A stretch of 38,566 nucleotides of DNA from Bacteroidia bacterium (GTDB lineage Bacteria; Bacteroidota; Bacteroidia; AKYH767-A; OLB10): the NCBI GenBank assembly GCA_017995075.1, contig JAGOJO010000017.1, forward strand, positions 1-38,566, given 5' to 3'. Below, piece by piece: positions 1 through 38,566 of this stretch (positions are counted from its first letter, which is position 1; the number at the start of each line of letters is the position of its first letter). The notes under the pieces are model-generated. The model made no database searches and was not told where the DNA came from. It worked only from the letters and a program-made list of their open reading frames with translations. The position numbers were made by a program, and so were the translations under genes.

Positions 1-140
1 GGCTTTCCGAGATTTGCCGCGAAATAGAAAAGAAAGGCCGAAACCTGGAAACAGCCGGACTTTTTGGCCTCAGTTTACAGCTCGAAACCGACTACAAAGC
101 AACTGTGGTGGAACTGAAGAGTCTGTTTGAGTACAATTAA
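1..140 (+). CDS. C-terminal end of a probable Hpt-domain protein (partial)
   Basis: Only the last 45 codons are present, read in the frame beginning at base 3 and ending with TAA at 138-140. The peptide starts LSEICREIEKKGRNLETAG and ends LKSLFEYN. It is a charged amphipathic helix pair resembling the last helices of histidine phosphotransfer (Hpt) domains, where a run like 'L..I.R.IE..GR' is followed by 'L..EY..V...L..L'. The phospho-accepting histidine would lie upstream of the window, so it cannot be checked. It could be a free-standing Hpt protein or the tail of a hybrid sensor kinase. The assignment rests on helix pattern only. Confidence 0.4.
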   Translation, partial: LSEICREIEKKGRNLETAGLFGLSLQLETDYKATVVELKSLFEYN

Positions 141-212
141 TTGACTGAAAAATAGTAGATTATAAGTTTTTTCGAGTAAAAAGGCCGCTCAAAGAAATTT
201 AACACAAAGGCC

Positions 213-242
213 TTGCAATAACCAAAAGACTGATTATCTTTG
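213..242 (+). promoter_or_regulatory. Bacteroidota-type promoter of rpsU
   Basis: TTG at 213-215, a 19-base spacer and TATCTTTG at 235-242 match the TTG-N19-TAnnTTTG promoter of this phylum exactly. Transcription would start only about 15 bases before the rpsU ATG, giving a very short leader. Confidence 0.8.
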
Positions 243-263
243 CAACCCAATTAGAGAAATAAC

Positions 264-461
264 ATGATTATTGTTCCAATCAAAGAAAACGAGACCATCG
301 ATAAGGCGCTCAAAAAGTACAAGAAGAAATTCGAGAAAACAGGTACTGTAAAGCAATTACGTGCCCGTCAGGCTTTTGAGAAACCATCTATTACTCGTCG
401 TACCGAGATCAAGAAAGCGATTTACAAAAATCACCTTCAGGCGCAAGCGGTTCAGGCTTAA
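264..461 (+). CDS. rpsU: 30S ribosomal protein bS21
   Basis: Sixty-five codons encode a small, very basic protein of the usual bS21 length. It has the family's N-terminal start (IIVPIKENETIDKALK), the RARQAFEKPSITRR segment and a basic C-terminal helix. bS21 sits on the platform of the small ribosomal subunit beside the 3' end of 16S rRNA. In Flavobacterium ribosomes it helps hide the anti-Shine-Dalgarno sequence, as I recall with a tyrosine at position 54; a tyrosine is present at 54 here. A canonical promoter lies at 213-242 and an intrinsic terminator at 485-513, so the gene is probably its own transcription unit. The short leader has only AGAGAAA before the ATG and no strong Shine-Dalgarno. 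Confidence 0.95.
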   Translation: MIIVPIKENETIDKALKKYKKKFEKTGTVKQLRARQAFEKPSITRRTEIKKAIYKNHLQAQAVQA

Positions 462-484
462 TTGTCCTGTCCCTTCAGATATAC

Positions 485-514
485 AATCCGGGTTCGAAAG
501 AGCCCGGATTTTTA
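485..514 (+). terminator. Intrinsic terminator after rpsU
   Basis: AATCCGGG at 485-492 pairs perfectly with CCCGGATT at 503-510 around a 10-base loop. A T-rich run follows (TTTTTATTTT). It lies 23 bases after the rpsU stop codon. Confidence 0.85.
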
Positions 515-641
515 TTTTATAGACCTTTCCGATTCGGCTTGTCTATAAGATTGTTAAAAAACAACACCTGTTTTTCTGAAAAGGCATGTTTCATGTGTAT
601 CTTTAGCCTTCCGGGAGTCTTCCGGTCTTTACAACTACAGG

Positions 642-1541
642 ATGCACAACGACAGAGAACGGTTTCTGGATTATCTGCGGTTTGAGAAAAGGTCATCAGT
701 GCATACCGTTACAGCCTATGAAATCGATTTAAGGCAATTTTCCGACTATCTCGCCGAGCAATACCAACTGACAGATCTCACGGAAGCCACACATATGATT
801 GTGCGTTCGTGGATTGTTTCGCTGATGGAAGCAGGAATAGATCCCCGCTCTGTAAACAGGAAGATTACCACACTGAGAACTTTATATCGTTTTCTGATTA
901 AAACCGGCCGCATGCAACGTAGTCCGATGCTGAAAGTGCAGGCTCCCAAAACAAAGAAGAAGCTTCCGGAATACATCGACGAGAAAAAGATGGAGCAATT
1001 ATTGCAGATAGAAGGGGACCAGCCGGCCGATTTTATGCACTTCAGGAATTACCTCATCATTGATTTTTTCTATCGCACAGGAGTACGTCTTTCAGAGATG
1101 ATTCAACTAAAAGTGTCGGATGTTAATCTATATAATCTGACGATCACGGTGTTGGGAAAAAGAAATAAAGTGCGTCAGATTCCCATTACACTCGGCTTCA
1201 AAACACTGATTGAAGATTATTTAGGTCAACGAAAGAAATTCATCGAAGAAATGGGCACTGATCATCCCTATTTCTTCGTTGATAATAAGGGTAACCAAAT
1301 GAGTCCCGGGTTCGTTTATACAACAGTGAAAAACAGCATCAGCCAGGTGTCGACAGGACAAAAACGAAGTCCGCACGTTTTGCGCCATAGTTTCGCCACA
1401 GCCATGCTCAACCACGGTGCCGACATTAATGCTATTAAGGAGCTACTCGGACATAGCAGTCTCGCCGCCACTCAGGTTTACACCCACAATTCAATTGAAA
1501 AGCTGAAGGAGATATACAAACAAGCCTTCCCCAAAGCATAA
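642..1541 (+). CDS. xerC: Tyrosine recombinase, XerC/XerD type
   Basis: The 299-residue product has the length and two-domain layout of Xer recombinases. The N-terminal SAM-like core-binding domain spans roughly 3-90 and the catalytic domain roughly 105-290. The catalytic set is complete: R149 (TGVRLSE), K173 (LGKRNK), H245 and R248 (HVLRHS), H271 (LGHSS) and nucleophile Y280. Xer proteins resolve chromosome dimers at dif by strand exchange through a covalent phosphotyrosine. Position between rpsU and hpf is the usual chromosomal site of this gene in Bacteroidota, which argues for the housekeeping enzyme and not a mobile-element integrase. Whether it is the XerC or XerD partner cannot be settled here. 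A weak -7-like TATCTTTA sits at 598-605 without a good -33 TTG. Confidence 0.9.
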   Translation: MHNDRERFLDYLRFEKRSSVHTVTAYEIDLRQFSDYLAEQYQLTDLTEATHMIVRSWIVSLMEAGIDPRSVNRKITTLRTLYRFLIKTGRMQRSPMLKVQAPKTKKKLPEYIDEKKMEQLLQIEGDQPADFMHFRNYLIIDFFYRTGVRLSEMIQLKVSDVNLYNLTITVLGKRNKVRQIPITLGFKTLIEDYLGQRKKFIEEMGTDHPYFFVDNKGNQMSPGFVYTTVKNSISQVSTGQKRSPHVLRHSFATAMLNHGADINAIKELLGHSSLAATQVYTHNSIEKLKEIYKQAFPKA

Positions 1542-1561
1542 CACGTTAAAACTTATAGACT

Positions 1562-1861
1562 ATGAAAGTGAAAGTTCAATCCATCCACTTCGATGCTGAT
1601 CGTAAACTTCTGGATTTTGTTGAAGATAAAGTGGACAAATTGTCACATTATTATGAAGCCATCATCGGGACAGAAGTTTTTTTACGACTCGATAAATCAG
1701 ATGCAGGAGATAATAAAATCGCTGAGATAAAAATATCCACTCCGGGCAAAGTACTCTTCGCAAAAGAACAATGCAAAACTTTCGAAGAAGCTACAGACAA
1801 CGCCATCGAAGCACTGCGTAAGCAAATCACTAAACACAAGGAAAAACAAAGAGGCGAATAA
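1562..1861 (+). CDS. hpf: Ribosome hibernation promoting factor, short form (HPF/RaiA family)
   Basis: The 99-residue protein has the beta-alpha-beta-beta-beta-alpha pattern of HPF/YfiA. It opens MKVKVQSIHFDADRKLLDFV, has the central KISTPGKVLFAKEQ strands and ends in a basic helix (ALRKQITKHKEKQRGE). These proteins bind the decoding centre of idle 30S subunits and protect or dimerise ribosomes in stationary phase. The long-form C-terminal dimerisation domain is absent. The start lies 20 bases after the xerC stop, so the two are probably co-transcribed. A strong terminator follows the stop codon. Confidence 0.93.
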   Translation: MKVKVQSIHFDADRKLLDFVEDKVDKLSHYYEAIIGTEVFLRLDKSDAGDNKIAEIKISTPGKVLFAKEQCKTFEEATDNAIEALRKQITKHKEKQRGE

Positions 1862-1879
1862 TAAAATCGATCTCTCTGC

Positions 1880-1911
1880 AAAGGCTGTCCGAAAAGACGG
1901 CCTTTTTTTAT
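1880..1911 (+). terminator. Intrinsic terminator after hpf
   Basis: AAAGGCTGTC at 1880-1889 pairs with GACGGCCTTT at 1896-1905 (one G-T wobble) around a 6-base loop. The right arm runs into a TTTTTTT tract. It ends the xerC-hpf unit. Confidence 0.88.
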
Positions 1912-2110
1912 TTCCGCATGTTCTTGATTTGCTTTTCCGAAAAAGTGCGTCTGTACAGCGATGGCATTGCTTCAATTGCAAGCATTAATTTCTCCTTTTA
2001 TCGCTTTTTCCATGCTACGGAATTTTGCATTGAACAATGGATTTCCTGATCAAACCGTAATGGTTTTTTCCCTTAATTAGCATATTCTAATCAACAACCA
2101 ATAAAACCAA

Positions 2111-4141
2111 ATGAAACGAATTCTCTATTTATTAGCCGCTGCGCTACTGATGTCAGCTGCAGTGAAGGCGCAAACGGGTTCTGAAAAAGTGACGGGAGTA
2201 AAGGCTGCTTCCATTAATCTTTCTTCTATTCCAATTAAACAAGCTCAAAAAAACGGAAATGGTGTGCAGCCTGCGCCAGCAGCATTGTTCGATATACAGG
2301 AAGTTTATGTGCCTGATACCATCGCCTCTACTACCGGATCGTATGCAGCTTTAGCCTGGAGTGGTACCGAATGGTGGTTTTCACTCTGGAACAAAGATTC
2401 GCTCTTTACAATGGATGCTGCAGGTAATCTAACTGCATCTTTCACAATTGCAGGTGTAGGCCGATCGAATTCAGGAGTTAGGAGCATCACTACCGATGGT
2501 ACAAATCTCTACATGGCGGATAATACCGATACCATTAAAATCGTGAATCCTGCAACCAAAACACTTACCGGAACTATTTTGGTTTCTTCTCTTGGTTTTA
2601 ATGCAAGAGCGATCACGTACAGCCCGACAACTAATGGCGGTCTCGGAGGATTCTATGTCAGCAATTTCGGAACACCAATCGCAGAAATCGATATGAATGG
2701 AAATGTATTGAATTCAATCCCAACCTCAACACATGGACTCGGTAGTATTTATGGTATCGCACTTGACAATCTATCTGTAGGCGGACCATTTCTTTGGTGT
2801 TATGATCAGGGCAGTGCAGGAACCTTTAATAATCTTGTGCGCCTCGAACTTCCATCCGGTATTCCAACCTTCGTTATTCACGATGTGAACAGTGACGTAG
2901 GTACACAAGTCAACAATGGAATTGCAGGCGGTTTGTTTATCACCAATTCATTTGTAACAGGCGAGAACACCATTGCCGGAATCAGCCAGGGCGCACCCTT
3001 TGACGCCTTGTTTGCCTACGAATTGGACTCTGTCTCACAAATTGCCTACGACGCCTTACTCGATACGGTAAAATGGTTACCAGCCTATACGCAGGTAGCC
3101 GACCAGCAAGTATCCGCTTTCACCTTTCCTGCAGTCATCACCAATATTGGCGGAGCCTCGCTTGGAGCAGTGACATACACGGTAGAAGTAAATCAGGGAG
3201 GGCCGGCACTATACACCGGAACAGGTACCACCGGAACCATTGCTTCAGGCTCCAGTACATTGGTAGCACCCAATGGAAACTTCACGCCATCAGCCATTGG
3301 TGATTACACAGTAGAAGCTGGATGCTCAATCGTAGGACAAACCGACGGCAATCCGGTCAATGATACACTTTCCTTCCTGATTTCGGTAACGGATACCGTT
3401 ATGGCACGCGACAATGGAGTTGTAACCGGAGGATTAGGCATCGGATCAAATCTCACGGGCATACTAGGACAGATTTATTCACTTCCCAACACTGATGTGC
3501 TCACTTCCGCTACATTCCGATGTAACGGACCAACCGAAGGCGATACTACCCGTGTTGTTGTATATTCCATGACAGCCGGTGTGCCGGGAACACAAATCGG
3601 ACAATCGGATTATTACTTCTTCACAGCAGCCGACACCGACGGCGTAGTACTCACACTTCCGATACTCGACATGTCAGGAAACCCACTCTCAGTAGCTGCC
3701 GGAACATATTTCGTAGGCGTGGAGGAACACCAGGAGAACGTTTCACTCGGAACATCCGAATTCAACTGGAGATCCAATGTAACTTTCATCACCTTCCCCG
3801 GTCAGGCCTGGGCCAACAACGAAGACTTCGGATTCCGCCGGATTTATGTACTGCGACTCAACACCGGAAACAGTATCACCTCCGTTGGTGAGAATCCTGA
3901 AGTTGCCGGACTTGGGGTATTTCCGAATCCTGCCGGAAAAGAAATCAACCTGCGCCTCAGCCAGCCGCTCAAATCCTACTCGGTCATGGACATGAAAGGT
4001 AGCGAAGTACTAGCCGCCGAACTGGAAATTGAACAAACGGAAATCCGGATCAGCATCGGACAATTACCCGTCGGAGTATACCAGATTCGCGCTGTAGACC
4101 ACAACGGAGCAGCCTATTCAACCCGATTTGTAAAGCAATAA
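2111..4141 (+). CDS. Secreted T9SS cargo protein with type A sorting domain
   Basis: The 676-residue protein starts with a clear signal peptide (MKRILYLLAAALLMSAAVKA, cut near Q21). Residues about 45-310 read like repeated beta-propeller strands (for example SITTDGTNLYMADNTDTIKI). Residues about 330-430 look like a CARDB-type beta sandwich (NIGGASLGAVTYTVEVNQGG, PVNDTLSF). A further beta-rich domain follows. The last 80 residues form a type A sorting domain: VFPNPAGKEINLRL, then VMDMKGSEV, then LPVGVYQIRAV and a basic end. The protein should cross the outer membrane through T9SS and be surface-attached or released; its activity is unknown. It stands alone between hpf and the tRNA-tuf cluster with its own terminator, and splits an otherwise conserved gene order. 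Confidence 0.85.
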   Translation: MKRILYLLAAALLMSAAVKAQTGSEKVTGVKAASINLSSIPIKQAQKNGNGVQPAPAALFDIQEVYVPDTIASTTGSYAALAWSGTEWWFSLWNKDSLFTMDAAGNLTASFTIAGVGRSNSGVRSITTDGTNLYMADNTDTIKIVNPATKTLTGTILVSSLGFNARAITYSPTTNGGLGGFYVSNFGTPIAEIDMNGNVLNSIPTSTHGLGSIYGIALDNLSVGGPFLWCYDQGSAGTFNNLVRLELPSGIPTFVIHDVNSDVGTQVNNGIAGGLFITNSFVTGENTIAGISQGAPFDALFAYELDSVSQIAYDALLDTVKWLPAYTQVADQQVSAFTFPAVITNIGGASLGAVTYTVEVNQGGPALYTGTGTTGTIASGSSTLVAPNGNFTPSAIGDYTVEAGCSIVGQTDGNPVNDTLSFLISVTDTVMARDNGVVTGGLGIGSNLTGILGQIYSLPNTDVLTSATFRCNGPTEGDTTRVVVYSMTAGVPGTQIGQSDYYFFTAADTDGVVLTLPILDMSGNPLSVAAGTYFVGVEEHQENVSLGTSEFNWRSNVTFITFPGQAWANNEDFGFRRIYVLRLNTGNSITSVGENPEVAGLGVFPNPAGKEINLRLSQPLKSYSVMDMKGSEVLAAELEIEQTEIRISIGQLPVGVYQIRAVDHNGAAYSTRFVKQ

Positions 4142-4157
4142 TCCCAAAAACGAGCTC

Positions 4158-4207
4158 AACACCCCGAACCGGCCTGGAAAAAACCACCGGAACGGGGTGT
4201 TTTTTTT
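4158..4207 (+). terminator. Intrinsic terminator after the T9SS cargo gene
   Basis: AACACCCCG at 4158-4166 pairs perfectly with CGGGGTGTT at 4193-4201, with an inner CCGG/CCGG pairing (4169-4172 with 4187-4190). A run of eight T follows. Confidence 0.88.
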
Positions 4208-4326
4208 GTACATCTTTTTTATTGATTTTCAGGCAGATTTATCAGAATTGCAGCCAAAATACCACCCGGTTACTAACAGCCCGTTGAAAAAATCATGCAT
4301 TTTTTTTATTTTTTTTAGCGCAACCC

Positions 4327-4356
4327 TTGTTTGAAAGAAACTATTCACTAAATTTG
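4327..4356 (+). promoter_or_regulatory. Bacteroidota-type promoter of the tRNA-tuf operon
   Basis: TTG at 4327-4329, a 19-base spacer and TAAATTTG at 4349-4356 fit the TTG-N19-TAnnTTTG consensus. Transcription would begin about 40 bases before tRNA-Thr. A very T-rich stretch lies just upstream (4298-4317). Confidence 0.8.
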
Positions 4357-4399
4357 CAGTCCCATTTTGGGGAATGACTTGTAGTTCCTTGATATTCAA

Positions 4400-4473
4400 G
4401 CCGATGTAGCTCAGCTGGTCAGAGCTACTGATTTGTAATCAGTAGGTCGGGGGTTCGAATCCCTCCATCGGCT
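4400..4473 (+). tRNA. tRNA-Thr (anticodon TGT)
   Basis: The acceptor stem GCCGATG (4400-4406) pairs with CATCGGC (4466-4472). The D-arm is TAGCTCAGCTGGTCAGAGC, the anticodon loop is TTTGTAA with anticodon TGT, and the T-loop is GGTTCGAATCC. CCA is not encoded. It is the first of four tRNAs ahead of tuf. Confidence 0.95.
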
Positions 4474-4544
4474 CATAGTTTGGTCGTCCGGGTGTGCAAA
4501 AGCTGCGACCGGTTAGATTGTGTCAGAGCAATCGTAAAAAAGCT

Positions 4545-4627
4545 GGGGAGATAGCCAAGTGGCCAACGGCAACAGACTGTAAATCTGTCCTCTTCGGAGT
4601 TCGAAGGTTCGAATCCTTCTCTCCCCA
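4545..4627 (+). tRNA. tRNA-Tyr (anticodon GTA)
   Basis: A class II tRNA of 83 bases. The acceptor GGGGAGA (4545-4551) pairs with TCTCCCC (4620-4626). The anticodon stem ACAGA/TCTGT encloses loop CTGTAAA with anticodon GTA. A long variable arm (CCTCTTCGGAGTTC) fits Tyr. CCA is not encoded. Confidence 0.95.
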
Positions 4628-4858
4628 CAAGGTTCTTTGAAATGAAAATGCTTCTAAGTTCTAGCGGATGGAGGAGAGAGAATGCCGGAGTAAGGCAGGA
4701 TTTCAACGAAGTCGGAGGAGATTTAGAAGGGGATTCAGAAGGAAATGGCCTTAAATGGCACGGGGTGAAGGTAGCGAGAGTTGCTGGGCCCGGTTTCCGG
4801 AGGAAAAGGACACGCGGAAGAAGAAGAGGAGAGAGGAAGCGTAAAAGTTCTTAAACAA
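4628..4858 (+). other. Purine-rich spacer between tRNA-Tyr and tRNA-Gly
   Basis: About 230 bases without a recognisable gene. The + strand is strongly enriched in A and G, for example GGATGGAGGAGAGAGAATG near 4669 and GGAAGAAGAAGAGGAGAGAG near 4817. The open frames across it do not look like protein. It is presumably transcribed and trimmed away during tRNA maturation. Confidence 0.5.
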
Positions 4859-4931
4859 GCGGAAGTAGCTCATTTGGTAGAGCATCAGCCTTCCAAGCTG
4901 AGGGTAGCGAGTTCGAGCCTCGTCTTCCGCT
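4859..4931 (+). tRNA. tRNA-Gly (anticodon TCC)
   Basis: The acceptor GCGGAAG (4859-4865) pairs with CTTCCGC (4924-4930). The anticodon stem TCAGC/GCTGA encloses loop CTTCCAA with anticodon TCC. The T-loop GAGTTCGAGCCTC is normal. CCA is not encoded. Confidence 0.95.
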
Positions 4932-5051
4932 CTGAAAAAAAACAGAGTGACCAAGCATCGGATGCGGTGGATTCGGCAGAGTAAGCCGGAGTGAAAGAAA
5001 AGATTTGCTCCTGACGGTAAAAGGGAAGGGGAAATTCAGTAATTTCACGGC

Positions 5052-5085
5052 CCATTGAAAGTGAACGAGTACTGACTTTCAATGG
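5052..5085 (+). repeat. Perfect 11-bp inverted repeat in the tRNA-Gly/tRNA-Thr spacer
   Basis: CCATTGAAAGT (5052-5062) and ACTTTCAATGG (5075-5085) form a perfect stem around a 12-base loop in the transcribed spacer. No T-run follows, so a processing or structural role fits better than termination. Confidence 0.6.
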
Positions 5086-5124
5086 TCGAAACACATAAGA
5101 CGCGGGTCGGATGGACGAAGCTGG

Positions 5125-5160
5125 CAATCGAATACGGGAGTTAACCGTATCGATTGTTTC
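5125..5160 (+). repeat. 12-bp hairpin just upstream of tRNA-Thr(GGT)
   Basis: CAATCGAATACGG (5125-5137) pairs with CCGTATCGATTG (5145-5156) with one bulged A and a 7-base loop. TTTC follows. It ends 22 bases before tRNA-Thr and may be a processing site or weak terminator. Confidence 0.55.
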
Positions 5161-5178
5161 TGTCATTCAGAAAAGCCC

Positions 5179-5251
5179 GCCAATGTAGCTCAGTCGGTAG
5201 AGCACATCCATGGTAAGGATGAGGTCACCAGTTCGATCCTGGTCATTGGCT
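5179..5251 (+). tRNA. tRNA-Thr (anticodon GGT)
   Basis: The acceptor GCCAATG (5179-5185) pairs with CATTGGC (5244-5250). The anticodon stem CATCC/GGATG encloses loop ATGGTAA with anticodon GGT. It lies 53 bases before tuf, as in many bacterial tRNA-tuf operons. CCA is not encoded. Confidence 0.95.
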
Positions 5252-5304
5252 CAACAAATAGAATTCACAAATTAGTAAACAATAAATTATAACACCTTCA
5301 TAAA

Positions 5305-6492
5305 ATGGCTAAAGAGAAATTTGACCGTTCCAAGCCACACGTAAACATTGGAACCATTGGTCACGTTGACCACGGTAAGACCACTCTTACTGCTGCAATC
5401 ACAAACGTTCTTGCACAGCAGGGCTTGGCGGAGAAGAGAGATTTCTCCTCTATCGACAATGCTCCTGAGGAAAAAGAGCGTGGTATCACGATTAACACTG
5501 CTCACGTAGAGTATCAGACGGCTAACCGTCACTATGCTCACGTTGACTGTCCGGGTCACGCTGACTATGTGAAAAACATGGTTACGGGTGCTGCTCAGAT
5601 GGATGGCGCGATCCTCGTAGTAGCTGCTACAGATGGTCCTATGCCACAAACCCGCGAGCACATTCTTCTTGCACGCCAGGTAGGTGTTCCAAAGATTGTG
5701 GTATTCATGAACAAAGTTGACGCAGTAGACGATCCTGAACTGCTTGACCTCGTTGAAATGGAAATCCGCGAACTCCTTTCATTCTACGATTACGATGGCG
5801 ATAACACGCCAATCATCCGTGGTTCTGCATTGGGTGGATTGAACCTTGACGGTAACTGGATTCCAAAAATCATGGAACTCATGGATGCTGTTGATTCTTA
5901 CATCCCACTGCCTCCACGTGAAGTTGACAAGCCTTTCCTTATGCCAATCGAGGACGTGTTCTCTATCACAGGTCGTGGTACAGTAGCAACAGGTCGTATC
6001 GAGCGTGGTGTAATCAACTCTAACGATTCAGTAGAAATCATCGGAATGCAATCTGAGCGCCTGACTTCAACAGTTACCGGTGTAGAGATGTTCCGTAAGA
6101 TTCTTGATCGTGGTGAAGCTGGTGACAACGTTGGTCTCCTCCTCCGTGGTATTGAGAAAACAGATATCCGTCGTGGTATGGTAATCGCGAAGCCTGGTTC
6201 AATCCAGCCGCACGCGAAATTCAAAGCTGAGATCTACGTATTGAAGAAAGAAGAAGGTGGTCGTCACACTCCTTTCCACAACAAATACCGTCCTCAGTTC
6301 TATTTCCGTACAACTGACGTAACAGGTGAAATCACACTTCCTGAAGGACGTGAGATGGTAATGCCTGGTGATAACGTAACAATCACAGTTGAGCTGATCC
6401 AGCCAATTGCGATGGATAAAGGTCTCCGCTTCGCGATTCGTGAAGGTGGCCGTACCGTAGGTGCAGGTCAGGTGACTGAAATCATTGCGTAA
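5305..6492 (+). CDS. tuf: Elongation factor Tu
   Basis: The 395-residue GTPase delivers aminoacyl-tRNA to the ribosomal A site. It is full length. The G domain shows GHVDHGKT (19-26), the switch I region ending RGITIN, DCPGH (81-85) and NKVD (136-139). Domains II and III follow, with the conserved [34 protein letters not shown] and final [13 protein letters not shown] segments. Codon use is strongly biased, as expected of a highly expressed gene. It follows tRNA-Thr in the tRNA operon, and a hairpin at 6510-6547 separates it from tRNA-Trp. Confidence 0.99.
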
Positions 6493-6509
6493 TCCGCACT
6501 AGAAATTTG

Positions 6510-6553
6510 CAGGTGATCGTCCCGGCCGAATGGTTGGGACGCACCTGTTTATT
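6510..6553 (+). terminator. Hairpin terminator or attenuator after tuf
   Basis: CAGGTG (6510-6515) pairs with CACCTG (6542-6547), and an inner GTCCC (6519-6523) pairs with GGGAC (6536-6540). TTTATT follows. The T-run is modest, so partial readthrough into tRNA-Trp and secE is possible. Confidence 0.65.
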
Positions 6554-6727
6554 AAGAGGGGCAAGATTGGCGTCAAAAGTTGGAACTTGAAGCGTTCAAT
6601 TTCAGGGTAATGCCGGGTAAAAGAATCATTCTTTTGAACGGTCGGGAAGGAGGGAGTATCTGCTTCTTTATTCTGGAAACGGAACAGTAAACAACAGCGA
6701 AAGGCATCAAAAAGGCCAACCTCAGTT

Positions 6728-6800
6728 ACGGGTGTAGCTCAATTGGTAGAGTAGCGGTCTCCAAAACCGTTGGCTGGGAGTTCGAGTCTCTCCACCCGTG
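6728..6800 (+). tRNA. tRNA-Trp (anticodon CCA)
   Basis: The acceptor ACGGGTG (6728-6734) pairs with CACCCGT (6793-6799), with discriminator G. The anticodon stem GCGGT/ACCGT encloses loop CTCCAAA with anticodon CCA. Placement between tuf and secE is the usual one for tRNA-Trp in bacteria. Confidence 0.95.
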
Positions 6801-6955
6801 CACGAACAGAGTAAGAAACGGCGCGAAGAGCAAAGTAAAATACACTATCCGGAAGAGGATTTCAGAGGTGTCCATTCGTGAAAATGGTCAGCTGCAATTC
6901 ACCGGAATCGGAAAAAACGAAGACGAACAAGTAAATAAATAAAAACAGTCGAACA

Positions 6956-7150
6956 ATGGAAAAGATCAGAGCTTACATTCAGGATTCGTACAACGAACTC
7001 ATGAACAAAGTATCATGGCCTACCTGGAATGAATTACAGGGCAGTGCGATGGTTGTACTTGTTGCTACTTTGATTTTCGGACTGGTGATCTTCATGATCG
7101 ACGCCATCTTCTCGGGATCATTGAATCTTATCTATAACCTTTTTGCATAA
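6956..7150 (+). CDS. secE: Preprotein translocase subunit SecE
   Basis: The 64-residue protein is the short, single-membrane-span SecE common outside the enterics. The cytoplasmic amphipathic helix carries the family signature NKVSWPTWNEL (about 17-27). One transmembrane segment spans about 31-50 (MVVLVATLIFGLVIFMI). SecE clamps SecY in the inner-membrane SecYEG channel. nusG starts 8 bases after its stop codon, the nearly universal secE-nusG pairing. The 155 bases between tRNA-Trp and this start hold no evident gene. Confidence 0.95.
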   Translation: MEKIRAYIQDSYNELMNKVSWPTWNELQGSAMVVLVATLIFGLVIFMIDAIFSGSLNLIYNLFA

Positions 7151-7158
7151 TACCCGCC

Positions 7159-7716
7159 ATGGCTGAAACAACAACCGGCAACAAAAAGTGGTATGTGATC
7201 CGTGCCATCAGTGGCAAGGAGAAGAAGGTGAAGCAGTACATCGAGAGCGAGATTATCCGCACCGGACTGCAGGACTACATAGCACAGGTACTCATCCCAA
7301 TGGAGAAGTACTATCAGATTAAGGACGGGAAAAAGATCAGCAAAGAGCGCAGTTATTTCCCGGGCTATATTTTACTTGAAGCAGAATTGGTGGGAGAAAT
7401 TCCCCATATCATTGAAAACACTTCCGGAGTAATCGGATTTCTTGGTGCGAAGGGTGAACCACCTGCACCGCTCCGTTTATCTGAAGTAAACCGCATCCTC
7501 GGAAAAGTGGATGAGTTGGTTGAAAGTGATGAAGTGTTGAACATTCCTTACGTAGTAGGTGAAACTGTGAAGGTAATTGACGGACCATTCAACAGTTTCT
7601 CCGGAGTAATTGAAGAGGTAAACGAAGAGAAGAAGAAGTTAAAAGTGATGGTGAAGATCTTCGGACGTAAAACACCTCTTGAGCTCAGCTACATGCAGGT
7701 AGAAAAAGAATCGTAA
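7159..7716 (+). CDS. nusG: Transcription termination/antitermination factor NusG
   Basis: The 185-residue protein has the NGN domain (about 10-115: KKWYVIRAISGKEKKVKQYI, then MEKYYQIKDGKK, FPGYILLEAEL and VIGFLGAKGEP). A linker and a C-terminal KOW domain follow (about 130-183: GETVKVIDGPFNSFSGVIEEV and MVKIFGRKTPLELSYMQVE). NusG binds the RNA polymerase clamp and links transcription to Rho or the ribosome. It is full length and directly follows secE. The start ATG at 7159 gives the expected N-terminus. Confidence 0.97.
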   Translation: MAETTTGNKKWYVIRAISGKEKKVKQYIESEIIRTGLQDYIAQVLIPMEKYYQIKDGKKISKERSYFPGYILLEAELVGEIPHIIENTSGVIGFLGAKGEPPAPLRLSEVNRILGKVDELVESDEVLNIPYVVGETVKVIDGPFNSFSGVIEEVNEEKKKLKVMVKIFGRKTPLELSYMQVEKES

Positions 7717-7813
7717 AACTGTAAGTCGTACCCTCAAACGCCGGTGTGCTTCCAACCCGGCCGATGAAACATCTCTCCACGATAACAGTCCCGAGTATAA
7801 TTAAACAGAAACA
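7717..7813 (+). promoter_or_regulatory. rplK leader, candidate site for ribosomal-protein feedback
   Basis: The 97 bases between nusG and rplK contain GCCGG (7741-7745) and CCGGC (7758-7762), which can pair, followed by GATGAAACATC. In other bacteria, ribosomal protein L1 represses rplK-rplA by binding a structured leader at this place. The sequence here does not prove such a site; it is only correctly placed and able to fold. Confidence 0.25.
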
Positions 7814-8257
7814 ATGGCAAAAGAAATAGGCGCACTCATCAAATTACAGGTGAAAGGCGGCGCTGCTAACCCTGCACCTCCAATCGGACCGGCACTCGGT
7901 GCGAAAGGGGTGAACATCATGGAGTTCTGCAAGCAGTTCAACGCACGTACGCAGGACAAAGCAGGACAAGTACTGCCGGTAATCATTACTGTATACACCG
8001 ATAAGTCTTTTGACTTTATCATTAAAACGCCTCCTGCATTCGTGCAGTTACTTGAGGCGGCAAAAATTCAAACAGGTTCAGCTGAATCCAATCGTAAAAA
8101 AGTTGGAACCGTAACCTGGGATCAGGTCCGTAAAATTGCAGAAGGCAAAATTCAGGATATGAACTGCTTCACCATCGAATCAGCAATGAAGATGATAGCA
8201 GGTTCAGCCCGTTCTGCCGGTATCAATGTAGAAGGAACCCCTCCCTGGCAGCAGTAA
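7814..8257 (+). CDS. rplK: 50S ribosomal protein uL11
   Basis: The 147-residue protein matches L11 throughout. The N-terminal domain has the proline motif [20 protein letters not shown] (19-38), which contacts the GTPase-associated centre and thiostrepton-type antibiotics. The C-terminal RNA-binding domain contains [13 protein letters not shown] and a conserved end ([14 protein letters not shown]). It binds 23S rRNA near helices 43-44 at the base of the L7/L12 stalk. It opens the rplK-rplA-rplJ-rplL cluster. Confidence 0.98.
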
Positions 8258-8266
8258 GACTGATCG

Positions 8267-8307
8267 CGGCATCGGGAATCGCTCGCTGCTTCCCGTGATC
8301 CGGTGCC
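8267..8307 (+). promoter_or_regulatory. Imperfect hairpin between rplK and rplA
   Basis: CGGGAA (8273-8278) pairs with TTCCCG (8290-8295), and an outer GGCA pairs with TGCC (8304-8307), leaving an internal loop. It lies in the 78-base intergenic space and has no T-run. It could act in mRNA processing or translational control of rplA. Confidence 0.35.
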
Positions 8308-8335
8308 GGAACAATTATAAACTCAGAATCAGAAA

Positions 8336-9031
8336 ATGGCTAAGTTAACGAAGAACCAAAAGGTAGCTTACGCGAAAGTAGATGCGAACAAAGCCTACAG
8401 CCTGCAAGATGCCACCAAACTTGTGAAGGATGCAACCTACACCAAGTTTGATGCATCAGTTGACCTGAGTGTACGTCTTGGTGTGGATCCACGTAAAGCC
8501 AATCAAATGGTACGTGGTATCGTGACCCTCCCGCATGGAACAGGTAAAACTGTTCGTGTGCTGGTGTTGTGCACTCCTGACAAAGAACAGGAAGCCCGCG
8601 AAGCCGGAGCCGATCACGTAGGACTCGATGAATATATCCAGAAAATCGAAGGCGGTTGGACAGATGTAGACATCGTGATCACTATGCCCGGTGTAATGGC
8701 GAAAGTGGGTAAGCTGGGTAAGATCCTGGGCCCCCGTAACCTCATGCCTAACCCTAAAACCGGTACCGTTACAAACGATGTCGGCAAGGCGGTTACAGAG
8801 GTGAAAGGTGGTAAAATCGACTTCAAAGTAGACAAAACCGGTATCATTCATGCCTCTATTGGCAAGGTATCGTTTGACGCTGCTAAGTTGTACGATAATG
8901 CTCATGAATTGCTCCAGACTATCGTAAAGCTCAAACCATCGGCTGCAAAAGGTACATACCTCAAAAGTGTGTCCGTTAGCAGTACGATGAGCCCGGGAAT
9001 CCGCATTGATGCGAAAACAATCGCCGGGTAA
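8336..9031 (+). CDS. rplA: 50S ribosomal protein uL1
   Basis: The 231-residue protein is full length. It has the two-domain L1 pattern, with [19 protein letters not shown] near the start, [19 protein letters not shown] in the middle (the L1 signature) and [20 protein letters not shown] near the end. uL1 forms the mobile L1 stalk next to the ribosomal E site and is often the repressor of its own operon. It sits 78 bases after rplK and 23 bases before rplJ. Confidence 0.98.
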
Positions 9032-9054
9032 AACAATTAACACGAATTCGTCAA

Positions 9055-9588
9055 ATGACAAGAGAAGAAAAGAACCAGATCATCGATGAATTAGTGGCGA
9101 CACTGAGTCAGTATCCAAGTTTCTATATCACCGATATTGATACTCTGAACTCAGAAAAAACCTCCAAACTGCGCCGTCTCTGTTTCAATCAGAACGTTCA
9201 GTTGAAGGTGGCGAAAAATTCGCTGATCAAAAAAGCTCTGGAGAAAATCGAAGGCGACTTCGCGGATATTCTTCCTACCCTGAAAGGCTCTTCAGCTATC
9301 ATGGTAAGTGAAACTCCAAGTACTCCAGCTCGTCTGATCAAGGATTTCCGCAAAGACAGTGGAAAAGACGCTACTAAGCCTGCATTGAAGAGCGCATATA
9401 TCGACGGTGGAATTTACGTTGGCGACAATCAGCTGGATGCCCTCGCATCGCTGAAAACCAAAGACGAACTCATCGGAGATGTTATTGGCCTTCTTCAATC
9501 TCCTGCAAAAGCAGTTATCTCCGGCCTCAAAGGTCAGGGTGGCAAAATTGCAGGCATCCTCAAAACCCTGGAAGAGCGTGCAGCCTAA
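9055..9588 (+). CDS. rplJ: 50S ribosomal protein uL10
   Basis: The 177-residue protein begins MTREEKNQIIDELVATLSQ and has the typical RNA-binding N-terminal domain (KLRRLCFNQNVQLKVAKNSLIKKAL). Its C-terminal helix (about 145-177) should hold the L7/L12 dimers. uL10 anchors the stalk to 23S rRNA. The start codon is 23 bases after rplA, so the two are co-transcribed. Confidence 0.97.
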   Translation: MTREEKNQIIDELVATLSQYPSFYITDIDTLNSEKTSKLRRLCFNQNVQLKVAKNSLIKKALEKIEGDFADILPTLKGSSAIMVSETPSTPARLIKDFRKDSGKDATKPALKSAYIDGGIYVGDNQLDALASLKTKDELIGDVIGLLQSPAKAVISGLKGQGGKIAGILKTLEERAA

Positions 9589-9682
9589 GCTTCGCAGCGT
9601 AGCCTGAAAACGTGGGTTTAAATCCTTCCGAAATCATCATTCACAAACAAAAACAACTAGTAACTACTAAAAAAATAATAAA

Positions 9683-10057
9683 ATGGCAGATCTGAAAGCA
9701 TTCGCTGAGCAACTCGTGAACCTGACAGTTAAAGAAGTTCAGGAACTTGCAACTATTCTGAAAGACGAATATGGCATTGAGCCTGCTGCTGCAGCTGTAG
9801 CTGTTGCTGCTCCTGCTGGTGGTGGCGCTGCTGCCGCTGAAGAGAAAACTTCTTTCGACGTTATCCTCAAAAGCGCTGGTGCAAATAAACTTGCAATCGT
9901 GAAATTAGTAAAAGACCTTACCGGTCTTGGACTGAAAGAAGCAAAAGACCTCGTTGATGGTGCTCCAAAGCCTCTCAAAGAAGGTGTTTCTAAAGACGAA
10001 GCAAACGCACTCAAAGCTCAGTTAACTGAAGCTGGTGCGGAAGTGGAAGTTAAGTAA
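9683..10057 (+). CDS. rplL: 50S ribosomal protein bL12 (L7/L12)
   Basis: The 124-residue protein has the three expected parts: an N-terminal dimerisation domain (about 1-36), an alanine- and glycine-rich hinge (about 37-54, [13 protein letters not shown]) and the C-terminal factor-binding domain ([20 protein letters not shown] and [20 protein letters not shown]). It recruits and stimulates translational GTPases such as EF-Tu. It lies 94 bases after rplJ and is followed by a strong hairpin. Confidence 0.98.
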
Positions 10058-10077
10058 TTGACTTTCAAGTAATTTAC

Positions 10078-10110
10078 AGACCTGTTCCACCCGTTCGGTG
10101 GAACAGGTCT
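10078..10110 (+). terminator. 14-bp perfect hairpin between rplL and rpoB (attenuator or processing site)
   Basis: AGACCTGTTCCACC (10078-10091) is perfectly complementary to GGTGGAACAGGTCT (10097-10110), with a 5-base loop. It is followed by TTCCCATTTT, not a pure T-run, so termination should be partial. In E. coli the same interval holds an attenuator and an RNase III site that lower rpoBC output relative to the ribosomal genes. Confidence 0.75.
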
Positions 10111-10182
10111 TTCCCATTTTCATGCCCCTGCAAATCGGGGTAATCCGAACGGTTGTTCATTAACTAAAAAAACTCCTTCGCC

Positions 10183-13100
10183 TTGACTACAATAACCAGT
10201 CTCACCACAGAGAAGTCAGTAACCAACCGAATTAATTTCAGTAAGAGTAAACACAGGATCGAGTATCCTGATTTTCTCGAGATTCAGCTGAAGTCTTTTA
10301 AAGATTTCTTCCAGCTGGAAACCACGGCCGATAACCGTACGCAGGAAGGTCTCTATAAGGTTTTCAGCGAGAACTTTCCTATCACCGATTCACGTAACAA
10401 CTTCGTATTGGAGTTCCTCGATTATTTCGTGGATCCTCCCCGCTATTCGATTGAGGAATGTATCGAGCGCGGTTTGACCTATAGCGTTCCGCTGAAGGCT
10501 AAACTGAAGCTCTATTGTACCGATCCTGAGCACGAAGATTTTGAAACCATTGTGCAGGATGTGTACCTGGGTACTATCCCGTACATGACGCCAAAAGGTA
10601 CGTTCGTGATTAACGGTGCGGAGCGTGTAGTGGTTAGCCAGCTGCACCGTTCTCCTGGTGTGTTCTTCGGCCAAAGCCGTCACGCCAATGGTACCAAACT
10701 GTACTCGGCACGTGTGATTCCGTTTAAAGGATCATGGATCGAATTCGCGACTGACATCAACAATGTGATGTACGCGTATATCGACCGTAAGAAAAAATTC
10801 CCGGTGACCACCCTGCTTCGTGCAATCGGTTTCCAGACAGATAAGGATATCCTTGAATTGTTTGGTCTGGCTGATGAAGTGAAGGTGAGTAAGGCCGGTC
10901 TGAAAAAAGTAGTTGGTCGTAAACTGGCTGCCCGTGTTTTGAAGAGCTGGCTGGAAGATTTCGTGGATGAAGATACCGGTGAGGTAGTTTCTATCGAGCG
11001 TAACGAGGTGATCCTTGAGCGGGAGACTTTCCTGGAAGACGATCATATCGATATGATTGTGGATGCCGGTGTGAAATCCGTTATTCTGCATAAGGAAGAT
11101 GCCAATACGAACGATTACGCGATTATCTATAACACACTCCAGAAGGATACTTCTAACTCGGAGAAGGAAGCGGTGGAGCATATCTATCGTCAGCTGCGTA
11201 ACGCTGAGCCACCGGATGAGGAAACTGCCCGTGGTATTATCGACAAGCTCTTCTTCTCTGATAAACGTTATGATCTGGGTGAAGTAGGTCGTTTCCGTCT
11301 GAACCGTAAATTGCAATTAAATATCGCTGATGATACCAAGGTATTAACCAAGGAAGATATCATCGCGATTATCAAATATCTGATCGAACTGATCAACGCG
11401 AAAACTATCGTGGATGATATCGATCACTTGAGTAACCGTCGTGTGCGTACCGTGGGTGAGCAACTTTATTCGCAATTCGGTGTGGGATTGGCCCGTATGG
11501 CCCGTACCATTCGTGAGCGGATGAACGTTCGTGATAACGAGGTGTTCACACCGGCAGATCTGATCAATGCTAAAACTTTGTCGAGTGTGATCAACTCGTT
11601 CTTTGGTACCAATCAGTTGAGTCAGTTCATGGATCAAACGAATCCGTTGGCAGAGATCACGCACAAGCGTCGTCTCTCGGCACTCGGACCAGGTGGTCTT
11701 TCCCGTGAGCGTGCCGGTTTCGAGGTACGTGACGTACACTATACTCACTATGGTCGTCTCTGTACAATTGAGACACCGGAAGGTCCAAACATCGGACTGA
11801 TTTCTTCTCTTTGCGTTTATGCGAAGATCAATACTCTCGGATTTATCTCTACACCGTACCGTATTGTGGAAGGTGGAAAGGTAGATATCGGTGGTAATGT
11901 AACTTACCTGACTGCAGAGGAAGAAGATACTAAAGTAATTGCACAGGCGAATGCACCGGTGGATGAAGGTGGTAACTTTACCATCAGTCGTATCACTGCC
12001 CGTTTCGAGGGTGATTTCCCGATTGTGGAGCCGAAAGATCTTCACCTGATCGATGTAGCGCCGAACCAGATTGCTTCTATTGCGGCTTCTCTGATTCCGT
12101 TCCTCGAGCACGATGATGCTAACCGTGCCCTGATGGGATCAAACATGCAACGGCAGGCAGTTCCATTGTTGCGTCCTCAGGCGCCAATCGTGGGTACTGG
12201 TCTGGAAGGGCATGTAGTGCGTGATAGCCGTGTATTGATTAATGCAGATTATAGCGGTATTGTTGAGTATGTGGATGCGAATGAAATTCATATCCGTAAC
12301 CAACGTACCGAAGATGAAAAACTCATCAGCTTTGATGATGATGTGAAAGTATATCGTCTTACCAAATTCCAGAAAACCAACCAGAATACCTGTATCAACC
12401 TGAAGCCGATTGTGAAGAGAGGTGACAAGGTGAAACAAGGTCAGGTGTTATGCGAAGGTTATGCTACACAAGGTGGTGAACTGGCATTGGGACGTAACCT
12501 GAAAGTAGCATTCATGCCATGGAAAGGGTACAACTTCGAGGATGCGATCGTAATCTCTGAGCGTGTGGTGCGCGAGGACATCTTTACGTCGCTGCATATC
12601 GATGAGTACAGCCTGGAAGTGCGCGATACAAAACGTGGTCTCGAAGAGTTAACAGCGGATATTCCTAACGTAAGTGAAGAAGCAACGCGTGAACTCGATG
12701 AGCATGGTTTGATCCGTGTGGGTGCTGAAGTAGGTGAAGGAGATATCCTCATTGGTAAAATCACTCCGAAAGGCGAAACAGATCCTTCTCCGGAAGAGAA
12801 ACTGTTGCGTGCTATCTTCGGAGATAAAGCCGGTGATGTGAAGGATGCTTCATTGAAAGTTCCGCCTTCTGTGAAAGGGGTGGTAATTGATAAAAAACTC
12901 TTCTCTCGTGCGATCAAGGATAAACGTGGTCGTGATGAGGAGAAGAATATTGTTGCCCGCTTCGATGCTGAACAGGATAAAGAACTGGCAGAATTGAAGG
13001 TGCAGTTGATTGATAAACTCTTCGTATTGGTAAGCGGAAAAACTTCTCAGGGAGTAATGAATGCTTACAAAGAAGTGGTGATTCCGAAAGGCGCGAAGTT

Positions 13101-14013
13101 CACTCAGAAAATGCTCGCTGATCTGGATTACAACAATATCAATCCGACCAAGTGGACAACGGATAAAGACAAAAACGAAATGATTACCCGTCTCCTTACG
13201 AATTATAACGTTAAGGCGAATGAGGTGATTGCAGCGTTCAAGCGGAAGAAATTCCAGGTGCAGATCGGTGATGAATTACCAACCGGTATCATGCAGCTGG
13301 CGAAAGTGTATATCGCGAAGAAGCGTAAGCTGAAAGTGGGTGATAAGATGGCAGGTCGTCACGGTAACAAAGGTATTGTTGCCCGTATCGTTCGTGATGA
13401 GGATATGCCTTATCTCGAAGATGGAACACCGGTAGATATCGTGTTGAACCCACTCGGGGTACCATCCAGGATGAACCTTGGGCAGATCTACGAAACCGTA
13501 CTTGCCTGGGCCGGAGAAAAACTCGGAGTGAAATTCGCTACTCCGATCTTCGATGGTGCTGAACTGGAAGAAATCGATCATTATGTGACGAAAGCTGGTC
13601 TGCCGAAATTCGGTTCATCGTACCTCTATGATGGTGGTACAGGAGATCGTTTCCACCAGCCGGCAACAGTAGGTATTATCTACATGCTGAAACTTGGTCA
13701 CATGGTGGATGATAAGATGCACGCCCGTTCAATCGGACCATACTCGCTCATCACACAGCAACCGTTGGGTGGTAAGGCGCAGTTCGGAGGACAGCGTTTC
13801 GGTGAGATGGAGGTATGGGCGATCGAAGCATTCGGTGCTGCCAATATCCTGCAGGAGTTGCTTACCGTGAAATCTGATGATGTACTGGGACGTGCGAAGG
13901 CGTATGAGTCGATCGTAAAAGGCGACAATATGCTGCCTCCGGGTATCCCTGAATCATTCAACGTGTTACTCCACGAATTACAAGGTCTCTGTCTGAAAGT
14001 AACCCTCGACTAA
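10183..14013 (+). CDS. rpoB: DNA-directed RNA polymerase subunit beta
   Basis: The 1,276-residue beta subunit is full length. The start is TTG: an in-frame stop lies 18 bases upstream (10165-10167), and there is no ATG before the conserved [20 protein letters not shown] segment. The rifampicin-binding region lies around residues 470-545 ([20 protein letters not shown], then LSALGPGG). It keeps the D, H and S residues that are usual in sensitive enzymes. The fork and active-site segments include [37 protein letters not shown] and [18 protein letters not shown]. With beta' it forms the catalytic core. It is separated from rplL by 125 bases containing the hairpin and from rpoC by 65 bases. Confidence 0.98.
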
Positions 14014-14078
14014 GACCGGAGAAACATCCGATTAACAATTAACACCGACTAACGTTCACGTTATACCGAAAAACAAAA

Positions 14079-17000
14079 ATGGCGGCTAAAAAAGAACAAA
14101 AGCTGAAAAGCAATTTCACGAAAATAACCATCAGTCTTGCCAGCCCGGAGAACATCCTCGAGCAATCCAGCGGAGAGGTGCTTAAACCGGAAACCATCAA
14201 CTACCGTACCTATAAACCGGAACGAGATGGTCTTTTCTGCGAGCGGATTTTTGGACCTGTAAAAGACTGGGAATGTCACTGCGGAAAATACAAACGTATC
14301 CGCTATAAAGGCATCGTATGCGACCGCTGCGGTGTGGAGGTTACTGAGAAGAAAGTACGTCGTGAGCGTATGGGGCATATTACCCTTACCGTTCCGGTGG
14401 CTCATATCTGGTACTTCCGTTCCCTGCCGAATAAGATCGGTTATCTGCTCGGTCTCCCGACGAAGAAACTGGATCTGATCATTTATTACGAGCGTTATGT
14501 GGTGATTCAGGCCGGTATTAAGGCTGAGTCAGGGGTGAATTACCTCGACTTCCTCACGGAAGAAGAATACCTCTCTCACATGGAGACTCTCCCGAAGGAG
14601 AATCAGCATCTGGATGATAAGGATCCATCTAAGTTCATTGCGAAGATGGGTGCAGAGGCTTTATTTGATCTGTTAGGTCGTCTTGATCTGGATCAGTTGA
14701 GTTATAACCTGCGTCACCAGGCGAATACTGAAACAAGTCAGCAACGTAAAAACGAAGCATTGAAGCGTTTGCAGGTGGTGGAATCTTTCCGTCACGCAAA
14801 CTCTCATATTGAGAACCGTCCTGAATGGATGATTGTGAAAGTTGTTCCTGTGATCCCACCGGAATTGCGTCCGCTCGTTCCACTGGATGGCGGACGTTTC
14901 GCGACTTCCGATCTGAATGATCTCTATCGTCGTGTTATTATCCGTAATAATCGTCTGAAGCGTCTGATCGAAATCAAAGCGCCGGAAGTAATCCTTCGTA
15001 ACGAGAAACGGATGTTGCAGGAAGCAGTGGATTCACTCTTCGATAACAGCCGTAAAGTGAATGCAGTGAAAACGGAAAGTAACCGTGCACTGAAATCACT
15101 CTCTGATTCATTGAAAGGTAAACAAGGTCGTTTCCGTCAGAACCTGCTCGGTAAACGTGTGGATTATTCTGCCCGTTCTGTAATCGTCGTAGGTCCGGAA
15201 ATGAAATTGCATGAGTGCGGTCTGCCGAAAGATATGGCTGCGGAGCTCTTCAAACCATTCATCATTCGTAAAATGATTGAGCGTGGTGTGGTGAAAACCG
15301 TGAAGAGTGCAAAGAAAATCGTTGACCGCAAGGACGCGATTGTATGGGATATCCTCGAGAACGTACTCAAAGGACATCCTGTAATGCTTAACCGCGCTCC
15401 AACCCTGCACAGATTAGGTATTCAGGCATTCCAGCCAAAACTGATTGAAGGAAAAGCAATCCAGTTGCATCCATTGGTATGTACAGCCTTCAACGCTGAC
15501 TTTGACGGTGACCAGATGGCGGTTCACCTTCCATTGGGCCATGCTGCGATTCTGGAAGCACAGATGTTAATGCTGGCTTCTCATAATATCCTTAACCCGG
15601 CGAATGGTGCGCCAATTACCGTTCCTTCTCAGGACATGGTACTTGGTCTTTACTATATCACCAAGGGTAAAAAATCTACTGACGAATTAAAAGTAAAAGG
15701 TGAAGGCCTTGCTTTCTATTCGGCGGAAGAAGTAGTAATTGCATACAACGAAGGACGAGTTGAACTGCATGCACATATTCGTGTGAAAGCGAATGTGCGT
15801 GAAAACGGTCAGCTGGTCAATAAACTGATCAATACAACTGTAGGTCGTGTACTCTTCAATGAAGTGGTGCCGCATGCTGTTGGATATATTGATGAATTAC
15901 TGACGAAAAAATCATTGCGTGAAATCATCGGACGTGTATTGAAGTCTACCGGAATTGCGGAGACTGCACGTTTCCTCGATGATATCAAAGACCTCGGTTT
16001 CCGTATGGCATTCAGAGGTGGACTTTCTTTCAACCTGAACGATGTAATCATTCCGGTGCAGAAAGAAGAGTTTATCGGAAAAGCCAATCAGGAAGTAGAA
16101 GAGGTGATGAGCAACTACAACATGGGTTTCATCACCAACAACGAGCGTTACAACCAGATTATCGATATCTGGTCACGTACTAACTCACGTATCACTGATA
16201 CACTCATGAAACAGATGACAACCGATAAACAAGGTTTCAACTCTGTGTTCATGATGCTGGATTCCGGAGCACGTGGATCGAAAGAGCAGATTCGTCAGCT
16301 GGGAGGTATGAGGGGACTGATGGCAAAACCAAGTAAATCCGGTTCTACCGGTGGTGAGATCATCGAGAACCCGATCCTTTCAAACTTTAAAGAAGGTCTC
16401 TCCATCCTTGAGTACTTCATCTCTACCCACGGTGCGCGTAAAGGTCTTGCCGATACCGCTCTTAAAACGGCGGATGCGGGTTACCTTACCCGTCGTCTCG
16501 TTGACGTGGCGCAGGATGTAATCATTACTGATCCGGATTGCGGAACACTGCGCGGACTGGCAATGACTGCTCTCAAGAATCAGGAAGATGTTGTGGAAAG
16601 TTTATATGACCGTATCCTCGGTCGTGTATCTGTTCACAATGTGATTCATCCGCAAACAGGCGATGTGCTTGTGTATAGCGGTGAAGAAATCACAGAAGAT
16701 ATCGCATCAACAATTGAGAATTCTCCAATCGAAATGGTGGAGATCCGTTCTGTATTGACTTGTGAGTCGAAGAAAGGTGTTTGTGGTCGTTGCTACGGCC
16801 GTAACCTTGCTTCCGGTCGCATGGTGCAGAAAGGAGAAGCTGTAGGTGTTATTGCAGCACAGTCCATCGGTGAGCCGGGTACACAGCTTACACTTCGTAC
16901 CTTCCACGTGGGTGGTGTGGCGATGAAGGGTGCGACTGAAACCCAGATCGTAGCGAAGTTCAATGGTATCATCGAATTTGATGAAGTGCGTAGTATCAAA

Positions 17001-18365
17001 CCAGGTAAAGAATCTTCAGGTAATTTCGAGGTGGTAATCGGTCGTTCAGGCGAGATGCGTATCATCGACGAAAATACCCGTGCGGTGCTGACATCCGGTA
17101 TCATTCCTTACGGTTCTCATCTCTTCGTGAAAGAAGGAGAGAAAGTAGAGAAGGGTGCACTTATCTGCGAATGGGATCCGTTCAACGCGGTGATCATCTC
17201 CGAATTCACCGGTAAAGTTGGATTCGAACATATCGAAGAAGGTGTGACGTTTAAAGAAGAGTCGGATGAACAAACCGGCTTTAAAGAGAAAGTAGTGGTG
17301 GATAGCCGCGACAAGACGAAGATCCCTGTGATTAAAGTCCTGAGCGGTAAAGAAACCCTGAAAGCATATAACATTCCGGTAGGTGCTCACATCACCGTAA
17401 GCGAAGGAGATAAAATTGAGCTGGGAGATATCCTGGTAAAAATCCCTCGTCAGTTAGGCCGTACTGGTGATATCACCGGAGGTCTTCCACGTGTGACGGA
17501 GCTCTTCGAAGCACGTAACCCAAGTAATCCTGCGATCGTTTCTGAAATCGATGGTGTGGTGAGCTATGGTGGCGTGAAGCGTGGTAACCGTGAAATCGTA
17601 ATTACTGCCCGCGACGGGGAAGTTAAGAAGTACCTCGTTCCATTGAGTAAGCATATCCTTGTTCAGGATGGTGACTTTATCCGCGCCGGACAACCGCTGT
17701 CGGATGGAGCAATTACTCCAAGTGATATCCTCGCGATCAAAGGTCCTACTGCAGTACAGGAATACCTGGTGAATGAGATTCAGGAAGTATACCGTCTGCA
17801 AGGTGTGAAAATCAACGATAAGCACTTCGAGACTATTGTACGTCAGATGATGCGTAAGGTGATTATCGAAGATCCGGGCGATACCCGATTCCTCGAACGT
17901 GAATCAGTGAACAAAGTGGATTTCATGGAAGAGAATGATTCCATTATTGATAAAAAAGTAGTTGTTGAGCCAGGTGATTCACCACGTTTCAAAGCTGGTA
18001 TGATTATCACTCTCCGTCAGCTGCGCGATGAAAATTCACAGTTGAAACGGAAGGATATGAAACTGGTGGAGGCACGTGATGCTACTCCGGCTACTTCATC
18101 TCCGCTGTTGCAGGGTATCACACAGGCTTCGTTGCATACGAAGAGCTGGATTTCTGCTGCATCGTTCCAGGAAACAACCAAGGTACTCAACGAAGCAGCA
18201 ATCAAAGGAGCTGTCGATTACCTCAACGGATTGAAAGAAAACGTAATCGTTGGTCACTTGATTCCAGCCGGAACCGGTCTCCGCGAGTACGAAAAACTCA
18301 TCGTTGGATCACAGGAAGAATACGATCTGCTCATGGCTTCAAAGAAAGAAGCACAGGAAGCATAA
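14079..18365 (+). CDS. rpoC: DNA-directed RNA polymerase subunit beta'
   Basis: The 1,428-residue subunit is full length for this phylum. Features in order: the N-terminal zinc site ([20 protein letters not shown], about 68-87), the clamp and lid region, the catalytic magnesium loop [14 protein letters not shown] (about residue 472), the bridge helix/trigger loop region (about 770-1000) and the second zinc cluster [19 protein letters not shown] (about 895-913). The C-terminus contains [20 protein letters not shown] and ends in [14 protein letters not shown] strong terminator follows, closing the long tuf-to-rpoC gene run. Confidence 0.98.
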
Positions 18366-18382
18366 TCGTTTGCCCATAGAAG

Positions 18383-18415
18383 AACGCCCTGAGGTTATCT
18401 CGGGGCGTTTTTATT
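18383..18415 (+). terminator. Intrinsic terminator after rpoC
   Basis: AACGCCCTGAG (18383-18393) pairs with CTCGGGGCGTT (18399-18409), with one G-T wobble and a 5-base loop. A T-run follows (TTTTTATTT). Confidence 0.92.
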
Positions 18416-18507
18416 TGGAGTCGGCTGGTCAGTTCCGGTGTTTATTTACTTAGGAAGACAACCGTGGAGCCACTTTTGCCGTACAATTGTCGCCGGCATA
18501 GATGTCT

Positions 18508-18534
18508 TTTGGCCCTGTTGAATTCGTATATTTG
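18508..18534 (+). promoter_or_regulatory. Possible promoter of the DUF3467 gene
   Basis: TATATTTG (18527-18534) matches the TAnnTTTG -7 box. The nearest -33-like TTTG (18508-18511) gives a 15-base spacer, shorter than the usual 19, so only the -7 element is convincing. It lies after the rpoC terminator and 70 bases before the gene. Confidence 0.45.
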
Positions 18535-18604
18535 CATAGTATACATGTTCACGGTCAGAAGCGGTGTGCAGAAATCAACGTATAAAATCTAAACATTCAT
18601 ACTC

Positions 18605-18907
18605 ATGGACAACAACAATCAGTTAAACATAGAACTCACCGAAGAGATCGCAGAAGGTATTTATTCTAACCTCGCTATTATCACACATTCCAATGCGGAA
18701 TTTGTAGTGGATTTTGTAAAAGTGATGCCGGGTGTTCCAAAAGCACGCGTGAAATCACGTATTGTGTTAACCCCGCAACATGCCAAGCGATTGCTGAGTG
18801 CATTGGCTGACAACGTAGCGAAATTTGAAGCGGCTCACGGCCCGATCAAAGTAACAGAGGGTGTTGGACTCCCAATGAACTTTGGAGGCCCTACAGCACA
18901 AGCTTAA
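18605..18907 (+). CDS. DUF3467 domain protein
   Basis: The 100-residue protein fits DUF3467: IELTEEIAEGIYSNLAIITH, EFVVDFVKVMPGVPKARVKS, then RIVLTPQHAKRLLSALADNV. These small proteins are widespread in bacteria and archaea and have no established function. The alternating strands and helix suggest a compact soluble fold. It follows rpoC after a terminator and has its own likely -7 box. It may be separately expressed near the polymerase genes without a direct functional link. Confidence 0.85.
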   Translation: MDNNNQLNIELTEEIAEGIYSNLAIITHSNAEFVVDFVKVMPGVPKARVKSRIVLTPQHAKRLLSALADNVAKFEAAHGPIKVTEGVGLPMNFGGPTAQA

Positions 18908-18961
18908 GGCTTAAAAACAGAATTCTTCCGGCGGATTGATATCTTCACCGGATGCGGAAAT

Positions 18962-19000
18962 AACCACAGGAACTCATTGTTGATTCCTGTGGTTGTTTCA
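18962..19000 (+). terminator. Inverted repeat between the DUF3467 gene and the next gene
   Basis: AACCACAGGAA (18962-18972) pairs perfectly with TTCCTGTGGTT (18984-18994) around an 11-base loop, followed by GTTTC. It is a plausible terminator for DUF3467, with a weak T-run. Confidence 0.65.
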
Positions 19001-19013
19001 GTTCATTTTGAAC

Positions 19014-20006
19014 ATGACAGATAAACCATGGTATGAGCGGAGTTGGTGGCTGATTAAGGCCATCGTATTCCTGTTGTCGTGCTGGTTTATCTACCTGCAT
19101 ATTCGCGAAGAGATGTCGCTGGTGGGTGATTCCCGCCGGTTTTTTTTGCAGGCAATACAACTCAATACTACCGGATGGTGGCTTTGGTTTTTACTCTTGC
19201 TTTCTTTCATCAACTGGAGTATCGAAGCCTATAAATGGAAGTTCCTGATGCGTTCACTGGAAGAGGTGGATTTCATTAAAGCATTGCGCGCGTTTTTTAA
19301 CGGTGTTACCCTGAGTTTTTTCACCCCGAACAGAGCTGGCGAATTTGCAGGAAGAGTCATCTATCTCCGGTCTGAAAATACCATTAAGGGTGCCTTGTTG
19401 TCAGTCATCGGCAGTTCGTCGCAGTTATTGGTTACATTGCAGTTTGGTTTGCTGGCACTGATGTTTTTTATAGAGCGATTGGTGCAATGGAGTGAAATCG
19501 AATTTCTCGTTTTACGGATATCCGCTGCCGTTATGATTTTCTTGTGTACATGGGCATGGTTCCGTTGGCCGCGTTTGGTTCGGTTAACCGACAAGTTGAA
19601 TATCCGCACCGGATGGAAAGAAAAACTGCATGTATGGGAAACCTGTTCCCTGAATGATCTGCTGAAGGTCTGGCTGCTCTCCGTGCTTCGTTATTCCGTC
19701 TTTACTGCACAGTCGGTGTTGTTGTATGGATTGTTGGGTTTTCAGCCCGGAGTGGTGGAGGTGGCAGGCCTTACCGCATTGTCATATCTGTTCATCACCT
19801 TGATCCCAAGTATCGCTTTAGGTGAGTTGGGGATCAGAGGAAGTGTAAACATGGCGCTCTTCTACAGTGCTGGTGCCGCACCATCTGTGATCCTGCTGGC
19901 AACCTTCGGAATCTGGTTTATTAATCTGGCGTTCCCGGCATTGTTCGGAGCAACTTCTGTCTTGTTTCTTAAATTACGTAAACGGGTAACAGGAGCTACA
20001 CCATGA
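19014..20006 (+). CDS. Flippase-like membrane protein (LPG_synthase_TM family)
   Basis: The ATG at 19014 is preferred to an upstream TTG at 18993, because the TTG lies inside the terminator hairpin. The 330-residue product is a polytopic inner-membrane protein with about seven or eight hydrophobic spans. It carries the family motifs FFNGVTLSFFTPNRAGEFAGR (about 92-112) and TLIPSIALGELGIRGS near the C-terminus. This family includes the membrane part of lysylphosphatidylglycerol synthase (MprF) and proteins thought to move lipid-linked sugars. The lysyl-transferase domain is absent. The stop codon overlaps the glycosyltransferase start (ATGA), so the two are translationally coupled and probably act on one lipid or glycan pathway. 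Confidence 0.82.
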   Translation: MTDKPWYERSWWLIKAIVFLLSCWFIYLHIREEMSLVGDSRRFFLQAIQLNTTGWWLWFLLLLSFINWSIEAYKWKFLMRSLEEVDFIKALRAFFNGVTLSFFTPNRAGEFAGRVIYLRSENTIKGALLSVIGSSSQLLVTLQFGLLALMFFIERLVQWSEIEFLVLRISAAVMIFLCTWAWFRWPRLVRLTDKLNIRTGWKEKLHVWETCSLNDLLKVWLLSVLRYSVFTAQSVLLYGLLGFQPGVVEVAGLTALSYLFITLIPSIALGELGIRGSVNMALFYSAGAAPSVILLATFGIWFINLAFPALFGATSVLFLKLRKRVTGATP

Positions 20007-21103
20007 TTATCCTTGGATTGAATATACTGTATGCACTGCTGTTGCTGACGTTTTACATAGCTGTACGACGTCTGCAGAAATCACCCGTGCACCTTTCCGG
20101 CGATCTCCCGAAAGTCACTGTATTGGTTCCCTTGCGTAATGAAGCCGAGCATCTTCCCGGATTAATCGCCTCCCTGCAACAACAAAATTATCCGGCAGAA
20201 AAAACAAATTGGATTTTTATTGATGATCATAGCGATGACAAATCCATCGAGATTATCCGCTCGGTAAAAGACTCCCGTATTACTCTCGTACAACTAGCCC
20301 CGGACAAGACTGGAAAAAAAGAAGCATTGCGCCTCGGTGTTGAATCATCTGCTACCGAATGGATATGTACCACTGACGCTGATTGTTTGTTGAAAGAAGG
20401 ATGGCTTACACAATTGGTAAGTACTTCCATTGAAAAAAACGCAGTCATGGTATGCGGAATGGTGAAAGTTTCGCCGGATCATCAGCTCTGGCCCGGATTT
20501 CAGGCAATGGAAACGGCAGTTTTACAGAGTGCAGGAGCAGGGTCGCTGGCCATGCAACAACCATTGCTCAATACAGGTGCCTCCCTGTGTTTTTTAAAAT
20601 CTGCCTGGAAAGAAGTTGACGGATATCAATCACATGCCCATATTGCTTCAGGAGATGATACTTTTCTGATGTTGCATTTCATGAAGCATTTTCCGGGAAG
20701 AGTAGTGCCCTCCATTCATCAGGATGCTGTTGTGCAGACCTATCCGATGCCGGACTTCACATCACTCCTGCGGCAACGAATCAGATGGAACGGAAAAGTT
20801 AAACATTATGAGCCGGGTTATATTCACCTCGTAGGTGCCATTGTCATGCTTGCTTCAGCCGGATGGGTTTTCGCTGTAGTGGGAGCACTGACAGGAATGT
20901 ACGACATCGAACTTCTGCCAGTGATTCTGGCCATCAGATTAATCTCCGAAACCATCCTTACTTCCGTCTGGACGGGAATAACCGGACAATCTTTTAAACT
21001 TATTTCACTGCTGGGAATGTCGGTGTTTTATCCGTTTTTCACCTTGTTTTCCTTTATAATCAGACCATTTATGAAGAATGGATGGAAAGGAAGACCTTTG
21101 TGA
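20003..21103 (+). CDS. Family 2 glycosyltransferase, membrane-bound
   Basis: The 366-residue protein has an N-terminal hydrophobic anchor (about 1-21), then a GT-A fold. VTVLVPLRNEAEHLPGLI opens the nucleotide-binding part, IDDHS (73-77) holds the first aspartates, TTDADC (123-128) carries the metal-binding DxD, SGDDTF (216-221) is the acceptor/catalytic region and QRIRW (258-262) matches the QxxRW motif of processive and polyprenol-linked enzymes. Two or three C-terminal membrane spans follow (about 273-355). It would transfer a sugar from a nucleotide donor at the inner face of the membrane; the acceptor is unknown. It overlaps the flippase-like gene by four bases. Confidence 0.88.
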   Translation: MIILGLNILYALLLLTFYIAVRRLQKSPVHLSGDLPKVTVLVPLRNEAEHLPGLIASLQQQNYPAEKTNWIFIDDHSDDKSIEIIRSVKDSRITLVQLAPDKTGKKEALRLGVESSATEWICTTDADCLLKEGWLTQLVSTSIEKNAVMVCGMVKVSPDHQLWPGFQAMETAVLQSAGAGSLAMQQPLLNTGASLCFLKSAWKEVDGYQSHAHIASGDDTFLMLHFMKHFPGRVVPSIHQDAVVQTYPMPDFTSLLRQRIRWNGKVKHYEPGYIHLVGAIVMLASAGWVFAVVGALTGMYDIELLPVILAIRLISETILTSVWTGITGQSFKLISLLGMSVFYPFFTLFSFIIRPFMKNGWKGRPL

Positions 21104-21172
21104 ATAATTGATGCAACTACAGGGCAATAAAGGCCTCATTTTTCCCTTATTTTGCAGTACAATTACATAGCT

Positions 21173-22756
21173 ATGAAAAGAATTTCTCTGATTATACTTC
21201 TCTTCCTCTTCACCGGTAATCTTGTTGCACAGAAAAAGCAGCCTGCAATCAAGCCATATACTCCGGATGAAGCTAAAGAATTCAAAAAGGAAGCGGAAGC
21301 ATTGTACAAAGGTCTGAGCTACGGTGATGCATTGAAGATCTATGAAAGACTTGTGCTCACGGAACCCAACAATGCTGACTTTAATCATAAGCTCGGTATG
21401 TGTTACCTTCTTACCAATATTGCGAAACATAAAGCGGTTTCTTATCTCGAGTTTGCATCGAATGCCAATACCAAGGAAAAACCGAAAGATGTTTTATTCG
21501 ATTTGGGAAAGGCGTATCACTATGCCGGACTTTATGACAAAGCTATTGAAACCTATGAGGCATTTCGTGTCGAGAAAGGTGGTACAGTAGATGCAAAGCT
21601 GAAGTTTGATATGTGGGTGGAATGGAGTCACAATGCAAAAAGTTTGACTGCTAATCCTATGCCATGTACATGGGCTAATCTCGGCAAAACAATCAATTCT
21701 GATCGAGCAGATTTTCGTCCGATCATGGGTGCTGCAGATACCATTGTGTATTTTTCTACCAAGAAGAAAGGAACCACCGGCGGACTCGTAGATGAACTAG
21801 GGGAATCTCCTTCTGATGTTATGTTCTTCACACAAAATGATACCAGCCGATCAAAGGTGAAGAATGTAGGGATCACTGTTAATACAGAGTTCTATGAAGA
21901 AACAATGTTCCTCAATATGACTGGTGATCGCATGTTGATTTACCGTGAAGGTCCTGATGCAAGTGGTGATATTTATATTTCGGAATTACAGGGGAAAACC
22001 TGGACAAAGCCTGTACTTATCAATAAAGATTTTCAAACCAAGGTACTCGAAACAGGAGCAACAATGACACCTGACGGCCTTACGTTGTATTTCTCTGCAG
22101 AGGCTGTTGACGGAAAAACCGGAAAGGATATTTACAAGAGCACACGTACCGAATCTACAGGTTGGGGAAAACCGGAACGATTAAGTGATGTTATCAACAC
22201 AAAAGGCGATGAAGATTTTCCTCTCATCTGGCTCGATGGAAAAACGATGTTGTTCAGCTCTACCGGACACCAAAGTATGGGCGGACTCGACGTATTTGCT
22301 TCCATGAAAAACAGCGAATCAGAAGAGTTCAGTAAACCGATAAATATGGGATATCCGATAAATTCCGTTTACGATGATTACAATCTCGCGATTACCTGCG
22401 ATGCAAAAACTGCTTACATGGCAGCTGTGCGTGATAGTGGTTTAGGAGATTATGATATTTACAAAGTGCAATTTGAAAAGCCGATCCTGCCTACGAGTCT
22501 GACATGGGTACAGGGAAGAGGAATTACCAATCTCGGAACACCGGCGAAAGGCGCCTTTGTGTATATCACTGCTGCCGGATCCGGAACATCAGTGGCCACC
22601 ATCGAAGCGAATGCTGCCAATGGAAGATTTGACATTGCATTGCCTCCGGGAACTTATAAAATTGTAATGAAGCACCCGAAGGCCGGCAAAGCAGAAACAG
22701 AAATTACTGTTGATCCTAATTCTTACAAAGTTGTAGTTGATTTAAAATTCCCATAA
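21173..22756 (+). CDS. Periplasmic TPR/PD40 protein resembling PorE without the OmpA domain
   Basis: The start is set at the ATG at 21173, not a TTG 21 bases upstream, because it begins a clean signal peptide (MKRISLIILLFLFTGNLVAQ). The 527-residue protein has TPR-like helices (about 33-135), a PD40/WD40-like beta-propeller (about 165-440, with DIYISELQGKTWTKPVLINK and DIYKSTRTESTGWGKPERLS) and a carboxypeptidase-regulatory-like beta sandwich (about 450-527: GAFVYITAAGSGTSVATIE, then LPPGTYKIVM). T9SS component PorE has this order followed by an OmpA-like peptidoglycan-binding domain, which is missing here. No lipoprotein cysteine follows the signal peptide. The role could be in T9SS or cell-envelope scaffolding. 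Confidence 0.78.
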   Translation: MKRISLIILLFLFTGNLVAQKKQPAIKPYTPDEAKEFKKEAEALYKGLSYGDALKIYERLVLTEPNNADFNHKLGMCYLLTNIAKHKAVSYLEFASNANTKEKPKDVLFDLGKAYHYAGLYDKAIETYEAFRVEKGGTVDAKLKFDMWVEWSHNAKSLTANPMPCTWANLGKTINSDRADFRPIMGAADTIVYFSTKKKGTTGGLVDELGESPSDVMFFTQNDTSRSKVKNVGITVNTEFYEETMFLNMTGDRMLIYREGPDASGDIYISELQGKTWTKPVLINKDFQTKVLETGATMTPDGLTLYFSAEAVDGKTGKDIYKSTRTESTGWGKPERLSDVINTKGDEDFPLIWLDGKTMLFSSTGHQSMGGLDVFASMKNSESEEFSKPINMGYPINSVYDDYNLAITCDAKTAYMAAVRDSGLGDYDIYKVQFEKPILPTSLTWVQGRGITNLGTPAKGAFVYITAAGSGTSVATIEANAANGRFDIALPPGTYKIVMKHPKAGKAETEITVDPNSYKVVVDLKFP

Positions 22757-22779
22757 CGGGTACGCCTTAACGCATTTCC

Positions 22780-23547
22780 ATGATAAAGCTTCATAAGCCA
22801 CTTGCCTTTTTCGATCTTGAAACTACCGGTATTACTGTAGGGGCTGATCGTATTGTAGAGATCAGTATATTGAAATTAATGCCTGATGGTTCAAAATCAG
22901 TGCTCACAAAAAGAGTAAACCCGGAGATACCTATTCCCGAGGGAGCATCAAAAGTGCATGGAATCTACGATAAAGATGTAGCAAATGAACCTACATTCAA
23001 GCAAGTGGCTCCGGAGATTTCCGCATTCATAGGCAATGCAGATCTGGCAGGCTATAATTCCAATAAATTTGATATTCCGATGCTGGTGGATGAATTTCTC
23101 AGGGTAGAAATTACTTTTGATATGAAAGGCCGCCGCATGGTTGATGTACAGAATATTTTTCACAAGATGGAGCAACGTACTCTTTCTGCAGCTTATAAAT
23201 TTTATTGCCAGAAGGAAATTGAGAATGCCCACAGCGCCGAGGCCGATATAATGGCTACCTACGAAGTGTTTGTTGCCCAATTAGAGCGCTATCCTGACCT
23301 TGCAAAGGATGTAGACGGGTTACACCAATTTACCGCAATGACGCAAAACGTAGACCTCGCCGGACGCATTGTTTTTAATGAGAAAAAGGAGGAAGTCTTC
23401 AACTTCGGAAAACATAAAGGACGCTCAGTAGCTGAAGTTTTTGAAAAGGAGCCATCTTATTACGATTGGATGCTGAAAGGTGATTTCCCGGCTGAAACAA
23501 AGCAGGTATTGACGGCGCTACGGTTAAGAGGGTTGAGTTCGAAGTAG
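22780..23547 (+). CDS. DEDDh 3'-5' exonuclease (DnaQ-like)
   Basis: The 255-residue protein has a complete DEDDh exonuclease site: D12 and E14 (FFDLETTG), D98 (NSNKFDIPML), H151 and D156 (NAHSAEADI). The domain ends near residue 170. The C-terminal tail (about 205-255: NFGKHKGRSVAEVFEKEPSY, then YDWML) is a small extra module seen on many Bacteroidota DnaQ-like proteins. It is probably a DNA repair or proofreading-type nuclease, but the replicative epsilon role cannot be claimed. It starts 23 bases after the PD40 gene. Its last 145 bases are repeated almost exactly at 27331-27476. Confidence 0.87.
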   Translation: MIKLHKPLAFFDLETTGITVGADRIVEISILKLMPDGSKSVLTKRVNPEIPIPEGASKVHGIYDKDVANEPTFKQVAPEISAFIGNADLAGYNSNKFDIPMLVDEFLRVEITFDMKGRRMVDVQNIFHKMEQRTLSAAYKFYCQKEIENAHSAEADIMATYEVFVAQLERYPDLAKDVDGLHQFTAMTQNVDLAGRIVFNEKKEEVFNFGKHKGRSVAEVFEKEPSYYDWMLKGDFPAETKQVLTALRLRGLSSK

Positions 23548-23548
23548 A
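23403..23548 (+). repeat. Direct repeat, left copy: 3' end of the exonuclease gene
   Basis: This 146-base stretch, ending one base past the exonuclease stop codon, recurs at 27331-27476 with two mismatches by eye (23412 A to 27340 G; 23530 G to 27458 A). The copies are 3,928 bases apart and bracket the first giant LamG gene. Confidence 0.95.
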
Positions 23549-23853
23549 GTTTTTCTCGGTAGTTTGCTGATTGAAAACTATTTAATCTTTTTGGTGACAA
23601 GACTTAAAGCCTTGTTTTTTAGAATAAACTGATTAAAACAGATGGTTTTCGGTTGTATATCAGAAAACAAGGTTTTAATTAGAAAGGTTAATGTATTTTC
23701 AGGCGAAGATTCAAATTGGAGATTTATAGTCTTTTTTACCATTAAAATCGTGATGTTCGCAGTTTTATAGAAGGTGTTTATGTAATTTATTAAATTTGAT
23801 AGTGTTTTTTTTAAAAAGATCAATACATTCGTTTTGAATTAAAACCTTGGTAT
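23549..23853. other. AT-rich intergenic region before the first LamG gene
   Basis: No gene is supported. CCTTGTTTT (23610-23618) and AAAACAAGG (23664-23672) form a widely spaced inverted repeat that might be part of a terminator. TACATTCG at 23824-23831 resembles a -7 box, but no well-spaced -33 TTG accompanies it. An open frame on the - strand (23578-23823) is low-complexity and unconvincing. Confidence 0.5.
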
Positions 23854-26800
23854 ATGAAATTTGTTGGTTTGATTTCACTGACATTGTTTATTTCTTTTGT
23901 CAGTTATGCTCAACTTTCACAGGATGGATTGTTGTTCGATGGAATTGATGATCGTGTGATAGTTCCTTTTAATTCAGCTTATAGTGTAGGAGCTGGGGAT
24001 ATTACTATTGAGGCAATTATCAGAGCCGATTCTATTTCGGGAGGGTCGTTTCATGAATATCTTGTTACACAGTATTCTACATCTGGGGCAACCGGATTTG
24101 CATTTGAATTGGATTATAACGGTAACCCACGATTTACTGTGAATGGTATTGGTTACAGCACTTCAACTCCGAATAGTGTTCGCGATGGTTTATGTCATCA
24201 TATAGCTGTTTCTCGTAAGGACACTATTTTAAGTTTCTATATAGATGGAGTATTATTACCATGGAATTTTAATTCAAATACGTTTATTAACTCAGCGAAT
24301 AACCTTTGTATTGGTTCCCGTGATTTTATTTCAAGTCCAAGGACCTTCAATGGACTAATTAAAGAAGTGAGAATTTGGAATGTAGCCCGAACACAATCAC
24401 AGATATTGTCATTCATCAATACTGTTGTACCTGCCAGCTCTACAGGACTTATTGGATATTGGCGGTTTAACAATATTTCAGGCCAAAATGTAACAGATAT
24501 GTCGCTTTTAGGAAATGATGGTGTTCTTGGAAATTCATCTGCAATCGAATTGCGTGATCCAGTGATAGGAACTGGTTGCCCATCATGTTTGCAAACTGCT
24601 GCAGTAGTTACATCGATTGGGCCGACTTCATTTTGTATCGGTGATAGTGTTTTGTTGTCTGCGAATACAGGGCTCGCATTTTCTTATCAATGGCATAAAA
24701 ATGGAGTTCCTATATCTGGTGCGTTTTCTTCAACTTTTTATGCAAAGACAACAGGAACTTATTCAGTAAAATTGGTAAATTCAGGGGGATGCACCTCTTT
24801 TTCAAATGCCGTGGATGTAGTCCAACTTCTTGATAATGCCGGTGGCATAACTTGCGACGCATATTATATTGGCTCATGGGCTTGTCTGAATGGTGGTGGG
24901 AATTACCGGACATTAAGTGCAGCAATAGGATCAGGTTATACCTATCAATGGACGAGAAATGGCGCAATTCTTCCCGGTAAAACAAATTACTATCTATATA
25001 CATCTACTCCAGGTGTATATAATTGTATAGTTGCTGTTGGTAATTGTTCAAGGATTACCACAGATTTTACGCTTGGTGAAAATCCGGTATATATATTAAG
25101 TCAAGGTGTGCCGACATCATGTTCGTTACCCGTGCAGCTAACTGCTTCTCGCCAATATGGAAATTCAAATACTAATACTATCTATACCTGGAAGGAATGG
25201 GGGGTTCCGGTGGTAACTTCAAACAGCTCTAGTTTTCAAGCAACTCACACTGGCTTGTATACTTGCACAGTCACGGATGCCGTTTGCCCTGATAGCGTTA
25301 CTGCTAATCCCAAATATGTAAGTATTGGTCAGCTGCCTTCACCACTGATTGGTCCAGGTGCCGCTCAAACGGTAAGTGATTGTAGTTTTTCATTAATGAA
25401 TTTATTTTTACAAGATTTATCAGGAGGGTTATATCCGAATGACCCTACAATTACCTCTATATATTGGATGTATAATAATTCACTTCTTCTTAGCGGTACG
25501 AATCAGTCAATATGGGTACATAAAAGCGGCTATTATTATGCATCAATAAGCTCTTCTGTCTGCTTGCCAGTTAATAATAGCCTGTCCCCAAAGATTGTTT
25601 TGCTAACCAAATCTTTTTTCCCTCCCCAGATTTATCACGGTTCTCTTACAAATTGTACGCAAGTTTCTTTAAGTGTGGATTCCTATTGGTTAGGATATCA
25701 ATGGAAACGTAATGGTTTAAATATTCCGGGTGCTACTAATCATAACTATACCGCTACTCAGAGCGGTAGTTACACATGTGAGTTGTTCAATGATTGCGGT
25801 TCGGTAATAACATCAGCTAAAACTGTTACAATTATTGGGTCAACTCAAGGATTTATTTCAGCTCCCAATGGAACAGTGGTTTGTTCTAATTTAAGTGTAA
25901 TGTTAAAGGCACCAACAGGTGCTGGAAATTCCTATGAATGGAAACTAAATGGAAATAGCATATTAAATGCAAATAACAGTAGTTATACAACAAATATTCC
26001 TGGCGTGTATACTTGTTTGGTTACCACTACCTGCAATACTTTTCTATCAAACCAGATAACGCTTATTTCAGGTCCAACTGTGCCCTCTACACCAACATCA
26101 ATACAAGGGTCTATATTAATTTGTCCGGGTTCAAACAATGTGGTATATAGTATTTCACCGGTTTTGGGTGCTACTGGTTATATTTGGACTATCCCTGCCC
26201 TTTCTGGCATCAATTTGGTTTCTGGGCAAGGTACTAACAGTATTAGCGTTGATTTCACAACTTCTTTTGATTCTCTATCATTATCTGTGGTAGCGACTAA
26301 TATCTGTGGATCAAGTTTTCCGGCAGTAAAAACAATTTATTCCCTTTTGCCAGCAAAACCTGGTGCGATTTCCGGGTTGACAAATGGTGTTTGTTCTTCA
26401 ATTCAAACATATTCAATTTCCTCTGTTAGTCAAGCTACTTCTTATTCCTGGACTATTCCTGTTGGCTCTACGATTGTTGGTGGTCAGGGAACTTCTTCAT
26501 TGAGCGTCTCTTATCCGTTAAACTTTGGATCGGATTCACTAAGAGTAGTTGGAATAAATTCATGTGGAGTAGGTAGTTCAAGAGCTGTTTTTATTAAAGG
26601 CCGCCCATCAACTCCTCCTACCATTAGCGGCGCAATAAATGTATGCGCCGGACAAACCGGCTTAAATTATACTATCAGTCCGGTGTATGGCGCCACATCA
26701 TATGCTTGGACCAAACCAACCGGCGCGACAATTACTAACGGTCAGGGTACTACGCAAATTGTCATGACTATGGGGGCTGCTTCGGGGGCACTAAAAGTGA

Positions 26801-27120
26801 AGTCGTCCAATTCCTGCGGAGTGAGTTCCAATAAAACACTTGCCTTGAATGTGGTTTGCAGAGAGGAAGAAATGTTGGTTGAATCTCCAATTACTGTTTT
26901 CCCCAATCCTTCAAGTGGTGTTTTTCAATTAAGTAAACCAGAGGATTCTATAGATCCTGTTGCTGTTTTCGTTTACAATAGTACAGGCGAACTGGTTGAA
27001 CAGTTTGAAATGGTCGATGAAATGGAATATGAAATTGGATTGAAATATAGTGCCGGCCTTTATCTCATGAAAATTCACTCAGCTAGTGGTAGTAGTTATA
27101 CGAAGTTGTTGAAACTTTAA
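23854..27120 (+). CDS. Giant T9SS surface protein: LamG, Ig-like and PKD-like repeats (copy 1)
   Basis: The 1,088-residue protein has a signal peptide (MKFVGLISLTLFISFVSYAQ). A LamG/concanavalin-like domain spans about 22-236 (LLFDGIDDRVIVPF, then FNGLIKEVRIWN, GYWRFNN). GCPSC follows at 241-245. Ig-like repeats near 250-322, 333-405, 415-488, 593-660 and 668-738 carry the pattern YQW..NG..I.GA...Y.A...G.Y.C. Three PKD-like repeats (about 750-830, 838-915, 920-1001) carry GAT.Y.WT.P.GA.I..GQGT. The C-terminus is a type A sorting domain (VFPNPSSGVFQLS, then SAGLYLMKIHSASG). It should be a surface adhesin or matrix-binding protein exported by T9SS. Base composition is AT-richer than the core genes. 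It lies between two copies of the exonuclease 3' end. Confidence 0.88.
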   Translation: MKFVGLISLTLFISFVSYAQLSQDGLLFDGIDDRVIVPFNSAYSVGAGDITIEAIIRADSISGGSFHEYLVTQYSTSGATGFAFELDYNGNPRFTVNGIGYSTSTPNSVRDGLCHHIAVSRKDTILSFYIDGVLLPWNFNSNTFINSANNLCIGSRDFISSPRTFNGLIKEVRIWNVARTQSQILSFINTVVPASSTGLIGYWRFNNISGQNVTDMSLLGNDGVLGNSSAIELRDPVIGTGCPSCLQTAAVVTSIGPTSFCIGDSVLLSANTGLAFSYQWHKNGVPISGAFSSTFYAKTTGTYSVKLVNSGGCTSFSNAVDVVQLLDNAGGITCDAYYIGSWACLNGGGNYRTLSAAIGSGYTYQWTRNGAILPGKTNYYLYTSTPGVYNCIVAVGNCSRITTDFTLGENPVYILSQGVPTSCSLPVQLTASRQYGNSNTNTIYTWKEWGVPVVTSNSSSFQATHTGLYTCTVTDAVCPDSVTANPKYVSIGQLPSPLIGPGAAQTVSDCSFSLMNLFLQDLSGGLYPNDPTITSIYWMYNNSLLLSGTNQSIWVHKSGYYYASISSSVCLPVNNSLSPKIVLLTKSFFPPQIYHGSLTNCTQVSLSVDSYWLGYQWKRNGLNIPGATNHNYTATQSGSYTCELFNDCGSVITSAKTVTIIGSTQGFISAPNGTVVCSNLSVMLKAPTGAGNSYEWKLNGNSILNANNSSYTTNIPGVYTCLVTTTCNTFLSNQITLISGPTVPSTPTSIQGSILICPGSNNVVYSISPVLGATGYIWTIPALSGINLVSGQGTNSISVDFTTSFDSLSLSVVATNICGSSFPAVKTIYSLLPAKPGAISGLTNGVCSSIQTYSISSVSQATSYSWTIPVGSTIVGGQGTSSLSVSYPLNFGSDSLRVVGINSCGVGSSRAVFIKGRPSTPPTISGAINVCAGQTGLNYTISPVYGATSYAWTKPTGATITNGQGTTQIVMTMGAASGALKVKSSNSCGVSSNKTLALNVVCREEEMLVESPITVFPNPSSGVFQLSKPEDSIDPVAVFVYNSTGELVEQFEMVDEMEYEIGLKYSAGLYLMKIHSASGSSYTKLLKL

Positions 27121-27187
27121 TAAACTACCATGTATCATTGCTGTTGGAATCGAAAGTGGACTGAGTCTTCGCATTAGAAAGAAAATT

Positions 27188-27208
27188 CACTCATAGCTGT
27201 AATGAGTG
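27188..27208 (+). terminator. Short hairpin after LamG copy 1
   Basis: CACTCAT (27188-27194) pairs with ATGAGTG (27202-27208) around a 7-base loop, 67 bases after the stop codon. There is no T-run, so termination is uncertain. Confidence 0.3.
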
Positions 27209-27227
27209 GAAATTAGGCTATTACTTT

Positions 27228-27329
27228 CACGAATCCATATTCCCCAATTTCCCCACATTCCCCATCACAATCTTCAAATCATTCCAGACTTTGAAATCTT
27301 TGGCGTATAAAAGGTTGAGGCAGTTGACC
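27228..27329 (-). pseudogene. Gene-end remnant on the - strand, copy A
   Basis: Read on the - strand, this stretch encodes NLLYAKDFKVWNDLKIVMGN and then VGKLGNMDS followed by a stop. A diverged relative lies at 35991-36078. The reading frame cannot be extended upstream because it meets the exonuclease fragment at 27331. The pattern Y-x-K-D-F-x-V-W-x-D-x-K-I-V loosely recalls the last residues of polyprenyl-phosphate sugar transferases, but I cannot identify the family with confidence. Confidence 0.55.
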
Positions 27330-27330
27330 C

Positions 27331-27476
27331 CTTCGGAAAGCATAAAGGACGCTCAGTAGCTGAAGTTTTTGAAAAGGAGCCATCTTATTACGATTGGATG
27401 CTGAAAGGTGATTTCCCGGCTGAAACAAAGCAGGTATTGACGGCGCTACGGTTAAGAAGGTTGAGTTCGAAGTAGA
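27331..27476 (+). pseudogene. Displaced copy of the exonuclease 3' end
   Basis: The stretch repeats 23403-23548 with two mismatches. The reading frame stays open through to the same stop codon: one change is silent (AAA to AAG, Lys) and the other turns a Gly into Arg near the end. There is no start codon or exonuclease domain, so it is a fragment and not a gene. The repeat ends one base after the stop codon. Confidence 0.93.
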
Positions 27477-27557
27477 AGTGTAGGCCGGAATCCTCTAAAT
27501 CAAATCATAGGTATGTCTTTTAACGCATACTGCTAAAAGTATAATATTTTTGATTTT

Positions 27558-27587
27558 ATCCGTAAAATATATAGATATTTTACGGAT
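27558..27587. promoter_or_regulatory. 30-bp palindromic operator-like element 1
   Basis: ATCCGTAAAATAT (27558-27570) is a perfect inverted repeat of ATATTTTACGGAT (27575-27587) with a 4-base centre. It lies about 105 bases upstream of the AAA ATPase start and has the symmetry of a dimeric repressor site. Confidence 0.65.
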
Positions 27588-27650
27588 GTTATCGTAAAAA
27601 TCACACTAATTTCATGAAAACGCCCTTTTTTCTATTAAAATTCTGATTTC

Positions 27651-27680
27651 ATCCGAAAAAAACATATTATATTTACGGAT
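27651..27680. promoter_or_regulatory. 30-bp palindromic operator-like element 2, overlapping the probable -7 box
   Basis: This element is also exactly 30 bases long and has the same ends, ATCCG (27651-27655) and CGGAT (27676-27680), with a less symmetric AT-rich middle. It includes TATATTTA (27668-27675), a possible -7 element, and ends 12 bases before the start codon. Binding here would block transcription. Confidence 0.55.
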
Positions 27681-27692
27681 CAAATCGAAATT

Positions 27693-28829
27693 ATGATAGA
27701 AAGACAGCTGTTGAAACAAATTTTAAAACGTTTGAGTGATAAAAAGGCAGTTATACTTTTAGGGCCCAGGCAGGTGGGGAAAAGTACATTACTGCAAATG
27801 ATGTCTACTGCTTTGCCCAAGCCGATCGCCTGGTGGGATGGTGATGAAGCGGATATCCGGGTAATGCTGCAGCAGCCAACTTCGGCCAAACTAATAACAT
27901 TTATTGGTAACAACAAAACTGTTGTGATTGATGAAGCACAAAGAATAGAAAATATTGGTGTTTGTTTAAAGTTGATAACAGATAAATTGAAAGACGTGAA
28001 GGTAATAGCAACAGGTTCTTCGTCTTTTGAATTGGCAAACAAGATCAATGAGCCATTAACAGGTCGAAAATGGCAGTATAATCTGTATCCGCTTTCTTTT
28101 GGGGAAATGGTTCAGCATACTTCATTGATGGAAGAACAGCGATTGCTTGAGCATCGTTTGATATATGGTTATTATCCTGAAATTGTAATTTCGGAGGCAG
28201 ATAAGGATATACGGTTAAAGGAATTAGCAGATAGTTATCTGTACAAGGATATATTAATCTGGGGGCGGATTCAAAAACCAGATAAACTGGAAAAGCTGGT
28301 ACAGGCGCTGGCGTTTCAGGTTGGTCAGATGTATAGCAATTATGAATTGGGTCAGGTGTGTGGGTTGAATTCTGAAACAGTTGAATCGTATATCCAATTA
28401 CTTGAAAAGGCATTTATAGTATTCCGGTTACCCTCTTACAACCGAAATCAAAGAAATGAACTAAAGAAAAGTTATAAGATTTATTTTTATGATAATGGAA
28501 TACGAAATGCGGTAATCAATCAGTTTGCTTCTGTTCATTTGCGAAATGATATTGGTCAGCTATGGGAAAATTGGTTCGTCAGTGAACGAATAAAGTACCT
28601 GAATAATTTACAAATCAAAGCGACATCTTTTTTTTGGCGTACCACTGCTCAGCAGGAAGTTGATTATATAGAGTCTGTCAATGGGGATTTGAGTGCTTAT
28701 GAATGTAAGTGGAGTATAAAGGCAAAGGGAAAAATCACAAAGGCATTTATTAATTCATATCCGGAAGCTTCTACGCAGGTTGTTACTCCTGATAATGCGT
28801 TTGAGTTTTTGTTGGAGAGAGAGGTGTAG
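27693..28829 (+). CDS. AAA ATPase with DUF4143 domain
   Basis: The 378-residue protein has an AAA_14 ATPase domain with Walker A GPRQVGKST (24-32), Walker B TVVIDEAQ (76-83) and a sensor-like ATGSSS (107-112). A winged-helix-like region follows (about 195-250: NYELGQVCGLNSETVESYIQ). The C-terminal DUF4143 part keeps YDNGIRNAV and a D-x12-ExK arrangement (D324, E337, K339: EVDYIES, then YECKW), reminiscent of PD-(D/E)xK nucleases. Such ATPases are common, scattered and frequently horizontally moved in Bacteroidota. Their function is not firmly known. The gene stands alone between two giant LamG genes behind paired palindromes. Confidence 0.87.
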   Translation: MIERQLLKQILKRLSDKKAVILLGPRQVGKSTLLQMMSTALPKPIAWWDGDEADIRVMLQQPTSAKLITFIGNNKTVVIDEAQRIENIGVCLKLITDKLKDVKVIATGSSSFELANKINEPLTGRKWQYNLYPLSFGEMVQHTSLMEEQRLLEHRLIYGYYPEIVISEADKDIRLKELADSYLYKDILIWGRIQKPDKLEKLVQALAFQVGQMYSNYELGQVCGLNSETVESYIQLLEKAFIVFRLPSYNRNQRNELKKSYKIYFYDNGIRNAVINQFASVHLRNDIGQLWENWFVSERIKYLNNLQIKATSFFWRTTAQQEVDYIESVNGDLSAYECKWSIKAKGKITKAFINSYPEASTQVVTPDNAFEFLLEREV

Positions 28830-29094
28830 TGGTAAAGGGAGTAGCTTAGAATCAAAAAAAATGCGTACTTGAATTGGAGACCTTCCATTTTTCAGAATTC
28901 AATTAAAGTAACCAGTTTGCCAATAGGCAGAACCCAAAGATCCTTCGATCCCTAAATTTTAAGTGTTTACCATTTAAATAGGTGCGTTAGCGGAATGTTA
29001 GTGAATATTCACATAAATTGGTTGTGATTTTCATTGAGTTACATTTTTATTTTTACATTTGATTTGTAATTTATTTAACTACTAAAGTTTGGAA
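28830..29094. other. Intergenic region with a likely promoter for LamG copy 2
   Basis: No gene is supported. TACATTTG at 29054-29061 is a good -7 box, and TTG at 29034-29036 lies 17 bases before it, slightly closer than the consensus 19. Transcription would begin about 27 bases before the start codon. Confidence 0.5.
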
Positions 29095-32000
29095 ATGAAA
29101 AAGGGTTTATTTCTTACTATTCTGTTCGCCGTTCTATTCTTTTATTCAACCGCTATATTTTCCCAATACTCCACTAATGCCTTATATTTTGATGGAGTAA
29201 ACGATAGAGCAACCGCCTATGGGAATCCTGCTTATAGTGGATTGCTCAATGGTGATTTTTCCATTGATTTTTGGTTTAGACCTGATAGTGGTGTAGGTAG
29301 TTACAATATTTTGTCAATGTGGGATACTACGGCAAATATGGGATTTAAAATTGTTATGTACGCCAATGATATTTATGCATCTACAAGTTACTCCGTTAAT
29401 TCATTTTATAGTATTTCAGAGGTTCTGCCGAACTCCATTTATAATGGGGAATGTCATCATATTGCGTATGTAGTTCAAGGGAATAAAAGAAAGCTATATG
29501 TTGATGGTGTTTCAACTTTAAACTATAGTCAGTCCAGTTGGAATGTTCCTCCCATAGTTATTCACGAGATATTATTTGGCACAGATCATACTCCATCCAC
29601 TTACTCGCCATATAAAGGGATGTTATCACGTTTACGTATTTGGAAATATGCATTGACGCAGTTTGATATAATTAACTCGTTTTCTAACTCAGTGTCTCAA
29701 CCAATAAGTAAATTAGTAGCTGATTGGAAATTTGAAAATAAATACAAACAAAAAATAGAGGATTATTCATTAATTCAAAATCATGCCGTTAAGGGATTGT
29801 CATCTATAAGTGAAACTTCTGATCCTGTATCTACAGGTGGTTGTCAGAGTTGTACTGCCACTAGTGTAAATATACAGAAGCTTAGCAGTACTTCTTTTTG
29901 TGCCGGGGATAGTTGTACGCTTAAAGTTAAAATTCTTCCTGGCTTTAGTTGTCAATGGTATAAAAATGGAATTGCTATTGCAGGTCAGACAGATTCTTTA
30001 TTGGCGGCAAAAACGGGAGGAGTATATTCTGCCAGATTTACAAATGGGATGAACTGCAGAAGATATTCTAATGCTGTATTGGTCAGCATCTATTTTAGTG
30101 ATATTACTAAGCCGAAAAGATTGGGTGAAAGTCCAACATGGAATGCTTCGGCTGCTTGTTATTGGACCGGTCGTAAAGATACATTGCAGGTAGCTAAAAA
30201 TGTTTTATATTCTTATCAATGGTATAAGTCAGGAGTACTTATTCCAAACGCAACTTCTTACAAGCTAGCAATAACTGATACAGGAGAATATACCTGCCTG
30301 GTGAGTACAGCTTCCTGTTCAAAAATGAGTTATGGGTATGATTTTTATCCACTGGTGGTTGATGTTCTACCTTTAACAACGCCGCTGACATGTATGGACA
30401 CACTGGTAACTCTTGAAGCAAACTTGCCATGGTCTTACCAACCACAATATATTTGGAAAGCGAATGGTACGGTAATTCCAAACGCCACTACATCAACCAT
30501 AACCACTTCTGCTACCGGTAATATAACCTGTACTGTTAATGATTCAAACTACTGTCCGGCTACGACTACATCGCAGTCAATCTATGTTGCCCATAATCAA
30601 AGCCCTAATTTATTTGTAAGAGTCAATTATCTTCCGTTAAGTTCAAGTCAGACAATTAGCCTTTGTACAGGTGTTGACATGGCTTTATCCAAATTGGTGG
30701 ATCAATATGGTTTAAGTTATCTTGATGCTGGTTTGCAATCAATTAATTGGTCTGTTGATTTTCCGGTTGTAATCCACGCTCCGGATGAAATCACTGTTTT
30801 GCAATCAGGTACCTATGACGCATTCTACTCTACACTTTGTGGAAGTGGACATACTGGTAAAACAATATATTTTACAGGTCCTGGAGTACCAGCACCTAGT
30901 ATTACAGCAGGGACTCCTGGATGTAATACTGTACAGTTAACATTAAATACTTTTCTCGTTTCCTGGCCATCCTATCAATGGTATAGAGACAGTGTGTTAA
31001 TTCCCGGAGCAACCGGTTCTTCATATTTAGCATTACAGGGAGGAAATTACATATGTGTTTTAGATAATTCATGTGATACATTAGGGTCTACCCCAATTAG
31101 GGTAAATACCTTGTTGGAAACTTACAACATTGTGCCGGTTAATGGAACAGCAATATGTGGCGGAATTGGTAAGTTACTTACTGCAACTGGTGGAAATGCT
31201 TTTCAATGGCGGAAAAATGGGAATGCAATAAGCGGTGCAACATTGGGGTACTATACTGCTACAACTACAGGAAAGTATACTTGTAGAATTACCGGAACTT
31301 GCGGGGTGGTTTTTTCCGATACAATCACGATCACGAATGGAACTGCTCTGGTTCCTCCGGTAGTAGGCATCCAGGGTCCCGATTCTGTTTGTCCCAACAA
31401 TAGTATACACCACTATTCCATTGCAACAGTGCCTGGTTCTGTTGCTTACTCCTGGAAATTACCAAATGGTGCAACTTTGTATTCCCCGGAAGATTCAAAT
31501 GAAGTTGATATTAAATTTTCCTATGGGTTTCAAGGAGGAATGATCTATTTTCTGGGAATAAATAATTGTGGTGCAGATACATTGAGTAGTCTTTATGTAA
31601 ACAGTTTGCAGCCACCGAAACCAAAATTGTTATCGGGTGATGTATATGGACTTTGTAATCTTACAGAATCTTTCGTGGTAGATTCAAATTCCTTAGTTAC
31701 TAACTACGTCTGGACTGTCCCGAATGGGGCTACGATCTTGTCCGGTCAAGGTACTGATAGCATTGTGGTGCAATTTGGAAGCGGATTATACTCCGGCAAT
31801 TTAACAGTATATGGTGAAGCAACTTGTAAAAATTCGGATGTGTTAACCGTCCAGTTAACAGGTGCACCTGCTAATCCGGGACCAATAAGTGGTCAGACGA
31901 ATGTTTGTGCTAATCAATCCAACCTTGTGTACACGATTCCACCCGTAATTGGTGCGACATATTATCAATGGACTCTACCACCTGGAGCTGTCCAGCTTTC

Positions 32001-32382
32001 ATTTGGGAATTCAAATTCGATGACAATAAAAATGGGGACAACGACAGGTCCAATAAGTGTTAGGCCGGTAAATGTCTGTTATAATGCTCAAACTTCGATA
32101 AAGTACTTAAATATAGTTTGCAGAGAAGAGGAGCAAATTTCTCAACCTGTAATGCAAATGAATCTCACGCAGGAGAACCATCATCTCACTGTTTCAGTAG
32201 AAGGTATGGATCAACCGGCAATTGTTTCGCTGTATAGTTCTTTAGGTCAATTAATCGGAAAGGAATTGATTGAATCGACCCAAGACGGAATTGCAGTATT
32301 CGGAAATCTAAGCCATGGTATTTATATGGTTGAGGTTAGTTCGGGAGATCAACGGATTGTTGGCAAGGCAATAATTAATTAA
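29095..32382 (+). CDS. Giant surface protein: LamG, Ig-like and PKD-like repeats (copy 2)
   Basis: The ATG at 29095 is preferred to a TTG six bases earlier, because it begins the signal peptide (MKKGLFLTILFAVLFFYSTA, cut near IFSQ). The 1,095-residue product repeats the layout of copy 1: LamG (ALYFDGVNDRATAYGN, then LSRLRIWKYAL, ADWKFENKY), GGCQSC, Ig-like repeats (QWYKNGIAIAGQTDS, QWYKSGVLIPNATSYK, QWYRDSVLIPGATGSSY, QWRKNGNAISGATLGYY), PKD-like repeats (VAYSWKLPNGATL, NYVWTVPNGATILSGQGTDS, YYQWTLPPGA) and a CREEE linker. The tail (LYSSLGQLIG, then LSHGIYMVEVSSGDQ) resembles a type A sorting domain but lacks the usual FPNP start. It is probably still a T9SS substrate; the altered tail leaves some doubt. 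Confidence 0.85.
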   Translation: MKKGLFLTILFAVLFFYSTAIFSQYSTNALYFDGVNDRATAYGNPAYSGLLNGDFSIDFWFRPDSGVGSYNILSMWDTTANMGFKIVMYANDIYASTSYSVNSFYSISEVLPNSIYNGECHHIAYVVQGNKRKLYVDGVSTLNYSQSSWNVPPIVIHEILFGTDHTPSTYSPYKGMLSRLRIWKYALTQFDIINSFSNSVSQPISKLVADWKFENKYKQKIEDYSLIQNHAVKGLSSISETSDPVSTGGCQSCTATSVNIQKLSSTSFCAGDSCTLKVKILPGFSCQWYKNGIAIAGQTDSLLAAKTGGVYSARFTNGMNCRRYSNAVLVSIYFSDITKPKRLGESPTWNASAACYWTGRKDTLQVAKNVLYSYQWYKSGVLIPNATSYKLAITDTGEYTCLVSTASCSKMSYGYDFYPLVVDVLPLTTPLTCMDTLVTLEANLPWSYQPQYIWKANGTVIPNATTSTITTSATGNITCTVNDSNYCPATTTSQSIYVAHNQSPNLFVRVNYLPLSSSQTISLCTGVDMALSKLVDQYGLSYLDAGLQSINWSVDFPVVIHAPDEITVLQSGTYDAFYSTLCGSGHTGKTIYFTGPGVPAPSITAGTPGCNTVQLTLNTFLVSWPSYQWYRDSVLIPGATGSSYLALQGGNYICVLDNSCDTLGSTPIRVNTLLETYNIVPVNGTAICGGIGKLLTATGGNAFQWRKNGNAISGATLGYYTATTTGKYTCRITGTCGVVFSDTITITNGTALVPPVVGIQGPDSVCPNNSIHHYSIATVPGSVAYSWKLPNGATLYSPEDSNEVDIKFSYGFQGGMIYFLGINNCGADTLSSLYVNSLQPPKPKLLSGDVYGLCNLTESFVVDSNSLVTNYVWTVPNGATILSGQGTDSIVVQFGSGLYSGNLTVYGEATCKNSDVLTVQLTGAPANPGPISGQTNVCANQSNLVYTIPPVIGATYYQWTLPPGAVQLSFGNSNSMTIKMGTTTGPISVRPVNVCYNAQTSIKYLNIVCREEEQISQPVMQMNLTQENHHLTVSVEGMDQPAIVSLYSSLGQLIGKELIESTQDGIAVFGNLSHGIYMVEVSSGDQRIVGKAIIN

Positions 32383-32515
32383 GTTAATCATTAGCATTGC
32401 AATATAAAAAGTTGAAATACCAACGATTTTCATTCTTATCAAATATTCATCAAGACATGGAACTAAAAATACTTCAGTTGTAAGTTTTGATGAATGGAGG
32501 TAAAATGTAGTTGTT

Positions 32516-34640
32516 AACTGTAGTTATATTTAAACCCGCTGAAAGATATTATATGTTGAAATCTGATTTGCATAAATACCATTCTATAAATAACCCATCG
32601 CTGGTTTCAGGAGGTTTTAAACACCTGTTTTGTTTTTTCATTTTATGGGTTTGTCTGGGGGGTGAGTCGTCACACTTGTATTCTCAAACTACCGGTTCAA
32701 TGTTTACATTTGATGGAGTGGATGATCGTGTAACTATTCCGGCACATCCTTCGTATGCTCTTGGTGCTGCGGACTTCACTATAGAATTCTGGATGAAACT
32801 TGATGCGCCTGCACCCGTTGGAGACAGAATTATTTTTTCGATGCGGGATTCTGCGACTATGTTAGGATTTTGGATCTATAATGATAGTAATTCTATCCAA
32901 CTGCGATATTTCACTCCGTTTGGAGGTGCTACTATTATAAGTTCTACAACTTTAAACCAGCTATATGACAGCCAATGTCATCATTATGCTTTTGTGAGAA
33001 AAGGAAGTCAAATTAAAATTTTTATCGATGGTGCATTGAATAGGACATATAATCCTGCTAATGCACCTGTTATTTCTTCCTATGATATTATTTTGGGAGG
33101 AAGTAAAAATTACAGTGCAGGAAGTTTCGCATTTAAGGGTTCGCTTCGAGATTTTAAAATTTGGTCAGTTCCGCTATCACAGTTTCAGATTTTGAGTTGG
33201 TTGAGAAATACAACGAATAACCAGTTGACCAACCTCATCGGCGCATGGAAATTGAATGGGAACTACAAACAAAAAGTAGAAGATAAATCCCTTATCCATA
33301 ATCATGGAAATAGAGGAATTACAGCTGCATCTGAGTCGGCAGACCCTATTGCTATTACAGGTTGCCCCGATTGTATAATGCATTCTGTTCAGTTGAGTGC
33401 ATTAACTTCAACAGCTGTTTGCGCTGGTGATTCAGCTGCTTTGAAAGTTCCTTTATTACCCGGTGAAACTTGTTTGTGGTACAGGAACGGTGTATTAATA
33501 AGCGGTGCAGTTGATTCGGTTTATAAAACGCCAAATTCAGGGATTTACTCGGCTAAAGTATTTAACTCGTCCGGTTGTTTTGTCTATTCTAATGCCCTAA
33601 CTGTAAAAAAATTGTTGGAGGAGATTGGTGTGCCAAATTGTACCTCTTGTTTTGGAGTCAATGGTGATTATTGTTGGTGGAGTGGAAGGAATGATACATT
33701 GATAATGCCGTTTTATGGTGGATACACCTACAAATGGTATAAGGACAGCGTTTTAATTCAAGGGGCAACAGCCAATACTCTTCCTGTTTCAACCGCAGGT
33801 AAGTACTATTGCGTCGTTCAGGCAAATGGATGTTATAAGTCCTCCTTTGAAGCAGCCTATCTTCCACTTGTTGCTAAGATATCTGCAGTCACTCCTTCAA
33901 CAACTTGTTTGGATACATTAGTGACTTTAAGAGTAGATCAGAATATGTTTAATAATCCCCGGTATCAGTGGAAGGTAAATAATTCTGTTATTCCCGGTGC
34001 TACGTTTAGCCAATTAACAACGAGTTTAACGGGCTTAATTAATTGTACAGTTACGGATTCGTTGATTTGCCCAACACCTGCAGTTGCTTCGCATTACGTT
34101 AGTCACGGTGTGCTCCCGAATTTGTATATCAGCTATAAAGATCAGTTGAATATAAATGGACATGATTATAGCGATTGCTCTTCATATAATGGCGGCGAAT
34201 TAAAGCTAGTTGATGCGCATAATTTAGAGTTCGACGATGCAGGACTGATTTCCACCCATTGGTCTGGAGGAATTGGACCTCCGACTTTAACTACTCCCAC
34301 AAGAGCCGCTGTATCTAATACGGGAGATTATTATGTAAATTATACAACAGCCTGCGGATCGGGAAGTGCGTTTGCTAATGTGTTTTTTGCAGGTCCTAAT
34401 ACTGTTAAGCCTGTCGTAGTTGGAGCTACATCTTCATGCAATCCGATTTCTCTTGGTACAGAGTTTACATCACTTCTATGGGACGCCTATCAATGGTATA
34501 AAGATGGTTCACCAATTGCAGGTGCTGTATTCAATTCATATGTTGCTACTGAATCCGGTGATTATAGTTATGCACTATGGAATGATTGCGATTCTATTAT
34601 GTCTTATTCAAAGAATGTCAATATTCTTGGTTATGCTTCA
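32516..34640 (+). repeat. Tandem paralogue unit, first copy
   Basis: From a shared sequence about 37 bases upstream of the start codon (TGTAGTTATATTTAAAC) onward, this block aligns with 36418-38566 at an offset of 3,903 falling to 3,900 bases. Some stretches are almost identical and others strongly diverged. Confidence 0.85.
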
Positions 34641-35897
34641 ATAAATGCTCCAAATGGTACAATAGTTTGTCAAGGAGTTTCAAAAGCTTTGGTTGCCTCG
34701 AGTGCTGTGGGATGTCAATGGAAATTGAATGGGGTGAATATACCCGGAGCAACCGGTGGAACATTTATGGCAACCACCCCCGGTAATTATACTTGTCAGA
34801 TTACTAATTCTTGCGGTACGTTTACGTCAAATGTCATCACTATCACCGTAGGAATTTCTTTGAGCACTAATCCCGGCACATTGAGCGGACCAACTACTAT
34901 TTGCTCAACTACAGGAAATAAGGTTTATTCGGTATTGCCCGTTGTGGGAGCTACTTCATATACCTGGGTTTTTACAAATGGACCAACTATTATTTCCAAT
35001 CCGGATTCAAATGTTGTTACTGTGAATTTTCCTGCTAATTATCAAGGAGGAAAAGTGGTGGTTTATGCCAATAACAGTTGCTCTTCGTTTAAAGTTGATT
35101 CGCTTTTGTTGAATTCTTTGAATGTAATATCTCCTGCTTCAATTCTTGGAATTACCCATGCTAGCTGCGGCTCATCAAGCTCATTTTCTTGTCCGGTTGT
35201 TCAGAATGCAACTTCCTATAACTGGGTAGTTCCATCAGGTGTTGTTATCCTTAGTGGGCAAGGTTCAACGAATGTTATAATTACATTTCCTAATACTTCT
35301 GGTACAGATACAGTTAAGGTAAGTGCTTCTAACTCCTGTTCAAGTAGTACTTATACTTCTAAGGTTGTGCAGCGTTCGCCATATCCTGCATCCGCAATTA
35401 CCGGTCCATCTTCCGTTTGTGCATTTCAAACAGGTTTAGGTTATTCAATTCCAGCAGTTATTGGTGCATCTAGCTATGTCTGGACAGTATCTTCCGGAGC
35501 AAACATAATTAGTGGGCAAGGGACAAACGCTATTCAAATGAACATGGGTAATTCCGCAGGGTACGTTTCTGTTGCGGGAGTGAATACCTGCGGTAGCGGA
35601 CAAGCAAGCAATAAGTCTATCCAGGTAGTGTGCAAGGAGGGAAAAGTAATGCCAGGTTCTCAAATGTTAATTGCTTCTCCAAGTCCGTTCATTGAAAATT
35701 TTACAGTCCGGATTTCCGGGAAAACGAATGGGATTTTACAAGGTTTTGTGCTCAATATGTTGGGTCAGATTGTAGAGCGTTTTGAATTCAAGGACGGGGT
35801 TGCCGATCCACTCGGAAAAGAGCTTTCTGCCGGATTATATATTGTTAAAGTTGAGGCGGAGAGTGGTGTTCTGACCACAATGATTGTTAAAAATTAG
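32553..35897 (+). CDS. Giant T9SS surface protein: LamG, Ig-like and PKD-like repeats (copy 3)
   Basis: The ATG at 32553 is chosen over a TTG at 32511 because copy 4 begins at the homologous position. The 1,114-residue protein has an unusually long N-terminus before its hydrophobic core (MLKSDLHKYHSINNPSLVSG, then FKHLFCFFILWVCLGG and cleavage near YSQ). LamG follows (MFTFDGVDDRVTIPAHPSYA, then GSLRDFKIWSVPL, GAWKLNGNY), then GCPDC, Ig-like repeats (LWYRNGVLISGAVDS, KWYKDSVLIQGATAN, QWYKDGSPIAGAV, QWKLNGVNIPGATGG) and three PKD-like repeats (SYTWVFTNGPTI, SYNWVVPSGVVILSGQGS, SYVWTVSSGANIISGQGT). The type A-like end has SPSPFIENFTVRI and LSAGLYIVKVEAESG. It is the closest relative of copy 4. 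Confidence 0.88.
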   Translation: MLKSDLHKYHSINNPSLVSGGFKHLFCFFILWVCLGGESSHLYSQTTGSMFTFDGVDDRVTIPAHPSYALGAADFTIEFWMKLDAPAPVGDRIIFSMRDSATMLGFWIYNDSNSIQLRYFTPFGGATIISSTTLNQLYDSQCHHYAFVRKGSQIKIFIDGALNRTYNPANAPVISSYDIILGGSKNYSAGSFAFKGSLRDFKIWSVPLSQFQILSWLRNTTNNQLTNLIGAWKLNGNYKQKVEDKSLIHNHGNRGITAASESADPIAITGCPDCIMHSVQLSALTSTAVCAGDSAALKVPLLPGETCLWYRNGVLISGAVDSVYKTPNSGIYSAKVFNSSGCFVYSNALTVKKLLEEIGVPNCTSCFGVNGDYCWWSGRNDTLIMPFYGGYTYKWYKDSVLIQGATANTLPVSTAGKYYCVVQANGCYKSSFEAAYLPLVAKISAVTPSTTCLDTLVTLRVDQNMFNNPRYQWKVNNSVIPGATFSQLTTSLTGLINCTVTDSLICPTPAVASHYVSHGVLPNLYISYKDQLNINGHDYSDCSSYNGGELKLVDAHNLEFDDAGLISTHWSGGIGPPTLTTPTRAAVSNTGDYYVNYTTACGSGSAFANVFFAGPNTVKPVVVGATSSCNPISLGTEFTSLLWDAYQWYKDGSPIAGAVFNSYVATESGDYSYALWNDCDSIMSYSKNVNILGYASINAPNGTIVCQGVSKALVASSAVGCQWKLNGVNIPGATGGTFMATTPGNYTCQITNSCGTFTSNVITITVGISLSTNPGTLSGPTTICSTTGNKVYSVLPVVGATSYTWVFTNGPTIISNPDSNVVTVNFPANYQGGKVVVYANNSCSSFKVDSLLLNSLNVISPASILGITHASCGSSSSFSCPVVQNATSYNWVVPSGVVILSGQGSTNVIITFPNTSGTDTVKVSASNSCSSSTYTSKVVQRSPYPASAITGPSSVCAFQTGLGYSIPAVIGASSYVWTVSSGANIISGQGTNAIQMNMGNSAGYVSVAGVNTCGSGQASNKSIQVVCKEGKVMPGSQMLIASPSPFIENFTVRISGKTNGILQGFVLNMLGQIVERFEFKDGVADPLGKELSAGLYIVKVEAESGVLTTMIVKN

Positions 35898-35990
35898 GGA
35901 AGTTAACTTCTCGTTAATTGCGACACCTTGAGTGCAGTAGAATAAACTTTCATTGAAATTTGTGCAAAGATGAAATCTTGAGTGCATCAC

Positions 35991-36078
35991 TTTCCCAACA
36001 TCCCCACATTCCCCATCACAATCTTGTGGTTGTTCCAGACTTTGAAGTCTTTGGCGTAGAGAGGCGGGAATAGTTGAA
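35991..36078 (-). pseudogene. Gene-end remnant on the - strand, copy B
   Basis: Read on the - strand, it encodes LFPPLYAKDFKVWNNHKIVM and then GNVGMLGK followed by a stop. This parallels copy A at 27228-27329 (shared LYAKDFKVWN and KIVMGNVG). A stop codon closes the frame a few codons upstream, so it is a fragment. Both copies lie just downstream of a giant LamG gene. Confidence 0.55.
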
Positions 36079-36115
36079 CTATTTAAAAGAACAAGTTACC
36101 TTTCCAATTGGAGTA

Positions 36116-36123
36116 GGGGGGGG
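36116..36123 (+). repeat. G8 homopolymer upstream of LamG copy 4
   Basis: Eight consecutive G in AT-rich intergenic DNA, about 330 bases before the copy 4 start. Such runs can slip during replication. Confidence 0.7.
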
Positions 36124-36455
36124 CACCGGACTCTAATAGATTTGCCCTTGATAAATGGATTTACACCTCGCTTTTTATCGATTTTACCAATTATAGGAGA
36201 TTGTTATACGTTTGTTTTATGGATTTCTTACATTTGAGTAGATTATTTTATCAATGAAGAAGTTTATGGCTAAAGCGTATTCGCTCAGTCTATGTTTTGT
36301 AGCCCCGAGATTTATCTGTTCGGAAATAAACCTGGATACACGTTTATATTTCTGGATATATAACCAGTTGGTTGCTCCCGGAATTGATAATTTTTATAGT
36401 CGGCCTGATGTTCGCATAAGCTGTAGTTATATTTAAACTTGAAGAAAGATATTGA

Positions 36456-38566
36456 ATGATGAAATTTGATTTAAATAAATACCATTCTATAAATAACCCA
36501 TCCCTGGTTTCAGGAGGTTTTAAACACCTGTTTTGTTTTTTCTTTTTATGGATTTGTCTGGGGTTTGAGTCATCACGTTTGTATTCTCAAACTACCGGTT
36601 CAATGTTTACATTTGATGGTATTGACGATCGCGTAACAATTCCTGCTCATCCATCTTATGCCATTGGTTCAGGAAACTTCACAATAGAATTCTGGATGAA
36701 GCTGGATGGCCCTTATTCAGGTAGTGATGGAGTCATATTTTCTATGCAGGATTCAGCCACCCGTAACGGGGTGAGTATTGTTGCCAGTAGCAATTGGGTG
36801 ACCCTTTATATAAAAAATGGTCTGATCGCTCATGGTTATTATGCAATGCCATTAGGTTCACTTTATAATGGAAATTGTTACCACTATGCATTTGTAAGAT
36901 CAGGTAATCTGATAAAAGTATATGTAGATGGGGCTTTGGCAAATACATTTACAATTACTGCTGCTCTGAATATTTCGTCATATGATATATTATTTGGTGG
37001 CAGTAAAAATTATGGTGCAAGTAGTTCGCCATTTAAAGGCGCACTTAGAGATTTTAGAATATGGTCAATTCCATTGTCTCAGTTTCAGATTTTAAATAGG
37101 TTAAGAAATACAACGAATAGCCAGTTGACCAACCTCATCGGCGCATGGAAATTGAATGGAAATTTCAAACAAAAGGTTGAAGATGTATCCATGATCCAAA
37201 ATCATGGTAACAGAGGGAGTACTGCGGCTTCAGAGACGGCTGATCCATCCGCCATTTTTGGTTGCCCCGATTGTATAATGCATTCTGTTCAGTTGAGTGT
37301 ATTAACTTCAACAGCTGTTTGCGCTGGTGATTCAGCTTCTTTGAAAGTGCCTTTATTACCCGGTGAAACTTGTTTGTGGTTCAAGAACGGTGTTTTAATT
37401 AACGGTGCAGTTGATTCTGTTTATAAAGCGTCAAATTCTGGGATTTACTCGGCCAAAGTATTTAACTCGTCTGGTTGTTTCGTCTATTCAAACCCCATAA
37501 CTGTAAAAAAGTTATTGGAGGAGATTGGTAACATAAGTTGTAATTCCTGCTATGGTGTCAATAGTAAATTTTGTTGGTGGCAAGGCAGGAATGATACTTT
37601 GACAATGCCAGTATATGGTGGATACACTTATAAGTGGTATAAAGACAGTGTACTAATTCCGGGTGCAATATCCCATAAACTTCCGATTTCAGCTCCTGGA
37701 AAATATTATTGTACTGTAGAAGCTAATGGCTGTACAAAGTCGTCAAATATAGCAAGCTACTTTTCGCTTGATGCAAATATTTCTGCTGTAACATCTCCTC
37801 AAACTTGTCTTGATACATTGGTGACGTTAAGAGTGAATCAGAACATGTATCATAGTCCGCAATATCAGTGGAAGGTAAATAATTCATTAATCTCTGGAGC
37901 AACATCAAGTCAGATAACAACAAGTTTAACGGGAGGAATTCACTGTACTGTGAGGGATTCAATGATTTGTCCATCACAAGTCAATTCTGCAACTATCTAT
38001 GTAAACCATGGTGTTGCACCTGATTTATATATCAGCTACAATGATGAGTTAAATACGGGTGTTCGAATATACAGTGACTGCTCGTTTTTGGGTGGGGGGG
38101 TACTAAAGCTTGTCGATTCATATAACATCGAGTATTCAGATGCTGGGCTAATATCAACTTCATGGGGTGGCCATCCTACAATTTTTCCAATAACTCCAAC
38201 TTTAGTGCCTATATCCTTTACTGCTGATTATATTGTGTCCTATACTTCAGCTTGTGGTACGGGTTCCAATAATGCCCAAGTATTGTTTGCCGGTCTCGGC
38301 GCTGATAAACCTGCGATTGTTGGTATGTTAGGATCATGCAATCCAATAACACTAAGTGTTGAAGATCCTTTTTTAGATTGGAGCGCTTGTCAATGGTATA
38401 AGGATGGTTCACCAATTGCAGGTGCTGTATTCAATTCATATGTTGCTACTGAATCCGGTGATTATAGTTATGCGCTTTGGAATGATTGCGATTCTATAAT
38501 GTCTGATTTAAAACATGTTAGTGTTAATAGTAATATCAATATCACGGCTCCCGATGGAACAATAGT
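36456..38566 (+). CDS. Giant surface protein: LamG and Ig-like repeats (copy 4, 3' end beyond the window)
   Basis: The frame is open from ATG 36456 to the window end, 703 codons so far. The N-terminus (MMKFDLNKYHSINNPSLVSG, then FKHLFCFFFLWICLGF) and the LamG domain (MFTFDGIDDRVTIPAHPSYA, then GALRDFRIWSIPLSQFQI) match copy 3. GCPDC follows, then Ig-like repeats (LWFKNGVLINGAVDS, KWYKDSVLIPGAI, QWYKDGSPIAGAV). The PKD-like repeats and sorting domain expected from its relatives would lie downstream and are not seen. A run of seven G at 38094-38100 within the coding sequence, absent from copy 3, is currently in frame. Confidence 0.85.
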   Translation, partial: MMKFDLNKYHSINNPSLVSGGFKHLFCFFFLWICLGFESSRLYSQTTGSMFTFDGIDDRVTIPAHPSYAIGSGNFTIEFWMKLDGPYSGSDGVIFSMQDSATRNGVSIVASSNWVTLYIKNGLIAHGYYAMPLGSLYNGNCYHYAFVRSGNLIKVYVDGALANTFTITAALNISSYDILFGGSKNYGASSSPFKGALRDFRIWSIPLSQFQILNRLRNTTNSQLTNLIGAWKLNGNFKQKVEDVSMIQNHGNRGSTAASETADPSAIFGCPDCIMHSVQLSVLTSTAVCAGDSASLKVPLLPGETCLWFKNGVLINGAVDSVYKASNSGIYSAKVFNSSGCFVYSNPITVKKLLEEIGNISCNSCYGVNSKFCWWQGRNDTLTMPVYGGYTYKWYKDSVLIPGAISHKLPISAPGKYYCTVEANGCTKSSNIASYFSLDANISAVTSPQTCLDTLVTLRVNQNMYHSPQYQWKVNNSLISGATSSQITTSLTGGIHCTVRDSMICPSQVNSATIYVNHGVAPDLYISYNDELNTGVRIYSDCSFLGGGVLKLVDSYNIEYSDAGLISTSWGGHPTIFPITPTLVPISFTADYIVSYTSACGTGSNNAQVLFAGLGADKPAIVGMLGSCNPITLSVEDPFLDWSACQWYKDGSPIAGAVFNSYVATESGDYSYALWNDCDSIMSDLKHVSVNSNINITAPDGTI
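38094..38100 (+). repeat. G7 homopolymer inside LamG copy 4
   Basis: The run spans codons GGG-GGG-GTA following GGT. The frame stays homologous to copy 3 on both sides, so the gene is in the full-length state here. A change of one G would truncate the protein. Confidence 0.7.

Follow-up and report, generated by a model that had tools for sequence, protein, structure and literature searches.

Copies 3 and 4 of a tandem array of surface-protein genes are probably an old, diverged pair in which several short tracts have been exchanged by gene conversion (segmental exchange). The window analysed is the whole of contig C89 (38,566 bp), part of a metagenome-type genome of 3.24 Mb (176 contigs, 80% complete), and it carries four related surface-protein genes, all on the forward strand. 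Copy 1 (23854-27120) encodes 1088 aa with a LamG domain (Laminin_G_3), Ig-like regions, PKD_6 domains and a type A sorting tail of the type IX secretion system (T9SS; Pfam/NCBIfam), and is 34% identical to copy 3 at the amino-acid level. An AAA_14/DUF4143 ATPase gene (Pfam; 27693-28829, forward strand) separates it from copy 2 (29095-32382), which encodes about 1095 aa of the same architecture. Copy 3 (32553-35897; 1114 aa) probably starts at the ATG at 32553 rather than at 32516; it has the LamG (Pfam match at residues 54-213, numbered from that ATG), Ig-like and PKD_6 parts and a weak T9SS tail. Copy 4 (from 36459) is cut by the contig end at 38566 after about 702 aa. These genes had been called giant adhesins in an earlier note on this DNA, a term that does not fit proteins of about 1,100 aa, which are large rather than giant.

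Export of copies 3 and 4 by the T9SS is probable, judging from sequence signatures. Against the NCBIfam TIGR04183 cut-off of 23 bits, copy 1 (28.0) scores above and copies 2 (21.3) and 3 (22.3) score just under, while the C-terminal end of copy 4 lies beyond the contig. The genome encodes the T9SS core protein GldM; the genome search gave no match for SprA, but the control searches were silent too. The LamG block alone found no significant match among PDB sequences. Together with the best database matches, the T9SS parts suggest an organism of the class Bacteroidia or close to it.

Copies 3 and 4 share 70% protein identity. Over the 699 codons that can be aligned, the 3' third of copy 4 being beyond the contig end, they share 73% nucleotide identity with a pS of 0.56 and a pN of 0.19, and in 30-codon windows pS ranges from 0.05 to 0.93. 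That nearly identical blocks alternate with strongly diverged ones, as the earlier note had seen by eye, is borne out by a two-state synonymous profile and by permutation tests. The profile was obtained with an HMM from the 467 degenerate codons that specify the same amino acid in both copies; two states are favoured over one (2dlnL = 60.6), delimiting four conserved tracts (156, 54, 216 and 69-71 nt) separated by diverged stretches. Tract 1 (32518-32714, partner 36421-36617) runs from the 5' leader through the signal peptide to the start of LamG, the part delimited by the HMM being 32559-32714. Tract 2 (33204-33257, partner 37104-37157) lies directly after the LamG domain, tract 3 (33354-33569, partner 37254-37469) covers a linker and the first Ig-like region, and tract 4 (34503-34573, partner 38403-38473) is an exact match of 71 nt in a later Ig-like region. 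Synonymous differences number 3/44, 0/16, 6/62 and 0/23 in tracts 1 to 4, and 46/90, 15/25, 106/190 and 8/17 in the successive diverged stretches. The pS is 0-0.13 in the conserved tracts and about 0.5-0.8 in the diverged stretches, which are saturated at synonymous sites, most of them at 0.71-0.78 and the last short block at 0.52. The two principal diverged blocks, the LamG body (32715-33203, partner 36618-37103; 58% amino-acid identity) and the middle of the gene (33570-34502, partner 37470-38402), both have a pS of 0.71.

The local comparisons from which the mosaic had originally been suspected also stand at base resolution. Positions 34501-34560 and 38401-38460 differ by exactly one mismatch, at 34502, as had been counted; the preceding 60 bases, described as having little similarity, carry 25 mismatches (58% identity), and the following 60 bases carry 8. 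The signal-peptide DNA, said to be almost identical, has 10 or slightly more mismatches over 126 nt (about 92% identity), and in the LamG body, the middle of which was said to differ, nucleotide identity drops to 38-70%. Tracts 1 and 3 contain substitutions (93% identity between the copies). A difference in age between tracts (9/106 vs 0/39 synonymous differences) is not significant (p = 0.11).

This mosaic is unlikely to reflect a chance clustering of synonymous identities. When synonymous states are permuted along the gene, the longest conserved segment has a p of about 5e-5; taken individually, tracts 1 and 3 reach about 1e-4, tract 4 reaches 0.005 and tract 2 only about 0.1. Shuffling states strictly within amino-acid classes yields no arrangement as extreme in 10,000 trials. 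Four-fold-type codons differ at 4 of 49 positions in the tracts vs 86 of 116 outside, a contrast measured on tracts picked from the same data, and a segment test of these codons that is independent of the chosen tracts again gives 0/10,000. GC3 is equal in and out of the tracts.

The neighbouring paralogues tell exchange from constraint. Where the amino acid is the same, copies 3 and 4 use the identical codon at 136 of 146 positions in the tracts and at 147 of 321 outside, a contrast that is partly circular as the tracts were chosen on it. The corresponding contrasts with the other copies are free of this circularity: copy 3 and copy 2 agree at 17/53 positions in the tracts and 82/184 outside, and copy 3 and copy 1 at 22/48 and 68/150. 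Since copies 1 and 2 show no synonymous conservation in the tracts, these regions are not generally constrained. Selective constraint without recombination, be it domain-specific or on codons or RNA, would fit the presence of the signal peptide and Ig-like cores in conserved tracts, but its probability is negligible, as synonymous divergence itself falls in the tracts but does not fall there in copies 1 and 2, and as permutation within amino-acid classes argues against it. Domain-specific or codon-level constraint as the sole cause is ruled out by the synonymous tests together with the copy 1 and copy 2 controls. With constraint eliminated, what remains is that copies 3 and 4 exchanged sequence with each other, or that their forerunners in separate strains did so. 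The earlier note had proposed gene conversion or segmental exchange and had named domain-specific constraint as the explanation that could overturn it; the proposal is now well supported.

Mosaicism was not found as a general trait of tandem Ig-type pairs among those tested in this genome. The control pair at locus L063 (contig C140, 1392-2705 and 2858-4171), 66% identical in amino acids, is evenly diverged without a mosaic (p = 0.52, runs z +2.7), and three more distant pairs likewise gave none. Within the array, no tract-wise exchange was seen for copies 1 and 2, and copy 2 has no tract-wise DNA mosaic relative to copy 3; one short segment of 10 codons between copies 3 and 2 is marginal (p = 0.04, with four pairs of copies tested).

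How might this pattern have arisen? Copies 3 and 4 probably stem from an old duplication, or from old alleles that came to be stacked side by side. Later, at least three and probably four stretches of about 54 to 216 bp would have been copied between them, either as gene conversion, through homologous recombination of the RecA type that leaves no crossover, or through exchange between strains. Such copying would have removed synonymous differences from the leader, the signal peptide, the stretch just past LamG and two Ig-like regions, whereas the body of LamG and the Ig-like region in the middle would have stayed diverged. The direction, the enzyme, the timing and any effect on binding belong to what we infer, and a comparison of two sequences, one of them partial (copy 4), does not separate donor from recipient. 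No close orthologue turned up among 60 relatives, the family genomes, the species genomes in genome_contigs or viral_contigs, the best matches having about 28-41% identity.

It is conceivable that the order of events was the reverse, namely that a recent duplication came first and that blocks, LamG in particular, were then replaced by diverged homologous segments taken from other strains. The position of tracts 1 and 2, which immediately flank the LamG domain, is in keeping with this scenario, as are remnants of neighbouring gene ends between the copies, which suggest several insertion events here. However, replacement would then have had to affect all the diverged sequence, which amounts to about three quarters of the aligned gene. 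In addition, the diverged blocks of copies 3 and 4 are about equally distant from copy 2 (10 vs 17 sites in LamG, 18 vs 16 in the middle block) and most are similarly saturated; such balanced distances are expected from one old split rather than from foreign import into one copy. The homology between the copies extends only about 35 bp 5' of the start codon and then ends, unlike in a recent duplication, and the intergenic DNA flanking the two genes is not similar. A search of the 80%-complete genome turned up no donor. We regard block replacement as unlikely and prefer a history in which the copies are old and the short tracts were copied recently, given the balanced distances to copy 2, the similar saturation, the extent of divergence and the dissimilar flanks.

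Upstream of the array, relatives share a gene order of a large rpoC-like gene (so named by gene size and position), DUF3467, LPG synthase TM, GT2, a PD40 protein and a 3'-5' exonuclease. In the related genomes G001, G002 and G009, the exonuclease gene is directly followed by a convergent glycosyltransferase gene and then by an apparent recR (named from sequence). Here, the adhesin array separates exonuclease and glycosyltransferase, and contig C48, whose start is broken, opens with the N-terminal part of the latter. Downstream of copy 1, at 27331-27476, lies a second forward-strand copy (146 nt, 98.6% identical) of the stretch at 23403-23548 that forms the 3' end of the exonuclease gene (22780-23547, same strand). 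Sequence comparison also reveals remnants of the glycosyltransferase 3' end, on the reverse strand, after copy 1 (27240-27307) and between copies 3 and 4 (35991-36058). These gene ends look like the traces that repeated insertions, or unequal recombination, would leave at this slot. One might go further and propose that the junction between exonuclease and glycosyltransferase serves as an insertion slot that stacks diverged alleles of a surface-protein gene from different strains, each insertion leaving flanking gene-end copies behind, and that the stacked genes trade segments around the variable LamG domain. We hold this extension to be doubtful; if true, slot stacking would let Bacteroidota diversify their surface without any dedicated recombinase. 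The 146-nt exonuclease-end duplicates flank copy 1, and loss or amplification of copy 1 could follow. Apart from G002, no second exonuclease tail occurs in the other family genomes searched. In G002, the exonuclease gene is split at its tail over L080 and L184, whose contigs overlap by exactly 141 nt; this overlap may be an assembly branch only.

The earlier note had viewed the array as a candidate surface-variation locus. The mosaic on which this view rested is real, but the reshuffling of domains is not borne out: the tracts homogenise the signal peptide, the LamG end and two Ig-like regions, which makes the proteins more alike and is the opposite of creating novelty. A dedicated system by which a population shuffles segments among the copies would be compatible with the surface-protein architecture, the T9SS-type tail on copies 1-3, the tandem placement and the mosaic pair, yet we find it very improbable. 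Antigenic variation draws on donor cassettes for an expression locus, and a DNA search of the 80%-complete genome revealed no reservoir of silent cassettes. Moreover, exchange is confined to two of the four neighbours, the substitutions in tracts 1 and 3 indicate that the underlying events are not fresh, and the array yielded no identifiable recombinase, its intervening gene encoding the AAA_14/DUF4143 ATPase. Within the preferred reading of an old pair with short conversion tracts, the homogenised flanks of LamG may stay similar enough for further exchange.

An artefact of assembly or strain mixing is highly improbable. The metagenome assembly is fragmented and incomplete, the contig ends inside copy 4, and a chimeric join at tract 4 is conceivable, as the contig end lies 93 nt past this tract. 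Against this, tracts 1-3 are internal to the contig and have differences of their own, a jump into copy 3 would continue as copy 3 whereas the sequence diverges again past tract 4, and the last 167 nt have no match in other contigs of the genome.

Gene conversion between paralogues is an already known process, of which copies 3 and 4 are a new example. In Mycobacterium tuberculosis, conversion tracts between paralogues have a median of 101 bp (IQR 33-244), which the tract lengths in copies 3 and 4 resemble, and in the ESX/PE/PPE genes such short tracts between adjacent or distant paralogues likewise lead to mosaic surface or secreted proteins; the events there were placed on a phylogeny using long reads, whereas a single genome is considered here (PMC13061034). 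Closest in secretion route, as predicted here, are the Kgp/RgpA/HagA adhesin domains of Porphyromonas gingivalis, where variation of T9SS-exported surface proteins has been ascribed to domain rearrangement, allelic exchange and gene conversion; that work spans many strains, whereas the present case is a tandem pair from one genome and belongs to another protein family, LamG/Ig/PKD_6 (PMC5266723). The opa genes of Neisseria also undergo recombination and gene conversion among surface-protein paralogues of one genome, but they are dispersed, number about 11 and are subject to phase variation, while here only two of four neighbours are involved (PMC13183285). The giant1-5 genes of Apilactobacillus kunkeei are likewise consecutive genes for large surface proteins with dS varying strongly along the gene, ascribed to short intragenic recombination, although recombination there occurs between strains at positional homologues and the proteins reach 3,000-8,000 aa (PMC12863079). 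Our literature search found no description of conversion for the LamG/Ig/PKD_6 T9SS-type protein family. In this one genome of an uncultured Bacteroidia-type bacterium, the pair documents clear short-tract segmental exchange between T9SS-type LamG/Ig/PKD genes for surface proteins, and illustrates that conversion can be told from constraint by a simple profile of synonymous sites when neighbouring paralogues serve as controls. If exchange around LamG proved frequent, it would bear on how such bacteria vary their surface ligands.

A minor feature of the array concerns the ATPase gene between copies 1 and 2. A 30-nt near-palindrome lies 5' of it at 27558-27587, with a similar half-site further on, and is possibly a candidate operator.
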